Assembly: GCF_014962245.1 (NCBI RefSeq)
Contig: NZ_CP063144.1
Coordinates: forward strand, 424,582 to 488,581
Direction: 5' to 3'
DNA length: 64,000 nt
Source of the DNA: Thermosphaera aggregans
GTDB taxonomy: Archaea > Thermoproteota > Thermoprotei_A > Sulfolobales > Desulfurococcaceae
The notes under the pieces are model-generated. The model worked only from the letters and a program-made list of their open reading frames with translations. It ran no database searches and was not told the DNA's origin. The position numbers and the translations under genes are program-made. This document shows, one piece after another, positions 1 to 64,000 of the stretch; the stretch's first letter is position 1, and each line of letters starts with the position of its first letter.

Positions 1-1
1 T

Positions 2-616
2 AGAAACTTCGCGAGGCTGACGGGCTCTATCACATATGTGATATTCATACCAGCCCTGGGAATATTCCTCCAGCTGGTGTTCTCTCAATGGCTCAGGATA
101 CTTCCTTCAGGCGGCAGATTATCCACCGGTTTCTACCTTAAACCTGTCACCGGGCTCTACACTATAGACTCACTACTCCAGCTCAATATTCCAGCCTTTG
201 TGGACGCTGTGAAACACATAGTTCTGCCAGCTTTCACCCTGGGCCTCGTCCTATCCGGCCCTTTCACAAGGCTAACGCTTAACAACATGGTTAAGATCAG
301 GGAGTCTAAGATGGTTACAGCTTACTATGCGAGAGGGGTCAGGGAGGAGCTTGTGTCCCGCCACGTCTTCAGGCACGTGTTAATACCGGTGGCAACTTAC
401 GCGGGATTACAATTCGCCCTCCTGCTTGGAGGGGCTGTTTTAACGGAGACGACTTTCAACTGGCCCGGCATAGGCACCTATTTGGTCGACAAGGTAATGT
501 ACAGGGATTACACTGCTATACAAGCAGTAGTGATAATATTTGCCTTCATAGTAGGGTTGACCAGTTTAATCGTGGACGTTCTCTACGCATTGATAGATCC
601 CAGGGTGAGGTATTAA
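2..616 (+). CDS. Peptide ABC transporter permease, DppB/OppB type (5' end outside window)
   Basis: Inner-membrane permease of a dipeptide/oligopeptide importer. The reading frame is open from base 2, so the true start lies upstream; the first in-window start codon is GTG at 38. Several hydrophobic helices are visible, and the cytoplasmic EAA-type loop (ARGVREELVSRHVFRHVLIP) that docks the ATPases lies near residues 105-125 of the visible part. The C-terminus (ALIDPRVRY) is typical of DppB. Its stop overlaps the start of the next permease (TAATG), so the two are translationally coupled. A solute-binding protein gene is expected upstream but is not in view. Substrate is inferred from family only. 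Confidence 0.9.
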   Translation, partial: RNFARLTGSITYVIFIPALGIFLQLVFSQWLRILPSGGRLSTGFYLKPVTGLYTIDSLLQLNIPAFVDAVKHIVLPAFTLGLVLSGPFTRLTLNNMVKIRESKMVTAYYARGVREELVSRHVFRHVLIPVATYAGLQFALLLGGAVLTETTFNWPGIGTYLVDKVMYRDYTAIQAVVIIFAFIVGLTSLIVDVLYALIDPRVRY

Positions 617-1428
617 TGAGGCTTGGGAGATTAAACACTTACATAATTATTGGCCTTGCCATGATAGCGTTCTTCACATTCATGGCTGTTTTCGCTGACT
701 TCATAGCCCCCTACTCTCCCGTGGAGAAAGTCGGCCCTGAGAGAAGCCCTCCATCCCGCGAGTATTTGATGGGCACGGATAATCTTGGAAGAGACATGTT
801 TTCAAGAATCGTCTACGGGAGCAGGATTATATTGGTAGTTGTCTTCCTATCCGTGCTCGTGAGCGGGAGCGTTGGAACGATCCTCGGTCTTTTAAGCGGC
901 TACGTCGGCGGATTTATCGACAAGGTTGCATCATTCGTAATGGATTCCCTTTACGCCTTCCCATCCCTGATTCTTGCGATAGCGTTATCTGTTGCGCTCG
1001 GGACGAGTCCCTTGAACGCTGCCATAGCCATAGCGGTGGTCTACATTCCAACCTATTTCAGGATGATCAGGGGCCAGGTGTTGAGCTTGAAGAACGAGCT
1101 CTTCATCGAGGCTGCCAGGGCCCTCGGGATCCCGTCTTCAAGGATAATTACAAGACATATTCTTCCACACCTAACTCAGACTTTAATGGTAGTGTTCAGC
1201 ATGAACAGTGCCGACGCCGTGCTCACCGAGGCAGCGCTGAGCTTCCTCGGCTTAACCGTCCAACCCCCGGAGCCTGACTGGGGTTTCGACCTCTACAAGG
1301 GTAAAGGCTTCATCCTCTCAGGAGACTGGTGGCTGCTAGCATTCCCCGGGCTCATGATAACTCTTCTAGCAATAGGCTTCGCCCTGCTCAGCGAGGGCGT
1401 TTCCCTAAAGTTCGGGGGGAGGGATTAA
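616..1428 (+). CDS. Peptide ABC transporter permease, DppC/OppC type
   Basis: Second permease of the peptide importer, 270 aa, normal length for DppC. An N-terminal helix is followed by the typical soluble segment (GTDNLGRDMFSRIVYGSR, residues 53-70) and then a transmembrane core. The EAA loop (EAARALGIPSSRIITRHILP) is near residues 167-186. The ATG at 616 overlaps the preceding stop, and its own stop overlaps the ATG of the first ATPase at 1428, so four importer genes form one tightly coupled operon. Heterodimer formation with the upstream permease is known for the family. Confidence 0.93.
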   Translation: MRLGRLNTYIIIGLAMIAFFTFMAVFADFIAPYSPVEKVGPERSPPSREYLMGTDNLGRDMFSRIVYGSRIILVVVFLSVLVSGSVGTILGLLSGYVGGFIDKVASFVMDSLYAFPSLILAIALSVALGTSPLNAAIAIAVVYIPTYFRMIRGQVLSLKNELFIEAARALGIPSSRIITRHILPHLTQTLMVVFSMNSADAVLTEAALSFLGLTVQPPEPDWGFDLYKGKGFILSGDWWLLAFPGLMITLLAIGFALLSEGVSLKFGGRD

Positions 1429-2393
1429 TGGAGGCTTTAAGAGTCGAAGACTTATGGGTTAAATACTACACTGCCAGCGGGGTTGTATCAGCGGTCTCAG
1501 CCGTCTCCTTCACCATGAAGCGCGGGGAGATGCTGGGGGTTGTAGGAGAAAGCGGTAGTGGGAAGTCAACGCTGGGTTTCGCGCTCATGAACATGGTGCC
1601 TCCTCCCGGTAGAATAGTTAAGGGAGCCGTGATTCTCGATGGGAGAAACATTCTCGAACTGGGAAGCAAGGAGCTTAGGGGGATAAGGGGTAGCAGGATA
1701 TCCATGGTTTTCCAAGACCCTTTCACAACTCTTGACCCTTTGAGGAAGGTGAGCGATCAATTCGTAGAGTTCCTCATGGAGCATGGTTTATCGAAGGAGG
1801 AGGCGCAGTCTAGAAGCTACCAGCTACTCGCAGCGGTAGGGATACCTGAGAGGCTTAGGGACGCTTACCCCCACCAGCTCAGCGGGGGGCAGAAGCAGAG
1901 GGTTTCAATAGCAATGGCTATAGCCTTAAACCCTTCCATAGTGGTAGCTGACGAACCCACTACAGCCCTCGACGTTATCGTGCAGAAGCAGATAATGGAT
2001 TTGATGAATGAGATAAGGGTTAAGCACAACGTGTCGATAATGCTGATAACCCACGACATCGCTCTCGCTCTTGAGAGAACTGATAAAATCCTTGTAATGT
2101 ATGGTGGAGAGGTAATGGAGTATGCTGGTAAGGATGACTTGATGAGAGAAATGTTCCACCCGTACACGAAGGCCTTGTTCGCATCTCTCCCAAGGATCTC
2201 GTCTAAGGAGTTGCCTAGGTTTTTAAAAGGCTATCCGCCGGATTTAAGAAACCCTCCTAAAGGATGTGTGTTCAACCCTAGGTGTGAATACGCGACCGAT
2301 AAGTGTAGAGTAGAGAAGCCTGTTTTAAGAGAGGTTTCCCCTGGACACTATGCTTCATGCCATTACGCGGGTGAGCTTGATGCCGCTACTTGA
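1428..2393 (+). CDS. Peptide ABC transporter ATPase, DppD/OppD type
   Basis: ATP-binding subunit, 321 aa from the ATG at 1428; an upstream in-frame ATG would run back into the permease gene, so it is not used. Walker A is GESGSGKST, the signature is LSGGQKQR, Walker B is SIVVADEPTTALD, and the switch histidine is in LITHD. The C-terminal oligopeptide/dipeptide extension carries the cysteine-rich segment (GCVFNPRCEYATDKC) that binds an iron-sulfur cluster in characterised relatives. It pairs with the next gene as a heterodimeric ATPase on the two permeases. Confidence 0.94.
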   Translation: MEALRVEDLWVKYYTASGVVSAVSAVSFTMKRGEMLGVVGESGSGKSTLGFALMNMVPPPGRIVKGAVILDGRNILELGSKELRGIRGSRISMVFQDPFTTLDPLRKVSDQFVEFLMEHGLSKEEAQSRSYQLLAAVGIPERLRDAYPHQLSGGQKQRVSIAMAIALNPSIVVADEPTTALDVIVQKQIMDLMNEIRVKHNVSIMLITHDIALALERTDKILVMYGGEVMEYAGKDDLMREMFHPYTKALFASLPRISSKELPRFLKGYPPDLRNPPKGCVFNPRCEYATDKCRVEKPVLREVSPGHYASCHYAGELDAAT

Positions 2394-3345
2394 ACTTGAC
2401 AGGATAGTGATGGAGTTTGATATAGGTTCTTTCGGCAGGAAGAAGAAGGTTAGAGCTGTTGATAATGTATCGTTAAGCATTGACAAGGGATTGATATATG
2501 GATTGGTTGGCGAGAGCGGTAGCGGGAAGTCCACGTTAGGGAGGGTAACGCTCAGGCTTTACAAGCCGGTGTCAGGGAGGGTGTTGTTTGATGGACAGGA
2601 TATTACAGGACTACCTGAGAGCAAGCTGAGGCCTTTGAGAAGGAGGATGCAGCTAATCCCTCAGGACCCATACGGGGCTGTTAACCCTGTTCAGACAATA
2701 GGCGAGGCTTTATCAGAACCCCTGATAGTGCACTATGGGTTGGAGACGCGTGAGGCGATGGAACAGGTTAAGGCAATGCTGGAGAACGTTGGCCTTACTC
2801 CAGCGGAGGATTTCATTAGCAGGAGGCCTTTTAACCTGAGCGGGGGGCAGTTGCAGAGAGCTGTTATAGCTAGGGCTATGTTGTTGAAACCGGAGTACAT
2901 TGTTGCTGATGAACCCACCAGTAATTTAGACGCCTCCATAAGGGCTTCCATAGTGAAGCTCCTGCTGGATTTCAAGGAGAAGTATAATCAATCACTATTG
3001 TTCATTACACACGACATAGTTTTGCTCAGCCTAATAGCGGATAGGATAGGGGTAATGTATCTTGCCCAGCTGGTTGAGGAAGGGCCCAGCGATGAAGTCA
3101 TTAAGAACCCTCTACACCCGTATACACGGGCTCTTTTATCCGCAATCCCCCTGGTCAGCCAGGAGCTAGGGTTCGAGAAAATCATCCTGAAAGGGGAGAT
3201 AGGGGATCCTGCTAACCCGCCCACAGGCTGCAGGTTGCACCCAAGGTGCCCATACGCTAGTCAAAAATGCGCTAAGGAGGAGCCTCCATTCATCGAATTA
3301 GCCGCTGGGAGAAAGGTAAAGTGCTGGCTTTACGCGAGTGGTTAA
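2380..3345 (+). CDS. Peptide ABC transporter ATPase, DppF/OppF type
   Basis: Second ATPase of the importer, 321 aa. Walker A GESGSGKST, signature LSGGQLQR, Walker B YIVADEPTSNLD and the LFITHD switch are all intact. The C-terminal Cys segment (GCRLHPRCPYASQKC) matches the OppD/F extension. I chose the ATG at 2380, which overlaps the end of the previous gene by 14 nt and has GGTGA just upstream; a GTG at 2371 in the same frame is an alternative. This is the last gene of the operon; 139 non-coding bases follow. Confidence 0.93.
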   Translation: MPLLELDRIVMEFDIGSFGRKKKVRAVDNVSLSIDKGLIYGLVGESGSGKSTLGRVTLRLYKPVSGRVLFDGQDITGLPESKLRPLRRRMQLIPQDPYGAVNPVQTIGEALSEPLIVHYGLETREAMEQVKAMLENVGLTPAEDFISRRPFNLSGGQLQRAVIARAMLLKPEYIVADEPTSNLDASIRASIVKLLLDFKEKYNQSLLFITHDIVLLSLIADRIGVMYLAQLVEEGPSDEVIKNPLHPYTRALLSAIPLVSQELGFEKIILKGEIGDPANPPTGCRLHPRCPYASQKCAKEEPPFIELAAGRKVKCWLYASG

Positions 3346-3448
3346 TTTGTTGAATCTTAGGCACAGGTTTTAACAATTAGGATGAAGTAGTGAACTATTT
3401 CATTGTGGCGTCTTCTTATCCCATAGGAGTTTCCTACCCCAGTATCAG

Positions 3449-3457
3449 CTTTTAATA
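3449..3457 (+). promoter_or_regulatory. Putative TATA box for the coiled-coil gene
   Basis: CTTTTAATA sits about 30 nt before the first start codon (GTG 3485). Archaeal transcription starts about 25 nt after the box, which predicts a leaderless or near-leaderless mRNA. No SD precedes the GTG. Confidence 0.45.
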
Positions 3458-3484
3458 GGGTCTTTGTGACATAAACTTACTTTA

Positions 3485-5053
3485 GTGGGAGTTATGAGTT
3501 CTAACGTCAATGTTTTTCCGAAGAGATATATGCCATTCCTCCTCAAGCACACGGGTGAAGCCTACCAGAAACTGGGGGATGACGAGGTCGTCGGCTTCGC
3601 ACTTTACTATTCGGAGAAGCTTAGGAAAAAGCCTGGATTCCTAAGGAGGAAGGGGGAGAGGATCAGCGCGGTCGTGCTCGTTCTCTACCCGCTCCTTGTC
3701 AAGCCGACCTCGAAGGGGATGGCCGTCCTAATAGACCCGCTCAGGAGTAGCAGGCTAACCATACAGTATAACGTGGTGGATAAGAACCTACTGGACTCCG
3801 CGTTGCAAGAGCTTTCAGCAATGACCGGGAAGAGCTTTCTCGACGGACTGGTAAAGCTAAGCAGGCTTGCCCAGGACGTGGCGGGCGCTAGGTCGGGGGT
3901 GCGGAAAGAGGTTGTAGAGCTTGACAACGTGGTCTCAGACCCGGGTTTACTGCAAGGGTTGAAGCCGCTAATAGGGATGGAGACAACCTACAACGTCCCG
4001 TTCATAGAAATACCTTTCCCCTCAGTTGATCACGAGGAGGTTGCCAGTAGGATAAGAAAGGTTATGAGCGAAGTAGATGAACTCGTAGACTACGTTAACA
4101 AACTGTTGGAAAAGGTTAGAGAGCTTCTAGAGGAATGGAAGAAGGATATTTCGAAGGAATATGATGAGAAGCTGAGAATTATGGATAAAAAGATTGAGGA
4201 GACAAAGCAAGCCGTTGCCAAGGCTATTGAAGAATTGAAGAGAAAGAAGGATGAGGAGCTTTCCGCGGTAAAAGAAAGATATCTACCTAATATTGAGACT
4301 GTTGAGAAAAGGATAGTTGAGACTCGTGAAAACGTTAGGAGGCTTGAGGAGGAGTTGGAAAAGGCGAAGGAGTACGACAAGGACACCTCGGATTTGAAGA
4401 AGAGGCTTAACGACCAGAAGAAGACGTTGAAGAATCTTGAGAAGGAGCTTGAGAACGCTAAGGAATCGTATGATTACGAGGTTAGAAGGGTTGAGAAAAA
4501 GTATAGCGAGCTTGTAGAAGCGGAGAATAACAAGGTTAGGTCGATTCTCAGCGAGAGGGAAGCGGTTCAGAAAGAGGTGGAAGCATTGATCCAGGAGGCT
4601 GGTAAGAGGTTTGACGCTATTAGGAGTAGTCTCCAGGAGTACGTAGAGGGGCTTGTCAAGGCTGGGAGAAGGATTGAAGAAATCAGCATTAACGCGCCGT
4701 CGAAGAGTGAGGAGATACATTTAATCCCCCTTGTATACACCTCGTATGTTTCGGATGGAACTGCTCGTTCAAGTATTACGACAATAGTGGTCCTGGAGCC
4801 TGGTGGAATGCTTGGGCCAAGACTCATCCACTACATTAACGAGGGAATCGCTAACTACTTCTCCTGGGTTAAACAAGTGCTTGACAAGGAGGAGATGAAG
4901 CCGGAGGTTAGTGCTAAAAACCTATTGGCCAACACTACCCCAGAGAGGGTTGAGGTGTGTTTAACTCGCTTATCAGATATGGGGTTGTTCAGCAGGGAGG
5001 ACGCGTCCAAGATGGCGAGGAGCCTCGAGGAGCAGATGAAGATGAGTGGTTGA
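3485..5053 (+). CDS. Large coiled-coil protein of unknown function
   Basis: Unrecognised 522-aa soluble protein. Residues about 1-175 look globular. Residues about 185-400 are a long Lys/Glu-rich heptad-like coiled coil (for example KRIVETRENVRRLEEELEKA). The final 120 residues are again globular and contain a hydrophobic segment (SITTIVVLEPGGMLGPRLI). There is no signal peptide or clear membrane helix. The start could be GTG 3485 (leaderless) or ATG 3494. It stands alone between a transporter operon and a symporter gene, so context does not reveal a role. It resembles SMC-like architecture only in having a central coil; no Walker motif is present. Confidence 0.8.
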   Translation: MGVMSSNVNVFPKRYMPFLLKHTGEAYQKLGDDEVVGFALYYSEKLRKKPGFLRRKGERISAVVLVLYPLLVKPTSKGMAVLIDPLRSSRLTIQYNVVDKNLLDSALQELSAMTGKSFLDGLVKLSRLAQDVAGARSGVRKEVVELDNVVSDPGLLQGLKPLIGMETTYNVPFIEIPFPSVDHEEVASRIRKVMSEVDELVDYVNKLLEKVRELLEEWKKDISKEYDEKLRIMDKKIEETKQAVAKAIEELKRKKDEELSAVKERYLPNIETVEKRIVETRENVRRLEEELEKAKEYDKDTSDLKKRLNDQKKTLKNLEKELENAKESYDYEVRRVEKKYSELVEAENNKVRSILSEREAVQKEVEALIQEAGKRFDAIRSSLQEYVEGLVKAGRRIEEISINAPSKSEEIHLIPLVYTSYVSDGTARSSITTIVVLEPGGMLGPRLIHYINEGIANYFSWVKQVLDKEEMKPEVSAKNLLANTTPERVEVCLTRLSDMGLFSREDASKMARSLEEQMKMSG

Positions 5054-5087
5054 GCGGGAAATACGGTGAGACCGTTGCTTAGTTAGA

Positions 5088-5099
5088 GTTATATTTTTA
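5088..5099 (+). promoter_or_regulatory. Putative TATA box for the DASS symporter
   Basis: An AT-rich box (GTTATATTTTTA) lies about 45 nt before the ATG at 5141, predicting a leader of about 20 nt. It is the most box-like sequence in the 87-nt gap. Confidence 0.4.
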
Positions 5100-5140
5100 T
5101 TTTCACGCAACCCTTCCAATATTCTTGGTTCCCTTAAGGG

Positions 5141-6544
5141 ATGCTTATGAATAATAAGTGGAAACTGGCTGTGACTGTTGCGATGCTTGCACTGGTTGGG
5201 ATAGTAGCGTACTCTCCGCTCGGAGATCTCACACTGCAACAGAAAGCAATGATAGGCATTTCCATATTGGCAATAGCCTACTGGGTCACGGAGTGCGTGC
5301 CCATACCTGTTACAGGCATAATTATAATCCTTCTGGAAATAGTCTTCGGCGTATTCCCTCTAGCGAAGGGATTGTCCTACATAGCGTCCGATGTCAACAT
5401 GCTGATCCTAGCCGGGTTAGTAATATCCATTGCTCTCTCAAAGTACCAGCTGGATCGTCTTCTAAGCCTTAAGATTCTTTCATTCATGGGTGAGCAAACC
5501 GATAGGATAGTCCTCGGCATGATGCTTGCCACAGCCCTTCTCTCAATGTGGATTCCTAACACGGCTGCGGCGGCAATAATGGCGCCTGTAGCCGTGGGTA
5601 TGCTGGAGCTGATAAGGGCGGAGAAGGGGAGGAGCAATGCGGGGAAGATAATGATGATCGGTGTTGCATACGCGGCAACTATCGGCGGGATAGGCACACC
5701 TGTCGGGACTCCTCCGGTACCCATTACTATCAGGAATGTTAAGGAAGCAACAGGGTACGACATCACTTTTGCCATGTGGATGGCGTGGGGTGTTCCAATA
5801 GCCTTAGCATTAACGATTATTGCATGGAAACTCCTCACACTGTTTTATCCTCCGGAGGTCAAAACAATCCCGGGAGGCAAAAGCATTGTTGAAGGAGAGC
5901 TAGCTAAGATTGGAAAACTGAACAAACAGCAGAAGACAACCCTGGCAATTTTCGGAGTAGCAGTGGTTCTATGGCTTATGGACTCGTTCTACCCTATTCT
6001 CCCTAACTGGACCTACATAGCCTCCTTGATAATCATCATACTCTACCTGATACCTGGGGTTGGAACACTGTCATGGGATGAGGTTTCGCGAGAGGCTGAC
6101 TGGGGTGTTTTATTCCTCGTCGCCGGAGGGCTGGCATTGGGTGGAGGTCTGAGGGAAACCGGGATTGTTAAAATGCTTGCAGACGCTATAGCGACAGGGC
6201 TGGCCGGGGCATCACCTTATCTTGTCAACATCGTAATAGCGTTGGTGGCAGGGTTCAGTGTAACAGTATTTTGCAGTATAACAGCCACCTCGTCAGCATT
6301 CGTCCCAATCGCAATAGCGATAGCAGGATCCCTAGGCATGGATGCAAGGTTCACGGGCATTGTAGCTGGTGTAGCATCATGCTTCGCATTCCTCCTACCA
6401 GCCAACACTCCCCCGAACGCTATCGCCTACTCCTACGGATACTTCAAGAACTATGAGATGGCTAAGGTTGGCCTGGTTTTAACGCTATTGTCCTCCATAG
6501 TGTTGATAGCCTTCATGCCGATGATAACACTCCTCACCGGTTGA
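5141..6544 (+). CDS. SLC13/DASS-family anion (dicarboxylate) symporter
   Basis: Integral membrane transporter, 467 aa with about 11-12 hydrophobic segments. It carries the two inverted-repeat signatures of the DASS family: the first around residues 137-150 (WIPNTAAAAIMAPVAVG), with GTPVGTPPVPI later, and the second around 372-390 (CSITATSSAFVPIAIAIAG) followed by LPANTPPNAIAYSYGYF. These loops bind substrate and, in characterised members, Na+. The family moves di- or tricarboxylates or sulfate; the exact substrate cannot be read here. Start is ATG 5141, with ATG 5147 a close alternative. Confidence 0.88.
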   Translation: MLMNNKWKLAVTVAMLALVGIVAYSPLGDLTLQQKAMIGISILAIAYWVTECVPIPVTGIIIILLEIVFGVFPLAKGLSYIASDVNMLILAGLVISIALSKYQLDRLLSLKILSFMGEQTDRIVLGMMLATALLSMWIPNTAAAAIMAPVAVGMLELIRAEKGRSNAGKIMMIGVAYAATIGGIGTPVGTPPVPITIRNVKEATGYDITFAMWMAWGVPIALALTIIAWKLLTLFYPPEVKTIPGGKSIVEGELAKIGKLNKQQKTTLAIFGVAVVLWLMDSFYPILPNWTYIASLIIIILYLIPGVGTLSWDEVSREADWGVLFLVAGGLALGGGLRETGIVKMLADAIATGLAGASPYLVNIVIALVAGFSVTVFCSITATSSAFVPIAIAIAGSLGMDARFTGIVAGVASCFAFLLPANTPPNAIAYSYGYFKNYEMAKVGLVLTLLSSIVLIAFMPMITLLTG

Positions 6545-6608
6545 TAACAGTTCAATCAACAAAACGTTTTTTACAATATGAGGTGTATACTATGAATGGT
6601 TAGCGCGT

Positions 6609-8066
6609 ATGGTTGAGCTACGGGGCCTTAATGTTCTGAAAACCACGGGAGCTCTCATGTCCCTGCTGGGCGCACTTATGACCTCTGTGCCCTTGATAGA
6701 TTTAGCGTACGGTGAGCAGGTTTCGGCAGGGTTTCTCGCATTCTCAATCATCCTCATGACAGGGGGTTTCCTGCTTTCGAGAATACAGACACAGGAGGGC
6801 TTGTCATTTATTGAAGCAGTTCTCTCCTCTACTCTAGCGTGGACTCTTCTACCCGCGATCTCCGCAATACCGTTGTCTATTGAGCTTTCAATACCATTGT
6901 ACGATGCGTTCTTTGAAAGCGTCTCAGGGTTCACCGGAACCGGGTTAACGGTTCTCGCAGGGCTTGAGAAGTTGAAGCCTAGCATACTGTTCTGGAGGGC
7001 TTTAATGCAGTGGGTCGGGGAGCTGGGGTTCGTTGTTTTCGCAATGGTATTGTTCCCCTTCTTCTACAGGTATGGGCTACTCATGTACGGTGTTGAGAGA
7101 CCGGTTAGGATAGAGGCTTCAATGTATCGAACCGCGCGAAGACTTTTCAACATCTACATAGTTTTAACACTTGCCGGAGCCCTCATGCTCTACTACTCGG
7201 GCATGAACATTTTCGACGCTGTAACGCACTCGATGACCGGAATAGCCACCGGCGGTATGAGCAACTACGATGCTAACTACGACCACATCTACCGCACTGC
7301 GCCCTTAACCTCTATTCCATTAATCATTGTAATGGTGCTTGGGGCTACGAACTTCCTCCTTCTTGACAAGCTTTTAAGAGGGGATGTGGGCGAGGTTGCC
7401 CGTAACGAGGAGTTCAAGCTCTACATAGTTCTCTTACTGTTCTTCTCCGCCACCACATCTGCATCCATGCTTTCATCCAATAACATTTCATCAAACATTT
7501 CTGAAACAATAGTCTCCGGGGTTTTCAACGCGATCTCCGCAATGACTACAACAGGCTTCAACATCGGCGCGATCAGTCAACTCCCATACGCTACGAAGCT
7601 TATCCTCACCTTCTCAATGCTTATTGGAGGGATGACCTTTGCAACCGTGGGAGGCATTAAAGTGCTCAGGTTTCTCATAATTTTGAAGAAGCTTAAGGCT
7701 GCGTCAATAAGCATTGTAACAGGTGGGAGGGCTGAGACAAGGATTAGGCTAGGGGAAAACGTGATGGACGACTCGGAAGTGGCTTCCGCACTCTTACTGG
7801 CTTTAACACATTTCACAGCAGTCTTCACAGGGGCCATGCTTATAAAACTCATGCTCCCAGGCTTCGACTATGCCGACGCGTTGTTTGAATCAGCATCGGC
7901 CGCGAGCTGTGTGGGATTATCCACAGGGATCGCATCTGCCACGGCGCCCCCCGGGGTTAAAGCTGTTTTAATCTTACTGATGGTTCTAGGAAGGCTGGAG
8001 TATCTCCCACTCCTCATGCTTGTAGGCTGGATCCTGGGCAGGAAAACTATTAAATTATTAAGATAG
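6609..8066 (+). CDS. trkH: TrkH-type potassium uptake channel subunit
   Basis: K+ translocating subunit, 485 aa. Four P-loop repeats with the selectivity glycine are visible: SGFTGTGLTVL (about residue 107), THSMTGIATGGMSN (about 206), ISAMTTTGFNIG (about 316) and SAASCVGLSTGIA (about 434). Each repeat has the membrane-pore-membrane pattern of the Trk/Ktr/HKT superfamily. The regulatory TrkA-like protein is the next gene, 48 nt downstream, so the two likely form one K+ uptake system. Start is ATG 6609. Confidence 0.92.
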   Translation: MVELRGLNVLKTTGALMSLLGALMTSVPLIDLAYGEQVSAGFLAFSIILMTGGFLLSRIQTQEGLSFIEAVLSSTLAWTLLPAISAIPLSIELSIPLYDAFFESVSGFTGTGLTVLAGLEKLKPSILFWRALMQWVGELGFVVFAMVLFPFFYRYGLLMYGVERPVRIEASMYRTARRLFNIYIVLTLAGALMLYYSGMNIFDAVTHSMTGIATGGMSNYDANYDHIYRTAPLTSIPLIIVMVLGATNFLLLDKLLRGDVGEVARNEEFKLYIVLLLFFSATTSASMLSSNNISSNISETIVSGVFNAISAMTTTGFNIGAISQLPYATKLILTFSMLIGGMTFATVGGIKVLRFLIILKKLKAASISIVTGGRAETRIRLGENVMDDSEVASALLLALTHFTAVFTGAMLIKLMLPGFDYADALFESASAASCVGLSTGIASATAPPGVKAVLILLMVLGRLEYLPLLMLVGWILGRKTIKLLR

Positions 8067-8114
8067 TTCACCAATAATAAAATACCTTGGAGCAGTGTTA
8101 GCTGAGGGTTTTTC

Positions 8115-8762
8115 ATGAAAATACTCATAGCCGGTGGCGGCGAGTTCGCTGAGAACTTAATTAAAATGCTGAACCCTAGGGAAAACGAGATCATAGTTAT
8201 AGAGAAGGATGAGGCGCGGAAAAGAGAGCTGGAGTCAAAGTACGATGTCCTGGTGATCAATAAGAGCGCAACGGACGTTGACGTTTACGCTCGAGAGGTG
8301 AAGATGGACGAGATAAACGCTGTCCTAGCCTTAACCAATAGTGATGAAATAAACATGTTGGTTCTCGCAATAGCGAAAATCTACAATGTACCTATCAGGA
8401 TCGGGAGGTTTGCCGAGGAGAAGATTGGCGAGCTGGTTCGGGAGCTCCAGCTCGGAATCCCTATAACGCAGCCTAAGATCTTGGCGAGCATTGTAGCAGA
8501 CTACATGTCATCGGTCCTGACACCTGTTCTACTGGGAAAGCTTGGATCTTTCGACCTATATGTCGTAGGGGTTGCGGAAGGGGATAGGGCAGCAGGATCC
8601 AGGATTAAGGATCTTGAAATGAGTGAGGAGGTAGGCAAGATCATACTCATGTTTGACGGAACCAGGTTTAAAGTGCCTTCTGAAGACGATGTTTTAAAAC
8701 CCGGAGATATCTTGGTGATAATGGCTACGGGAACTGATTTTATAAGCAATATAAAGGGGTAA
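8115..8762 (+). CDS. trkA: TrkA-type (RCK/KTN) potassium channel regulator
   Basis: Cytoplasmic gating ring subunit, 215 aa. An N-terminal Rossmann nucleotide-binding domain starts at residue 3 (ILIAGGGEFAENLIKML) with the acidic ribose-binding end of beta-2 in IVIEKDEA. A C-terminal RCK_C/TrkA_C domain covers about residues 135-213. It is half the size of E. coli TrkA, which has two such units, but is normal for archaea. It follows trkH and precedes the MscS-like gene by 2 nt. Confidence 0.9.
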   Translation: MKILIAGGGEFAENLIKMLNPRENEIIVIEKDEARKRELESKYDVLVINKSATDVDVYAREVKMDEINAVLALTNSDEINMLVLAIAKIYNVPIRIGRFAEEKIGELVRELQLGIPITQPKILASIVADYMSSVLTPVLLGKLGSFDLYVVGVAEGDRAAGSRIKDLEMSEEVGKIILMFDGTRFKVPSEDDVLKPGDILVIMATGTDFISNIKG

Positions 8763-8764
8763 TC

Positions 8765-9538
8765 ATGGCTGAGCCAAGCCTAATCCAGGACTTACTGTCT
8801 AAGCTCGAGGTCCCAATAATCATAGTTCTCACACTAGTCATTGTTAGAGTGCTTTTCAAAAAACTCCTCGACTCCCTGGCAATGCGAGGCACGATCTCAG
8901 TCACGGGTAAGGAAACAGTTTTGAGGATTCTGGATATTTCAATCATAGTTATATCCTTCCTCGTCCTGGTAGCCCAGTTCATAGAGGTACACATGGCTCT
9001 TATAGCGATAGCGGGGCTGACCCTTGTCTTAGTCTTCATGCTTATCGATAAGATAAGAGGGTTTATCGCCTACCTATCACTTCAAATGGATAAGAAGATC
9101 ATGGGCAAGTATTTTGAAATAGTACTGCCCGGTTTCAAAGAGCCGGTTTACGGGAGGGTGGCGAAGATTTCATCGTCATACTGCGAGATCGAAGATGTCT
9201 TTGGCGAGAAGTACTTGATACCCAACACGGTAATGTATAACGCCGTGTTGAAACCGCTGACACCAACCGTGGTGTTTGACGTTCGTTTGAAGATCACAGG
9301 TGAAGAGGACTTGCGGAAGCTGATAGAGCTATTCAAGAGCTTTAAACCGGAGGTTTTCAGGATAGATGATAGGAGAACCATTATACGGCATGTAGGCCCG
9401 TCGAGATTTACTATAAGGATTGTAGCGCATCCCACGGGTCCTAGTATCAGGCATATTGAGATCATTGATTTCATGTCCGAATTGATTGGAAGATTCAAGG
9501 AGTATGATCCTGAAGTCCGTTTCGTGAAAGTTTACTAA
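8765..9538 (+). CDS. MscS-family mechanosensitive channel-like protein
   Basis: Membrane protein, 257 aa, with three hydrophobic helices in residues 15-105. A cytoplasmic MscS beta-domain follows: the segment around residues 118-155 (YGRVAKISSSYCEIEDVFGE, then KYLIPNTVMYN) has the family pattern ending in iPN. The rest is the alpha/beta C-terminal domain. The pore helix is not especially Gly/Ala-rich, so gating properties are uncertain. It sits 2 nt after trkA, suggesting an operon for K+ uptake and osmotic pressure release. Confidence 0.8.
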   Translation: MAEPSLIQDLLSKLEVPIIIVLTLVIVRVLFKKLLDSLAMRGTISVTGKETVLRILDISIIVISFLVLVAQFIEVHMALIAIAGLTLVLVFMLIDKIRGFIAYLSLQMDKKIMGKYFEIVLPGFKEPVYGRVAKISSSYCEIEDVFGEKYLIPNTVMYNAVLKPLTPTVVFDVRLKITGEEDLRKLIELFKSFKPEVFRIDDRRTIIRHVGPSRFTIRIVAHPTGPSIRHIEIIDFMSELIGRFKEYDPEVRFVKVY

Positions 9539-9546
9539 AAGAATGT

Positions 9547-10848
9547 TTAACCCATCCCTCCCCGAACCCTGCCTCTGAGGTCGTAGAAAGTAGCTTTTTC
9601 AATTACTGCTTCAACAGATACTCCATAATCGAGCAGGCCTCCTCCCAGCAGGATAACAGGGATGTAGTTGTCAAGCCTGCCAACCCATGTGTTAGAGTAC
9701 TCTGTTACAAACACCGGCAGGGTTGATCCAACATATTTCTCCCTAACCTTAAGCCCCATCTCCTCCACGGTTTCAAGCATTCTGAGCATTCTTTCCTTTC
9801 TAACACGTGTCGGAATGTTCGGCATTCCAGCTGAAAGTGTGTTGGGTCTCACGCTGTAGCCTGCGAAGTGAACTCTTTCAAACTCTAACTCCTTAATTAT
9901 CTTCAAAGTATTTTCGAAGTCTTCCTCATCCTCGGAGGGGTGGCCTACTATTATATCGGTTGCAATGCTAACGTCACTGATTTTCCGCTTTACCTCTTTG
10001 ATTAAACCCCTGTACTCGTCAACAGTGTATTTCCTATTCATAGCCTTCAACACTTTGTCGCTACCAGACTGCAGAGGGATGTGCAGAAACCTGTAGATCC
10101 TGCGGTCAGAATTGACGGCTTCAACCAGCTCGTCAAGGATTGGTGGCAGGTGCTCCGGGTTTATCATCCCTATTCTAACCCTGAACTCTCCCTGCAGTGT
10201 TGAAATCCTTCTCACCAGTTCTGGGAGACACCGTTTACCGTACAGGTCTACTCCGTAAGTGCCCAGGTCCATCCCCGTCAACTGTATCTCCACCGCGCCC
10301 ATTCTCACAGCGGTCTCAACGGATTTTACGATTGCTTCAACAGTGTGGCTCACTAATACTCTTCTAGCATGTCTTGTTATGCAGAAGGAGCAGTTGCTCA
10401 AGCATCCTTCTTGAATAGGTATTGGCGCAATCCTGTTCTCGAAGAACAGTCCTATCCTGTCTCTCTCCCTAACCCCATCCAGCATCACAACCTTCCCGCT
10501 TGATTCCACTGCTACATGGATTCTGGAAGAGTTCTGCGGGGAGACAAGGCTGGCTTCAGGAGCGGTTTTCAACACCTTGTATGGCTGTGCAGCGGGGAGG
10601 CATCCAGCAATCACGAGCTTCGCATTTCTCTCCTGAACCAGTCTTCTAAGACTGGTTATTTTCTTCAACATGTGTTGCTCCGTGTCAAGCCTAACCGTGC
10701 AAGTATTGATTATTACCACGTCAGCGCTGGAGGGGTCGGCAACAATAGAGTGCCCTCTCTCTGTTAAAACATGCTTCATCAAGGCTTCATCGCTCCTGTT
10801 GAGCGCGCAGCCGTATGTTTCCACGTAAACCCTCATTAAACCATCCAT
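9547..10848 (-). CDS. tRNA t6A37 methylthiotransferase, archaeal CDKAL1/MtaB type
   Basis: Radical-SAM enzyme that inserts sulfur and a methyl group at the 2-position of t6A37, giving ms2t6A. From the N-terminus: a UPF0004 domain with the three cluster-binding cysteines C14, C50 and C83; a radical SAM domain with CxxxCxxC at C149, C153 and C156 (GCLSNCSFC); and a C-terminal TRAM-like RNA-binding region from about residue 370. Length of 433 aa is typical. The start could be ATG 10848 or ATG 10836 (MRVYVETYGC); the second gives the usual family N-terminus. It is divergent from the aIF2-beta operon, sharing an AT-rich promoter region. Confidence 0.92.
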   Translation of the reverse strand: MDGLMRVYVETYGCALNRSDEALMKHVLTERGHSIVADPSSADVVIINTCTVRLDTEQHMLKKITSLRRLVQERNAKLVIAGCLPAAQPYKVLKTAPEASLVSPQNSSRIHVAVESSGKVVMLDGVRERDRIGLFFENRIAPIPIQEGCLSNCSFCITRHARRVLVSHTVEAIVKSVETAVRMGAVEIQLTGMDLGTYGVDLYGKRCLPELVRRISTLQGEFRVRIGMINPEHLPPILDELVEAVNSDRRIYRFLHIPLQSGSDKVLKAMNRKYTVDEYRGLIKEVKRKISDVSIATDIIVGHPSEDEEDFENTLKIIKELEFERVHFAGYSVRPNTLSAGMPNIPTRVRKERMLRMLETVEEMGLKVREKYVGSTLPVFVTEYSNTWVGRLDNYIPVILLGGGLLDYGVSVEAVIEKATFYDLRGRVRGGMG

Positions 10849-10907
10849 TAACAGAATTATTGTTAAATAGCCCTCTTAACAATAATCTCCCTGGAGAGGT
10901 GTTGTTT

Positions 10908-11333
10908 TTGAAGAGTATCAGGGACTACAGTTACGAGGAGCTGTTGGACAGGGCGATTCAGAGACTGCCGTCTAAGAAGAGCAGCGGCGAGGTTTTCGAA
11001 ATCCCCAGGGCCGAGGTTTTGATCGTTGGAGGCAGAACTATTGTTCACAATTTCTCGGAAATAGCTGAGGCTCTTGGTAGGGAGAAAGATATTGTTCAAA
11101 AATACTTTGTCAAGGAGCTTGGTGTTCCCGCCTTCCTCAACGATGCTGGGCAGTTGCTATTGCAGGGCAAGTTCAACGCCTCAGTCATCAACAAGCTTAT
11201 AGAAGTCTTCGTTGAGAAATACGTTAAATGTCCCACCTGCGGAGCCATCCACACGAAGCTTGCTAAGAAGGGCAAGGTTTTCGTGATGAGGTGCGAGGCC
11301 TGCGGCGCGGAGACCACGCTACCGGCTTTCTAG
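10908..11333 (+). CDS. Translation initiation factor aIF2 beta subunit
   Basis: Beta subunit of heterotrimeric aIF2, which brings initiator Met-tRNA to the small ribosomal subunit. 141 aa from TTG 10908, which has GGAGAGGT 8 nt upstream; the longer upstream frame overlaps the divergent gene and is not expected. An N-terminal helix is followed by the central alpha/beta domain (TIVHNFSEIAEALGRE), and a C-terminal C4 zinc ribbon has CPTCG and CEACG. Length matches archaeal aIF2-beta. It is the first gene of a translation/ribosome-assembly operon. Confidence 0.95.
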   Translation: MKSIRDYSYEELLDRAIQRLPSKKSSGEVFEIPRAEVLIVGGRTIVHNFSEIAEALGREKDIVQKYFVKELGVPAFLNDAGQLLLQGKFNASVINKLIEVFVEKYVKCPTCGAIHTKLAKKGKVFVMRCEACGAETTLPAF

Positions 11334-11349
11334 AGCGCGTGATGTCTTG

Positions 11350-11685
11350 ATGGAGGAGAAAGGTGGTCGGGAAGCCTACACCGGCTTGGAGTATGTAAGC
11401 GTAAGGTTTTCAGACGACGAAGTAGTAGTGTCAGTGTGCGATGAAGAGGTTCTGGGAAAAACCCTTGTCGACCCGGATAAGGGCATTAAATACGTAGTAG
11501 ACCCTTTCTTCTACAAGGGGGAGCTTAAAAGTGTTGAAGAAGCCTTGGAGATCCTCTCCACTGCTACAACAGGCAACCTGGTTGGCGAGAGAATTGTTAA
11601 AGCAGCAATAGAGAGGGGGTTCATCCATCCTGATGCCATTCTCATAGTTCAAGGTGTTCCAATAGCCTTCTTCGCAATACTATAG
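11350..11685 (+). CDS. DUF424 family protein
   Basis: Small archaeal protein of 111 aa from ATG 11350 (a TTG immediately before it is also in frame). Features match DUF424: an N-terminal beta-rich part with VSVCDEEVLGKTL, and a C-terminal core ending VQGVPIAFFAIL. It lies between aIF2-beta and NMD3, and the downstream gene starts 9 nt later, so it probably takes part in translation or ribosome maturation. No biochemical function is established that I know of. Confidence 0.82.
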   Translation: MEEKGGREAYTGLEYVSVRFSDDEVVVSVCDEEVLGKTLVDPDKGIKYVVDPFFYKGELKSVEEALEILSTATTGNLVGERIVKAAIERGFIHPDAILIVQGVPIAFFAIL

Positions 11686-11694
11686 GTGTTGCAT

Positions 11695-12753
11695 ATGAGG
11701 TTCTGCGTGCGTTGCGGAAGAGAGGTACCGGACGAGGAGATTATTGGAAACCACTGTCTTGAATGCTATGTTAAATACCTCACCCCATTCAAGGATAAGC
11801 CGAGGCTTGAGGTGACGGTCTGCCCTAAGTGCGGTGCATGGTTTTACAAGGGAGAGTGGAATCATCCTTTGGAAGAAAACGAGGTTTTAAGAAGAATCGC
11901 GATGGGGGAGTCTAAGCGCTTCCTCAGGGAGGAAGTGGAGGTTTTAGATGTTTCGGTGGTTAAACCACTCCATAAAATCAGCGCGAGCGAGCACGGGGTG
12001 ACCTTGAACTATCAATTATTGATTAAGGAAACCAATCCCGTGAACTACGAGCTGGAAGCCCCTGTTAAAATAACCTACAAGCCGTGCCCCTCATGCTTAG
12101 CCAGGGCAGGAGGTTCTCATAAAGCATTAGTCCAGGTAAGGGTTGAGGGAGAGGTAGATGTCGAGAAGCTGGCTGAGGAGGTTGAGGAGCTTATTGTTAA
12201 GGCTGGGCTGGCTTCAAGCGTCACAGAGGTTGAGACTGTGAGGGAAGGCGTGGACGTCAAGTTCGAAGACCCTGTTGCCGCCAGGAAGCTTTCAAGCATT
12301 CTGAGCAGGAAGTACGGGGCATCAACAACCGAGTCCTTCAGGTCAACCCGGTTTGACGCTCACGAGGGTAAGTGGAGGGGTGTTGTAACGCTGTCCGTGA
12401 GAATCCCGCCAATACACAAGGGCATGGTGGTCGAGTACCAGGGTGAGGTTGGCGTTGTCGAGGAGGTTTCGAAAGGACTGGTGAAGATAAGGATTCTTGA
12501 AACAGGAGAGCATGTTCAGACAAAGGTGTCAGGCTACTGGGATGGAAGGATTAAGCCGTTGCCAAGGGCTCACCTAGGCGGCAGGTATGTCGTGACGAGT
12601 GTTGACAAGAACTACGTCTACTTGCTCAACGAGGAGACGGGGGAGCTTAGAGAGGTTCCGGTTAAGCCCGGGTATTCTCATTTAAAAGCCGGCGATGAAG
12701 TATTATTATTGTCAATAGAGGAAAAGGAGTATTTGATAAGGGAGAGTGATTAG
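11695..12753 (+). CDS. NMD3-like ribosome export/assembly protein
   Basis: Archaeal homologue of eukaryotic NMD3, the large-subunit export adaptor; in archaea it probably assists 50S maturation. 352 aa from ATG 11695, preceded by GGTG; two weaker in-frame starts lie upstream. The N-terminus carries several zinc knuckles: CVRCG (residues 4-8), CLEC, CPKCG (about 42) and CPSC (about 130). The middle holds beta-rich OB/SH3-like parts (KGMVVEYQGEVGVVEEVSKG). It lies between DUF424 and aIF1A on the same strand with gaps of only a few bases. Confidence 0.87.
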   Translation: MRFCVRCGREVPDEEIIGNHCLECYVKYLTPFKDKPRLEVTVCPKCGAWFYKGEWNHPLEENEVLRRIAMGESKRFLREEVEVLDVSVVKPLHKISASEHGVTLNYQLLIKETNPVNYELEAPVKITYKPCPSCLARAGGSHKALVQVRVEGEVDVEKLAEEVEELIVKAGLASSVTEVETVREGVDVKFEDPVAARKLSSILSRKYGASTTESFRSTRFDAHEGKWRGVVTLSVRIPPIHKGMVVEYQGEVGVVEEVSKGLVKIRILETGEHVQTKVSGYWDGRIKPLPRAHLGGRYVVTSVDKNYVYLLNEETGELREVPVKPGYSHLKAGDEVLLLSIEEKEYLIRESD

Positions 12754-12756
12754 GTT

Positions 12757-13086
12757 TTGCCTAAGAAGGACCAGGGTCTAGGGCCCGGAGCAGAAACACC
12801 GTTCCCCGGGGACGATACAGTAGTCTGCGGCGTCATAAGGCATCTCGGCGGGGATTACCTGCTGGCAAAATGCATGGATGGCGTGGACAGGAAGGTTAGG
12901 ATACCGGGGAAGCTTAGGAAGAGAGTGTGGATTAACGAGGGAGACATAATTCTCGTCGGACTATGGGATTTCAGCCCGGATAAGGGTGAAGTGGTTTACA
13001 AGTATGGTCGTAACGAGATAAACAAGCTTATTGAGAAGGGCTTTTTGAGCAAGGAGTTCATTGACGCTCTCAGTGAATACGTATGA
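12757..13086 (+). CDS. Translation initiation factor aIF1A
   Basis: OB-fold factor that binds the A site of the small subunit during initiation. 109 aa with a TTG start (MPKKDQ) 3 nt after the NMD3 stop. The OB-fold is clear: VVCGVIRHLGGDYLLAKCMD, VRIPGKLRKRVWINEGDIIL and LVGLWDF. The basic N-terminus and acidic tail fit the family. Its stop overlaps the RIO1 start at 13083, indicating translational coupling. Confidence 0.95.
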   Translation: MPKKDQGLGPGAETPFPGDDTVVCGVIRHLGGDYLLAKCMDGVDRKVRIPGKLRKRVWINEGDIILVGLWDFSPDKGEVVYKYGRNEINKLIEKGFLSKEFIDALSEYV

Positions 13087-13895
13087 GCGATGAAGTGGAC
13101 AGGCTTCTCCGTAGAGGGGGAGAGGAGCCGAGAATCAAGGATGCAGACCTCTACGAGACTGTTGAGGAGGTTTTCGACACATCCACAGTCCTAACGGTTG
13201 TCTCCCTGATTCGTAAAAGAGTTTTAAAGCGGATTTCAGGCGTGATCAGTGCTGGCAAAGAAGCAAGGGTTTACCTCGGCTACGCTTCAGACGGTAGGCC
13301 GTTGGCTGTTAAAATATACCTAACAAGCTCAGCAGAGTTCAGGAAGGGAATATTGAAGTATATTGTCGGAGACCCGAGGTTTCAGGGGGTTAAAACCGGT
13401 GACACGAGAGCGCTAATCTATGCGTGGACGAGGAAGGAGTACAGGAATCTTGTAAGGATGAGGGAGGCAGGGGTCAAGGTTCCGGAGCCTGTCGCGTTTC
13501 TCAACAATGTTTTAGTTATGGAGTTCCTGGGCGAGGAGGGTAAGAGGTATCCATTGCTAGTGGAAGCCTACAAGGAGCTGGAGAAAGAGGAGTTGGAAAA
13601 CATTTACAAGCTGGTTTTAGAGGAGCTGGAGAAAATTGTCTGCAAGGCTAGGCTCGTGCACGGGGATTTATCAGAGTTCAACATAATGGTTAAGCCTGAT
13701 CTCGACATAGCAATCATAGATGTAAGCCAGGCTGTCGACTACTCACACCCTAACGCGAAGGAGTTTCTCGAAAGGGATGTTAGAAATATTAACAGGTTTT
13801 TCAAAAATGAAGCCAAGATAAATGTTTTAAGTGACGAGGAGGTTTTGGAGGGGTTGTTTAAATGTCTGGAGAGGAGAAGGGAAGATTCATCCTAG
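13083..13895 (+). CDS. rio1: RIO1-type serine protein kinase/ATPase
   Basis: Atypical kinase required for late small-subunit maturation. 270 aa: a RIO N-lobe with the ATP-binding loop (ISAGKEARVYLGY, about residues 55-67) and catalytic lysine in LAVKIY; hinge VLVMEFLGEEG; catalytic loop VHGDLSEFNIM (H-G-D at about 197) and metal-binding IIDVSQAVDYSHP. It overlaps aIF1A upstream and Dim2 downstream by 4 and 34 nt. Neighbouring aIF1A and Dim2 support a ribosome biogenesis role. Confidence 0.95.
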   Translation: MSDEVDRLLRRGGEEPRIKDADLYETVEEVFDTSTVLTVVSLIRKRVLKRISGVISAGKEARVYLGYASDGRPLAVKIYLTSSAEFRKGILKYIVGDPRFQGVKTGDTRALIYAWTRKEYRNLVRMREAGVKVPEPVAFLNNVLVMEFLGEEGKRYPLLVEAYKELEKEELENIYKLVLEELEKIVCKARLVHGDLSEFNIMVKPDLDIAIIDVSQAVDYSHPNAKEFLERDVRNINRFFKNEAKINVLSDEEVLEGLFKCLERRREDSS

Positions 13896-14497
13896 GCGTT
13901 ACAAGACTCTACGAGAAAATACCTTTGGAGAGGATAGGGGTTTTAATAGGCGATAACGGCCGGGTGAAGAAGGAGATAGAGGAGAAGACTAGGACAGCTA
14001 TAACGATAGATTCTTTAACAGGCGGCGTAGTGATAGAGCCAGCCCTCCCCACAACCACCGCTCTCGAGCTTATGAAGGCAAGGGATATAGTTAAGGCAAT
14101 AGCCTACGGCTTCAGCCCTGACAGGGCTATGAGGTTGCTGGATGAGGACCAGGTGTTAATGGTCATAGATGTTAGACAGTACGTGGGAGATAAGCCTAAC
14201 CATGTGGCAAGGGTTCTAGGGAGAATAATCGGCGAGGATGGTAAGGCGAGGAGGACTCTTGAGGAAATGACCGGTGCGTTCATATCGATATATGAGCCTT
14301 ACGTGGCTATCATTGGGGATTTTGAAACAGCTAATATAGCTAAAACAGCTATTGAAATGCTGATACAGGGGAGGAGGCATTCAACAGTTTACAAGTACGT
14401 TGAGAACGAGACGTTCACCTTGAAGAGGAGGAGGATGAGGGAGCTCTGGCTCAAGCCTCCTAAAATAGAAGCTGGAGAGGAAGGAAAGCAGGAGTAG
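13862..14497 (+). CDS. Dim2/Pno1-like KH-domain ribosome biogenesis protein
   Basis: RNA-binding protein, 211 aa, with two KH domains: the first around residues 22-60 (IGVLIGDNGRVKKEIEEKTR) and the second around 110-160 (VLGRIIGEDGKARRTLEEMT). The basic C-terminal end (TFTLKRRRMRELW) is like eukaryotic Pno1/Dim2, which binds the 3' end of small-subunit rRNA with Nob1 and stimulates its processing. The ATG lies inside the rio1 gene. Nob1 itself is found at 37 kb. Confidence 0.9.
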   Translation: MSGEEKGRFILGVTRLYEKIPLERIGVLIGDNGRVKKEIEEKTRTAITIDSLTGGVVIEPALPTTTALELMKARDIVKAIAYGFSPDRAMRLLDEDQVLMVIDVRQYVGDKPNHVARVLGRIIGEDGKARRTLEEMTGAFISIYEPYVAIIGDFETANIAKTAIEMLIQGRRHSTVYKYVENETFTLKRRRMRELWLKPPKIEAGEEGKQE

Positions 14498-14506
14498 AGA
14501 AGTTTT

Positions 14507-14926
14507 CTAAAAAACGAGTAGGTATATAGCAACGATCATGAACGCGCTCGCAACGACTTTCTTAAGGGTAAGCTGTTCGTGAAGAATGATCACTGATAAT
14601 GCTATCACGAATAGAAGGCTGGACTTATCGATTATGGCCACAGGCGTTGTCTCCCCTTTCTGGAGCGCTAGGAAGTAGAGAACCCATGATGCTCCTCCAG
14701 CCACGCCGCTTAGCACTATGAAAAGTGCTTCTCTCGAAGTAATTGTTGACACGAAGCCTGTTCCCCTGAAGGTTAGCATGACCGCTACTGCGAAAACCAT
14801 CATTACTATAGACCTTAAGGCGGTGCCGGTGAGGGAGTCCACGTGTTGAAGCCCTATTTTAGCGAAAATCGTTGCAAGCGCAGCCATGAAGGCATCTAGC
14901 AATGCGTAGATTACCCAATCCTCCAA
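14507..14926 (-). CDS. EamA-domain half-size DMT transporter
   Basis: Membrane protein, about 139 aa with five hydrophobic helices, corresponding to a single EamA domain rather than the usual tandem pair, so it probably works as a dimer. I chose TTG 14926 because AAGGTGG lies just before it and the upstream in-frame residues are polar and unlike the family. Motifs: an early helix (LLDAFMAALATIFAKIGL) and ETTPVAIIDKSSLLFVI before the last helices. Substrate unknown. Confidence 0.78.
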   Translation of the reverse strand: MEDWVIYALLDAFMAALATIFAKIGLQHVDSLTGTALRSIVMMVFAVAVMLTFRGTGFVSTITSREALFIVLSGVAGGASWVLYFLALQKGETTPVAIIDKSSLLFVIALSVIILHEQLTLKKVVASAFMIVAIYLLVF

Positions 14927-15070
14927 GGCAACCACCTTTTCAACCCGGCATCTTGTGCGGGCCTTGTCAACACCGTGTTCAGAGGGGGTTCTATCCCCGG
15001 GTTCCCTCTTCATCTGCCGGCAAGTGAAGAAGTATTCGTTGAACCCTTAAAATGGTTTTAAGCGGAAAAG

Positions 15071-15079
15071 CTTATATGA
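15071..15079 (+). promoter_or_regulatory. Putative TATA box for tRNA-Trp
   Basis: CTTATATGA lies about 40 nt before the mature tRNA 5' end, compatible with a short 5' leader removed by RNase P. Confidence 0.4.
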
Positions 15080-15115
15080 CTCCTAAAGTTATAATAGAAC
15101 TCGATGACTGGTAGT

Positions 15116-15273
15116 GGGCCCGTAGCTCAGCCAGGCAGAGCGGCGGACGCTGGGGGATGTCTCCAGCGGTCGAAGCTCCAGATCCAGTGCTATGGGTCAG
15201 ACGACCTTTACGGGATGAGATAGATCTGGAGGGAGTGACCCGTAGGTCAGGGGTTCGAATCCCCTCGGGCCCA
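15116..15273 (+). tRNA. tRNA-Trp (CCA) with two introns, at 30/31 and 37/38
   Basis: Acceptor stem GGGCCCG/CGGGCCC with A73, D stem GCTC/GAGC and T arm AGGGG-TTCGAAT-CCCCT are plain. The anticodon arm only forms if two introns are removed. Intron 1 is 15147-15174 (28 nt) at position 30/31: a strict bulge-helix-bulge with central helix CGGC/GTCG, bulges GGA and AAG, and inner helix CGCTGG/CCAGCG. Intron 2 is 15182-15237 (56 nt) at the canonical 37/38: central helix CTCC/GGAG, bulges AGA and TGA, inner helix TCCAG/CTGGA. The product is 74 nt with stem GCGGG/CCCGT and loop CTCCAGA, so anticodon CCA. No CCA tail is encoded. Identity rests on this splicing model. Confidence 0.8.
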
Positions 15274-15286
15274 CTACGATTGAAAA

Positions 15287-15700
15287 TTACTTCTTCTCAA
15301 GCACTCTAACCTTGTAGGCTGCTAAGAGGATGGATACTAGTAGAATGATCAAGGTTATTCTTAAATCAATCCCTGAGAAGGCGATCCATGTGGCGATGAT
15401 GAAGAATAATAATCCGATGAACACCCTGGGTGCGCTGGGCGCGAAGAAGGCTTTTCTCGCAGACTGCTGAGCGTTTCCCACGCCGTAGAACCAAACCGCG
15501 TTAACATAGAGGAAGATTCCCGCGGCTAGCGTGACGCCTTCCCCTCCTGTTACAGCAAGCGTTGAAGCGATTGCTAAAATTATTGACGCGATAAAGACCG
15601 CGAAGTCTCTGAAGCTTGTAGCGATGTTAATTCTCAGAAATGTCAGTATTGCGAACAGCATTGTTGCCGCTAACCCGGTTAGAACGAGGTATTCGCTCAT
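15287..15700 (-). CDS. Small multi-spanning membrane protein, last gene of the SPFH operon
   Basis: Unrecognised 137-aa protein with about five hydrophobic helices (for example DFAVFIASIILAIASTLAVT and FIGLLFFIIATWIAF). A short loop (GNAQQSARKAFFAPSAPR) is basic and probably cytoplasmic. The start is ATG 15700, 15 nt after the stop of the zinc-ribbon gene, so it is probably co-transcribed with the SPFH cluster and may be its membrane component. tRNA-Trp lies just beyond its stop codon on the other strand. Confidence 0.75.
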   Translation of the reverse strand: MSEYLVLTGLAATMLFAILTFLRINIATSFRDFAVFIASIILAIASTLAVTGGEGVTLAAGIFLYVNAVWFYGVGNAQQSARKAFFAPSAPRVFIGLLFFIIATWIAFSGIDLRITLIILLVSILLAAYKVRVLEKK

Positions 15701-15715
15701 ACTTATTCAACTCTA

Positions 15716-17191
15716 CTATATAGTTAGCTTTAACAGGTTATTTAACTCGGTTGTGAGACGTACGCCCAGTCCTTTCTCGTTCACAAGTGTTTTCTGGTCG
15801 AGCGTGTTGAAAGGTATGTAAACCAGGCCTACTGCCTGGGAGGATGCAAAGGTTATCTTGCCCCTGTACTTGTTGTTGACTGCTTCAATATAACCGTCCA
15901 CGAGCTTCTCGGCTAGCACGCTGGATATGAACGGGGGGAAAGCCCTGGCTTCTCCAGGTATGCTTGAAACCCTTGCTGAGGAAGCAATATCTTTAGCCAG
16001 AGAGTAGCCGGGTGCTTCCTCAATTTTCTCGGGAGGCGGCGTTCTCCCAGTGTATAATCCTAGGACGTCTAGAACTGGGTTTTCAGCGTATGGAGGTATT
16101 GAGGCTACTAGAACAGTGAGCCTTGACTCCCCGCCCTTCCTGAAAACAATGCCCTTGACGAACGAGAACCTGCACTCAACCACGTAGAATGGAACGTAGA
16201 AGCCTCCCCTGCCAGGGAGCACGTTAACCTCGGGTGAACCCGTCTTCCCGTATGCTAGCTTCTTGAGGTTAACCATTATCTCCAGAAGATCCTGGATAGG
16301 CCTCTTATAGGTGTCTCTCAGCCATTTGAAAACACTCATGTATGCTTCAACCCATCTCACAATCTCCAAAGGATCTCTTCCAGCCGTGAAGAACTTGTGA
16401 GCAGCGTCTGATAAATGATATATTGATTCAGCAGCCATTTTCTCAACTTCTAAAATACCCCTGTTAACCTCCGGGATGGGCGAGGACCCAACCCTCTCGA
16501 GAAGCAAAGCGTACTGGTCAACACCTGTTTTCGCAAGGTCAAGTGCTGCTGAAGTGTTCCTGGCATAGAGCTGTTCAAGAGATGCGAGCATTGTCTTGAT
16601 AGAGCTGAGCCTTTGTTTAACAAACGTGAAACCAGGGTCGTCTGGAATTTCGGACAAGGCTTCATCAATATTCTTCAAAGCAGACTTTACATCATACTTC
16701 GATAGTGCTCGCAGAGCGTTGAGGAGGTATCCTGCGGTGTTACCGTAGATTATTGTTTCACTAACGAATCTTGAATCCTCTTCTGAGACTGCGAAGTCCT
16801 TGACAGCCTGTACTTTCAACGCCTCCTCGAAAAACGCTCTCGGCTCCTCCCCTGGCGGTGTGGGAGGTGGAACAGGTGTCACAGGGTTTGACAAGTACTG
16901 GAGGTATTTCGCCCTAACATTAGCCCTGGTCATTAACAGCTTCGGCTTTATCAGGCTCTGGAATATTTGATGCCTAGCAGCAATATCTGCAACAGTTGTG
17001 GAGACGGCGGTGGAGGGCAGTAACTCCTTAATCCACTTCTCAAGCTCGCCTCTGAGTTTTTCAATATAGCGGGTGGCGTCCACTATCTTGTTGAGGAAGC
17101 CGCAGTATTCGCACCTAACCCATTCCTCTCCTTGCTGGGGTTTCGGAAGAGGGGCTCCGCAGTTGGTGCATCGCAACACAACTGTCTCCAT
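15716..17191 (-). CDS. N-terminal zinc-ribbon protein of the SPFH operon, function unknown
   Basis: 491-aa protein starting with a C4 zinc ribbon: CTNCG at residues 8-12 and CEYCG at about 27-31. A Pro-rich linker (TPVPPPTPPGEEP) is near residue 105, then a mostly helical region to about 290, and a beta-richer C-terminal half. The helical part has repeats reminiscent of TPR (LRALSKYDVKSALKNIDEAL). There is no signal peptide. Similar zinc-ribbon proteins often sit beside YdjI-type SPFH genes, as here. Molecular function unknown. Confidence 0.75.
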   Translation of the reverse strand: METVVLRCTNCGAPLPKPQQGEEWVRCEYCGFLNKIVDATRYIEKLRGELEKWIKELLPSTAVSTTVADIAARHQIFQSLIKPKLLMTRANVRAKYLQYLSNPVTPVPPPTPPGEEPRAFFEEALKVQAVKDFAVSEEDSRFVSETIIYGNTAGYLLNALRALSKYDVKSALKNIDEALSEIPDDPGFTFVKQRLSSIKTMLASLEQLYARNTSAALDLAKTGVDQYALLLERVGSSPIPEVNRGILEVEKMAAESIYHLSDAAHKFFTAGRDPLEIVRWVEAYMSVFKWLRDTYKRPIQDLLEIMVNLKKLAYGKTGSPEVNVLPGRGGFYVPFYVVECRFSFVKGIVFRKGGESRLTVLVASIPPYAENPVLDVLGLYTGRTPPPEKIEEAPGYSLAKDIASSARVSSIPGEARAFPPFISSVLAEKLVDGYIEAVNNKYRGKITFASSQAVGLVYIPFNTLDQKTLVNEKGLGVRLTTELNNLLKLTI

Positions 17192-17211
17192 GCTATCCCC
17201 CTATCCTAGCC

Positions 17212-18183
17212 TTATCTTCTTCCCACTTGAACCCTTATAGCTGAGACTCTCACTTCAAGCGAGCTTATCCTAGCGTTCAACCTTGCCTCGACTTCTTGAA
17301 GAGCCTTCATTGCTAGCTCATAATATCTCTTAGCCAGCGCGTCGCTTAGATTGTAAACCATGGTGTAGCATACCCTGCACACAGCTATCTTGCCGTCAGC
17401 TATGAGGAAAGACGCCTCGCCCCCATATTTCTCCCTTATATAATTGTTAACCGAGGCCGGCATGTAGATGTAGTTTATCTCCTCGCCCTGTATCTCCCTG
17501 TGACAAACCCAGCACTTCGTTGTTTTCGAAAGCTTCCCCAGCTTATCGTTCACGAAGCTTCTAACCTCGGGAGGCGCTTGCTGAAGATACGCCATTGCCT
17601 CACTGTATAGTTCAACAGCTTTAGAGGGGTTGTCAGCCTCTATTTTCAACGCTCTTATAATCCTCGCGTAACCTAGGAGCCTGAAGCCAACCGAGCTTAA
17701 AGAGTCGTGAATGTTCAGCAAGTCCTCGAGTATCAGCCTCCTCGAGCCTTCCCCGAGGAGAATATTGCCAACCTCCTCATATTTCTGAGCGATCGATTCA
17801 TCCATCTTCACGGCTTCGTTAATGTTGAATCTAGGCAGGCTGAAGATCATTGAAGCCAGCTCGAGATCTCTCGCAAGCTCCCCCGCTGTAGGCTTTGCAG
17901 CGATCCCAATATCTAACGGGAGGGCGGGATCTAGCTTCCTACACTGCTCTGCGGCTTTCGAGAATGCTTCAGGGGTTTTCTTCAAAAGCGCATCGTAGAA
18001 TGTCGCGTAGAAGATGGTTTCCCCAGCCCTCCGGTTAATCTCGGGGTCGTTCGACTTAGAAGCGATCTCGTAAGCGTTAAGGAAGTGCTTTACAGCACCC
18101 TCTATATTCCCCTTGTTTCTATCGCTGAAAGCCTTGTTTAACTCGTCCTCAAACTTCTCCCTCTCACTCTTGAAGAATATCAC
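17212..18183 (-). CDS. TPR-like protein with a two-CxxC zinc site, SPFH operon
   Basis: 323-aa, mostly helical protein. The first 60 residues resemble a TPR unit (NKGNIEGAVKHFLNAYEIAS), as does a segment near residue 190. A probable zinc site is made of CWVCH (about 224) and CRVC (about 268). The GTG start at 18183 has GGAGATG upstream and lies 2 nt after the SPFH stop codon, so coupling is likely. It may be an adaptor that binds the SPFH scaffold; that is inference. Confidence 0.75.
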   Translation of the reverse strand: MIFFKSEREKFEDELNKAFSDRNKGNIEGAVKHFLNAYEIASKSNDPEINRRAGETIFYATFYDALLKKTPEAFSKAAEQCRKLDPALPLDIGIAAKPTAGELARDLELASMIFSLPRFNINEAVKMDESIAQKYEEVGNILLGEGSRRLILEDLLNIHDSLSSVGFRLLGYARIIRALKIEADNPSKAVELYSEAMAYLQQAPPEVRSFVNDKLGKLSKTTKCWVCHREIQGEEINYIYMPASVNNYIREKYGGEASFLIADGKIAVCRVCYTMVYNLSDALAKRYYELAMKALQEVEARLNARISSLEVRVSAIRVQVGRR

Positions 18184-18185
18184 GG

Positions 18186-19199
18186 CTACATCTCCTTCTT
18201 ATACTTCTCAAGCAACTCCTTCTTCAGCTGGTCGTACTCCTCCTGGGTTATCAAGCCCTCGTCAAGCATTTTCTTCAGCTCCCTCAGCTTGGCTACGAGG
18301 GGGCTTTCCTGCGGCTGGGCTGGCGTTGGCGCTGGCTGGGGAGGTGCCTGCTGAGGCTGTTGCGGCTGAGTAGGCTGAATAGCCTGCTGCATTAATGTCG
18401 GCATGGCTACGAGAGCACCCATCCAGCCTGCGGCCGGTGATTTCCCAAGAGCCCTCATGACTTCAACTGTTTTAACAATCTCCAACACCTTGTCCTCGTC
18501 TCCCTTCTGGATTGCGAGCAGGAGGGGTAGTCCATAGGTCGGGTCCTCTTTCTCCATTCTCTCAAGCTGGGGCAGGGTTATCCCGGCTATTTTAACATCA
18601 ATGAGCTCTAACCCTCTCTGCGCGAATGCCTCCTGGATTGTTCCCGCCTTCAGCCTACTTGTAACCTGGGTTAGGTTGGTGTAGATATCTATTGCGCTGT
18701 ACTTGCTGATCTCCTGTATCAGCGTCTCCACGAAGTAGTTTCTTATAAAGTCTGCAACCACTGTTGAAGACAGCTCCCTCACGGCCCCGGCTACCTGTGT
18801 TAGGAAGAGGACGGGGTCTGCAACCCTGTACCAGAATTCTCCAAAGCTCTGGAGCTCCGTCATGTAAAGGGTGCGGGGACCCAGCTTAACCCTTGTTGAC
18901 AGCCCAAACTTCCCTCTGAACTGCTTCAGCGATACGAAGATTATCCTAGCTTTGAACGGGGTTTCACCATAGCCTGCCACGAGCCTGAAAGCCCTTGTTA
19001 GAAGCGGGAGGTTCTGTGTCGTCAAAACATGTCTACCAGGCGGTAGGACATCGTATATTTTCCCATCTCTCATGAACACTGCTGTCTCATACTCGTGCAC
19101 TACTAGAACGCTGCCCCATCTAATATCCTCGTACGGGTAAACCCATAAAATATCCTCGGGGCCGGGGTTAACCCACTCTATAACGTTAGTCTTGCTCAC
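18186..19199 (-). CDS. SPFH (band 7) domain protein of YdjI type with C-terminal SHOCT domain
   Basis: 337 aa. The N-terminal part matches the YdjI branch of SPFH proteins (DILWVYPYEDIRWGSVLVVH, AVFMRDGKIYDVLPPGRHVL, TTQNLPLL). The SPFH core runs to about residue 225; there is no N-terminal membrane helix, so membrane association would be peripheral. A Gln/Pro-rich linker (about 272-300) leads to a SHOCT domain at the end (LKKMLDEGLITQEEYDQLKK). SPFH proteins form large ring or cage oligomers that organise membranes; SHOCT is an oligomerisation or recruitment module. GTG start with GAGGTGATG upstream. Confidence 0.85.
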   Translation of the reverse strand: MSKTNVIEWVNPGPEDILWVYPYEDIRWGSVLVVHEYETAVFMRDGKIYDVLPPGRHVLTTQNLPLLTRAFRLVAGYGETPFKARIIFVSLKQFRGKFGLSTRVKLGPRTLYMTELQSFGEFWYRVADPVLFLTQVAGAVRELSSTVVADFIRNYFVETLIQEISKYSAIDIYTNLTQVTSRLKAGTIQEAFAQRGLELIDVKIAGITLPQLERMEKEDPTYGLPLLLAIQKGDEDKVLEIVKTVEVMRALGKSPAAGWMGALVAMPTLMQQAIQPTQPQQPQQAPPQPAPTPAQPQESPLVAKLRELKKMLDEGLITQEEYDQLKKELLEKYKKEM

Positions 19200-19205
19200 G
19201 CATCA

Positions 19206-19718
19206 TCACCTCACAATCCCGGACAATATCCTCTCCCTCTCCTCCAGGAGGGATTCATACTTCCCTAAAAGCTCCTCGATACTCGCAAGGAACTTCTCAG
19301 CCTCCAGGATGCTCGACGGCTTGCTTGAAGTAGTCTTGTTCAGCTCCTCAACTACCACGCCCATGTTTAAATCATGCTCCAGCATCTTGTCCAGAACGTT
19401 CTCGTCAACCTTGAAAGCGTGGAAAAGCGGTCTGTACCCGTAGGGTGCGTGCCTCGTTTTCTCGGCCAGGGAGTCAAGCCTGTAGATGAGTTTTTCAACA
19501 CGGTTTGAAACAGGCGTGGAACCTGATGACGACACTATGAGCGAGTAAAAGCTTCTGAGGTCTGAAACGCTCTTCTTAAGCCTCCTGTAAAGCTCATCCC
19601 TGACAACCCTGTCGGTCTCCCTGATAAGCTCTTTCTCCTTATAACCCTTGTACCCGGGGAACAGCATTAGTAGCTTCTCGTAAAGCCTGAGATCTGGTGA
19701 AGGTTTGCCACTAGACAA
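19206..19718 (-). CDS. Helical protein, first gene of the SPFH operon
   Basis: Unrecognised 170-aa protein, largely helical and charged, with no membrane segment. It starts at TTG 19718, which has AGGTG 9 nt upstream, and ends 6 nt before the SPFH start. Possible coiled coil near the end (FLASIEELLGKYESLLEERE). As first gene of a five-gene operon with an SPFH-SHOCT protein it may be a partner or regulator, but the sequence does not say which. Confidence 0.68.
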   Translation of the reverse strand: MSSGKPSPDLRLYEKLLMLFPGYKGYKEKELIRETDRVVRDELYRRLKKSVSDLRSFYSLIVSSSGSTPVSNRVEKLIYRLDSLAEKTRHAPYGYRPLFHAFKVDENVLDKMLEHDLNMGVVVEELNKTTSSKPSSILEAEKFLASIEELLGKYESLLEERERILSGIVR

Positions 19719-19895
19719 TAAAGTAACACCTCACTAATATTAACAGCTTCCAACTTAATATATTGAATCGGTAATTGTTCAACCATAGCGTTTAACTAGC
19801 AGATTCATACGTGAGTATTGGGGGATTCGGCAAGCTTCTCCGCTTTTCAACTTTATTAACGTTGAGAAGTTAGTATTGATTAAGGGTTGGTTTGA

Positions 19896-22016
19896 ATGCA
19901 TGAAGCATTGAAAATAATCCTAATTCTCACACTAATAACAGCATCCATACTACCGCTAGCCCTTGGAACACAGGTCAGGAATCAACCCCTTGTCAGCGAA
20001 ACCCCGCTCGGGGTGAAAATCCCTGTTGACAACACCCCGTACGCCTCGTACACTATAGAGCCAAACCTGGTCTACTATGGCGGTAAATACTATACCTCAA
20101 TACTAAACGTAACCCATGGGTCGTATGTCGAGGGAAACATCACGTTCTTCACGATAGACCCTGCCACCGGGCAGGCTGAGAAAACCGTGCTCACCGACAA
20201 CCTGGGAATCGACAACTATCTTGTCCTAGCCGGCGGCAAGCTGGCGCTAGCGTACTCGAGATTCCCGAACACCACCTATTACAGGGATCTGAGACTCTTC
20301 CTAATCGACCCTGCGACAGGGAGCGTTGAAGCCAACATACCTGTGGCCGAGACTCCGAGGATTTACGACGAGCATCCTGTTGCGGCCTACAACCCGGTGA
20401 GCAACCTTCTCGGCATAGCCCACTACATGGGCAACGGTTCGTACAGGGGCTTCATGCTCTCCATCGTGGACTTGTCGAGCCAAGCACTCGTGAAAACCTA
20501 CTTGATACCTCCCAACACGACGCTCGATTACAGGACAATAACCCTTAACATCGCGCCGCTGGGTGACGGCTTCATCTTCCTATACGTTAACGATACTTCA
20601 ACTCCTGGAGAGTTAGACCTGAACCCGGTCTTCTTCAACCTGACCAGCATGTATCAGCTCCCCGTGATCCCTACTTCAGGGGCTAATGAAACCCTGGGCG
20701 ATATAGTTACGATGAGAGCGCCCAACATCACTAGGACTGACACTACTTACTCACCATTCCTTCCCGTGGTTGTCTCAGACAACAGGGTTGTCTTCGCAGG
20801 GTTCACCTACAACTCGGACGGTTCGAGAAGCGTGTTCATCGCTGAGGCTGCGATGGTGGGGGGTGAAGTAGTGCTGAGAAGGATCGTGCTTGGACCGGGC
20901 CACTATCCCTCGATCGCTCTTGGATCATCGACCATAGCAGTAGCCTACTCTTCCCCTGGTGCTGGAGGATACGATGTAGTGCTCAAGATTCTCGACATTG
21001 AGAGCCTTGGCGAAATAGCCTCGCTCAACCTGAGCAGGATTGCTGGGACCCAGGAGTTTAATGAGGCATATGTGAAAATAGCTTACTCACCCATGGGATA
21101 CTATATTGTAACATGGAGCATGATGTACGGCACAACCTATTCGATAGTGGTTGGAGGCGTTAAGGAGAGCAGCCTAGGGTTCACCGGACCCATAACGCTT
21201 GAAACCACGCCAGCCATGAACGCGACGCCTGTAAGGGTTGGAGTGGACGGGCTGGACGGATTCGCCGTTCTGTTCAGAGAATATAATGTTGCAACCAACG
21301 AGTCTGACACATACCTGTTCCTCGGCAGAATAGGCGTCGACCTCCCCCCGATCACGGAGACGACGACAACAACAGAGACCGTGACAACCACTACAACCGT
21401 TACAACTACGAGCACTGTGACGGAGACTGTTCCAACAACCACGACAATTACCGAAACCATCACATCCACCACCACCGTGACCGAGACCGCGACCGAGACA
21501 ACAACCGTTACAACCACTTTAACCGAGACAAACACCACTACTGTGACTGAGACGGTCACCTCAACCGTTACGTCAACTGTGACCACTACGGTTACTGAAA
21601 CCTATACGGAGACAACTACGGAAACGGTAACAGAGACGTCTTACACGACTATTCCAACCACGGTTACTTCAACAATCACGAATACAACAACCGTTACGGA
21701 GACATCCTACACGGTGATCCCAACTACAACCACAGTTGTCCAGACCTCGTACACTACGATTCCCGTGAGCACCACGGTAACCAATACTACAACGGTGACG
21801 AGCACAGCCACGGTGACCAACGCGGTATACACTACTGTAACGGAGACTCAGACAGAGACTACGACGAGAACGGTTGTAAGTACTGAGTGGACAACATCCA
21901 CTAAGACCGAGACGTACACCACAAGCATCCTTGAGACTTCAACAGGAATAGCCGGGGCTATTGCAACACTCATAGTCGGATTCCTCGTAGGTTGGTTAGT
22001 TAGAAGACCAAAATGA
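19896..22016 (+). CDS. Surface protein with threonine-rich stalk and C-terminal membrane anchor
   Basis: 706 aa. An N-terminal signal peptide (residues 1-25, ILILTLITASILPLALG) is followed by a large extracellular, beta-rich ectodomain (about 26-484) with several N-x-S/T sites. Residues about 485-680 are an almost pure Thr/Val/Glu/Ser stalk (units like TETVTTTTTV), then a single helix (IAGAIATLIVGFLVGWLV) and a short basic tail (RRPK). This is the design of archaeal cell-surface proteins whose stalk is probably densely O-glycosylated and holds the ectodomain above the S-layer. The binding target is unknown. It stands alone between two intergenic gaps. Confidence 0.85.
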   Translation: MHEALKIILILTLITASILPLALGTQVRNQPLVSETPLGVKIPVDNTPYASYTIEPNLVYYGGKYYTSILNVTHGSYVEGNITFFTIDPATGQAEKTVLTDNLGIDNYLVLAGGKLALAYSRFPNTTYYRDLRLFLIDPATGSVEANIPVAETPRIYDEHPVAAYNPVSNLLGIAHYMGNGSYRGFMLSIVDLSSQALVKTYLIPPNTTLDYRTITLNIAPLGDGFIFLYVNDTSTPGELDLNPVFFNLTSMYQLPVIPTSGANETLGDIVTMRAPNITRTDTTYSPFLPVVVSDNRVVFAGFTYNSDGSRSVFIAEAAMVGGEVVLRRIVLGPGHYPSIALGSSTIAVAYSSPGAGGYDVVLKILDIESLGEIASLNLSRIAGTQEFNEAYVKIAYSPMGYYIVTWSMMYGTTYSIVVGGVKESSLGFTGPITLETTPAMNATPVRVGVDGLDGFAVLFREYNVATNESDTYLFLGRIGVDLPPITETTTTTETVTTTTTVTTTSTVTETVPTTTTITETITSTTTVTETATETTTVTTTLTETNTTTVTETVTSTVTSTVTTTVTETYTETTTETVTETSYTTIPTTVTSTITNTTTVTETSYTVIPTTTTVVQTSYTTIPVSTTVTNTTTVTSTATVTNAVYTTVTETQTETTTRTVVSTEWTTSTKTETYTTSILETSTGIAGAIATLIVGFLVGWLVRRPK

Positions 22017-22161
22017 TTTTTTACTCCTAACCCATTCGCCTTTACATCACACTCCAGTAGCTGGAAATCGCGTGTAGTAGTGAATAATATTATCGCTCGC
22101 AGACGATTCTGCCTAACCACACATCACTCAATGCTTGCTGGTTTAAGACCGCGTGGTAGGG

Positions 22162-22170
22162 TTTAAAAAT
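22162..22170 (+). promoter_or_regulatory. Putative TATA box for tRNA-Val
   Basis: TTTAAAAAT lies about 29 nt before the tRNA start, the spacing expected for an archaeal promoter. The rest of the 178-nt gap before it shows nothing I can name. Confidence 0.55.
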
Positions 22171-22194
22171 ACTTGAGTCCTTAATTATAGGAAG

Positions 22195-22269
22195 GGGCCC
22201 GTCGTCTAGCTTGGTTAGGACGCCGCCCTGACACGGCGGAGGCCCGGGGTTCAAGTCCCCGCGGGCCCA
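22195..22269 (+). tRNA. tRNA-Val (GAC)
   Basis: Intronless 75-nt tRNA. Acceptor GGGCCCG/CGGGCCC with A73, anticodon arm GCCGC-CCTGACAC-GGCGG read as loop CTGACAC (anticodon GAC), T arm CGGGG-TTCAAGT-CCCCG. The CCA end is not encoded. Confidence 0.95.
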
Positions 22270-22275
22270 TCTCCT

Positions 22276-23040
22276 TCAATCAGCATCGTAGTATAGTTTG
22301 AAGCCTCTAACGGTTTCCTCAAGCCTCAATATTTTGATCCTTCCAACCTCCTTTGTGTTAGAGACGTGTGTCCCCGTGCACGGGATTGCGTTGACTCCTT
22401 CAATCTCGACTACCCTGTACCTGCTTGTCCTGGGAAGTCTTTGAAGGTTAGGAGCGTTGTAAATCCTTGCTGGAAGCTGCTCCCAGCTGACCCAGAAGGC
22501 TTTAACCCTCCGAGCCTCCTCCACTATTCTCGTAGCTTCCCTGAGAACTTCCTCGACAACCTCTTTCGAAGCACTCCTAGCATCGTACTCTATGTAGGCA
22601 TCCGGGGGAGCGTGCTGGGCTTCGAGAGTGTTGACATTTCTCCCATAAGCCTTCATCACAGCGTAGTCCAAGATGTGCCCTGCGGTGTGAAGCCTCATAG
22701 TCTTGTACCGGGGCTCCCAGTCTAGCTCAAGCACCACCTGGGAGCCTTTAACGGGCAGGTTTCCCTCAACCAACCTGCCGTAGTGTGCTACAACGTTCTT
22801 AACCATGAGGGCTTTCTCAACCCTGAACTTGATGCCCTCGCCTTTGACCCAGCCGGTATCGCTTCCCTGACCCCCGGTTTTCGGGTGAAACACTGTCTTA
22901 TCGAAGACAAGGTAGCACCTGCCCGGCTTATCGCAGGCATAGTCGAGAAGATTAACTGTTGCCGTCTTCAAATATGAATCTTCAAGGTATAGAAGCTCGG
23001 TGCCCAGCATGTTCTTAAGCCAGGAGTAAAGATCAACCAT
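22276..23040 (-). CDS. alaX: Alanyl-tRNA editing protein AlaX (AlaX-M type)
   Basis: Free-standing editing domain that hydrolyses Ser- or Gly-tRNA(Ala). About 254 aa from ATG 23040 (a TTG two codons upstream is also possible). An N-terminal OB-like half precedes the metal site: HTAGH (about residue 118) and the Cys-His pair in PCTGTHV (about 218) give the four zinc ligands. Length and the N-terminal extension suit the medium AlaX class rather than the short one. The stop lies 6 nt from tRNA-Val on the other strand. Confidence 0.92.
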   Translation of the reverse strand: MVDLYSWLKNMLGTELLYLEDSYLKTATVNLLDYACDKPGRCYLVFDKTVFHPKTGGQGSDTGWVKGEGIKFRVEKALMVKNVVAHYGRLVEGNLPVKGSQVVLELDWEPRYKTMRLHTAGHILDYAVMKAYGRNVNTLEAQHAPPDAYIEYDARSASKEVVEEVLREATRIVEEARRVKAFWVSWEQLPARIYNAPNLQRLPRTSRYRVVEIEGVNAIPCTGTHVSNTKEVGRIKILRLEETVRGFKLYYDAD

Positions 23041-23070
23041 GACCAAGCAACCCGTTTCCTCTTATGAAAA

Positions 23071-24591
23071 CTATCTTGAAAGATTTGCCTTCCTGAACAG
23101 GGTCCAGCCCAGCAGGAAAGGTACCAGCGTCCAAGCGGCCCCAGCGGCAACGACTAGGTACGGATTTACAACAGAGACTTCTGCATAGATATCAGGGAAT
23201 TCTGCCCTGTTTACGAAATATGTTGCAAAGCTTGTTAAGCCGAGGGGGTTGAAGTAGTAGCTAGTATACTGGAGTTTCTGCAGCTCCTCGACAAGCCTGG
23301 GGGTGAAACCGTGCATGAAGTATGCTAGGATGAATACCAGGATCCCCATGATCATTGTGAAGAACAGGTACAGGATGATTGAGACCGCGAGATACTTACC
23401 CCCGCTTGCCACTGTTGAAAGCATGTAGCAGACGCTGTAGAAAGCTATGAGTGATCCAGCAACGCCTAGGAACAGTATCACAGTGTAAGATGCCTCGATA
23501 CTGTAGCCGGTGAGCAAGAATATGCTCGCGTTGAATGCTGCGAAGAAAACCCCTGTTGAAGCTAGAGCGGTTAAAACCCCGGCCGTGAACCTCGTGACAT
23601 ATACTTCTAGCCTTGTAACAGGGCGGGCTATGAGGAACTCCAATGCCCCAATCCCCTTCGGCTTAGCGACGAGAGTGTATGCGAGGTATAGAACCACTAT
23701 TGGGAAGAATTGGGAGAATAAGCCGAGCCCGGCTGTGCCGAGAGCGATGTTTGTAATACGTCGCTGAATAATCCCTGTCTGGATCCTGATCACAGGTAAT
23801 GCGCCACTCAAGTAGGTAAGGCCTTCGGGGTTTTTAAGGTAGAGCATGATTCCAGTTGTAGTTGAAGCATTCAAGCCTAGCTCCGATGCGTTGGTCTTGA
23901 AAACATTAAGCCCTGTTGAAACATTACCGGCTAACAATGCTTTTTCAAGCCCAGCGTTACCTGTGTCCGTGGAAAACGTGCAGTATAGCTCGAAGCCATC
24001 GCCGGGTGGCTCAATCAACATTGAAATAGTTAGCTCATCATTCTTTAGAAACACGTAGCCTGCTGAATACACCGACTTCGTGCCGTCGAGGCTGGAGAAG
24101 TAGATAAGAGGGGTGGAAGCATAGAGCACTCCTCCGCCTCCCTTTATGAAGCGTGCCACTATACTGTTGAATCCGAAAGGCGTTGATGATCTTACTTCGA
24201 AAAGCAACCTTCCCGTATCCTCAGGTAGCGACCTTATGATGTCAGACTCCAGCGTTGTCTCAACGACATGGTAGCCATCCGCCCGGAAAGCAAATGTTTT
24301 CAGTGTTTGATAAACCCCGTTCTCCTCAACTAGAAGGTTTACCTCGACGTTAGCTGTGGTTCGTCTCATCTCTGAGTCGTAGATGTTGTAGTGCATGGTT
24401 AACTCCCCGGTTTCAACGTCAAGCTTTGCGAGGAAAGCTGGATAAGAAGATCCTGCACCCATGCTAAGCGAGATGGATACTAGGTATGATAGCCCAACAC
24501 CGACCAGGATGAAAACTGCTAGTGTCACTAGCGTTGCTGGACGTATGAAGGCTCTTTTAAAGTCGTAGAAAATGGGGTTCACATCACTCAC
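23071..24591 (-). CDS. ABC-2 type transporter permease
   Basis: 506-aa membrane subunit. One helix near residues 17-40 is followed by a large extracytoplasmic domain (about 45-275), then five or more helices in the C-terminal half (TVILFLGVAGSLIAFYSVCY and others). This matches ABC-2/NosY-type permeases, in which the first helix pair is split by a large external domain. The GTG start overlaps the stop of the ATPase gene by 8 nt, so both form one exporter. Substrate unknown. Confidence 0.85.
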   Translation of the reverse strand: MSDVNPIFYDFKRAFIRPATLVTLAVFILVGVGLSYLVSISLSMGAGSSYPAFLAKLDVETGELTMHYNIYDSEMRRTTANVEVNLLVEENGVYQTLKTFAFRADGYHVVETTLESDIIRSLPEDTGRLLFEVRSSTPFGFNSIVARFIKGGGGVLYASTPLIYFSSLDGTKSVYSAGYVFLKNDELTISMLIEPPGDGFELYCTFSTDTGNAGLEKALLAGNVSTGLNVFKTNASELGLNASTTTGIMLYLKNPEGLTYLSGALPVIRIQTGIIQRRITNIALGTAGLGLFSQFFPIVVLYLAYTLVAKPKGIGALEFLIARPVTRLEVYVTRFTAGVLTALASTGVFFAAFNASIFLLTGYSIEASYTVILFLGVAGSLIAFYSVCYMLSTVASGGKYLAVSIILYLFFTMIMGILVFILAYFMHGFTPRLVEELQKLQYTSYYFNPLGLTSFATYFVNRAEFPDIYAEVSVVNPYLVVAAGAAWTLVPFLLGWTLFRKANLSR

Positions 24592-25486
24592 CCTTCCCCC
24601 TTATCAGGTTGAAGAAGAATTCTTCGAGGCTTCTCTCCTCACTCCTAACCTCCTGTACGCTGAAGCCGCTCTCCACGAGCTCCTTGACGATTACGCTTGG
24701 GGAAGCGTTTAAGCCTGAGACCACCACGTACTCACCCCTGGTTTCAACCCGTCCATACTTCTCGAGAATGCTGAGGGATTCCTCAACCCTGTCAATCTTC
24801 ATGATCAGGGATGGTTTAGCCATGTTCACGATCTCGCTCATCATGTAGACACCGATGATCTTGCCCTTATGGATGAATACTACCTTGTCAGCTATTCCTT
24901 CAACCTCGCTTAATATGTGTGAGGAGAATAATACAGCCTTACCCTGCTTCTTAAACTTCACGGCTAGATCTCTGAAGAAAACTATTCCCTTAGGGTCCAG
25001 GCCGTTTAAAACCTCGTCGAAAATGAAGTTTGGGGGGTCGTTGATCAGTGAGACCGCTAGGGCGAAGCGCTTCTTCATTCCCTGCGAGTAAGCGGCAAGC
25101 TTCATGTTCAACGCGTCTCCAAGACCCAGCATCTCTAAAGCCTCTCTCCCCATTCTCTTCGCCTCGGTAGGCGGTATGCCGTAGTAGCCTGCTAGGTACA
25201 CGTAGTAGTCCAGCGCCTTAAAGTCTGTTTCAAAAATGGGAAGCTCTGGAACCCACCCGATCCTTTCAGAAGCTTTTTTCTTATCCCTCGTCACCGATAA
25301 GCCGTCGATTAACACGTCCCCGGAATCCGGGGGCAGTACTCCAACAGCTATTCTAATAGTTGTGGTCTTGCCAGCACCGTTCAAGCCTACGTAGCCCGTT
25401 ATCTCCCCGTTATACACTTTAAATGAGACGTTGTCAAGGGCTTTAAGCCTGCCAAAGGATTTTGAAACACTGTTAACCTCAATCAA
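24584..25486 (-). CDS. ABC transporter ATP-binding protein (ABC-2 exporter type)
   Basis: Motor subunit of the exporter, 300 aa from TTG 25486, which has AAAAGGTG 9 nt upstream; a longer in-frame start exists but extends past the usual N-terminus (LIEVNSVSKSFG). Walker A GLNGAGKTTT, Q-loop WVPELP, signature YSQGMKKR, Walker B NFIFDEVLNGLD, and H-loop FSSHIL. The C-terminal region (200-300) is the extra domain of this ATPase class. Divergent from the DMT gene across a promoter-rich gap. Confidence 0.9.
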   Translation of the reverse strand: MIEVNSVSKSFGRLKALDNVSFKVYNGEITGYVGLNGAGKTTTIRIAVGVLPPDSGDVLIDGLSVTRDKKKASERIGWVPELPIFETDFKALDYYVYLAGYYGIPPTEAKRMGREALEMLGLGDALNMKLAAYSQGMKKRFALAVSLINDPPNFIFDEVLNGLDPKGIVFFRDLAVKFKKQGKAVLFSSHILSEVEGIADKVVFIHKGKIIGVYMMSEIVNMAKPSLIMKIDRVEESLSILEKYGRVETRGEYVVVSGLNASPSVIVKELVESGFSVQEVRSEERSLEEFFFNLIRGKGE

Positions 25487-25686
25487 GCATTTACACCTTT
25501 TACTTGCTAGTAATAACCTCTCCACGTCTTATAAAATTTTAAAAGAAACCCTTCCTCCTGTGGAATCCTTCACATCTTGTAAGATTCCTTGACACGTAAT
25601 TATTTCAAACAATGTATAAGTATAAACGTCTCTTCTGTATATTCTTTAAGAGCGAATAAGTATGCATATGAAGAAGGGTGGTTAAA

Positions 25687-26541
25687 GTGGATTATCTCGC
25701 ACCAATAGTGGCATCGCTGATGTGGAGCTTGAACCCTGCCGTAATTTCTAAGTACAGGGAGCATATTAAGCCGGTGCTTTTCACCGGGTTCAGGGCTCTC
25801 ACAGCTCTTGCATCACTCATCCCTTTCGCGCTGATCAATAGTCATGGCTTTCCAGGGTTTACGGAAGCTGGTGTCGCAGTCATTCTGGCCTCGGCTCTGC
25901 TAGGGCCCGGAATAGGGGACGCTTCATACACTAAAGCTATTCAACTCCTCGGCGGCTCCCTCGCGGTGATAATAAGTTATACGTACATCTTCGTCTCCCA
26001 ATTCGTAGCGGCGGTTTTCCTGAACGAGCCCTTAAGGCTTCCGGTTGTTGCCGGCAGCTTGACGGCCTTCCTAGGCATTGTCCTAGCATCTTCAAACGGC
26101 AACGGGGGAAGGTTTAACGTGAAGGGTGTTGCATACGCTGTTGTTGCCTCTATTTCATGGGGTCTTGCAACATCTATGATTAAGGTGGCCCTCCTATACG
26201 CTGACACCTTAACCCTCACCGTGATGAGGCTCGGGTTCATAGCAGTCTTCTTCATCCCCGCCGGCCTGATCGTGGAAGGGGGTCCTGGGAAAGGGGATTC
26301 GAAGCCTTTGATCAAGGCTTCGCTCATAACAGGGGTTTTAGGGTGGAGTATTGGAATGCTCCTTTTCATCTACTCTATAAACAAGTTAGGTGTTTCAGCC
26401 ACTGCGGTAGCCACCGCGCTAACCCCGGTGCTATCCCAGCTAACTGTCAAGCTCCTGTCCAGGGAGAAGCCGACGCTGAGAACTGTTGGAGGAGCACTGC
26501 TTATTTCTTCAGGAATAATTATATCCCTCCTTTCTCCTTGA
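25687..26541 (+). CDS. EamA/DMT-family transporter
   Basis: Ten-helix drug/metabolite-type transporter with two EamA domains (about residues 4-135 and 147-280), 284 aa. The GTG at 25687 is favoured because GGGTGG lies just before it; GTG 25678 is also in frame. Motifs include WSLNPAVISKYREHIKP near the start and WGLATSMIKVALLYAD opening the second domain. The family exports or imports amino acids, nucleosides or other small molecules; the substrate cannot be predicted. Confidence 0.85.
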   Translation: MDYLAPIVASLMWSLNPAVISKYREHIKPVLFTGFRALTALASLIPFALINSHGFPGFTEAGVAVILASALLGPGIGDASYTKAIQLLGGSLAVIISYTYIFVSQFVAAVFLNEPLRLPVVAGSLTAFLGIVLASSNGNGGRFNVKGVAYAVVASISWGLATSMIKVALLYADTLTLTVMRLGFIAVFFIPAGLIVEGGPGKGDSKPLIKASLITGVLGWSIGMLLFIYSINKLGVSATAVATALTPVLSQLTVKLLSREKPTLRTVGGALLISSGIIISLLSP

Positions 26542-26606
26542 AAAAGAGTTTAAATTACTGTTTAATCGTAAAATCCCTTTGAAGAGTAATACGGTGATGA
26601 TGTAGC

Positions 26607-27104
26607 TTGAAATACCCGCTGGACAGGATATGCGTTAAAAGCGGCATCTTATGCCCTAGCTGCCAGCGTAAAGTGGAGACAGGCGTTGTCGATATTGATG
26701 AGGTTAAAGTGATGAAGGCTTTAATGGATATTGAGGAAAAGCACAAGGTCTTGAGGAACGGGGAGTATGTGAAATCTTTCATGGCAGGTGATCAATTCAT
26801 ACTGATACTCCGCGACGGCGTGGAGCAGGCCGAGCTTGAGGAGGTTTCAAAACACCTTAGCAGGGAGCTTGACGCTAAGGTTAAAATAATTGTTGAGACA
26901 GGCGATATGAGAAGGCTTATTGAGCAGGTGATCAGTCCTGCATCACTCCTCGGCGTGAACCAGGTCTGGCTCCCCGATGGAACGGAAATCGTTAACGTAA
27001 GGGTTCCGAGGAGGGATCGAAGATTTTTGGAGAAAAATAGAACCACGTTCGAGGAGTTAATAGCTAAGTTAACCGGCAGGAAGGCCAGGATTGTTTTCGA
27101 GTAA
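26607..27104 (+). CDS. KH-domain, NusA-like RNA-binding protein with N-terminal CxxC
   Basis: 165 aa from TTG 26607, with GGTGATG upstream. It begins MKYPLDRICVKSGILCPSCQ, a CxxC pair plus an earlier Cys typical of a crenarchaeal family annotated as NusA-related transcription elongation factor. The middle is alpha/beta and the last third resembles a KH fold (SLLGVNQVWLPDGTEIVNVR then a basic helix). It is smaller than archaeal NusA with two KH domains. The role in transcription is a family-level inference. Confidence 0.7.
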   Translation: MKYPLDRICVKSGILCPSCQRKVETGVVDIDEVKVMKALMDIEEKHKVLRNGEYVKSFMAGDQFILILRDGVEQAELEEVSKHLSRELDAKVKIIVETGDMRRLIEQVISPASLLGVNQVWLPDGTEIVNVRVPRRDRRFLEKNRTTFEELIAKLTGRKARIVFE

Positions 27105-27112
27105 TAAGAGAT

Positions 27113-28204
27113 TTATTTTAAAACCAAGTTCTCCTTAAACAACTCCCTTAACACCATGCTCGCATAGAATCCTTGTTTCAGGAAGAAGCCTATCTCTAGG
27201 AGATTGTTGGCATGCTTTAAGCTGATGTTGGATGGCTTGAACAACCCCGTCCTCCACCAGCATCCCAGCTCGCTAATCCTGTCAGGGTTTAAGCCCTCCT
27301 TCTCGAAGAGATCCGTGTAAAGCGTTGAGCCCTCCTCACCGCAGCCAGGGGCTGGAAGCACCCTGTTTAGACAGCCCCACCCGCACGTGTCGACCAGCTT
27401 GTTTAAGAGAAGATTGTAAAGGTAGCTAGCGTAAGCCTCCACAAGGATTCTCGACGTTGATTTCTGCACAAGCTCTAAACCCTTGGATAGTGGTGATTCA
27501 ACATATAGTTTCTCGTAAAACAGTCTCCCCGGGAATGATCCTTTAATCCTTGCAACAGCACTGTTCATTTTTTCCCATGGATAATGCTCTCTCAGGAAGA
27601 ACCTGCTGAACCGGTCCTCCCTTCCAAGAAGAATCTGCTTGCCTAGCAGGTGGCTTATCGGCCTCTCAACCCCGAATCGCTGATACCCGTAGTATGATGG
27701 CAACCCCGAAGCAACGATAAGCCTGAGCAAATCCTCGGCAATACTGTAATCGCCGGGTCTTGAAGCCTCCAGGGTTATCTTAAACCTGTTCCCGACTAGT
27801 GATTTTCTCGTGGGCTTCGCACGTGCGAAGCCTATTAGGAGAGCGGCGTAGTTTTCGCCACAAATTTCCTTAAGATCGTTGCTAACCAGGGTTTTCTTGA
27901 CGAAGAAGAACTGGGTGCTTGTGGACTCCTTATCCTTCAACCCAAGGTGAATAATGTTGGAGTCAGGAATCCCGATCTGTTTTGCGAGAAGCCTTTTAAC
28001 GCGTAAAGTATCCATAGACCTCTTAGTGACCCTGAATACCGCGTACTCGCCTTTCTCCCTGTTAAAGCCTAGTTCTTGAAAGTTGACAACCTCCTCCACG
28101 GTGAACGTGTCAGGGGTGATCTTGAGCTCGGTGCTTATTTTCCGATGCGTGAGAACGTGCTTCAACCCAGTCACGTAATCTAATGGATGAGGGTAGTAGG
28201 TCAA
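27113..28204 (-). CDS. truD: tRNA pseudouridine synthase TruD/Pus7 family
   Basis: Pseudouridine synthase, 363 aa. The catalytic motif is in [15 protein letters not shown] (Asp of GLKDK, about residue 91), preceded by the family N-terminus (ADTF-like segment [12 protein letters not shown]). The TRUD insertion domain contains [17 protein letters not shown]. In archaea the enzyme modifies tRNA U13 and/or U35. TTG start at 28204 overlaps the Pth2 stop, so the two tRNA-related genes are coupled. Confidence 0.92.
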
Positions 28205-28548
28205 AGAAGCTTCAACCCGCCTGTTAGCTTGTCAACAGCCTCATCAGGCGCTGGACCTATTGCAACGGCCGTTGTCGTTCCCGGAGGCAGCTCGGTCAGC
28301 CCAGCGTCTTTGATCAAGGATGCTGGAAGCCCACTCCTCACCGCTTTCTCATACAGCTGGACGAGCTCGGCCTCGCCTGGAACCTTTACCACAACTTTCT
28401 TCTGCCCACTACTCCACCATTCTTCAAACCATTCCCTTCTCGAACGGTATGCTTCGAAAGCAGCTGTCACCGACGCGTGGGCAACCTGTACGGCAAGCTT
28501 TCCCTTGCTCATCCCGAGATCGCTTCTAACAATTATAACCTGTTTCAA
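28201..28548 (-). CDS. pth2: Peptidyl-tRNA hydrolase, Pth2 type
   Basis: Releases peptides from stalled peptidyl-tRNA. 115 aa, the normal archaeal length. N-terminal [20 protein letters not shown] contains the conserved basic active-site residues, followed by [12 protein letters not shown] and the C-terminal loop [22 protein letters not shown] start at 28548. It forms an overlapping pair with truD. Confidence 0.95.
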
Positions 28549-28632
28549 TCCGTTAAACCCTCAACAAGAATTATTAAATACTCCTCATATATTAGTTCCC
28601 GCTGGATTATTCAATGCTTGGATGTGGACTTG

Positions 28633-29301
28633 ATGAGTGCTAAATCGTGTTTCACAATCCTGACACTACTATTTTTAGCCATGGCCTCAACGGCTAGCGC
28701 GCAAGGCGTGGAGCCTGTTTACGGCCCTGGAGACTTCTTCAACTACGAGTACACTGTAACGCTTTCACGAAGTAATCAGTTCTGCACGGTTAAAGTTTTT
28801 CTTACGGTTAGAGTGGAGAGCGTGTCATATCCTTTTGTGGAGTACAGTATTGGCGATCACAGGAGGATTAGATTAACCGGTGACTGCGAGGTTTTCGGCC
28901 TAAGCCTGGAGATGGTTGAGAACAGTTTCAGGGATAGCAAGGGTGTTGACAGGCTGGATGCTGAGCCCTCATCATCCTACATAGGATTCTTCGCCAACCC
29001 CTCGTATACTGGCGAGTTCGCGGAGAGTTATCAGGCAGCAACAGGTTTCTCAAATGTTACAGCCAAGTATGTCAACGGCGTGCTGATAAGGTACGTTGAG
29101 CTAACCGAGACCTTCTTCTTCAACAGTGTGGCAATCCTAGAACTACTTTCGACAAGCGCATACTACAGGGTTAACCCAGCCCTTGCCCCTATGGGTTTGG
29201 CAGCGGTAACAGTTGGCTTCACCCTTGGGCTAATTGCGATAACTTACCTGCGGAAGAGCAAGAGCCTGCAAGTTGCTGAGGGAATATTTTTAATACCTTA
29301 A
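28633..29301 (+). CDS. Exported membrane-anchored protein of unknown function
   Basis: 222 aa from ATG 28633, chosen because a signal peptide starts there (CFTILTLLFLAMASTASAQG); the frame is open further upstream but encodes no sensible N-terminus and crosses the divergent pth2 promoter. The ectodomain is beta-rich with two Cys (about 46 and 80) that may form a disulfide. A C-terminal helix (LAAVTVGFTLGLIAITYL) and basic tail anchor it. No family recognised. Confidence 0.7.
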   Translation: MSAKSCFTILTLLFLAMASTASAQGVEPVYGPGDFFNYEYTVTLSRSNQFCTVKVFLTVRVESVSYPFVEYSIGDHRRIRLTGDCEVFGLSLEMVENSFRDSKGVDRLDAEPSSSYIGFFANPSYTGEFAESYQAATGFSNVTAKYVNGVLIRYVELTETFFFNSVAILELLSTSAYYRVNPALAPMGLAAVTVGFTLGLIAITYLRKSKSLQVAEGIFLIP

Positions 29302-29343
29302 TCACGTTTAAACTGTTGATTGCTTAAGCATGGTGGTTGCTAC

Positions 29344-29565
29344 ATGGTTGCACAGTACAGTTTAACGCAGCAGGCCGGCATCGTTGTTGAAGAAGCAGCG
29401 TCACCTCCGGTGTGCGATAGCTGCCACAGGATCATGGAGCCCGGGGACTATGGTACGGAGTTCATGTGCCCTAACTGCGGGAAGGTATTGATCCGTAGAT
29501 GTAAGAGGTGCAGGCAGCAAGCAGTTGAGTACGCCTGCCCTAACTGCGGGTTCAGGGGTCCTTGA
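29344..29565 (+). CDS. Small zinc-ribbon protein (HVO_2753-like)
   Basis: 73 aa from ATG 29344 with GGTGG upstream. Two zinc sites are made from CDSCH, CPNCG, CKRCR and CPNCG, the tandem treble-clef arrangement of the small archaeal HVO_2753-type zinc-finger family. It sits 13 nt before the EF-1-beta gene, a common archaeal pairing, which suggests a translation-linked role. Biochemical function unknown to me. Confidence 0.85.
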   Translation: MVAQYSLTQQAGIVVEEAASPPVCDSCHRIMEPGDYGTEFMCPNCGKVLIRRCKRCRQQAVEYACPNCGFRGP

Positions 29566-29578
29566 AGAGGTGGTGTGA

Positions 29579-29851
29579 ATGGCTCAGGTTGCTGTAGTGG
29601 TTAAAATCCTCCCAGAAGACGTGGAGACGCCGTTGAACGAGTTGAAAGCCCGGATAGAGCAGAGCCTGCCGCAGGGATATCAGGTGAAGGCTAGCGATGA
29701 GGAACCCATAGCCTTCGGATTGAAAGCTCTCCGCTTGTTAATAGCTATGCCTGAGGAAACCGAGGGCGGTACAGAGCCCTTGGAGAACCTTTTAATGAGT
29801 ATTCCAGGCATCAGCCAGGTCGAGGTTGAAGCTGTTTACAGGCTTCCTTAG
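29579..29851 (+). CDS. Elongation factor 1-beta (aEF-1B)
   Basis: Guanine-nucleotide exchange factor for aEF-1A, 90 aa, the standard archaeal length. VAVVVKILPEDVETPLNELK at the start and the conserved IAFGLKALRLLIAMPE core are clear; the domain ends VEVEAVYRL. It follows the zinc-ribbon gene by 13 nt. Confidence 0.95.
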   Translation: MAQVAVVVKILPEDVETPLNELKARIEQSLPQGYQVKASDEEPIAFGLKALRLLIAMPEETEGGTEPLENLLMSIPGISQVEVEAVYRLP

Positions 29852-29852
29852 T

Positions 29853-29863
29853 AATTTCTTATA
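29853..29863 (+). promoter_or_regulatory. Putative TATA box for cdc48
   Basis: TTCTTATATTA lies about 35 nt before TTG 29894, predicting an mRNA with almost no leader. No SD precedes the TTG. Confidence 0.4.
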
Positions 29864-29893
29864 TTAAGGGTTTTTCACACTCAACATTATAGG

Positions 29894-32116
29894 TTGTTAA
29901 CGCTGGTGCTTGATTTGGCAGGGAATAAGTTGAGAATACCTCTAAGAGTACTAGACGCTGATAGAAGGGACCTACATAAAGGAATAGCGAGGCTGGACCC
30001 TGAGGTAATGGATAAGCACGGTATATTGGAAGGAGACCTCCTCCTCGTTGAGGGAGAGTCGGAGACGGCCGTGATAGCTGCTGCAAGCAGGGACCAGGAT
30101 AGGGGTTTGGGCGTAATAAGGCTTGACCCGGTTACCAGGAAGAACGCGGGCGTGAACATTAACGAGGTTGTTTTCGTGGAGAAGGTTGAGAAACAGTACG
30201 CCCAGGTGGTTAAGCTAGCTCCAACCAATTACTTCGCACCCGCTGACCCAAGCGTGGTGGAAGAGGTTAAGAGGAGGATTATTGGAAGGCCCTTGATGGA
30301 GGATAATGAAATCCACGTAGTCATAATGGAGATGAGCATTCCTTTCAGAGTTGTCACCTTGAAGCCGAAGGGGCCTGTGATAGTTTCTGACGAAACAGAG
30401 CTCTACATTTTCGAGGAGCCTGTCGGGGAGGTTCCGAGAGTAACGTATGAAGACATTGGCGGATTAGGCAACGTGATCGAGAAGATTAGGGAGATGGTTG
30501 AGCTACCGCTCAAGTACAGGAAAGTGTTTAGGAAGCTGAACATAGACCCGCCTAAGGGAATACTCCTGTACGGTCCCCCAGGCACTGGCAAGACATTGCT
30601 TGCTAAGGCGTTGGCTAACGAGGCTAACGCGTACTTCATCGTGATCAATGGTCCAGAAATTATGAGCAAGTACTACGGTGAGTCGGAGCAGAGGCTTAGG
30701 GAGATCTTCAAGCTAGCGAGGAAGAAGGCTAAGAAGAACCCTGCAATAATATTCATAGACGAGTTAGACGCTATTGCGCCGAAGCGGGATGAGGTCATAG
30801 GCGAGGTTGAGAGGAGGGTTGTCGCCCAGCTCCTAGCCTTACTTGACGGGTTAGAGAGCAGGGGGAACGTCATAGTGATAGCGGCTACGAACAGGCCTAA
30901 TGCTGTCGACCCTGCTTTGAGGAGGCCTGGCAGGTTTGACAGGGAGATTGAAATACCTATGCCAGATAAGAAGGGCAGGCTGGAAATACTTCAAATCCAC
31001 ACGAGGAGGCTTGTTAAATCTGGCATCCTCGGCGAGGATGTCGACCTGGTCAAGCTCGCAGAGATGACCCACGGGTACACCGGCGCTGATCTCGCCGCCC
31101 TGGTTAAGGAGGCTGTCCTGCATGCTTTGAGAAGGTATGTGCCTCTTGAAAAGTCCAATCCGCCTACACCAGAAGAGGTTTTAGAAAAGGTTAAGGTTAC
31201 TTTTGAAGACTTCATGTTCGCGTATAAGAGCATCGTACCCAGCGGTCTAAGAGAGATATATGTCGAGGTCCCGGAGGTTCACTGGAGCGATATAGGAGGG
31301 CTTCATGAAGTGAAGCAGGCTTTAAAGGAGAGTGTTGAATGGCCCTTGAGAATGCCCGAGGTGTTCGAGAAGTTCGGGATCAAGCCTCCGAAAGGCATAC
31401 TGCTCTATGGGCCTCCCGGATGCGGAAAAACGCTCCTCGCCAAGGCTGTTGCAACCGAGAGCGGCGCCAACTTCATAGCTGTTCGCGGCGCCGAGATCAT
31501 GAGCAAGTGGGTTGGAGAGTCTGAGCGTGCTGTGAGGGAGATCTTCCGGAAAGCCAGGCTACATGCACCCACGGTTGTCTTCTTCGACGAGATAGATGCA
31601 ATAGCCTCGCTGAGAGGTGCCGAGCTGGACTCTGGAGTATCTGAGAGGGTTGTAACACAGTTGATTACTGAGATGGATGGTATTCAGAAGCTTGAAAACG
31701 TCGTTGTGATAGCGGCAACCAATAGACCTGACCTAATAGATCCCGCGTTGCTGAGGCCTGGAAGGCTTGAAAAGCTCATCTATGTTCCCCCGCCAGACTA
31801 TGACGCGAGACTTGAAATACTCAGGATCCAGACAAGAAGCATACCCTTGTCAAGGGATGTAGACCTCCGGGAGATCGCCCGGAGAACAGAGGGGTACAGC
31901 GGCGCAGATGTTGAGGCGGTGGTTAGGGAAGCGGTCATGTCTGCTCTGAGAGAATCCCTCAACGTTAAGGAGGTATCAGTGAAGCATTTCAACAGGGCGT
32001 TAGAGATTATTAAGCCAAGCATTAATGATAATATGTTGAGATATTACCTGGAATGGGGGGTTAGGGCGAGGCAGCAACTCCCCAGGTCTCACTTAAAGCC
32101 TCAGGTTTACGTTTAA
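29894..32116 (+). CDS. cdc48: CDC48/VCP-type AAA+ ATPase
   Basis: Hexameric unfoldase, 740 aa. An N-domain (double-psi barrel plus beta-clam) spans about residues 1-185. D1 AAA domain has Walker A GPPGTGKT (about 227) and Walker [12 protein letters not shown]2 has GPPGCGKT (about 506) and [10 protein letters not shown]. Both have arginine-finger regions ([17 protein letters not shown] and [17 protein letters not shown]). In archaea it feeds the proteasome and extracts proteins from complexes. TTG 29894 is the upstream-most start; GTG 29906 is possible. The winged-helix gene follows within 11 nt. Confidence 0.96.
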
Positions 32117-32127
32117 GGTGGTTGTTA

Positions 32128-32385
32128 ATGAAGTATAACCCGGGCTACTGGCGTCTTACCCCTCTTTTCAGACTGATCCTGGAGATCGTGATCGACCATC
32201 CGGAGGGAGTCTCGGAGTCCGACCTGATAGATATCTTGAAGAAGGAGCACGAGGTCGAGGTGGGGAAGGCGGAGCTCTACAAAGCCTTGATGAAGCTGGA
32301 GCTATCGGGTTATATCCAGGTAGAGCCTGTTGGAAAAGAATTCGTTATACGGCTTTCACCATCCTTTCCCGAGCTTTTTAAGTGA
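32128..32385 (+). CDS. Small winged-helix protein
   Basis: 85 aa from ATG 32128 with GGTGG 7 nt upstream. The pattern of three helices followed by a beta wing (LILEIVIDHPEGVSESDLID, ELYKALMKLELSGYIQVEPV) fits a winged-helix DNA-binding fold without extra domains. It is 11 nt after cdc48 and may be co-transcribed, then is followed by fen1. Specific target unknown. Confidence 0.78.
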   Translation: MKYNPGYWRLTPLFRLILEIVIDHPEGVSESDLIDILKKEHEVEVGKAELYKALMKLELSGYIQVEPVGKEFVIRLSPSFPELFK

Positions 32386-32433
32386 ATAGTTTTAAATGTT
32401 TTAAACAACTATTTTAATGATCGTGGGAGAGAC

Positions 32434-33495
32434 ATGGGAGTAAACCTTAAAGACCTCATACCAGAGGATGCCAAGATCATTATTGAGAACATGCGCTCAT
32501 TGAAGGGGAAGGTTATCGCGATAGATGCCTACAATGCCCTGTACCAGTTCCTAGCAGCCATAAGGCAGCCGGATGGAACCCCTCTAATGGATTCCCAGGG
32601 CAGGATCACGAGCCACTTGAGCGGGCTTTTCTACAGGACTATAAACCTTGTTGAGGAAGGCTTGAAAATAGTTTACGTGTTTGACGGGAAGCCCCCTGAG
32701 CTTAAAGCTAGGGAGCTTGAGCGCAGGAGAGCGTTGAAGGAGGAGTCTGCTAGAAAGTATGAGGCTGCTGTTGAAGCAGGTGATTTGGAAGCGGCTAGAA
32801 GATACGCGATGATGGCTTCGAAGCTGACTGATGAGATGGTTAAGGAGGCTAAAAAGCTCTTAGACGCTCTCGGAGTTCCCTACGTTCAGGCACCAGCCGA
32901 GGGTGAGGCCCAGGCAGCATACCTTGTTAAGAAGGGCGACGCCTACGCTTCCGCAAGCCAGGACTACGATAGCCTCCTCTTCGGCTCCCCCAGGCTGATA
33001 AGGAATCTCACTATTAGCGGGAAGAGAAAGCTTCCGAGAAGAGAGGAATACATCGAGGTCAAGCCTGAGATGATAGAGCTTAACACGTTGCTCTCCAAGC
33101 TTAACCTGACCCTGGAGAACCTTGTAGATATAGGGATTCTGGTAGGCACGGATTATAATCCGGAAGGCTTCGAAGGGATAGGGGTTAAGAAAGCCTACCA
33201 GCTCGTCAAAACATACGGGTCGATCGAGAAGATTCCTAAAGCCTTGCTCAAGTCCAGCGTAGAGGTTGATGTCCTAGAGATTAAGAAATACTTCCTCCAA
33301 CCCCCTGTTACAGACTCGTACAAGATAGAGTGGAGGGAGCCCGATGAGAAACTGGTTTTCGAGATCCTTGTTAACGAGCACGATTTTAGCGAGGATAGAG
33401 TGAAGAACGCGCTTGAAAGATTTACTAAAGCATACAAGGAGAATATTAAAGGAGTTCAGACCGGGCTGGGCAAGTGGTTTGCCAAGCCCTCCTAG
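32434..33495 (+). CDS. fen: Flap endonuclease FEN-1
   Basis: Structure-specific nuclease that removes 5' flaps in replication and repair. 353 aa. N-domain starts VIAIDAYNALYQFL with the metal-binding Asp; arch region contains ELERRRALKEESARKYEAA; I-domain has PAEGEAQAAYLVKKGDAYAS and SQDYDSLLFG (acidic catalytic residues), then GTDYNPEGFEGIGVKKA helix-two-turn-helix. The C-terminus is a PCNA-interacting box, QTGLGKWF. Confidence 0.97.
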   Translation: MGVNLKDLIPEDAKIIIENMRSLKGKVIAIDAYNALYQFLAAIRQPDGTPLMDSQGRITSHLSGLFYRTINLVEEGLKIVYVFDGKPPELKARELERRRALKEESARKYEAAVEAGDLEAARRYAMMASKLTDEMVKEAKKLLDALGVPYVQAPAEGEAQAAYLVKKGDAYASASQDYDSLLFGSPRLIRNLTISGKRKLPRREEYIEVKPEMIELNTLLSKLNLTLENLVDIGILVGTDYNPEGFEGIGVKKAYQLVKTYGSIEKIPKALLKSSVEVDVLEIKKYFLQPPVTDSYKIEWREPDEKLVFEILVNEHDFSEDRVKNALERFTKAYKENIKGVQTGLGKWFAKPS

Positions 33496-33636
33496 CTTAC
33501 GCGTTGTTAACAGGTAGGTTCAAAACATTTAAATCGAGAAAAACCACCCGCTCCGAACCCTATCCTCAACCTATGCTAAGAAGTGGCAGGATCGCGTTTA
33601 TAGATATGTTTTAACATAAAATACTTTGTGAAGCTC

Positions 33637-34083
33637 ATGAGCGGTGAAAAACCCACAACCGCGTTCGTGCTGATGTTGCTTTCAGGCATTATCCTACTGC
33701 TCTTCGCGATACTAGCATTAGCGATAGGGGCCTTGCTACGCGCGGAGATTCCCCTTGAAGAATCAATGCCGCTTCCAACCGGTATGGGGTTCCTCACGGC
33801 TTTCGCGATAGGGACTGTGATGATAATAGTCGGGGCAATAGCCTTGTTAATTGGCTTGTTAATGATCGTTGCCGCTTTTAAGATTCGTAGTGGTGAACCC
33901 GGCAAGGTTAAAACCTGGTCTATAATAGGGATAATCCTTTCTATTGTAAGCCTGATCACTGTTGGCGGAGGATTCTACCTAAGCTTTGTCTTGGGCTTGA
34001 TAGGAGGGATTCTCGGATTAACGTGGAAGCCGCCGGAGAAACCCGTTGCACAGGAGCAAACCCCTCTCCCACCCCCAGTCTAA
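33637..34083 (+). CDS. Four-helix membrane protein, unknown function
   Basis: About 148 aa from ATG 33637 (GTG 33628 also in frame). Four hydrophobic helices: residues 8-34, 52-80, 91-112 and 115-131. The cytoplasmic tail is Pro-rich and ends EQTPLPPPV. The pattern resembles small DUF4064-like membrane proteins, but I do not recognise the family with certainty. It overlaps by 4 nt the convergent PCMT gene. Confidence 0.68.
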
Positions 34084-34763
34084 TTTTTCCACCTTTCCTC
34101 CACGCTCCATCCATACCTGCCTATTAAAGGGACGAACACGCATTCTATCCCCCACCGCTTATTTATTCTCCCATTCTTCTTCTCAACGATTAAGAGTCTT
34201 TGGAAATACCTGTCCCCCACCGGTGCTACCAGGATCCCGGGATCCCCTAGCTGCTCCAGCAGTGGCGGAGGAATATCCGGGGCTGCAGCAGTTACTATTA
34301 TTCTATCGTAGGGAGCAGCCTCCCTGTAGCCCAGTGTTCCATCGCCGACCAGTACCGTGACGTTTTCCGAGTATCCTGCTTTCTCAAGGTTTTTCCTAGC
34401 AAACGAGGCTAGCTCGCTGATTCTCTCAATACTGTACACGTGTCCTCCACCGGAGTCCTGCTTGGCAACTATTTCAGCCAGGACAGCGGCCTGATAACCC
34501 GACCCGGTTCCAATCTCTAACACCTTGTTGCCCGGCTCAGGATCCAGCTCCTCGGTCATTATGGCAACCATGTGTATAGCACTTATCGTCTGACCCCAGC
34601 CTATGGGTAGCGGGGTATCATGGTAGGCGTATTTCCTCATCGCCTCTGGGACGAACAACTCCCTCGGCACTGTTAGGAGAGCTTTAATGATCCTGGGGTT
34701 TCTCAAGTAGCCTGAGTCAACTAGGAGTTCGACAACTCTACTCCTCTGCTCGTGAAAGCTCAA
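34080..34763 (-). CDS. pcm: Protein-L-isoaspartate O-methyltransferase
   Basis: Repairs isomerised Asp/Asn residues in aged proteins, important at high temperature. 227 aa. SAM motif [19 protein letters not shown] (about residue 81), motif post-I YSIERI, and the substrate loop [18 protein letters not shown] (about residue 50). TTG start at 34763. Adjacent PCMT-like and tRNA-methylase genes are separately promoted. Confidence 0.95.
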
Positions 34764-34805
34764 CGCGATCCCTTTGAAAATATTAGGTTTATGGTTTAAT
34801 TAAAC

Positions 34806-35273
34806 ATGGGGTTAGGGATGATAGTTGCCAGCGAGATAGTGCGCGCAAAGGGCCACCCAAACGTTACGGCTAAGCATAAGACAACGCTGGAGATAACGAG
34901 GGATTGTGATTTAACGTTGAGAGGGGACTGCATAATAGGGGTTAATGCTGACAAGGCTGCGTCAAACCTGTCCAGTGATTTTAAGGCTGCCTTAACGTCT
35001 CCGAGAAACATATTGTTAATTGTTCTTGAGGCAGGCGGGTTTAAGGACTACCTGATAGCACATGGTTCGAGAGAAATTACTGCTACCGATCCTCGAAGAA
35101 TCATTATCAGGAGAAGTAGCTATGTCGAGCCCGCGACAATAGGGGTTTACGCGACGAAGGCAGCCGGGGATCTAGATAGAGGGTTGGTCAATAGTTTGAA
35201 AAGCGGTGACGCCGTGTTAACGGTTAAGCTATACGTGCTCAGGCTTGATGATATCGAACCTGTAAATCCCTGA
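34806..35273 (+). CDS. DUF371 family protein
   Basis: 155 aa archaeal protein. The signature is near the N-terminus: AKGHPNVTAKHKTTLEITRD followed by LRGDCIIGVNADKA. The C-terminal half is beta-rich (VLTVKLYVLRLDDIEPV). Start could be ATG 34806 or ATG 34818. The last 45 nt overlap the convergent Trm5-like gene. Its conserved His, Asp and Cys residues suggest an enzyme or ligand-binding protein, but no function is known to me. Confidence 0.8.
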   Translation: MGLGMIVASEIVRAKGHPNVTAKHKTTLEITRDCDLTLRGDCIIGVNADKAASNLSSDFKAALTSPRNILLIVLEAGGFKDYLIAHGSREITATDPRRIIIRRSSYVEPATIGVYATKAAGDLDRGLVNSLKSGDAVLTVKLYVLRLDDIEPVNP

Positions 35274-36224
35274 GCCTGGAGAGTACTCTAGGACAAGCCT
35301 GTGGCTGAGTATTCTCCACCCTGGGAGAACACTGCCCACCTCGTCAATGCTGGTGTAGACATCTCTTGTTAGAACGTATAGGTGTAAGATGCCTTCAGGC
35401 GCGAGGACTTGATCGTAGACTTCGGCAAAGCCTAGGCTTGCCTTAGGGAGGTTTGCGATCACCCTGTGAGCCACCTCTTTCCTCGGGAGGTGATCAGGGA
35501 TGTCTCTTGCATCATTGTTTAACGGTATGATGACTCCTTTAAGCCTCCTCATATTGGATTTAATATTCTCTATTAAGAGTTCGTGGGCAACAGGGTTTAA
35601 ATCGTTTGCCAAGACCAGTGCGGTTTTCAATGATGCAATGTGGACTGGGAACCCGCCTATCCCTGAGAATAAGTCAACAACGATCTCGCCATCCCTGACC
35701 AGGGATGCGAGCCTCCTATGCTCCTCTGTTAGCCTTGGATTATAGTAGACTTTTCCAAGCCTGATCTTGAAGCTTAAACCGTATTCTTTAACAACAACTA
35801 CTTCAACCGGGGTTCCCCATAGGAGTTTGAGAACCGGTACTCTATACTCTTCAACAGTCTCCTCCTTAACATATATTGCTTTCAGCCTTGGATGAGTTTT
35901 TAGAAGCGCATCCACAACCTCCTCCGACGCTCTATGCTCCAAGACCTTGCTCCTCACAATTGCTACATCTCCCAGCAAATCGTATGAGGGAGGGTTAACA
36001 GCTATCTTCTTCTTGTATCCCGGGGCGCATTCGACAACTCTGAACAATGTTTCATCGATGGATTCAGGCTTCTCAGCAACAGGTATGAGTACCTTGTCAC
36101 CTGCCCTCTCTATTAAGTAGTCCTCGAGGAGTAGGCCGGTTTTCCTCAAAGCCTTTATCGCTTTCTCAGCGCGGGTTTTTTCAACTTCCACGCAAAGCAC
36201 TTTCCCGCCCAAACCAGTCACCAT
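35229..36224 (-). CDS. tRNA (guanine37-N1)-methyltransferase, Trm5-like
   Basis: Class I SAM methyltransferase, 331 aa. The D2 domain is marked by GDVAIVRSKVLE (about 104), the D3 catalytic domain by SFKIRLGKVYYNPRLTEEHR (about 175) and SAM motif VVDLFSGIGGFPVHIAS (about 197), with ANLPKASLGF as the NLP motif. Archaeal Trm5 enzymes make m1G37 or wyosine precursors; which type this is cannot be told. Predicted tRNA-Trp here has G37, a plausible substrate. Start ATG 36224. Confidence 0.85.
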   Translation of the reverse strand: MVTGLGGKVLCVEVEKTRAEKAIKALRKTGLLLEDYLIERAGDKVLIPVAEKPESIDETLFRVVECAPGYKKKIAVNPPSYDLLGDVAIVRSKVLEHRASEEVVDALLKTHPRLKAIYVKEETVEEYRVPVLKLLWGTPVEVVVVKEYGLSFKIRLGKVYYNPRLTEEHRRLASLVRDGEIVVDLFSGIGGFPVHIASLKTALVLANDLNPVAHELLIENIKSNMRRLKGVIIPLNNDARDIPDHLPRKEVAHRVIANLPKASLGFAEVYDQVLAPEGILHLYVLTRDVYTSIDEVGSVLPGWRILSHRLVLEYSPGSGIYRFDIIKPEHV

Positions 36225-36282
36225 GCTCAGCTAATTAAAATCTATATTACTTAGCTTAACATATGTTTGATCGTGGATTGGA

Positions 36283-37107
36283 ATGTTTTCCAAGGTAGCG
36301 TTGATATACAAGCCAACGCTTAAGTGTATTGAAATGGTTAAGGAGCTTTCGAACGCTTTCTATAGCAGAGGGTCTGAAACCATATTGTTCACTGTTGACG
36401 ATTTACTACCGGCTGAGATAGAGAACACACAACTCGTCGTCGTGGTTGGAGGAGACGGAACGTTTCTCAAAGCATCCAGCACTATTCAGAGAACAGGGGC
36501 TTTCATCCTACCTATTCACTGCGGCAGGCGTGGAGCCTTCTTCGACCCGATTACCATGCCTCTCCCGGAGATTGTTGAGAATGTTTTGAACGGCGAGTTC
36601 ATAGTTCAGTACTATCCGAGGCTGAAAGCCTGTAGGGGGAGCGACTGCAGGGTTTTCATTAACGAGCTCGCTTTAACCTCAATAGATCAGGGAAGGATCA
36701 CGGGCTTCTCCATAGTTATCAACACCCCGGGGATTAGTTCGAGGCTAGAGTTTGAAGGAGACGGCGTCCTGGTCGCCTCATCGCCTGGTTCAGCCGCTTA
36801 CAACTTGTCCGCGGGAGGACCTTTAGTTGACGCCTGGAACAGTTTGATCATTATAACCCCGTTGAACCCTATGCAGCTCAACCTTCCACCCATAATCCTT
36901 CCATCTTTTTCAACAAACGTAAGGGTTTCATGCAGGGGTTTTTCATCAATGTTTTTCGACGGGGAGAAAATAGCGACGCTGACTCGTGGAGAAGAGGTGG
37001 TTGTCTCAGGCTCTAACAACTATCTTAGAGTGATAAGGTTCAAGCCCAGGAGGGATCTTCTCAAAAATGTCATCGAGTCGAGATGGGTTTCCTTCCCCCA
37101 GGTTTAA
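36283..37107 (+). CDS. nadK: NAD kinase
   Basis: Makes NADP+ from NAD+ with ATP or polyphosphate. 274 aa. The GGDGT motif is in VVVGGDGTFLKASS (about residue 50), and the second conserved segment ASSPGSAAYNLSAGGPLVD (about 165) is intact, with NELALT upstream. GTGGATTGG precedes ATG 36283. The 3' end overlaps the nob1 start by 41 nt. Confidence 0.93.
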   Translation: MFSKVALIYKPTLKCIEMVKELSNAFYSRGSETILFTVDDLLPAEIENTQLVVVVGGDGTFLKASSTIQRTGAFILPIHCGRRGAFFDPITMPLPEIVENVLNGEFIVQYYPRLKACRGSDCRVFINELALTSIDQGRITGFSIVINTPGISSRLEFEGDGVLVASSPGSAAYNLSAGGPLVDAWNSLIIITPLNPMQLNLPPIILPSFSTNVRVSCRGFSSMFFDGEKIATLTRGEEVVVSGSNNYLRVIRFKPRRDLLKNVIESRWVSFPQV

Positions 37108-37615
37108 AACAGCTGTCCTGGACACGTCAGCCCTTCTAGCGAAAATATACAGGCTCCTGCCGAGGCATGAGATCGAACTATACACGACTCCTCGCGCAGT
37201 GGAAGAGGTGAAGGATCGCGAGAACAAGGAGGCCTTGGAGGAGGCTTTAGACCTTGGTTTAATAACTGTTAAATCCCCGGGGAAAGAGTTCGTTGGAAAA
37301 GTATTAAAGCATGCTACCTCAATAGGTGAGGTTTCAAAGCTTTCGAAGACTGATGTTGAAGTAGCTGCCCTAGCCCTTGAGCTTAAGGAGGCTGGCGGAA
37401 CCTTTGTTTTCACAGATGACTACAGTCTGCAAAACCTTCTACTCCACTTAAGAATCGGGTTCAAGCCGTTGAGGACCTACGGCATCTCAGAGGAGAGGGC
37501 TTACCTGGAGAAATGCCCCGTGTGCGGGTATGTCCCAGGCGAGCCCGGGGAGAAAACATGCCCGTTATGCGGAAGCGAGATCAAAAGGGTCAGGCCTTTC
37601 TCAGTAAAGCAATGA
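37067..37615 (+). CDS. nob1: Nob1-like rRNA endonuclease (PIN + zinc ribbon)
   Basis: Endonuclease that trims the 3' end of small-subunit rRNA. 182 aa: PIN domain from about residue 13 with acidic metal ligands (VLDTSALL, E in AVEEVKD, TDVEVAALAL, FTDDYSLQN), then a C-terminal zinc ribbon (CPVCG, CPLCG). It starts within nadK. Partners RIO1 and Dim2 are encoded near 13 kb. The last 26 nt overlap the convergent m5C methylase gene. Confidence 0.92.
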   Translation: MSSSRDGFPSPRFKTAVLDTSALLAKIYRLLPRHEIELYTTPRAVEEVKDRENKEALEEALDLGLITVKSPGKEFVGKVLKHATSIGEVSKLSKTDVEVAALALELKEAGGTFVFTDDYSLQNLLLHLRIGFKPLRTYGISEERAYLEKCPVCGYVPGEPGEKTCPLCGSEIKRVRPFSVKQ

Positions 37616-38738
37616 AGTAGCCAGGCATGTCACTGTTTAACGGGTGGAATCTGTAGCCTACTATGTTTTCAAAATAGACTTTATCGCACCGCGTGAACAG
37701 TGTTTCAGCTTCAACGCTTTCAAATCCGAGCTCCCTCACAGCGTATGATACTACTTCCTCGTTCTCCTTCGACGTTAGAGTACAGGTTGAATAAGCTACT
37801 ATGCCCCCTTTCTTCAGCAAGCTGTGAGCAGTTTTCAAAAACTGCTTCTGATAGCTGGCATTGTTTGAAACATCGCTCATAGTTTTATCAAAAACTAGCT
37901 TCGGCCTAACCCCTATGTTACTGCACGGTGGGTCCACAAGAACCTTGTCAACTCTTCCGTTAAGGTTGAAATCCAGGTGTGCATACCTAGAGTCGTACGG
38001 GATGGGGAGGACATTCATTGCCAAGCCCAGTTTTTCAAGGTTCGACTTCAACACCGTAATCTTGGACTCGCTCCGGTCGAAAGCTATAACCCTACTCCTC
38101 CCCCTAGTGTACTGGACTACGTGCCCGGTTTTACCACCCGGCGATGCGTTCAAGTCTACGACCAGCTCTCCCTCGCGAGGATCTAGAAATATCGTAGTAA
38201 CCATCGCCGGAAGTCCTTGCGGATAAACCAATCCCTTACGGTAAACCGAGAGCTCACTTATCCTCGGGGCGCTGTAGACGGAGGCAACGTTTACCCCTAC
38301 TAAGCCACTATTCATCCTGAACAACTCGCTGGAAGACACTGTTGCTTCAACAACACCGACGTAAAACCCATGCTTCGACACCACCCTAACCATGTCCCCC
38401 CTTCTGAAGGAGTCAGCCTTCAAGACACCGGGCCTGTACAGGTTGGAACCCATCATCACGGAGACAGCGGTCTTCTCATCCACCACTATAGTTTTCTCAA
38501 CATCCCCGGGGAGTTTATACGGGCCCTTCAGCTCAACGTAAACAGCTTCTCCAATCTCTCCATCCCTCCAAGCCCTAACCCCCTCCCTCTCCATCTCCTC
38601 AAGAACCGCTTCAATGCTTGCTCTCAAAGTGTTGACCCGGATGTAAAGCCTTCTAGGCGGCGTCTTCAAAGACTCAACCAGCCTTAGGGTTAAACTACCG
38701 TAAACGCGTCTAAGCTCGTTTAACAGGCCTTCCTGCAT
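37590..38738 (-). CDS. RNA m5C methyltransferase, NSUN/RsmB family with N-terminal PUA-like region
   Basis: 382 aa. A PUA-like region (about residues 80-165) is inserted before the SAM-binding core. SAM motif I is LVVDLNASPGGKTGHV (about 204). Motif IV is VDPPCSN with Cys (about 275), and motif VI is YSTCTLT with the catalytic Cys (about 320), so both active-site cysteines are present. Family members methylate tRNA or rRNA cytosines. Start ATG 38738. Confidence 0.9.
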   Translation of the reverse strand: MQEGLLNELRRVYGSLTLRLVESLKTPPRRLYIRVNTLRASIEAVLEEMEREGVRAWRDGEIGEAVYVELKGPYKLPGDVEKTIVVDEKTAVSVMMGSNLYRPGVLKADSFRRGDMVRVVSKHGFYVGVVEATVSSSELFRMNSGLVGVNVASVYSAPRISELSVYRKGLVYPQGLPAMVTTIFLDPREGELVVDLNASPGGKTGHVVQYTRGRSRVIAFDRSESKITVLKSNLEKLGLAMNVLPIPYDSRYAHLDFNLNGRVDKVLVDPPCSNIGVRPKLVFDKTMSDVSNNASYQKQFLKTAHSLLKKGGIVAYSTCTLTSKENEEVVSYAVRELGFESVEAETLFTRCDKVYFENIVGYRFHPLNSDMPGYFIALLRKA

Positions 38739-38844
38739 ATCCCGAAGCTCCCTGTTCTAGTTGAGCTAGGAAATCCTTATTAGATTATAAAACAATATAG
38801 GATTTACTAGCCAGAGATTCGTTTGTGGAAGAGGTGAGGCTAAA

Positions 38845-39165
38845 GTGTCTTCCTCTACAAGGATAACTGATAAAGAGCTGAACGAGGCGTTAATGGATAA
38901 GCAGGAGAAGAAGCCCGTGGACGAGAAGCAGAAGTGGGTTAACAGGATTTTGAAGAGTGCTAAGCAGTATCACAAGATATGCCCGTACTTTGACAAAAGG
39001 ACGAAGATGTGCTTCATAACTCTCGGGACCAAGTGCGACAGGGAGGGAAAGTTCGACACGTGCCCAGTGTTCAAGGCGTTTCTCGAGAAGAAGTACGATG
39101 AATACAAGGCTAAGAGCCAGCCGCTACCACTTGACTTCTCAGATGTTGTTGCATCCCCTCTATAG
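38845..39165 (+). CDS. Small Cys-containing protein, crenarchaeal-type hypothetical
   Basis: 106 aa from GTG 38845 with GAGGTGAGG upstream. A charged N-terminal half (EKQKWVNRILKSAKQYH) is followed by four cysteines: CPYFDKRTKMC and KCDREGKFDTC, which may bind zinc or an iron-sulfur cluster. The stop codon is directly followed by the GTG of the next gene, so the two are co-translated. Function unknown. Confidence 0.72.
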   Translation: MSSSTRITDKELNEALMDKQEKKPVDEKQKWVNRILKSAKQYHKICPYFDKRTKMCFITLGTKCDREGKFDTCPVFKAFLEKKYDEYKAKSQPLPLDFSDVVASPL

Positions 39166-39393
39166 GTGTTTAACGTGGAGAGGAAGTATTTTATCGAAAA
39201 CCTCGGCAACATGTGGATAGAGTACGATAAGCAAAACGACATACTGTACTTAAACTTTGCCACGGAGATAGGGGATGCTGACGAGGAGGTTTTAAGTGAG
39301 GATGGCGACGTGGTTTTCAGACTCAAAGAGGGGCGTTTAGTCTCAATAATGGTTTTAAACTTCAGCGAGAAAATCGGTGCAGCGATTCTTTAA
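39166..39393 (+). CDS. DUF2283 family protein
   Basis: 75 aa with the DUF2283 pattern (MWIEYDKQNDILYLNFATE, then a Glu/Asp-rich turn and VVFRLKEGRLVSIMVLN). GTG 39166 immediately follows the upstream stop; GTG 39175 is an alternative. The family is common in archaea and bacteria and often lies near toxin-antitoxin genes, but no toxin is seen here. Function unknown. Confidence 0.75.
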   Translation: MFNVERKYFIENLGNMWIEYDKQNDILYLNFATEIGDADEEVLSEDGDVVFRLKEGRLVSIMVLNFSEKIGAAIL

Positions 39394-39405
39394 AAGATTT
39401 TTAGT

Positions 39406-39699
39406 TTAAAATCCTCGTACAATCCGTCGGACGAACGAGTGCTCCGGGGGCAGAATCTTACTTATTTCTTCAAATATCTCTGTAGCATTCTCTCCCTGGA
39501 TATCGATGAAGAGTGTTTCACCTTTAAACGCGAGGTAGACGACGGTGTTATTGCACGTGTAAAGCATTAGCTTCCCAGCCGATTGCTCGGGCTGGAGAGC
39601 AATGTCAAACACTATGACGCACCCCTTCTCTGCGAGAACGTCAACAATGTTTCTCCTCAGCTTTAAATGATTCGTGTCTATTAGAAAATGAGTTATCAT
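39406..39699 (-). CDS. Small hypothetical protein, unknown function
   Basis: 97 aa from ATG 39699 with GAGGATTAAG upstream; the frame is open further but the added residues are basic and unlike a real N-terminus. Alternating beta strands (CVIVFDIALQ, KLMLYTCNNTVVYLAFKG, ETLFIDIQG) followed by a helix (IFEEISKILP). It starts 11 nt downstream of the next-described gene's stop and is probably in the same transcript. No family recognised. Confidence 0.6.
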   Translation of the reverse strand: MITHFLIDTNHLKLRRNIVDVLAEKGCVIVFDIALQPEQSAGKLMLYTCNNTVVYLAFKGETLFIDIQGENATEIFEEISKILPPEHSFVRRIVRGF

Positions 39700-39709
39700 G
39701 CTTAATCCT

Positions 39710-40000
39710 CTAAATGTTTTCAAGAAACTCTTCAAGTTTAACAGGCTTGACAATATGTATTTTAACCCCTCCCTCCTCAATAGCCAGCGCAGGCTCCTCG
39801 GGCACGCTTGTCGAGACCAGGATGCTGGCATCATACTCTTCGAGCAAGTCCTCTAGGAGGTCGACATTTATACCGGGAGAGGGGAGTTCTGCAAGTATCT
39901 TCTTCGTATCCATATCGTAAACAATTAGCTTCTCGGATGAAGCCAGGCTTGAAACCCGCCCATTCCCCACTGCAACGACCATAATGTTGTTGCCAACCAT
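39710..40000 (-). CDS. Small alpha/beta protein, possibly NifX/NifB-like (DiNase FeMo-Co fold)
   Basis: 96 aa from ATG 40000, which has a strong GGAGG 8 nt upstream; a longer frame from ATG 40015 lacks this. The opening (IMVVAVGNGRVSS, then LIVYDMDTKKIL) and end (GVKIHIVKPVKLEEFLENI) resemble the RNase-H-like NifX/NifB C-terminal fold, but the cofactor-binding residues are not obvious. It pairs with the small gene downstream. The assignment is tentative. Confidence 0.55.
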   Translation of the reverse strand: MVGNNIMVVAVGNGRVSSLASSEKLIVYDMDTKKILAELPSPGINVDLLEDLLEEYDASILVSTSVPEEPALAIEEGGVKIHIVKPVKLEEFLENI

Positions 40001-40066
40001 TAAGCACGCCTCCATAATGCTTAATTCTTAAGCAACTTATAAAGAAGGAGGCGGGATAGGGATTCA

Positions 40067-40927
40067 GTGAGGATTAAGATAATGTTTATCGACATTCAGA
40101 GAGCGTACGAGTTGTCAAGGATTTTCAAGCCTCTCACCAATCTCGTAGGAATTGTTGAGAGAAACGACCCTCAGTACAGGGCTGTGGAAGCATTAGCCAG
40201 GGTGAAAGGGTGCGACCAGGCCGCTGTGCTCGTCATTGCTAATGCCTTGGTTAGCTACCAGTTGAATGTCCGGGGCGAGGAGTACTGGCAGTATTTCGCG
40301 GAGAGCACTGCATCCGCGAGGGGCTCGCCCGACTCGGTCATGCTGGGTTTTCTGCTCAGTAATAAGCATAGGAACAGGTTGCTCCAGCAGAAGATTGAGA
40401 GGGTTAAATCTTTCTTCAATACAAAACTCTACAGGGATTTAAGCATTGATGGATTGAAATACTGTTCGTCCTTGGAAGTACTCAGGGATAGGCTTGCGGA
40501 GGAGCTAGCGTCGAGCAGGTTCTCCAAGACAATACTGTTTGCTGTTAAAATGTACAACTACGTCTGCACTTCATGCGGAAGAGAGGTCAAGGGTGATGTG
40601 GATTTACCCATAGATCTGAGAAACGCTGAGCTGAGCGTTTGGAGCTGTATCGTGAGAGAATGCGGCGGGGGAGAACGAGCCTGCTCGGAGAAGCTCATGC
40701 GAGACCCGTACCGTGCGAGGCTGGCTGATGCGTGGAGGATAGTGTGCAGGGAGTCCGGAATACCTTGCGTGAAGCTCGATGCGTTAACATGGCTGGTAGC
40801 AGGCGTCTTAAAGGATTCAGGCTTGAACCCGGTGGTGGCGGGGAGGAGGGTTGCGGAGGCTTTCGGCGTTGAAATACCGGTTGAAGCGTTGAGAGAGCTT
40901 GTGAAATGTGCTGGTGGTGGGTATTGA
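40067..40927 (+). CDS. Archaeal 8-oxoguanine DNA glycosylase/lyase (AGOG)
   Basis: Base-excision repair enzyme specific to archaea, 286 aa. The helix-hairpin-helix family features are visible: ALVSYQLNVRGEEYWQYF (about 62), SRFSKTILFAVKMYNYV containing the probable catalytic Lys, and DLPIDLRNAELS with the conserved Asp. The C-terminal region is longer than the shortest homologues and has two Cys pairs. GTG 40067 lies about 26 nt after a TATA-like TTATAAAG, so the mRNA may be leaderless. The stop overlaps the next start (TTGA). Confidence 0.88.
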   Translation: MRIKIMFIDIQRAYELSRIFKPLTNLVGIVERNDPQYRAVEALARVKGCDQAAVLVIANALVSYQLNVRGEEYWQYFAESTASARGSPDSVMLGFLLSNKHRNRLLQQKIERVKSFFNTKLYRDLSIDGLKYCSSLEVLRDRLAEELASSRFSKTILFAVKMYNYVCTSCGREVKGDVDLPIDLRNAELSVWSCIVRECGGGERACSEKLMRDPYRARLADAWRIVCRESGIPCVKLDALTWLVAGVLKDSGLNPVVAGRRVAEAFGVEIPVEALRELVKCAGGGY

Positions 40928-41508
40928 GGATTATTGAATCACTGGTTAAAGCTCTCCTGGGAGGCGACTTCGACCATGGATATCCCCATGTGGAGAGGGT
41001 TTTGAAATGGGCTGAGAGGATTGTTTCAGCGGAAAACCTTGTGGTGGATCGCGAGTTGCTGGAGACTATCATCCTGTTGCACGACGTGGGAAGAATCATA
41101 GGTGAGCCTCATGCTTACTACTCAGGCTTACTGGCAGAGGAGTTGTTGAAAGAGTTAGGCATTGATCATGCTGTGATAGGAAGAGTTGTTAACGCCATAC
41201 AATACCACAGCTTCTCCTACGCCAGGAATCACAATATTCAACCGGGGTCGACGGAGGCATTGGTGCTGAGCGATGCTGACAAGCTCGATGCTCTCGGCGT
41301 CGTGGGCTTCATCAGAGTGTTTCTCTACAGCTGTAGGAACGGCCGATCTCTCGAGGACACTCTCAGACATTTCGACGAGAAGATATTCAAATTGAGCGGT
41401 GAGGTGAAGTTTCACTACTCCCGTTTAAAAGCCTTGGAGCTGGCGGAGAAAACTAGGGGGCTTCTCAACGAATTACTGGTGGAGTCCGGGACGCCTGCTC
41501 TGCCCTAG
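40924..41508 (+). CDS. HD-domain phosphohydrolase
   Basis: 194 aa from TTG 40924; GGTGGTGGG lies right before it and the start overlaps the AGOG stop. HD motif: H in DFDHGYPHVERV, HD in ILLHDVGR (about 52), H in NAIQYHSFSYAR, and D in LSDADKLDALG (about 120). This is the COG1418-like YfbR/YedJ pattern of metal-dependent phosphohydrolases. Natural substrate unknown; nucleotides are common in the family. Confidence 0.88.
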   Translation: MRIIESLVKALLGGDFDHGYPHVERVLKWAERIVSAENLVVDRELLETIILLHDVGRIIGEPHAYYSGLLAEELLKELGIDHAVIGRVVNAIQYHSFSYARNHNIQPGSTEALVLSDADKLDALGVVGFIRVFLYSCRNGRSLEDTLRHFDEKIFKLSGEVKFHYSRLKALELAEKTRGLLNELLVESGTPALP

Positions 41509-41568
41509 GGATCGGGGTTTTTAAGAATCATAAGGGTTGTTAAAGCATATTTTTAAAATGGTGGATTA

Positions 41569-42705
41569 ATGGGTTTGGAATGGTTTATTTCAATAATCCA
41601 CGCTAGACCTGACGCGATCCTTGTTTGGGACGACCAGGAGGTTAGGGAAAGGCTTTCATGGTACTACAGCGTGATGAGGGATTTGAAGCCGGCTAAGTTC
41701 CTTATCGCTAAAAGAATTCCTGTTGACGAGAACCCCTACAATGATGAGTTGTCGATTGATGATTTGTGGAGGATTCATGATAAAGCTAGTGTAGAATTCA
41801 AAAGAATCCTGCAGGAAGTGAGAAGTGGCGGTGTAGGGTTGGAGGATCTTGTTAAGCCATCATTCAGCCTGTTGGATGTGAAAGTGGCTTTAGCCTATAG
41901 GCTGTACTCTCCCTGCAGGCTTTGTGAAAGGAAATGTAGTGCTTTAAGGGCTCAAGGGAAGCCCGGGGTGTGCTTTGTCGACAGGGAGTGCATTGTCCAC
42001 ACATACTTCCACCACATGGGCGAGGAGGCCCCCTTGGTTCCAAGCGGGACAATATTCTACGGGGGATGTAATTTCAAGTGCGCGTTCTGCCAGAACTATG
42101 ACATCAGCCAGGTCTCCCCTAGGAGCGGGGAGCGGGTTACTCCTGAAAGGCTTGCAAGGATTCAGGACTCGCTGAGGAAGAGGGGTGCGCGAAACATCAA
42201 CCATGTAGGTGGTGAGCCAACACCTCACTTACCATTCATCCTGGAGAGCCTTAAGCATCTTGAAACTAACACGCCTCAGCTATGGAACAGTAACATGTAC
42301 ATGAGCCTTGAATCAATGAAGCTTTTAGCAGACGTTATAGACATATGGCTGCCTGATTTCAAGTATGGTTCAAACGAGTGTGCATGGAGGCTTAGCCGGG
42401 TCAGGAACTACTGGGAGGTTGTTACGAGAAACCACAAGCTAGCCTATGAGAACGGCGACATGATAATAAGGCACCTGGTCCTGCCAAACCACGTTGAATG
42501 TTGCACTAGGAAGGTTTTAGAATGGATTGCTGGTAACACCCCCAGAGTGCTAGTCAACATAATGGAGCAGTATAGGCCGGAGCACTTAGTGTCCAAGTAC
42601 CCGGAGAAATACCCTGATATAAGCAGGAGGCCGAGCAGGGACGAGATGAAGCGGGCTTACGAGATAGCTGACAACCTTGGGATAGTATATAAGCCTGTCT
42701 CCTAG
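41569..42705 (+). CDS. PflX-like radical SAM protein (COG1313)
   Basis: 378 aa. A Cys-rich segment (CRLCERKCSALRAQGKPGVC, about 117-136) precedes the radical SAM motif CNFKCAFCQNYDIS (CxxxCxxC, about 168-175), with GGEPTPHLPFI as the glycine-rich SAM-binding motif. This arrangement is the PflX group of pyruvate-formate-lyase-activating-enzyme homologues. The role is unknown; these enzymes may install glycyl or other radicals. The N-terminal 100 residues extend beyond PflX. TATA-like sequence TATTTTTAAAA lies before ATG 41569. Confidence 0.85.
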   Translation: MGLEWFISIIHARPDAILVWDDQEVRERLSWYYSVMRDLKPAKFLIAKRIPVDENPYNDELSIDDLWRIHDKASVEFKRILQEVRSGGVGLEDLVKPSFSLLDVKVALAYRLYSPCRLCERKCSALRAQGKPGVCFVDRECIVHTYFHHMGEEAPLVPSGTIFYGGCNFKCAFCQNYDISQVSPRSGERVTPERLARIQDSLRKRGARNINHVGGEPTPHLPFILESLKHLETNTPQLWNSNMYMSLESMKLLADVIDIWLPDFKYGSNECAWRLSRVRNYWEVVTRNHKLAYENGDMIIRHLVLPNHVECCTRKVLEWIAGNTPRVLVNIMEQYRPEHLVSKYPEKYPDISRRPSRDEMKRAYEIADNLGIVYKPVS

Positions 42706-42761
42706 TTTATTGTTTAAACAGCAGTTTCTACTGGTGGAACATATTGGGGGATACGGGGATA

Positions 42762-43145
42762 ATGGTATTCGAGTACTACTTCAGCGATTACTACAGAGTG
42801 ATAGTTTTCAGGGAAGGCGAGAACTTCATAGTATCTGTTGACGTGTACAGGAAGGGCTGGCCTTTCAAAGATTACGAGGAGAAATGTGTTGCGGAAGGAC
42901 AAGTTTGCCTGTTGTTCAAAACTATATCGCCAGCACAACTCCCTGGAGAACCACTGCTGTCGGTGGAGAAGATCATAGTGGAAGGGGTCAGGGTTTCAGG
43001 GGTTGAGGAAACGATTAGTGTTAAATGGTTTTTCAAAGGAGAGCTAGGGCAGGAGGAGGTTTCAAAGGTTTTCAACGCTTCTTGGAGCTTGATAAAGTGT
43101 CAACCACCTCTTAAAGACCCTTTCAACATTAACTGCGAGCAGTGA
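42762..43145 (+). CDS. Hypothetical beta-rich protein
   Basis: About 127 aa from ATG 42762; TTG 42744 is in frame and lies the expected distance from TATA-like GTTTAAAC (42713-42720), so a leaderless longer form is possible. The sequence is mostly beta strands (VFEYYFSDYYRVIVFREG, FIVSVDVYRKGWPF) with four Cys and no membrane helix. No family recognised. Confidence 0.55.
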   Translation: MVFEYYFSDYYRVIVFREGENFIVSVDVYRKGWPFKDYEEKCVAEGQVCLLFKTISPAQLPGEPLLSVEKIIVEGVRVSGVEETISVKWFFKGELGQEEVSKVFNASWSLIKCQPPLKDPFNINCEQ

Positions 43146-43557
43146 ACGCTTCTACAGAGATTAATGATCCGCAGTATTGTGAGGCTTTGAAAACGAATTC
43201 CGAACCCACGTATTCTCGCCTACAGGCTTAGCCGGGTCGGCAGTGTTGACTCCTACACCAGTATCAGTCCGTGCTTCATTATGTTTCTCAAGACGAATAC
43301 AGTGCCACTCCTTTACACTACCACGTTCATGCTTCGGGATTCATGGGAATTGAATCATTGATTCCTTATCCATGCGACCTTAATTTATCAATCGAGATTT
43401 TCCGCGACAGTTTCACCAGCTCAACGTATATCACGGCGCTCCCTAAGTCTTCTGATTAATAGGCTTTGAAATCGAGGTAGGGTGTTCTCAACAGGTAATT
43501 CTTTATATCCTTATATACATGTGAGATTATTGATACTACTGCTTAAAGGGTTTCAGC
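43146..43557. other. 412-nt intergenic region before valS
   Basis: No gene is supported. A 62-codon frame at 43271-43459 lacks an SD and has no convincing protein features. The only clear element is the valS promoter near its end. A 17-nt stretch at 43251-43267 nearly repeats one at 3432-3448 (see findings). Confidence 0.6.
43510..43518 (+). promoter_or_regulatory. Putative TATA box for valS
   Basis: Two adjacent boxes (TTTATATCC and CTTATATAC) precede ATG 43558 by about 40-55 nt; the nearer gives a leader of 15-20 nt holding AAAGGG as SD. Confidence 0.45.
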
Positions 43558-46014
43558 ATGGAAGAGTATGTGCCTAAGTTGAAGGAGACCAGGTGGAGCA
43601 TTGAGAGGGAGCAAGAAGTTCTGGCTAAATGGGAGGAGGAGCGTATAGGGGTTTTCGAGTTCTCACCGGAGGATGTGAGGGAGATCATAGCTATCGACAC
43701 GCCCCCTCCCTACGCAAGCGGTAAATGGCATGTAGGGGGTGCTGCCCATTACGCTCAAATAGACATGATTGCCAGGTATTTCAGGATGAAGGGTTATAAC
43801 GTCTTAGTACCCTTCTACGCGGACAGGAATGGGCTACCGGTTGAGGTTCAGGTCGAGAAGAGGCTCGGGGTCAACCCGCACGAACTAGCTAAGACTCCTG
43901 AGGGGAGGGAAAAGTTTCTCGAGGCTTGTAAAAGCTTTCTCGACGAGGCTGAAAAGGATATTGTTAGTGTCTGGAGAAGGCTTGGATGTAGCTTCCAGTA
44001 CTGGGTTAACGGGACAGATAGCCCGGAATACAGGACTCTAACCCAGGCAACGTTCATAGAGCTGTATAGGAAGGGCCTAGTCTACGAGGCTGAGAGACCC
44101 GTTAACTGGTGCCCCAGGTGTAAGACAACCCTGGCTGACGCGGAGCTTGAGCACGACGAGGAGGAGGGCGAGCTCTACTACATAAAGTTCACGGTCAAAG
44201 AGACAGGTGAGGACTTGCTTGTAGCTACTACAAGGCCTGAGATGCTTAGAGCGTGTAAAGCCCTAGTCTATAATCCTAGCGATGAAAGATATGTTAAGTA
44301 CAAGGGCATGCATGCTGTGAACCCGTTGTACGGTCACGAAATGCCGATCCTGGAGTACAATGAAGTCGACCCTGAGTTCGGCACAGGGTTGGTGATGGTT
44401 TGCAGCTACGGGGACCAAGTAGATGTCAAAATGTTCAGGGACCTCGGGCTGGACCCGGTGATCATCATTGAGAAGGATGGAAGGTTGAACAGTGAAGCAG
44501 GAGTTCTCGCCGGCTTGAAAGTAGATGATGCAAGGCGTAAGGCTGTTGAACTCCTGGAGTCTATGGGGAAGCTTCTTAAGAAAGAGAAGCATGTTCACAG
44601 CGTCCCAGTGTGCTGGAGGTGTAAAACACCTGTTCAAATAATTCATTCACGAGAATACTTCCTCAAGCAACTGGATTTTAAGAGCGAGCTTCTCGAGCTA
44701 GTTGACTTGATGGACTTCAAGCCTTTAATGCATAAGAAGAAGCTTATTGACTGGATAAACAGTGTTTCAACCGACTGGCCTATAAGCAGGGATAGGTATT
44801 ACGCCACAGAGGTCCCTGTCTGGAGGTGTAGAAGGTGCGGGGCAGTCCTACTGCCAGAGCCGGGAAGGTATTACCGTCCATGGAGGGATCCGCCTCCATG
44901 GGATAATTGCCCTGCTTGCGGCGCGCCGAGGGATGAGATTGAAGGGGAGAGGAAGGTTTTCGACACCTGGTTTGACAGCAGTATTTCAGTTCTATACGTC
45001 ACAGGGTATTTGAGAAACCATGAATTGTTCAGGAGGGCTTTCAGGAACACTCTCAGACCTCAGGGGCAGGATATTATAAGGACATGGCTTTACTACACCA
45101 TCCTCAGGACCTACCAGCTGACAGGTCAGCCAGCGTTCAGATGGGTCAGGATAACGGGAATGGGTCTAGACGAGAAAGGCGAAGCCATGCATAAGTCTAA
45201 GGGGAACGTCATAGATCCCGATCCGTATGTGGAGAAGTATGGGGGTGACGCTTTCAGGTACTGGGCAGCAGCCAGCAGTAAGCTCGGTTACGACTACAGG
45301 TTCAGCGAGCAGTTGATTAAGACTGGATTATTGTTCGCAACCAAGCTTTGGAATATTGCAAGGTTTGTGTCAAGCTTCCCGGAGCCCGAGGACTACGAGC
45401 TCAGGCCTATTGACAGGGCGACCCTCGCCTTGTTCAACAAGGTCCTAGTCCAGGTGGACAAGGCGTATAGTGAGCTAGATGTTTACGAGCCCGCAACCCT
45501 AATCTACGGTTTCACATGGGATTATTTCGCATCACACTACATCGAGCTTGTTAAATCAAGAGCGTACAACAGGGATGAGAAGTACTCGAGGCTTGAACAA
45601 TATGGTGCATGGCACACTCTCCACTACATCCTGAGAAGGGTTTTAAGAATGCTAGCCCCAATAATGCCTTTCGTCACCGACGCAATATACCGGGAGCTCT
45701 ACGGTGAGAGCGTTCACGTTCAGAAATTCCCCGAGCCGGATGAGGAATTTGCTGAAGCGTCGACGAGGCTTGCTGAAGCGATAGTGGAGGCTAACTCTGC
45801 TATCTGGGGTTACAAGAAGAAAAGGAACATGAGGCTTAGCGATCCGTTGAAAATAAAGGTGTTCCTTCCATCCGTCCTGGAGGAGGCGTTGAAAGAGATC
45901 GTTGACTTGCACAAGCTTGAGACGGTTGAGTTCTACGAGGAGGTAGCCCCTGAGGACGCGGTTAGCATTGGCGGAGGAGTTTATGTTTCAGAAGAGAGTC
46001 CTGAGCGAGAATAA
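43558..46014 (+). CDS. valS: Valyl-tRNA synthetase
   Basis: Class I synthetase, 818 aa. The HIGH region is PPPYASGKWHVGGAAHYAQI (about 51-70), the divergent crenarchaeal version. A CP1 editing domain spans about 190-340 (VATTRPEMLRA). KMSKS is represented by MHKSKGNVIDP (about 543-553). Zinc-binding pairs CPRC and CWRC and CRRC/CPAC are present. The C-terminal anticodon-binding and short coiled-coil region ends at about 818. The last 34 nt overlap the convergent PHP gene. Identity as ValS rather than IleRS or LeuRS rests on PPPYASG and Val-type signatures. Confidence 0.93.
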   Translation: MEEYVPKLKETRWSIEREQEVLAKWEEERIGVFEFSPEDVREIIAIDTPPPYASGKWHVGGAAHYAQIDMIARYFRMKGYNVLVPFYADRNGLPVEVQVEKRLGVNPHELAKTPEGREKFLEACKSFLDEAEKDIVSVWRRLGCSFQYWVNGTDSPEYRTLTQATFIELYRKGLVYEAERPVNWCPRCKTTLADAELEHDEEEGELYYIKFTVKETGEDLLVATTRPEMLRACKALVYNPSDERYVKYKGMHAVNPLYGHEMPILEYNEVDPEFGTGLVMVCSYGDQVDVKMFRDLGLDPVIIIEKDGRLNSEAGVLAGLKVDDARRKAVELLESMGKLLKKEKHVHSVPVCWRCKTPVQIIHSREYFLKQLDFKSELLELVDLMDFKPLMHKKKLIDWINSVSTDWPISRDRYYATEVPVWRCRRCGAVLLPEPGRYYRPWRDPPPWDNCPACGAPRDEIEGERKVFDTWFDSSISVLYVTGYLRNHELFRRAFRNTLRPQGQDIIRTWLYYTILRTYQLTGQPAFRWVRITGMGLDEKGEAMHKSKGNVIDPDPYVEKYGGDAFRYWAAASSKLGYDYRFSEQLIKTGLLFATKLWNIARFVSSFPEPEDYELRPIDRATLALFNKVLVQVDKAYSELDVYEPATLIYGFTWDYFASHYIELVKSRAYNRDEKYSRLEQYGAWHTLHYILRRVLRMLAPIMPFVTDAIYRELYGESVHVQKFPEPDEEFAEASTRLAEAIVEANSAIWGYKKKRNMRLSDPLKIKVFLPSVLEEALKEIVDLHKLETVEFYEEVAPEDAVSIGGGVYVSEESPERE

Positions 46015-46670
46015 TGCTTTCTAACCCTGTACTCAATACTCCACTTTATCCTCTTCACCATTGAGCGAAAGGGGTATCTTCCCTGGACAGGCTTCACCCT
46101 CCCTTTTAAAACAGCCTCGAAAACCTCTGAAAGCGTTAAATCCCCTGCCTCGATAAGCGTGTACGCTGCCCCGACGTGCTCAACAATATGTGCATCACTG
46201 TTAGCAACTCCCGGGATGCCGAGTAGTCTCGCAGCCTCAACAGCCTTCTTGTTTGCCCCTGTATTAGCGCCAGCATTCCACACCTCGATAGCGCTCCAGT
46301 CTTTATAGTCGAAGACCTTATCACCTATTCCAAGCCTCATAACGTCGAAAGGATGAGCCGGAACCACTAGACAGTTGTTCTCACGAGCCTTCTCCAATAG
46401 TAACCCGAGGCTCCTGGGGAATTCAAACCCCTCGTAGCAGTAAACAAGGACGTCCCCCTCGTCCGTTCGAACTTCAACCCCAGGTATCACTAAAATGTTT
46501 TTAAAGGAAGATGTGGTTTTCAAGGCAGCAATGCTTCCCTGGAAGGTATTGTGGTCTGTGATAGATATTACTGATAAGCCGCTGGAGATCGCGTAGGTAA
46601 TAATCTCCCTGGGGCTTGCCCTGCCATCGCTATAGTACGAGTGAATATGCAGGTCTGCTTTAAACGTCAT
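45981..46670 (-). CDS. PHP-domain phosphoesterase
   Basis: 229 aa. Metal-binding motifs of the PHP family: ADLHIHSYYSDG (residues 5-16), ISITDHNTF (about 37-45), GVEV (about 64), VPAHPFD (about 99) and NSDAH (about 158). All four PHP motifs are intact, so the enzyme is probably active on nucleotide or sugar phosphates, possibly a nucleoside 3',5'-bisphosphate. It overlaps the 3' end of valS. Confidence 0.88.
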   Translation of the reverse strand: MTFKADLHIHSYYSDGRASPREIITYAISSGLSVISITDHNTFQGSIAALKTTSSFKNILVIPGVEVRTDEGDVLVYCYEGFEFPRSLGLLLEKARENNCLVVPAHPFDVMRLGIGDKVFDYKDWSAIEVWNAGANTGANKKAVEAARLLGIPGVANSDAHIVEHVGAAYTLIEAGDLTLSEVFEAVLKGRVKPVQGRYPFRSMVKRIKWSIEYRVRKHYSRSGLSSET

Positions 46671-46731
46671 TGCAACCAGCTTTCAAGAAGGTTAATTATA
46701 GTGTGCCGGATTAAATAGGTTAGATAGATAT

Positions 46732-46974
46732 TTAAATCGGGTAGTAAGGCTTCAGCTCTGATTTACAGTAGGGGCACTTGTAGTGTACCCTTCTAGCATC
46801 AGCGCTACAGAAGTAAGCCTTCACCCCTTGGCTAAGGCATTTCGGGCAGTAATAGGCATTGTTCCCCTCGTAGGCTTCGTACAAGTCTATGTTAGTCTTG
46901 CAGATAATGCACTTCTCAGTTGTCCATCCCTTATGTCCCGGCTTGTTGACTCCTTTTATTAAACCACTGGTCAT
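46732..46974 (-). CDS. Small double zinc-ribbon protein
   Basis: 80 aa from ATG 46974 with AAGGTG upstream; GTG 46983 is also in frame but overlaps the SD. Zinc ligands: CIICK, CPKC, FC and CPYCK, arranged as two treble-clef-like ribbons. No other domain. Such small archaeal zinc proteins are abundant and uncharacterised. Confidence 0.72.
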   Translation of the reverse strand: MTSGLIKGVNKPGHKGWTTEKCIICKTNIDLYEAYEGNNAYYCPKCLSQGVKAYFCSADARRVHYKCPYCKSELKPYYPI

Positions 46975-47039
46975 GTTAAACACCTTCTAGTAGAGAGATA
47001 TAATACTAGTTTTTTAAAATTAACGATTAGGTGTGCGAG

Positions 47040-47771
47040 TTGATTATAGCTGCTGTTGGCGATGTCCACTCGCCAAAGTTCCTGCCCCTCTTCCTCAAAT
47101 CCTTAGGCGAGGTTCCCGTTAACATCGATGCCTTCATCCTCCTCGGAGACATTGTCGAGAAGAATAACGTGGAGGCCTTCGCACCTGTTTACCAGGCGAT
47201 TAGGAAGAGGTTTGAGAATGTTCCGGTGATAGGGGTTTTTGGAAACGAGGAGTACAGGGGTTTTGAGAGAGAATACTACGCGAAATACCCTGAAATCTCC
47301 TGGCTTAACGACGAGTTGAGAGTGTTCGGTTTAAACAGGTTTAAAACATGTATCGTAGGTACGAGAGGAGCCTTGGACAAGCCGACCCCGTGGCAGGCTA
47401 GTAACATACCGGGGATTCTAGAGTACTACAGGGATCTCCCCGGGAAAATAGCAGGCCTTTTAAGGGAATGCAGGGATTCAGCAGCGGAGATAACCATTCT
47501 CGCCTCACACTACGGCATCTCATACAGTAATCTAAAGGGGGAGAAGCCGAGCATCTATCCTTATCTCGCCTCGCAGAGGATGAGCGAGGTGGTTAAGCCC
47601 GAGCTGGTTGACCTTGTGATCCACGCCCACGCTCACAACGCCGTGGTGGAGTACACGGTTGTAAACAATGTACCAATTTACAATGCCTCCCTCCCAGGCA
47701 GGGGGAGAATCTTAGTCATTGAGGTTAAGCCTAGGAGAAGCATTTTAAACTGGCTTGCCAAGCCTAGGTGA
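47040..47771 (+). CDS. Metallophosphoesterase
   Basis: Calcineurin-like phosphoesterase, about 243 aa from TTG 47040, which has GGTG upstream (GTG 47031 is the alternative). Metal-site motifs: GDVHSPKF (residue 7), GDIVEKNN (about 37), GNEEYRG (N-E replaces the usual N-H-E), ASHYG (about 157) and HAHAH (about 200). The change in the third motif is known in this archaeal subgroup but affects substrate inference. Its last 8 nt overlap the convergent CitG-like gene. Confidence 0.85.
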   Translation: MIIAAVGDVHSPKFLPLFLKSLGEVPVNIDAFILLGDIVEKNNVEAFAPVYQAIRKRFENVPVIGVFGNEEYRGFEREYYAKYPEISWLNDELRVFGLNRFKTCIVGTRGALDKPTPWQASNIPGILEYYRDLPGKIAGLLRECRDSAAEITILASHYGISYSNLKGEKPSIYPYLASQRMSEVVKPELVDLVIHAHAHNAVVEYTVVNNVPIYNASLPGRGRILVIEVKPRRSILNWLAKPR

Positions 47772-48642
47772 ATCCTTCGAAAACCGCTACAGCCCCCATG
47801 GCTGATACGATGTCAGCTAAATGGTTCAGGCTTATACCTTGCTTGCCTAATTGTAGGTCAGCCTCGTAAAGCTTTCTAGCACCCTCCTTGCTCGTCATTA
47901 AGCCAAGGCTCCTTGCCTCCTCAACAAGCTTCCTCGCTTCAGCGGTCATGAATGGTTCTGAGAGGTCCAGGTAGAACGCTACGAGCGTGTTGTTCAAATC
48001 CCTTGTCTTCTTATAGTACTCGGAGAGCTTTTTCAAGTAGTTGAACAACGGGGTGTCCCTGGATTCTAAAAGCGTGAATGCCGGGTGCTTAGACCCGAGG
48101 GTTTTAAATACTTCGCTGAATGAGACACCGGATTTGACAAGTGTTAGCTGATCTACACCTGTTGAATACAAGTGCTCGTAGAGGTCACTTCTTCCAACAG
48201 TTTTAAAAGCATCCACCACAGATTTAACCTCTCCCGGCTTGTTTACCGATAGAATGAGCTCCAGGCTTCTCTTAAACTTGCTTGAATCAGCCGTGATGCT
48301 TACAACGTTGCTGTGGCCGATAGCCATTGAAAACACCAGTAAAGGCACAGTGTACGAGGGGTGGCAGGTGTTGCAGAACCTGTAAGACTCTCTGAGAAGC
48401 TTGGCAATAATCTTCCCTAGTTCAATGCTTGCAAAGCTTAGCTCACCCTTCCTAACCTTCTCCCCCAGCAAGAAAGCCTCCTCTAGAAGCGGGAGGGATG
48501 ATACAATGTTGCATGATGCTTCATCATAGGTTTTCAAAGGCTTCAACCTGTGAAGACTTCCCGGTTTGAAGTAGGATCCTAAACCGACTAAAGCCCCGTG
48601 TATAAGGCTTCTAACTACTTCACTGGTCAATTCAAACCCCAT
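47764..48642 (-). CDS. Triphosphoribosyl-dephospho-CoA synthase (CitG/MdcB)-like protein
   Basis: 292 aa, all-helical. The N-terminal stretch (FKPGSLHRLKPLKTYDEASC, then SSLPLLEEAF) resembles the PGNVHR...FLxS pattern of CitG/MdcB enzymes, and NTCHPSYTVPLLVFSMAIGH matches their NTxLG region in position but not fully in residues. The C-terminal segment ADIVSAMGAVAVFEGF also fits. Citrate lyase or malonate decarboxylase genes are not seen, so the archaeal protein may have another substrate. It follows the RimK-like gene by 149 nt. Confidence 0.6.
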   Translation of the reverse strand: MGFELTSEVVRSLIHGALVGLGSYFKPGSLHRLKPLKTYDEASCNIVSSLPLLEEAFLLGEKVRKGELSFASIELGKIIAKLLRESYRFCNTCHPSYTVPLLVFSMAIGHSNVVSITADSSKFKRSLELILSVNKPGEVKSVVDAFKTVGRSDLYEHLYSTGVDQLTLVKSGVSFSEVFKTLGSKHPAFTLLESRDTPLFNYLKKLSEYYKKTRDLNNTLVAFYLDLSEPFMTAEARKLVEEARSLGLMTSKEGARKLYEADLQLGKQGISLNHLADIVSAMGAVAVFEGFT

Positions 48643-48683
48643 TTAATCCTTTATCACATAAGGAATTATTAATGTGTTAGAAA

Positions 48684-48732
48684 TCAGGATGAGAGCTCTT
48701 CTTCACTTATCCGACGGTTTACTATTCATCAT
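48684..48732 (-). ncRNA. Candidate C/D box sRNA
   Basis: Reading the minus strand: box C ATGATGA, 12-nt guide, box D' CGGA (one mismatch), 3 nt, box C' GTGAAGA (one mismatch), 12-nt guide, box D CTGA. The 12/3/12 spacing is the symmetric layout of archaeal C/D sRNAs that guide rRNA or tRNA 2'-O-methylation. It fills the middle of the 149-nt gap between two minus-strand genes and would be transcribed with them or alone. Predicted targets were not searched. Confidence 0.7.
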
Positions 48733-48791
48733 CTTGAAAAAGACTATGTTAACATTCCTTTAAAACAGCATCTTTCAACGAGTTAACACGA

Positions 48792-49682
48792 TCACTTTTT
48801 AATCTTCTCTATCAAGTGTTCAATAATGTAGTCCGGCGGGTTTACACCGGTTGAAGCCCGCAGGCCCTCCCAGTAGGGGAACGCGTTAACCTCTAAAATA
48901 TAGTGTCTCCCGGTTGAAACATCCTCCGCAACATCTACACCAGCATAATCCAGCCCAAGAATCGCCGAAGCCTTGACAGCCGTTGCGAATATCTCCGGCG
49001 CTTCCTCCTCTCTCACCGGGACGCCCTGGGCGCCTTGCGCAATGTTCGTTTTCCAACTATTCTTGCTCACCCTTCTCATCGCTCCGATCACCCTCCCACC
49101 TACTACGAATACTCTGTAATCATAACCCGGCTTCTCCAAGTATTTCTGGAGATAGCTGGGAACACCAATGTTCATCAAGCTCCTCGTGGTCTGAAAGGCT
49201 AGGTCAGGGTCTTCTATCAGGGCGCTGCCAAGCCCAAGACTCCCCATTAGCGGCTTGTAAACAATCTTCTTCTTCGCCTGGGCATACCTCATAGCTGAGA
49301 ACGGGTTTTCAGTAATCATCGTGTCCGGGACTGGGAGGCCGTGAAGCGAGAGCCTTACCAGGCTTCTCCACTTATCCTTCGCGATCAAAGCGTTAAACGG
49401 GTTGTTTATCACGGGCACCGTGCTTGCAAGTGCTTCAAGAACCCCCAGCCTCTTCTCAAACACGTCCAGGCTCATAACCAGCCCTATTCCTCGTAGCACT
49501 GCCCCGTCAATGTTAACAGGCTCATCTCTCTGCTTAACAACTATCCTCCCATCATCAATCAACGCATCCATCAATGGCAGTTTCAAATAGACTGCTTCAA
49601 CACCTCTTCTCCTAGCGGCTTCTAAAAGATCGTTAACGCTTCCCGGCGGCTCCCGCCTATAGTCTATTATACCGATCTTCAA
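48792..49682 (-). CDS. RimK/LysX-family ATP-grasp ligase
   Basis: 296 aa. The ATP-grasp fold is clear: KDKWRSLVRLSLHGLPVPDT (about 105), glycine-rich loop YKPLMGSLGLGSALI (about 146-160), QKYLEKPGYDYRVFVVG (about 187-203) and metal-binding GLDYAGVDVAE...YILEVNAFP (about 248-275). The family adds amino acids, usually glutamate, to a C-terminus or a cofactor such as tetrahydromethanopterin or F420. Substrate is not determinable. It neighbours a membrane protein and a CitG-like gene. Confidence 0.85.
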   Translation of the reverse strand: MKIGIIDYRREPPGSVNDLLEAARRRGVEAVYLKLPLMDALIDDGRIVVKQRDEPVNIDGAVLRGIGLVMSLDVFEKRLGVLEALASTVPVINNPFNALIAKDKWRSLVRLSLHGLPVPDTMITENPFSAMRYAQAKKKIVYKPLMGSLGLGSALIEDPDLAFQTTRSLMNIGVPSYLQKYLEKPGYDYRVFVVGGRVIGAMRRVSKNSWKTNIAQGAQGVPVREEEAPEIFATAVKASAILGLDYAGVDVAEDVSTGRHYILEVNAFPYWEGLRASTGVNPPDYIIEHLIEKIKK

Positions 49683-50017
49683 GCACTCCTCCTCCTTGAA
49701 ACCATTAAGGAGTAGACGAGGGCTAGCAGGCTTAACCCAGCTGTGTAGAGAACGCTCGCAATGCTTGAGAAGCTGTTTAGCGCAATCCCGGTGAGACCTC
49801 CCAGGACGATGACGGTGGCTGAGAGATAGGTTAGGGTTCTCGCCTCGCTTCTGCTGGCTTGACCCGTGTATTTGAATATAAGTATCAGGGAAGCTAGGAT
49901 CACTAGCGAGCCGGCTATGACATAGTTGAGCTCAAGGCTGAAGGAAGATATCGCTGCGCCTACGTATGCAGCTATTAATGCCGAATCAATTATTCTCTTA
50001 CTCTGCTTACTCGACAT
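49679..50017 (-). CDS. Small four-helix membrane protein
   Basis: 112 aa with four hydrophobic segments: residues 13-28, 30-47, 60-80 and 85-103. Termini are basic (KQSKRI at the start, RRRSA at the end). The stop overlaps the RimK-like start by 4 nt, so it is co-translated with it. No family recognised. Confidence 0.72.
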   Translation of the reverse strand: MSSKQSKRIIDSALIAAYVGAAISSFSLELNYVIAGSLVILASLILIFKYTGQASRSEARTLTYLSATVIVLGGLTGIALNSFSSIASVLYTAGLSLLALVYSLMVSRRRSA

Positions 50018-50054
50018 TGTGAACCCTCTTAAGAGAATCTAGGTTGAGGATGTT

Positions 50055-50972
50055 TTAAAGCATTCTTAATTTGTCAATGTAGAGCGAGAGTAGCCCTAGG
50101 TAAATACCGGCTTCCAAGGGGTCGGTGTTGAAAGATAGGTCAATGGTTTTCAACCCCATTCTAGCGTATTGAAACTTGAGTTCTTTGACATAATAGTCTT
50201 CCACGCTTGTTGACACGAGCACTATTGACCCGGGTCCTGCTACGTTTTCAGCGTTTTCAAACCTGGCGTTCACGCCAATCCGTCTCAACGACTCGCCCAG
50301 GTATAATGTTGGAGCCTCCATCAGCTTGCTTGAAGTAAGCAGCACCTCCTTCTGCGAAATAATTTTCGTTAAGGGCTCGGAATATCTTTCTATGAGCTCC
50401 TCTATCAAGGGAACCACCCCCTCCTTACTGTGCTGGAAAAGCCTTGCACCTCTCGCCTCAAGCTTGTCCTTATAAAGGCTTGAGAGAGCATGGTTCACGC
50501 CTAGAGCCATCGTGAGCGAGGCCTCAAGCTCATCCGCTCTCTCAACATACACTGGGCCGTAGTTGTCGAGAATCCTCTTAACCCTCTCATCCATGGGTTT
50601 CGATGTTACAGCGAGGAGCTCGTGGTTAAGTATTCTTGAAACCTGCATAGTGTTCAGCAACCCGGTGTAGGGGTTGCTCGCGAAGACGAGAACCCTCCAG
50701 CCCTCCCGGTAGGCAAGGGTGTACAGGGAAACAGCGGGGATATCGCTTATCAGCGTGTTCAGCTCCGGGTCTACCGTAGCTATGTGCCAGTACGCTGTTG
50801 AAGCAGGCAGGTACCCCTGTCTATTATAAGTTATTATCAACGGCTTCCTACTACTGGCTAGGAAACTCTCAATAACGCCTCCGAGAGCTACGGCTTCCTT
50901 CTCCAAGTCCCCTATAAGCTTTGAGAAAAAAGCTATACTAGAGCGGTCTCTAAGCTTCTGCAGCAACTGCAT
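50055..50972 (-). CDS. SIS-like (phosphosugar isomerase fold) protein, tentative
   Basis: 305 aa. Two repeats of alternating beta/alpha units ([34 protein letters not shown]; then [34 protein letters not shown]) resemble a tandem SIS fold as in GlmS or PGI-like proteins. Catalytic residues cannot be assigned. Its ATG start at 50972 lies 40 nt inside the MTA phosphorylase gene, so expression is coupled. Function could be a sugar-phosphate isomerase or binding protein. Confidence 0.6.
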
Positions 50973-51754
50973 AGTTTCTCATCCGGCTTCTCGGGAAGCC
51001 TCTCAATAATCTTCGGAAGCAGCTTTTTCGCTTTAACAGTGTTCTCGCCCATTGTTTTAACCACTTCTTCAGCTGTCACAGGCTTCTCAGCCCAGACATC
51101 GTAATCTGTCACCATTGACACGGTGGCGTAGCACATTTCAGCCTCGCACGCAAGGTTAACCTCTGGAACCAGGGTCATCCCTATGATGTCTGCTTTAAAC
51201 ACTTCCTTCCAAACCCTGCTCTCCGCTCTCGTGCTAAACCTCGGCCCTTCGATGCAAACGTATGTTCCCTTTGGATGGATCTTGATCTCGGGTACTTGTG
51301 AAGCAGCTTCAAGGATTACCTGCCTTAGGTGTTCGCAGAAGGGGTCTGCACAGCTCACATGCCCCACGATACCGCCTTCGAAGAACGTGAACCCTCTAAC
51401 TCCTTTGGTCATGTCTATGAACTGGTCTGGGAGGACGAAGTCCCCGGGCCTGTAGTCCTCTTTGAGGCTTCCAACAGCGGAGAAAGCTATAACCCATTTA
51501 ACACCCAGGGCTTTCAGCGCCCAGATATTCGCCCTGTAGTTTATCCTGTGAGGCGGGATTTTATGCCCCCTGCCGTGCCTGGGGAGGAATGCTATGGTCC
51601 TGCCTTTCAACTCCCCTATGATGATGTTATCGCTGGGGGCTCCGTATGGAGTGTAGATTTTAACCTCCCTCACATTCTCAAGGCCTGGGAGGTCGTATAT
51701 TCCGCTCCCGCCTATTACCCCGATTAAGGCTTTCTCCCTAGTCTCCACGAGCAT
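50933..51754 (-). CDS. mtnP: S-methyl-5'-thioadenosine phosphorylase
   Basis: Phosphorolyses MTA to adenine and 5-methylthioribose-1-phosphate. 273 aa. Phosphate-binding [15 protein letters not shown] (about 10-24), [18 protein letters not shown] (about 60), substrate site [13 protein letters not shown] (about 167) and [17 protein letters not shown] (about 190). The C-terminus carries CSCC (about 262-265), a CxC-type disulfide segment known to stabilise crenarchaeal MTAP II. Start ATG 51754. Confidence 0.95.
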
Positions 51755-51757
51755 ATC

Positions 51758-52441
51758 CTACACCTTAAACCTGTATACCTTCTTCGAACCATCATATTCA
51801 AGAATCTTCTTATCAACGAGCACGTTTAAAGCATCCCTGTAGTACTCCTCGCCCACGTCGATACCGTACCATTCCTTGAAACCCTCCACTATCTCGTTAA
51901 AACTCCACTCTGTTTTCCCGGTTTCCTTGAAAGTCTCCGAGACCATTCTCTTGATAAACTGGTAGGTATCCTCAAGCCTTGTCCACGGGTATTGGAACCA
52001 TATCCATTCCTTTACTTCAATATAGTAGTAGTCGGGCTTGAACTTCGCCACAGGGCTTATCCACTGGAGTGCAGCGGTTTTAACCTTGCTAGGCTTCCAC
52101 TTCTCAGCGATAAAGTCTCTCGCAAGCTTAAGTGTTTCACCAGTATCAACGATATCGTCCACGATGAGTATGTTTAAATTCTCAGCATCTATGATCATGG
52201 GGAATTTTATAATAGCCTTCTCCTCAGCCTTGGCAGCTTCAGTCCAGTGCTGGCTCTGAATACTTGCGAGATTGTCGATACCCATAAAATCGCACAGGAG
52301 CCTTGCCGGGACGAAACCCCCTCTTGCAACAGCCACAACGAGATCCGGCTTGAAACCACTCTCCCTGATTATTCTCGCAAGATTTCTAGTCCAGTCAACG
52401 ATCTCGCTCCATGAAACCAGCTGGGTTCGAACCCTAGGCAT
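51758..52441 (-). CDS. Purine phosphoribosyltransferase
   Basis: Salvages hypoxanthine, guanine or xanthine using PRPP. About 227 aa from ATG 52441 (GTG 52450 also in frame). PRPP-binding motif NILIVDDIVDTGETLKLA (about 95-112); PDLVVAVARGGFVPARLL near the N-terminus. The second half (about 165-227) adds a winged-helix-like region (EYYRDALNVLVDKKILEY), longer than simple Hpt enzymes. It lies beside the MTA phosphorylase, forming a purine salvage pair with a 3-nt gap. Confidence 0.85.
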   Translation of the reverse strand: MPRVRTQLVSWSEIVDWTRNLARIIRESGFKPDLVVAVARGGFVPARLLCDFMGIDNLASIQSQHWTEAAKAEEKAIIKFPMIIDAENLNILIVDDIVDTGETLKLARDFIAEKWKPSKVKTAALQWISPVAKFKPDYYYIEVKEWIWFQYPWTRLEDTYQFIKRMVSETFKETGKTEWSFNEIVEGFKEWYGIDVGEEYYRDALNVLVDKKILEYDGSKKVYRFKV

Positions 52442-52494
52442 CTCTATCACATAAGATATTAATGGTTGCTACAAATTTAAGGATTTCATGAAAA

Positions 52495-53043
52495 CTACTT
52501 GGAAACCCGTATAAGCCTGCTCGTGGTGGTGAAGCTTTTACCAGCCCCGTGAAGCAGTATGCTCGTCTTCGACAGGTTCCACCCGTATTTCTCGTAAACC
52601 TCTTTATCAACGTGAACAGCCTTCGACTCACATATGAACAGCGTGGATTCCCCAACGCGTAGCTTATCCCTTACCACGCATTCAACAAACCCTAGCACTC
52701 CGTCAAGACCAGGTGTGGATATTGTTTTTGAAGGATATGGTTTCAGCCCGTGCTTCTTAAACTTGTCAACATCCCTCCCCGACTCCGTCCCCAACTTGTA
52801 GGCGAGTTCAGCGTGCTTCTCGCTTAAGATGTTGATGGTTAGCTCACCGGTCTCCATTACGTACTCGTGTGTGAGGCTACCGCTCCAAATTGAAACAGCT
52901 ATGAGGAATGGGTCGTCATACACTGGTGAAACCCATGATGCAGGCATAACGTTAAGCCTTCCATCCCTGCTCCTGGAAACTATCAAGTATACTGGCCTCG
53001 GATGGAGGACATGGTATTCGTTAGGCGATACTTCAACATACAC
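52495..53043 (-). CDS. Flavin reductase-like (FMN-binding) protein
   Basis: 182 aa of the flavin reductase/split-barrel family: RPVYLIVSRSRDGRLNVMPA (about 16-35), WVSPVYDDPFLIAVSI and LTINILSEKHAELA, then HGLKPYPSKTISTPGLDGVL. It binds FMN; activity as NAD(P)H:flavin oxidoreductase or as an electron carrier cannot be decided. Single gene, separate from the PRTase by 53 nt. Confidence 0.88.
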   Translation of the reverse strand: MYVEVSPNEYHVLHPRPVYLIVSRSRDGRLNVMPASWVSPVYDDPFLIAVSIWSGSLTHEYVMETGELTINILSEKHAELAYKLGTESGRDVDKFKKHGLKPYPSKTISTPGLDGVLGFVECVVRDKLRVGESTLFICESKAVHVDKEVYEKYGWNLSKTSILLHGAGKSFTTTSRLIRVSK

Positions 53044-53087
53044 TTGAGAACACCCTATTAATCAATATATTGCCCAGGGTAGTTAAA

Positions 53088-53097
53088 GATTATAAAA
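53088..53097 (+). promoter_or_regulatory. Putative TATA box for tRNA-Leu
   Basis: GATTATAAAA lies about 31 nt before the tRNA start, the expected spacing. Confidence 0.55.
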
Positions 53098-53123
53098 GGC
53101 CTCCTGCAATTAATGATTTTGAA

Positions 53124-53208
53124 GCGGGGATGCCCGAGCTTGGCCAAAGGGGCCGGGTTGAGGACCCGGTGGCGTAGGCCTGCGTGGGTTCAAATCCCAC
53201 TCCCCGCA
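53124..53208 (+). tRNA. tRNA-Leu (GAG)
   Basis: Type II tRNA of 85 nt. Acceptor GCGGGGA/TCCCCGC with A73, anticodon arm CCGGG-TTGAGGA-CCCGG (anticodon GAG), long variable arm (TGGCGTAGGCCTGC) and T arm GTGGG-TTCAAAT-CCCAC. No intron; CCA not encoded. Confidence 0.95.
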
Positions 53209-53297
53209 CTACTCCTTGATTCTGAAACCTCCACGACAGCCCTCCCGGTTGTTTTATTAAGTAGTAGCTGAATATTATTTGAAACCGGTGTTTCTGC

Positions 53298-54428
53298 TTG
53301 AAGCTCTTCGAGTACGAGTCTAAAGAGATTGCTAGGAGGTATGGGGTTCAAACCCCTCGCGGAGTAGTGGTATCCACTCCTGAGGAGGCTGTGAGAGCGG
53401 CTGAGGAGTTCGGCAGCGTGGTGTTGAAATCCCAGGTGCTGGTAGGGGGGAGGGGGCTGGCCGGCGGTATTTTAAAAGCTGAAAACCCTGGTGACGCCTA
53501 CGAGAAGGCGAGGGGGCTTCTAGGCAAGGTGATCAAGGGGGAAAGGGTTGAAAAACTCCTTGTTGAGGAGAAGGTTTGCATATCCCGGGAGTACTACGTG
53601 TCTATAACTGTTGACAGGGCTACGAGGCAGATTACCTACCTGGTCTCCTCAATGGGCGGCGTGGAGATCGAGGAGCTTGCGAGGAAGTACCCTGAGAAAA
53701 TAAGGAGGATGAGCGTAGATCCTTCCATCGGGTACTCGCCCTACATGGGTAGGGAAGCTGCAGTATTCATGGAGGTTCCATGGTCTCTCAGCAGCCAGGT
53801 AGACCAGGTCCTGTCGGCCATGTATAAGATAATGATTGATTACGATGCAGAACTAGTCGAGTTCAACCCTCTCGCACTAACATGCGACAACAGGCTTGTC
53901 GCCCTCGACGCGAAAATCATAGTGGACGATAACAGCTTGTTCAAACACCCCGAGCTACAAGCCCTGTATGGGAGAGGCCTCACGGCTTACGAGAAGAAGG
54001 CTAAGGAACTCGGCTTCAACTATGTTGAGCTGGACGGGGATATAGGCGTGATCAGCAATGGCGCGGGCCTCACAATGGCCACTATGGACGCCATCCTCTA
54101 CTACGGGGGCAGGCCTGCGAACTTCCTCGACATAGGAGGGGGAGCGGGGAGGGAAAGGGTTAAGGAAGCCGTTAAACTACTGCTCTCCCATTTCAAGGTG
54201 AAAACCCTGCTGGTGAATATTTTCGGCGGTATAACCAGGTGTGACGAGGTTGCCTACGGCATTCTCGAGGCCTTGGCTGAAACAGGTGTTTCAAAACCCG
54301 TTGTCGTGAGAATGCTTGGAACTAACGAGGAGGAGGGGAGGAGGATCCTCTCGGAGAAAGGCATAGTCGTCTATTCTGAAATGGATGAAGCGGTGCGTAA
54401 AATCGTCGAGTATTCAAGAGGTGGTTGA
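53298..54428 (+). CDS. sucC: Succinyl-CoA synthetase (succinate-CoA ligase) beta subunit
   Basis: Nucleotide-binding subunit, 376 aa. TTG 53298 with GGTG 8 nt upstream. ATP-grasp N-domain: LFEYESKEIARRYGVQTPRG, KSQVLVGGRGLAGGILKAE; acidic metal residues in EFNPLAL; C-terminal CoA-ligase domain GGRPANFLDIGGGAGRERV and VNIFGGITRCDEVA. It pairs with sucD immediately downstream. In fermentative archaea such enzymes can make ATP from acyl-CoA; succinyl-CoA specificity is a family inference. Confidence 0.93.
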   Translation: MKLFEYESKEIARRYGVQTPRGVVVSTPEEAVRAAEEFGSVVLKSQVLVGGRGLAGGILKAENPGDAYEKARGLLGKVIKGERVEKLLVEEKVCISREYYVSITVDRATRQITYLVSSMGGVEIEELARKYPEKIRRMSVDPSIGYSPYMGREAAVFMEVPWSLSSQVDQVLSAMYKIMIDYDAELVEFNPLALTCDNRLVALDAKIIVDDNSLFKHPELQALYGRGLTAYEKKAKELGFNYVELDGDIGVISNGAGLTMATMDAILYYGGRPANFLDIGGGAGRERVKEAVKLLLSHFKVKTLLVNIFGGITRCDEVAYGILEALAETGVSKPVVVRMLGTNEEEGRRILSEKGIVVYSEMDEAVRKIVEYSRGG

Positions 54429-54429
54429 C

Positions 54430-55299
54430 ATGGGCATTCTCCTCTCAAAGAACACTAGGGTAATTGTTCAAGGAGTAACAGGCAAGGAGGGAAGCTTCCA
54501 CACAAAGCTCATGCTGGAGTATGGGACAAGGATCATAGCTGGCACCTCTCCAGGTAAGAAGGGGCAAACAGTTCACGGGGTCCAAGTCTACAACACTGTT
54601 GGAGAGATAGTGAGGGAGCACGGCGAGGTTGAAGCCTCAATAATCTTCGTACCAGCAAGGTTCGCCCCGGACGCTGTTTACGAAGCGATCGACAACGGTG
54701 TTAAGCTAGTAGTGGTTATAACGGAGGGAATACCGCTTCACGACGAGCTGAAATTTGTCAACTACGCGAGAAGAAAGGGAGTGGTAATAGTTGGTCCTAA
54801 CACCCCTGGCTTAATGACTCCCGGCGAAGCCAAGCTGGGCATCATGCCCTCACACGTTTTCACCCCGGGAACGGTAGGCGTAGTATCCAGGAGTGGAACA
54901 CTCACCTACGAGGTTGCAAGAGAGCTGGCCAAGCATGGCATGGGGGTTTCAACAGTGGTCGGCCTTGGCGGAGACCCCGTCACTGGCCTCGACTTCATAG
55001 AGGTTTACAAGATGTTTAGCGAGGACCCCTTGACAAAAGCAGTGGTTCTCATAGGCGAGATAGGCGGTGATGCTGAGGAAAGATTCTCAAAATACTACGC
55101 CAGCCTACCGGTGAAAAAGCCTGTGGTAGCGTATATTGCTGGGAGGACAGCTCCTCCAGGGAAGAGAATGGGTCACGCAGGCGCAATAATCTCAATGGGT
55201 ATTGGCGACTACCCCTCTAAGAGGAGGGCTCTCGAGGAAGCGGGCATACCTGTTGCAGAGACGCCTTCTCAAATACCACTCCTGTTGGAGAGAAGATAG
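54430..55299 (+). CDS. sucD: Succinyl-CoA synthetase alpha subunit
   Basis: CoA-binding, phospho-histidine subunit, 289 aa. ATG 54430 starts 1 nt after the sucC stop; an in-frame extension into sucC is not needed. CoA-binding Rossmann part: NTRVIVQGVTGKEGSFHTKL, then IIAGTSPGKKGQTVHGVQVY. Ligase part: IVGPNTPGLMTPGEAKLGIM, VVSRSGTLTYE, and the active-site His in MGHAGAIIS (about 246). Complete. Confidence 0.94.
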   Translation: MGILLSKNTRVIVQGVTGKEGSFHTKLMLEYGTRIIAGTSPGKKGQTVHGVQVYNTVGEIVREHGEVEASIIFVPARFAPDAVYEAIDNGVKLVVVITEGIPLHDELKFVNYARRKGVVIVGPNTPGLMTPGEAKLGIMPSHVFTPGTVGVVSRSGTLTYEVARELAKHGMGVSTVVGLGGDPVTGLDFIEVYKMFSEDPLTKAVVLIGEIGGDAEERFSKYYASLPVKKPVVAYIAGRTAPPGKRMGHAGAIISMGIGDYPSKRRALEEAGIPVAETPSQIPLLLERR

Positions 55300-55368
55300 G
55301 TTTTTACGTAAAGATTTTTATAATAATCCGCACTATATTATTAACGAAAGACGAAGAGGAGGATTTGA

Positions 55369-55779
55369 ATGTATATAATAAAGGAGTATGCATCCTTTGC
55401 AGAAGTGATAAAATCTATTGATGAAACAATAGCCTCCCTAAGGCAGCAGCTAGCCGAGAACTTGAAGAAGCTTGAGGACGCTAGGGCAAGGGCCGAGCAG
55501 GCTAAGAAGCTGAAGGAGTTGTTGAAAACGCTTGCAGGCGAGGATATTTCAGGCCCGGGTAAAGTCATAGACTTGAAGGATGCGAAGATTCTCGTAAACC
55601 CAGACCCTATATCAGAGCTACAGGTTATTGAGGAAGCTATTGAGAGAATTAACAGGACGATACTAACCCTTCAGAACTTGAAGAAGGCTCTAGAGCCGTG
55701 GAGCGGTGTCGAAGTCCCCAACAGGATAACTGTCGTGATTAAGGAAGGTATTCCATCATCCTTCATTCTAAGGCTCTAG
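55369..55779 (+). CDS. Small coiled-coil protein (prefoldin-like shape), unknown function
   Basis: 136 aa. An N-terminal helix (SIDETIASLRQQLAENLKKL, then EDARARAEQAKKLKELLKTL) and a C-terminal helix (LQVIEEAIERINRTILTLQ) flank a short beta region (KVIDLKDAKILVNPDP), reminiscent of prefoldin. Start ATG 55369 follows GAGGAGGATTTG. I cannot place it in a named family. Confidence 0.65.
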   Translation: MYIIKEYASFAEVIKSIDETIASLRQQLAENLKKLEDARARAEQAKKLKELLKTLAGEDISGPGKVIDLKDAKILVNPDPISELQVIEEAIERINRTILTLQNLKKALEPWSGVEVPNRITVVIKEGIPSSFILRL

Positions 55780-55838
55780 GTATTTACTGTTTTTTAATCT
55801 AGTCAAACTTATCTTTTTCTTAAGAAATGGTGGGCTAT

Positions 55839-56369
55839 ATGAGCATGTATGATAAGATTGGTCCAGGATCCAAGGCTCCGGATGAAGTTAACGTTGTGAT
55901 CGAAATACCCATCAACTCCGGGGTTAAATACGAGTTGGACAAAGATACCGGCGTGCTCTTCGTAGACAGAATCCTCTATACCTCAATGGTTTACCCGTTC
56001 AACTACGGGTTCATACCAGGGACTCTTGAGGAGGATGGAGACCCTGTCGACATCCTAGTGGTATCCTATGACCCACTCCTCCCCGGCTCGGTTATCAAGG
56101 CCAGGCCTGTTGGTGTTTTGGAAACCGAGGATGAGAAGGGCAGGGATGCGAAGATAGTTGCAGTGCCATCTGAGAAGATAGACCCGAGGTTCCAGGGGAT
56201 CAGGGATGTGAGCGATCTCCCCGAGGCTGTTAGGCAAAGGATCGAGCACTTCTTCCAGCACTACAAGGAGTTGGAGAAGGGCAAGTGGGTAAGGGTTGTT
56301 GGTTGGAGGGGTAGGAGCGAGGCGTTGGAGAGGATTAAGCAGGCTGTTGAGAGATTTTCTAAGAAATAG
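55839..56369 (+). CDS. ppa: Inorganic pyrophosphatase (class A type)
   Basis: Hydrolyses pyrophosphate, driving biosynthesis. About 176 aa from ATG 55839 with GGTGG upstream (ATG 55827 also in frame). Active-site motifs: [38 protein letters not shown] with the DGDPVD metal triad (about 66), and [17 protein letters not shown]. All catalytic acids are present. Confidence 0.96.
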
Positions 56370-56373
56370 GTTT

Positions 56374-56739
56374 TTAAGGCTTGATTTTTTCCAGTAGAAG
56401 CTCTACTTCTTTTTTAAAAGCATCAGGATCCTTGATGAAGAGTTCCGTCAAAAACTCCTCCTTTCCAGATGATTCCTCATCTGCGAGAATGAGGAGGGGA
56501 ACTATATACATCTCTCTCACCAGGAATTTAACAGTATTAATATTGCCTTCGTAATATTCGCGCAGTAGATCCCTTAGCTTGCCGGGATTACTGACGAATA
56601 AATCGGTGCACCCAGTTCCCGCGTTCGCCCTGCAAACAAATTCTTCCAGCACGTGCCTCAGGGCGAGCCCTATGCGTTTCGACTGTTCTTCAAGCTTTTT
56701 CAGTCGTTTATCAATAGTCTTGAGTGGCAAGCAAATCAC
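56374..56739 (-). CDS. Hypothetical helical protein
   Basis: About 121 aa if GTG 56739 is the start; a TTG at 56784 gives a longer form and TTG 56730 a shorter one. The sequence is mainly helical (KTIDKRLKKLEEQSKRIGLA, KFLVREMYIVPLLILADEES) with two Cys near the middle (CRANAGTGC). TATA-like ATATATAAAAG at 56741-56751. No family recognised. Convergent with ppa (4-nt gap). Confidence 0.6.
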   Translation of the reverse strand: MICLPLKTIDKRLKKLEEQSKRIGLALRHVLEEFVCRANAGTGCTDLFVSNPGKLRDLLREYYEGNINTVKFLVREMYIVPLLILADEESSGKEEFLTELFIKDPDAFKKEVELLLEKIKP

Positions 56740-56856
56740 ACTTTTATATATTGCTTCAAAGGTTTTAAAAGTGGATACGATCAAAAATTATAAAAGAATT
56801 CTTTAAATTATATAAGTATATTGATACAGGTTAGGATTAAGTGGGCGTGAGAACTA

Positions 56857-58251
56857 TTGGATTTTACCACCGGCTTGAAGGAGCTTGACAAAAGGTTTAA
56901 CGAAGCTTTCCAGCCTGGGACGCTGACGGTCATAGTCGGCCATCCTGGTGCTGGGAAGACAACTCTCGCATTACAGTTGTGTCACGCTAATGCTAGGATT
57001 GGACATAAGTGTTTATATATTAGTTTTCAAGAAGACAAGGAGAAGCTTTACAGGCATGCAAGGAGGCTTGGGCTCGATCTTGAAGGGCTTGAAGAGAAAG
57101 GCTTGTTCAAACACGTAAGGTTTCCTATGATGACCCTGGTTGATGATTTGATAAGGGAGTTATCGGTTCTTCTTTCCTCGGACTCTTACAGAGTCATCGT
57201 AGTTGACTCTATAAACGCCCTTCTCGAGCCAGTGAAGAACAAGGATGAGCAGAGGATGTTACTGCAGAACTTTTTCTACGAGGTTTCGAGAAGCATTAGG
57301 GGGATAGCGGTGTTGCTTGCAGAGATACCGATGGGTGAGGAGAGAGTTAACCTGGGGTCAATAGAGTTTGTATCCGATATCGTCATCATCTTGAAACACC
57401 ATGTTGTTCGCGGATTATTGGACAGGGCGATGGAGATTAGAAAGATCCGGGGAGCCCCGCTTAGGGCGGTGGAGTTCCCATTCGAGATAGTGGAGGGTGA
57501 GGGCATCAGGGTTTTTCCACCCCCTGCTCCTGAGAGAATATTCCTAGGAGACGGAACCCCTCTCGAGGACACTCTTTCCCTAACAAGGGAGGTTATTCCG
57601 AGGCTGTTGAGGGGTGAGGTAGTCTTTTTCACCTACGACCCGTTTGCACGGTCAGCAATACCAGTTATTTTCATCCTCGACTACCTGGTTTCGAATGAGA
57701 TGGTGGCGTTTTTCACATCCTACGTTTACTCGAAGGACGAGGTTTTAGATAGCGTTGTGAAAGTACTTGTAAATTACGCAGGGATTTCAAGAAAGGAAGC
57801 ACATAGGCTGGTTGACAAGTACATGGTTGTAGAATCAGTCAACCCGGCTGGAGAGGCGTTAACATCACTATACTCCCGCTCAATATTAGAGTTTGAGAAG
57901 TCTAAGCCAGATGTTATCGTTTTCCACGGGATAGAGGTTTTCAGCAAACTGTTCGATGAAAAAGATTACTTTAACTCATTAGTGAACGAGCTGATATGGA
58001 CAAAGAACAATGGGGTCACCAATATGAGATTCGGAGCCTGCACACCTAGAGACTGGTGTGAGATGAACGCAGCCCTTTCAGACGTGGTTGTCCAAACCCG
58101 GTTCGTCGAGAAGAATGGCAGTACAGTTCCAATTATCCAGTCTTGGAGAAGAGGTAGCGAACCCCGCACCATCGAGCTGAACGAGGAGGTTTTAAACAAG
58201 CTTAGAAGCGAGTTTAAAGCTCTTCTAAAGAAGGCATTTCCCAGCGAGTGA
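56857..58251 (+). CDS. KaiC-like RecA-superfamily ATPase with a degenerate second domain
   Basis: 464 aa from TTG 56857. The N-terminal KaiC/RadA-type domain has Walker A GHPGAGKTT (residues 28-36) and Walker B YRVIVVDSIN (about 111-120), ending around 225. Residues about 230-440 look like a second RecA-like domain (EVVFFTYDPFARSAIPVIFI, then KPDVIVFHGIEVFSKL) in which the Walker A position has no GxxxxGK[ST]. Many archaea carry KaiC-like proteins in signalling or motility; the partner here is unknown. Confidence 0.82.
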   Translation: MDFTTGLKELDKRFNEAFQPGTLTVIVGHPGAGKTTLALQLCHANARIGHKCLYISFQEDKEKLYRHARRLGLDLEGLEEKGLFKHVRFPMMTLVDDLIRELSVLLSSDSYRVIVVDSINALLEPVKNKDEQRMLLQNFFYEVSRSIRGIAVLLAEIPMGEERVNLGSIEFVSDIVIILKHHVVRGLLDRAMEIRKIRGAPLRAVEFPFEIVEGEGIRVFPPPAPERIFLGDGTPLEDTLSLTREVIPRLLRGEVVFFTYDPFARSAIPVIFILDYLVSNEMVAFFTSYVYSKDEVLDSVVKVLVNYAGISRKEAHRLVDKYMVVESVNPAGEALTSLYSRSILEFEKSKPDVIVFHGIEVFSKLFDEKDYFNSLVNELIWTKNNGVTNMRFGACTPRDWCEMNAALSDVVVQTRFVEKNGSTVPIIQSWRRGSEPRTIELNEEVLNKLRSEFKALLKKAFPSE

Positions 58252-58347
58252 GAACTCTTAACTCAGCGCCTCCAAAACGTTTCAAGAAACCGTGGGAGAA
58301 ATCATTAATCAATAAAACGTGATAACCAGTAAACCGTAGCCTCCTAA

Positions 58348-58824
58348 CTAGTATTTCAGAATACTATTCACAGCTTTCTCGTGGAAGCCTTCATCCTGGA
58401 TAATCTTCTCCAACACGAGCTTGGCTAACCTAAGGGAATCCCTATCCTGCAAGACTTTCTCCAGTAATGGTAGTAGGAGTCTATGATACGTCTCCTCCCC
58501 TACAAAGCCCTCCAAAGATACTAGTTCTTTCAAAACACCTCTGACATCAGCCTTTCCCGGTTGCTTAATTTTTGAATAAGCTTCTTCAACCCTACTCCAA
58601 ACATCACCAATTAGTGTTTGACACTCTCCTGTTTCCTCGTACAACCCTAAACTCACGCCCAGTGAGCGGAGAACCTCGCTGTGAACCATGCTTTCAAGCC
58701 CGATCTGCTTTAAAAGAAGCGAGGCAAACTGTTCCCCACTCTCAGCGAGTGATGCGAGCTCCTGGTAGAGAGATGCAACCTTACGCTCAAGCTCAACGGA
58801 GCAGTAGATTAGTTTTCCAATCAT
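58348..58824 (-). CDS. Ferritin-like (rubrerythrin-type) helical protein
   Basis: 158 aa from ATG 58824 with GAGAGG upstream. Four-helix layout with the repeated Glu and E-x-x-H pattern of ferritin-like di-iron proteins: ELERKVASLYQELA (about 12-25), ESMVHSEVLRSLG (about 45-57), EGFVGEETYHRLL and QDEGFHEKAV near the end. There is no rubredoxin domain. Likely a peroxide or oxygen defence protein, or an unusual ferritin-like fold lacking iron. Confidence 0.65.
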   Translation of the reverse strand: MIGKLIYCSVELERKVASLYQELASLAESGEQFASLLLKQIGLESMVHSEVLRSLGVSLGLYEETGECQTLIGDVWSRVEEAYSKIKQPGKADVRGVLKELVSLEGFVGEETYHRLLLPLLEKVLQDRDSLRLAKLVLEKIIQDEGFHEKAVNSILKY

Positions 58825-58966
58825 CACAAACGCCTCTCCTCTTGAATTGATTCAGCTTTTCATAAATATATCTATTACATTTTTACAAAGTCAGCAAGGC
58901 GGCGGAAAAGATAAGGGATCTGTTTCGATAAGCCTTGCGAGCCATGAGCGAAATTTTATCCATCCA

Positions 58967-59034
58967 CCTGGTTCCTAGGGACCGGTCCTTGAATACAGAC
59001 ACATGTGTAGGATTCTATAATGTAGATAACCAGG
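58967..59034. other. Structured intergenic segment with a 7-bp outer stem
   Basis: CCTGGTT at 58967-58973 and its complement AACCAGG at 59028-59034 enclose the perfect palindrome GGACCGGTCC (58979-58988) and ACACATGTGT. This could be a structured RNA or a regulatory site. No coding gene occupies the 238 nt between the ferritin-like gene and tRNA-Glu. Confidence 0.35.
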
Positions 59035-59062
59035 CTTAGCAGGATTGCGGCGGGCAAGGATA

Positions 59063-59137
59063 TGCCGCCGCCGGGATTTGAACCCGGGTCACGGGCTCGA
59101 AAGGCCCGCATACTTGACCGGGCTATACTACGGCGGC
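59063..59137 (-). tRNA. tRNA-Glu (TTC)
   Basis: 75-nt tRNA on the minus strand. Acceptor GCCGCCG/CGGCGGC with A73, anticodon arm CGGGC-CTTTCGA-GCCCG (anticodon TTC), T arm CCGGG-TTCAAAT-CCCGG. No intron; CCA not encoded. Divergent from tRNA-Gly. Confidence 0.95.
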
Positions 59138-59235
59138 ATCCTTATGAAAATAGGATTAGTGAGTCCTAAATATTTTTTACTTTTTAACCAATCATGAATG
59201 TTTAAAACCTCCAGGTCGGAATTCATATATTTGAA
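59138..59235. promoter_or_regulatory. Divergent tRNA promoter region
   Basis: 98-nt AT-rich gap. A minus-strand box (AAAATATTTA) lies about 33 nt from tRNA-Glu, and a plus-strand box (GTTTAAAA, 59199-59206) about 32 nt from tRNA-Gly, so each tRNA has its own TATA box in the shared gap. Confidence 0.5.
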
Positions 59236-59311
59236 GCGGCGGTCGTCTAGCCTGGACTAGGACGCCGGCCTGCCACGCCGGAAATCCCGGGTTCAAATCC
59301 CGGCCGCCGCA
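59236..59311 (+). tRNA. tRNA-Gly (GCC)
   Basis: 76-nt tRNA. Acceptor GCGGCGG/CCGCCGC with A73, anticodon loop CTGCCAC in stem GCCGG/CCGGA-type pairing (anticodon GCC), T arm CCGGG-TTCAAAT-CCCGG. No intron; CCA not encoded. Confidence 0.93.
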
Positions 59312-59378
59312 CTCATCCTAATAAGCAGAGACAATCTGGATGTAGTGTTTCAAAGCGTGGGTTTTTCCGGGAAATAAG

Positions 59379-59388
59379 GTTTAAATAG
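59379..59388 (+). promoter_or_regulatory. Putative TATA box for the MBS-like operon
   Basis: GTTTAAATAG lies about 40 nt before ATG 59426 and 20 nt before ATG 59405. The spacing favours ATG 59426, since transcription should begin near 59408. Confidence 0.5.
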
Positions 59389-59425
59389 CCTGTTATTGTA
59401 AGAAATGTTAGGTTTGGTGAACCTA

Positions 59426-60979
59426 ATGGGCTCTGTAAGCATACTGCCCGCTCTCACCCCTTACCTCCTGGTTTTCGGAGCTTTCACTCTAGTATTTTTC
59501 AAGGTGTTTAAAGCAGGGAAGGTGTTTTCAAGGATTTACGCGTTCGCCTATGTTTTCGCATCCCTCATCTTCTCCTTATTAACTTACTTATCGGTGAAGG
59601 ATTCCGGGATCCTGTACTATGAGCTCGGAGGCTTCCCTCCTCCCATAGGCATTACTTACGTTGTCGACGAGTTTTCAGCTTTCCTAGCAGTCATCGCGAC
59701 AGGGCTTGGACTCCTCCTATATCCTTTAATACCTGTCCTACAGCCTCAGAGCGACGAGTACTACTTAGCTCTATACCTCGGCCTGCTGGCAGGGTTCACC
59801 GGGGTCTTGTACACGGGAGACTTGTTCAACATGTTCGTGATGATGGAGGTGATGCTGGTTTCCACGTACGGTCTTGTAGCGTTGGGGGGTTCTAAGCAAT
59901 CTTATAGATCCGCCTTCGACTACGCCATGGTTGCAGGCGTTGGCGGGCTTCTCTTCTTCATGGGGGCTGTTCTAATTTACTTCGCCACGGGAACCCTGAA
60001 CATTGGCCACATGGGTTTGATAGAGCAGGGTTTCGCAGCGTGTGGCAGGGGGCTTTCTCAAAACCCTGTCGAAGCCTTGCAAACCCTTTCTCTTTTACTT
60101 TTCTGGGGGCTGGTTGTGGATGAGGCTCTCGTACCACTCCACTTCTGGCTTCCTCCAGCCTACTCCTCCACGGGGCCGGTGACGGCCTCGCTTCTAGCAG
60201 GGGTTTCCGAGGGAGTTGCATACTACGCGTTGACCAGGATTGTCTACACGGTTTTAAACGGGTTGAACCCTGTTCTAGAATACTCTTTAAGAATCCTTGG
60301 AATAGCCAGCATTATAGTAGGGGGTTTGGGAGCACTATACTCTAGGAGTTTTTCAAAAACCATATCCTACACCGTGGTAATGGATTCGGGGTATGTTGCA
60401 ATAGCACTGTCTCTCGGACCACCTGGCGTAGAAGTGGCCTTAGCCTACATACTGGCCCATGCAGTAGTGAAGCCCCTGCTCTTCTTGACGGCAGGCTGGG
60501 TTAGGAGTTCATACGGTACTGACGTGTTCGAGAACGTTGAGGGTTCTCTCAGGTCTTCGAGAATACTTCAAGCTGGATTAATAGTTGGAGCGGCAGCCGT
60601 GACAGGGTTGCCCCCTACCATTTTCTTCATCGCTAAGCTAGGTGTTTACGTAAACCTCTTCAACTCTTTGAACGCGGACGTGACTGTTCCGCTAGCTCTT
60701 TTCACCTCGCTTGCTGGGTCACTTCTTGCTTTAACAGCTTTCATTAAAGCAGTATCGGCGATGATTCTTGCTCCTCCAAGGGAGGGTTTGAAGCTTGTTC
60801 CCAAAGCCCTTAAAACCTATCTACTGCTCCTCACTGCTCTCACAATAGTGCTCGGAGTTGTCTACGCTTTCTCGATCGAACCATTAATCTCATCGGCTTC
60901 AAACTCGATAACGGCTGGAAGGATTGACTACCTCTCAGAGATAAGCGGAATCCTGTACTGCGAGAGTGGTTCGCTATGA
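59426..60979 (+). CDS. MrpD/NuoN-like ion-translocating subunit (MbxH-like)
   Basis: Antiporter-like membrane subunit, about 517 aa from ATG 59426 (GGTGA upstream; ATG 59405 is also in frame), with about 14 helices. The conserved charged helix residues of the family are in DLFNMFVMMEVMLVSTYG (Glu in TM5) and LAHAVVKPLLFLTAGW (Lys). It would couple electron transfer in the complex to H+ or Na+ movement. First gene of the operon; its stop overlaps the JK fusion start by 4 nt. Confidence 0.88.
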   Translation: MGSVSILPALTPYLLVFGAFTLVFFKVFKAGKVFSRIYAFAYVFASLIFSLLTYLSVKDSGILYYELGGFPPPIGITYVVDEFSAFLAVIATGLGLLLYPLIPVLQPQSDEYYLALYLGLLAGFTGVLYTGDLFNMFVMMEVMLVSTYGLVALGGSKQSYRSAFDYAMVAGVGGLLFFMGAVLIYFATGTLNIGHMGLIEQGFAACGRGLSQNPVEALQTLSLLLFWGLVVDEALVPLHFWLPPAYSSTGPVTASLLAGVSEGVAYYALTRIVYTVLNGLNPVLEYSLRILGIASIIVGGLGALYSRSFSKTISYTVVMDSGYVAIALSLGPPGVEVALAYILAHAVVKPLLFLTAGWVRSSYGTDVFENVEGSLRSSRILQAGLIVGAAAVTGLPPTIFFIAKLGVYVNLFNSLNADVTVPLALFTSLAGSLLALTAFIKAVSAMILAPPREGLKLVPKALKTYLLLLTALTIVLGVVYAFSIEPLISSASNSITAGRIDYLSEISGILYCESGSL

Positions 60980-61995
60980 GCTTGCTTGACAAGCTTGTTA
61001 AATGGGCGCGTAGCAGGAGTATGTGGATGATACACTACTGCTCAGCATGCGGAGCGGTGGAGTTCCCTCCCATAGTAATGTCTCCTTTAGACTGGGAGAG
61101 ATACGGGTACATGCCTGCACCAACCCCTAGGCAGAGCGACCTCTACGTTGGAATGGGCTATCTAACCAAGAAAACGGTTAAGCTATTCCTCAACATGTAC
61201 AGGCAGGTTCCAGAGCCTAGGCTGGTCGCGGCTGGATGCAACTGCACTGCAACAGGCGGGTTATACTGGGACAGCTACGCCACCTACAAGAGGCTTGACG
61301 AGTTCGTGGATGTTGAGGGATGGGTTCCAGGCTGCATGCCAATGCCTGACGACTACTTCAGCATGCTGGAGTATTTAAGGAGGAAAATCGCCACCTCCGG
61401 GCTTGAGACACATATTTCACGGATAAAGCCTGATGCTTTCGAGAAGATAGCAAGGTATGAGGAGCTTGAGAAGCAGTGGCTTAAGGAGTACTTGGATAAG
61501 GCTTCTAAGCAAGCGGGCGAACCCGTTAACTATGTTTTCAACCCGTCATACCCCGAGTGCTACGAAGCCTCCGCTAAGCATAAAATCTGCAAGCTAAGCG
61601 TTGAAAGAGAGAAGTTAAAGATGGTTTTGAAAGAGCTTAAGGATCAAGGGTTCAGCCTCTTCATCAACATCAACACGGTTGACTACCCTGATAAAGGAGT
61701 GATAGAGCTCTACTATATTCTTGAAAACCCTGGGACAGGCGAGCAGAAATGGGTTAAAACATACACTCCGAGGGCGAATCCCACCGTTGAAAGCGTGCAC
61801 GACATCTTCCCCCTAGCCCTCTACATTGAGAGAGAGGTTTACGAGATGATGGGTGTTTTATTCGAGAACCACCCCTTGCTTAGAAAGTGGATACTTGAAG
61901 GCAACTGGGAGGGACCCCCGCCTCTTAGGAAGGATGTTGACACGGCGGGCTTCGTGGTTAAAACAATGTATGGAGGCTACAAGTATGGAAGGTAG
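60976..61995 (+). CDS. Fusion of NuoB-like (MbxJ) and NuoC-like (MbxK) subunits
   Basis: 339 aa. Residues about 15-130 are the small electron-transfer subunit: CSACGAVEF (C22, C25), GCNCTATGG (C88, C90) and VPGCMP (C120) supply the proximal [4Fe-4S] cluster. Residues about 205-330 match the 30-kDa NuoC/MbhK subunit: EREVYEMMGVLFENHP is its signature. In Thermococcales the two are separate genes; here one frame carries both, without stop or frameshift. The large subunit starts 11 nt before its stop codon. Confidence 0.87.
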   Translation: MSLLDKLVKWARSRSMWMIHYCSACGAVEFPPIVMSPLDWERYGYMPAPTPRQSDLYVGMGYLTKKTVKLFLNMYRQVPEPRLVAAGCNCTATGGLYWDSYATYKRLDEFVDVEGWVPGCMPMPDDYFSMLEYLRRKIATSGLETHISRIKPDAFEKIARYEELEKQWLKEYLDKASKQAGEPVNYVFNPSYPECYEASAKHKICKLSVEREKLKMVLKELKDQGFSLFININTVDYPDKGVIELYYILENPGTGEQKWVKTYTPRANPTVESVHDIFPLALYIEREVYEMMGVLFENHPLLRKWILEGNWEGPPPLRKDVDTAGFVVKTMYGGYKYGR

Positions 61996-63088
61996 CGGCT
62001 ACCAGGTAGTCTACTTCGGACCCCAGCACCCCGGGGTTCCTGGCAACATTGCCTACAAACTCTGGCTGGACGGTGACAGGGTTGTTAAAGCAGAGGTTGT
62101 CCCGGGATTCCTCCACAGGGGTTTCGAGAAAATGATGGAGAACAGGACTTGGGAGATGAATGTTGCAATGAGCTACAGGTTCTGCGTCGAAGACCCTGAC
62201 CACCTTGAAATAGCCTACTCGCTAGCCGTTGAAGATATTTACAAGGCTGAGATACCTGAGAACGCTAAATGGCTCAGGATGATCCAGGCTGAAATGGGCA
62301 GGATAGCATCACACCTGTTCTGGAGCCACTTCATAGGCGGGAGCATTGGCCTGCGGACCCCGGCCTACTGGGCTGTCGCCGCTAGGGAGGAGATTCTGAA
62401 ATGGTTCGCGAGGATTTCCGGGCACAGGGTTTACCACAACCTCAGCGTACCAGGAGGCATCAGGTACTCGCTCCCAGAGAACTTTAAGGAGGAGACAACG
62501 CGCGTTGTAGAGTTCGTGGAGGAGAAGGCCAGGGATGTGGAGGAAGCTTTACTGGGAAACAGCATTTTCAAGGCCAGGTTGAAAGGACTGGGGAAGCTAT
62601 CGATTGAGGATGCTTTAAACCTGGGGGTTACTGGCCCCGTGCTGAGGGCTTCAGGGCTGAGGTATGATTTAAGGGTTCACGCACCCTACTTAAACTATGA
62701 CAAGGTAAGGTTCGAGGTACCTGTCGGAGCATCGGGCGACTCCTACGACAGGGCTGTCGTAAGGTTCAAGGAGATACATCAATCCCTCTCAATAATAAGG
62801 CAGGCGCTCGACGAGGTTAGGCCCGGCGAGTCCCTCAGGGTTAAGCTTGGGCTCACCGCTCCCGTAGGCGAGGGAGTAGCCAGGGTTGAGTCAGCAAGGG
62901 GCGAGTACATGATCCACATCATCAGCCAGGGAGGCAGGAAGCCCTACAGGGTGAGGCTGAGAAGCATGTCAATGCCTCTTCTAACAACAGTGGTTGACCA
63001 CATTGTCTCCAGGGAAGAGGTGACTATTGCCGACTTCCCCGTGATCCTTGCATCCCTGGACCCCTGCCCGCCCGACCTGGACAGGTGA
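61985..63088 (+). CDS. NuoD/[NiFe]-hydrogenase large-subunit-like protein, MbxL type
   Basis: Catalytic-module large subunit, 367 aa from ATG 61985 with GGAGG 8 nt upstream; longer in-frame starts lie in the previous gene. Family signatures: FGPQHPGVPGN near the start, GFLHRGFEKM, WGxF-like middle. The N-terminal metal site reads RFCVED (C67, D70) and the C-terminal one DPCPPD (C361, D364): each CxxC of hydrogenases is CxxD. This pattern is reported for the sulfane-sulfur reductase MBS (MbxL) of Pyrococcus, which lacks the NiFe site, so hydrogenase activity is unlikely. Confidence 0.88.
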   Translation: MEGSGYQVVYFGPQHPGVPGNIAYKLWLDGDRVVKAEVVPGFLHRGFEKMMENRTWEMNVAMSYRFCVEDPDHLEIAYSLAVEDIYKAEIPENAKWLRMIQAEMGRIASHLFWSHFIGGSIGLRTPAYWAVAAREEILKWFARISGHRVYHNLSVPGGIRYSLPENFKEETTRVVEFVEEKARDVEEALLGNSIFKARLKGLGKLSIEDALNLGVTGPVLRASGLRYDLRVHAPYLNYDKVRFEVPVGASGDSYDRAVVRFKEIHQSLSIIRQALDEVRPGESLRVKLGLTAPVGEGVARVESARGEYMIHIISQGGRKPYRVRLRSMSMPLLTTVVDHIVSREEVTIADFPVILASLDPCPPDLDR

Positions 63089-63093
63089 TTCGC

Positions 63094-63576
63094 ATGGTGT
63101 TGCCTACACTGGTTAAATCCTTGAAACACCTTGCCAGCAAACCCTACACCCGTCTAGTCCCGAGGAAGTCAAACCCGTTTAAAACAGAAAGGATTAGGGG
63201 AGCCCATGTCCTAGACATGCTTAAATGCACCGGCTGTAGCATGTGCCAGCAGGTCTGCCCGGCAGCATGCATAGACATGGTTTCAGTTGAAGGCAACTAC
63301 CCCCAGAACCCTAGGAGGAGATTCCCGAGAATAGACCACTCAAAGTGCACTTTCTGCGGACTTTGCGTTGAATACTGCCCGGTAGGAGCTCTCTCGATGA
63401 CCACTGTCACAGGCTACGAGCTATTCACCACAAACAAGGACACTACTTTCAAACAGCCTCTACAGCTCAAGGAGCCGTTGGGCAGGGTTACAGTGACCAA
63501 GGAATTGTTCACCAAGGCTTACAGCGGGGGCGCTCTCTCAAAAGGCGAGGCAACCACAAGCAAGGGTGAGGAGTAA
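63094..63576 (+). CDS. Two [4Fe-4S] ferredoxin-type subunit (NuoI/MbxN-like)
   Basis: 160 aa from ATG 63094 with AGGTGA upstream; GTG 63085 is in frame. Two CxxCxxCxxxC motifs: C45, C48, C51, C55 and C85, C88, C91, C95, giving two cubane clusters that pass electrons from ferredoxin to the JK subunit. A 60-residue polar tail follows. The stop overlaps the next start by 1 nt (TAATG). Confidence 0.92.
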   Translation: MVLPTLVKSLKHLASKPYTRLVPRKSNPFKTERIRGAHVLDMLKCTGCSMCQQVCPAACIDMVSVEGNYPQNPRRRFPRIDHSKCTFCGLCVEYCPVGALSMTTVTGYELFTTNKDTTFKQPLQLKEPLGRVTVTKELFTKAYSGGALSKGEATTSKGEE

Positions 63577-63857
63577 TGGTAGCGGTGGAATCCCTGGCCT
63601 CTGTAACCCCGTTTCTAATAGGATTGTTCACCGTGGCGATGATTGTTTACTCAATAAGGGTTTTCACCTCGAGAAACCTCGGTGACGCTGTCCTAGCTAT
63701 TGACGCGTTAACGGTTGACTTGATCGTTTTAATGATGCTTGTCGCCCTGCACTACAGGTCTCCCTACCTGTTAGTGGGAGTTATACCGCTCGGCGCCTGG
63801 ATATTCCTGCTTGACCTTATCGTTGCGAAATACCTGGAGAAGAGGTGGGCTAGGTGA
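63576..63857 (+). CDS. MrpF-like antiporter subunit (MbxB-like)
   Basis: 93-aa protein with three hydrophobic helices (FLIGLFTVAMIVYSIRVF; LTVDLIVLMMLVALHY; LLVGVIPLGAWIFLLDLIVA), the size and topology of MrpF. The conserved Asp in LAIDALTVDLI is present. Overlaps its neighbours by 1 and 4 nt. Confidence 0.85.
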   Translation: MVAVESLASVTPFLIGLFTVAMIVYSIRVFTSRNLGDAVLAIDALTVDLIVLMMLVALHYRSPYLLVGVIPLGAWIFLLDLIVAKYLEKRWAR

Positions 63858-64000
63858 TTGATCAACTGCTTTTCTACCTGGGCATCAGTCTCCTCGCTGT
63901 CGGCGGAGTATTGGACATAGTCGCGTCCTTAGGCTTCTTCAAGTTTAAAGAGTTCTACACTAGGCTCCACGCTGCCACCGTAGGAGCCATCGGGGGAGGC
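63854..64000 (+). CDS. MrpG-like antiporter subunit (MbxC-like), 3' end outside window
   Basis: GTG 63854 overlaps the preceding stop (GTGA). The 49 visible codons (LLFYLGISLLAVGGVLDIVA, then FFKFKEFYTRLHAATVGAIG) match the start of MrpG/MnhG, including FYTRLHAAT. The gene continues past base 64000 and further Mrp-type genes are expected. Confidence 0.85.
   Translation, partial: MIDQLLFYLGISLLAVGGVLDIVASLGFFKFKEFYTRLHAATVGAIGGG

What the first reader, a model, noticed from the sequence alone, without database searches (positions are those of the whole stretch)
15116..15273. tRNA-Trp with two introns, one at non-canonical position 30/31
The gene folds only if a 28-nt intron inside the anticodon stem and a 56-nt intron at 37/38 are removed. 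Intron 1 has a textbook bulge-helix-bulge; the 3' side of intron 1 (CTC) pairs with the D-stem GAG, so the first intron must probably be removed before the canonical anticodon arm can form and the second be cut. That implies ordered splicing. Simple tRNA finders may miss or misname this gene.
Basis: seen in the sequence. Interest (0 to 1): 0.6.

Follow-up and report, generated by a model that had tools for sequence, protein, structure and literature searches.

The report
Two-intron tRNA-Trp with guide-like intron
This is the only tryptophan tRNA gene we could find in a hot-spring archaeon; it is interrupted twice, the second insert looks like a guide that marks the tRNA for chemical modification before it is cut out, and the site of the first insert is, in relatives, occupied by a gene-carrying intron or is where the tRNA gene is broken into two distant halves.

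Summary
Window 15116-15273 is a tRNA-Trp(CCA) gene, apparently the genome's only one, with a 28-nt intron at 30/31 and a 56-nt intron at 37/38; the mature tRNA is 74 nt. The 30/31 bulge-helix-bulge is intact in 31/31 relatives that have that intron. Default tools miss the gene; intron-aware ARAGORN calls it tRNA-Gln. Intron-1-first splicing is well argued: the two splice motifs share nucleotides 27, 28 and 32-34, and constrained folding agrees in 26/26 relatives. A 30/31 intron in tRNA-Trp is already known (Aeropyrum), and one-before-the-other splicing is already assumed by tRNAscan-SE 2.0.

New here: (1) intron 2 is a conserved box-C/D-like guide whose two antisense elements span and covary with the splice junctions, predicted to target C34 and C39, as in euryarchaeal tRNA-Trp. 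(2) Most guide-bearing genes have a box-C-like RTGA 12 nt upstream of the tRNA. (3) Site 30/31 exists in several states in the order: absent, short intron, a LAGLIDADG-bearing intron of 716-749 nt, and a split tRNA-Trp with halves on different contigs in four genomes. No RNA data were available; expression, methylation and trans-splicing are inferred.

The parts
15116..15146 (+). exon 1 of tRNA-Trp (nt 1-30)
15147..15174 (+). intron 1, 28 nt, position 30/31; inner hairpin CGCTGG(15148-15153)/CCAGCG(15163-15168), helix strand GTCG 15169-15172
   Evidence: pairs intact in 31/31 relatives with this intron
15138..15146 (+). exon side of BHB1: GAG 22-24 (outer helix, pairs with 15176-15178), CGGC 25-28 (central helix), GG of 5' bulge
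15175..15181 (+). exon 2, GCTCCAG (nt 31-37), anticodon CCA at 15178-15180
15182..15237 (+). intron 2, 56 nt, position 37/38, box C/D-like guide
15190..15199 (+). guide element b (CTATGGGTCA), pairs with 3' splice junction TG|ACCCGTAG (15236-15245)
   Evidence: 10/10 pairs in 62/68 genes; matched by 5 of 20000 shuffles of the window intron
15201..15204 (+). box D'-like ACGA, at N+5 spacing for C39
   Evidence: GA conserved at this spacing in most relatives
15212..15218 (+). box C'-like GGGATGA
   Evidence: GGGATGA in 56/67
15223..15231 (+). guide element a' (GATCTGGAG), pairs with 5' splice junction CTCCAG|ATC (15176-15184)
15232..15237 (+). GGAG (central helix of BHB2 with 32-35) and TG of the 3' bulge
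15238..15273 (+). exon 3 (nt 38-73), CCA not encoded
15103..15107 (+). conserved GATGA in the 5' leader at -13, candidate box C
15111..15115 (+). leader strand GTAGT pairing with A73 and trailer CTAC 15274-15277
   Evidence: covaries by eye among relatives
15071..15078 (+). candidate TATA box CTTATATG, about 11 nt further upstream than in the other four tRNA genes of the window
   Evidence: by eye

Best explanation
A functional single-copy tRNA-Trp gene whose precursor is processed in stages. Intron 1 (30/31) folds as a canonical bulge-helix-bulge that borrows the D-stem strand 22-28 and anticodon-loop nucleotides 32-34, and the two-subunit-type splicing endonuclease removes it first. Intron 2 is not filler: it carries two antisense elements around a D'/C'-like motif. 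These pair with the two exon-intron junctions of the same precursor and are predicted to guide fibrillarin-dependent 2'-O-methylation of C34 and C39, after (or around) which the anticodon arm refolds into BHB2 and intron 2 is excised. Shown from sequence: exon/intron structure, BHB conservation, covarying guide pairings, presence of two endonuclease paralogues and of fibrillarin. Inferred: the order, the methylation, guide activity in cis.
For: Structure and relatives. The A. pernix-like gene L049 (1,669,696-bp genome) has only intron 1, and the A. pernix splice 31 nt from the 5' end was confirmed by cDNA (PMC4307357). Two PF01974 genes and fibrillarin PF01269. Order: BHB1 is more favourable than BHB2 in 26/26 full precursors, median 10.9 kcal/mol. 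Guide: b/b' 10/10 pairs in 62/68; at intron position -2 the pair types are U-A, A-U and C-G, paired in 65/67 against a shuffled mean of 35; a/a' intron positions +1 to +3 are paired in 66, 63 and 54 of 67 against 30, 45 and 29. b also tracks exon changes: ACCCAAAG with CTTTGGGT (L212), ACCCGCAG with CTGCGGGT (L205), Sulfolobus-type ACCCGGTG with CATTGGGT (L056). The cassette pattern hits 91/229 genomes of the class, almost always once, with near-zero control hits. S. acidocaldarius, inferred to be G077 from its 2,225,959-bp contig, carries the cassette; Cm34 was seen in its tRNA-Trp (PMC7668247) and its circular tRNA-Trp intron was detected (PMC12558985).
Against: No RNA, methylation or splicing data for this organism. 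Box C is not recognisable inside the intron, and box D (expected AGTG/GTGA region) is degenerate in the window gene, although UUGA stands at the exact N+5 place in 12 relatives. Nearest-neighbour folding ranks a wrong fold slightly above even the mature cloverleaf, so energies are only supportive. BHB1 could also be cut after intron 2 (its cost is similar, 6.3 against 8.4 kcal/mol). Shuffles ignore relatedness of the sequences.
Confidence: 0.75

Rival explanations
1. Ordinary two-intron crenarchaeal tRNA with no guide function: the conserved pairings of intron 2 merely hold both junctions in a protected fold or serve as parts of the splicing fold.
For: No full set of C, D', C', D boxes in the intron; a/a' and b/b' both cover splice sites, so they could act as a splicing timer. 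The tRNA-Trp intron is dispensable in Haloferax (cited in PMC4090602).
Against: Box-like motifs sit at fixed spacing from the antisense elements, predicted targets are exactly the C34 and 39 positions known from euryarchaea, and Cm34 is observed in a species carrying the cassette.
Confidence: 0.18
2. Introns are removed in either order or simultaneously; no obligatory sequence.
For: BHB1 can form before or after intron 2 removal at similar cost; an enzyme could accept a looser motif.
Against: BHB1 and BHB2 share nucleotides 27, 28 and 32-34, and BHB2 is strongly disfavoured while intron 1 is present (26/26). In a red alga the 37/38 intron is always last (PMC3978253).
Confidence: 0.2
3. The locus is a pseudogene or is dispensable because another tRNA-Trp exists.
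For: Standard finders miss it.
Against: No other CCA tRNA in a 99.9% complete one-contig genome; all paired elements conserved across genera; promoter-like TATA present.
Confidence: 0.02

Closest known systems
Aeropyrum pernix tRNA-Trp with a 30/31 intron (PMC4307357)
   Same: Same tRNA, same site (31 nt from the 5' end), BHB splicing confirmed by cDNA
   Different: The A. pernix-like gene L049 has no second intron and no guide cassette
Euryarchaeal tRNA-Trp box C/D intron (Clouet-d'Orval 2001; Singh 2004; details partly recalled from memory, reviewed in PMC7994747 and PMC11408192)
   Same: Intron at 37/38 with two antisense elements spanning the two junctions, predicted targets C34 and 39
   Different: Here only D'/C'-like boxes are clear, box D is degenerate and box C is absent from the intron (perhaps in the 5' leader); a 2024 review describes this guide for Euryarchaeota
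Crenarchaeal multi-intron tRNA genes (Sugahara 2007/2008; tRNAscan-SE 2.0, PMC8450103)
   Same: Two BHB introns so close that one must go before the other motif can form
   Different: Second intron carries conserved guide elements
Split tRNAs of Nanoarchaeum, Caldivirga, Staphylothermus, Thermosphaera (PMC3218864, PMC4390854)
   Same: The four relatives found here have GC-rich complementary tails and a BHB at the junction; split tRNA-Lys(CUU) is also joined at 30/31
   Different: tRNA-Trp is not among the split tRNAs listed in those papers; concerns relatives, not the window gene

Membership tests
Archaeal BHB tRNA intron | Two 3-nt bulges separated by a 4-bp helix at the exon-intron junctions | tested here: met
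   Intron 1: canonical in the window and 31/31 relatives. Intron 2: helix and both cut sites present, one extra unpaired G opposite the 5' bulge in the window
Archaeal BHB tRNA intron | Removal restores a canonical cloverleaf | tested here: met
   74-nt mature tRNA in the window and in all but two of the tabulated relatives, which are 75 nt
Archaeal BHB tRNA intron | Excision by EndA-type endonuclease observed | not testable with these tools
   Two EndA-family genes exist in the genome; no RNA data
Box C/D guide RNA in tRNA-Trp intron | Antisense elements to the two junctions placing C34 and nt 39 at the fifth nucleotide from D/D' | tested here: met
   Elements and covariation. Spacing exact for 39 in most genes; for 34 a UUGA box is at the exact place in 12 relatives only, not in the window
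Box C/D guide RNA in tRNA-Trp intron | Boxes C, D', C' and D in the RNA | tested here: inconclusive
   C' (GGGATGA) and D' (NNGA) conserved; D degenerate in the window; no C in the intron or consistently at its circular junction, but RTGA in the 5' leader in most guide-bearing genes
Box C/D guide RNA in tRNA-Trp intron | Directs 2'-O-methylation | not testable with these tools
   Only indirect: Cm34 in S. acidocaldarius tRNA-Trp (PMC7668247)
Split (trans-spliced) tRNA, relatives L217/L197, L218/L198, L219/L199, L220/L200 | Halves at distant loci, complementary tails, BHB junction, no intact gene | tested here: met
   expression and trans-splicing not testable

The most novel reading that the evidence does not exclude
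Nucleotide 30/31 of tRNA-Trp is an active site of tRNA gene remodelling in this archaeal order: a homing intron with a LAGLIDADG endonuclease invades it, decays to short introns like the window's 28-nt one, is lost in sister species, and in one clade the intron has opened so that the gene is split into two distant, trans-spliced halves, while the downstream guide intron (with a candidate box C in the 5' leader) keeps methylating C34 and C39.
Probability: 0.35. Interest if true: 0.75.

Novelty: new variant of a known kind. Interest (0 to 1): 0.55.

Why it matters
The gene lies in a clade where one tRNA site can be seen intronless, with a short intron, with an endonuclease-bearing intron and split in two, which makes the old question of how tRNA introns arise and how split tRNA genes form directly testable. 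It also extends the cis-acting tRNA-Trp methylation guide to crenarchaea in a reduced layout, and adds a case in which one intron must leave before the guide target and the second splice motif can form.

Tried and rejected
Free-energy folding of whole precursors: ranks a wrong fold above even the mature cloverleaf, so only constrained comparisons were used. Box C created at the junction of the circular intron: not consistent. A conserved GGCTCCTAA downstream of tRNA-Trp in some families: absent in the window, not pursued. HEG relatives elsewhere in the class: only the two genus-g15 tRNA-Trp introns and two weak matches. Key older papers (Clouet-d'Orval 2001, Sugahara 2007, Marck and Grosjean 2003, Tocchini-Valentini 2009) are not held, so whether a 30/31 + 37/38 tRNA-Trp was tabulated before could not be read.

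Full report
WHAT IS THERE. The window is G000:C1:424582-488581 of a 1,305,106-bp single-contig archaeal genome. A split tRNA-Asp(GUC) with opposite-strand adjacent halves near G000:C1:15,490-15,700 (read by eye) matches the arrangement described for Thermosphaera aggregans (PMC3218864), so the genus is probably Thermosphaera. The gene at 15116-15273 is read as exon 31 nt, intron 28 nt, exon 7 nt (GCTCCAG), intron 56 nt, exon 36 nt, giving a 74-nt tRNA with anticodon CCA. ARAGORN and Rfam at default do not report it (the genome-wide Rfam search gives 20.8 bits, below the cut-off). With introns allowed ARAGORN calls it tRNA-Gln(CTG) with one 84-nt intron. Among the other tRNA matches of the genome none has a CCA anticodon loop. 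Two EndA-family genes fit the two-subunit crenarchaeal enzyme that accepts non-canonical sites.

RELATIVES. Seventy-one distinct tRNA-Trp genes were parsed in the first set: 28 with both introns, 40 with only the 37/38 intron, 3 with only the 30/31 intron. Intron 1 comes and goes between close relatives (in genus g6 one species has it and the others examined lack it). In a further set from family f6 most genes have only intron 1 and two are intronless. In all 31 genes of the first set with intron 1 the exon-containing pairs of BHB1 form, bulges are GG|A or GG|T and NN|G, and pair 26 changes from G-C to A-U in two of them.

ORDER OF SPLICING. BHB1 uses 22-28 and 32-34; BHB2 needs 27-31 with 39-43 and 32-35 with the intron. 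They overlap at 27, 28 and 32-34 and cannot coexist. With acceptor and T arms fixed, forcing BHB1 in the full precursor costs a median 8.4 kcal/mol, forcing BHB2 costs 19.0; after removing intron 1 BHB2 costs 5.8; all 26 genes agree in direction. This supports intron 1 first but does not prove it.

INTRON 2 IS GUIDE-LIKE. A cassette of constant layout occupies intron 2: b (10 nt) - 1 nt - NNGA - short C/G stem and loop - GGGATGA - 4 nt - a' (9 nt). b is complementary to the 3' splice junction, a' to the 5' splice junction. In the window gene b is matched by 5 of 20000 and a' by 114 of 20000 dinucleotide shuffles. Across 67 genes the intron-side positions covary: position -2 shows U-A, A-U and C-G; positions +1 to +3 show many pair types (shuffles do not correct for relatedness). 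Where the exon itself differs, b follows it (L212, L205, L203, L056). By the N+5 rule of box C/D RNAs (established knowledge) the targets are C39 and C34, the positions known from euryarchaeal tRNA-Trp (PMC7994747, PMC6313347). The cassette pattern occurs in 91 of 229 genomes of the class with almost no control hits, including Sulfolobaceae. A 2024 review still describes the tRNA-Trp guide for Haloferax and other Euryarchaeota (PMC11408192), but other papers speak of archaeal tRNA-Trp introns in general (PMC3218864, PMC4090602), so priority for crenarchaea is unclear.

LEADER BOX. In 65 of 78 cassette-bearing genes RTGA stands exactly at -12 to -9 before the tRNA (window GATGA 15103-15107); most of the others have RTGC/RTGG there or are shifted by one. 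None of 26 genes without the cassette has it (Fisher 3.6e-15, not corrected for phylogeny: the cassette-less genes are nearly all of one family), nor do the other tRNA leaders of the genome. The TATA-like box of tRNA-Trp lies about 11 nt further upstream than in the other tRNA genes of the window, so the leader is probably transcribed. It may supply the missing box C. Against this, several cassette-bearing genes lack it (family f8, Sulfolobaceae L214/L215, the split genes).

STATES OF SITE 30/31. In genus g15 (G016, G024) intron 1 is 749 and 716 nt and encodes a LAGLIDADG_3 protein (PF14528, E 1.7e-15); the reading frame is open in both and the two copies differ with pN/pS 0.24. Published archaeal tRNA introns are given as 11-129 nt (PMC3218864). 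In G137, G138, G139 (genus g50) and G127 (g48) the gene is split at exactly 30/31: a 5' half with a GC-rich tail and, on another contig, a 3' half with the complementary tail, the BHB1 helix GCCG/GTCG, GCTCCAG, an 88-117-nt guide-bearing intron 2 and the 3' exon. The tails form 14, 15, 7 (interrupted by one nucleotide) and 14 contiguous pairs. No contiguous tRNA-Trp was found in these genomes, and the near full-length matches that ARAGORN could name are Ile, His, Arg, Lys and Gln. Split tRNA-Trp is not in the lists of PMC3218864 and PMC4390854. Two of the four genomes are only 55-77% complete, and expression is unknown.

VERDICT. The window gene is a new member of known kinds (multi-intron crenarchaeal tRNA; tRNA-Trp guide intron), in a reduced and previously undescribed combination as far as the held literature shows; the comparative series around it is the more interesting result.

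Noticed in passing
L197+L217, L198+L218, L199+L219, L200+L220 (G137, G138, G139, G127): Split tRNA-Trp: 5' and 3' halves on different contigs, joined at 30/31 through a BHB with complementary GC-rich tails; no contiguous gene found.
   Followed up: yes
L047, L050 (G024, G016), tRNA-Trp intron 1: 716- and 749-nt tRNA intron at 30/31 encoding a LAGLIDADG protein under purifying selection (pN/pS 0.24).
   Followed up: partly
window 15103-15107 and same place in relatives: Box-C-like RTGA at -12 in the tRNA-Trp leader, linked to presence of the guide intron, with a promoter set further upstream and a leader-trailer stem.
   Followed up: partly
G000:C1 about 15490-15700 (L147), outside the window: Split tRNA-Asp(GUC) with opposite-strand adjacent halves, as known for Thermosphaera aggregans.
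   Followed up: partly
L036, L039 and other long intron 2 sequences (L037, L040, L057, L058, L079): Longer intron 2 carries an internal copy or near-copy of the 3' junction (e.g. AGACCCGTAG) that could hold guide b in a hairpin: a possible switch.
   Followed up: no
downstream of tRNA-Trp in e.g. L028-L030, L036, L054, L197-L200: Conserved GGGCTCCTAA about 15-35 nt after the tRNA in several families, not in the window; nature unknown.
   Followed up: no
L202-L204 (G043, G065, G075, family f8): Intron 2 keeps guide b and the C'/D'-like boxes but has lost guide a' for C34.
   Followed up: no
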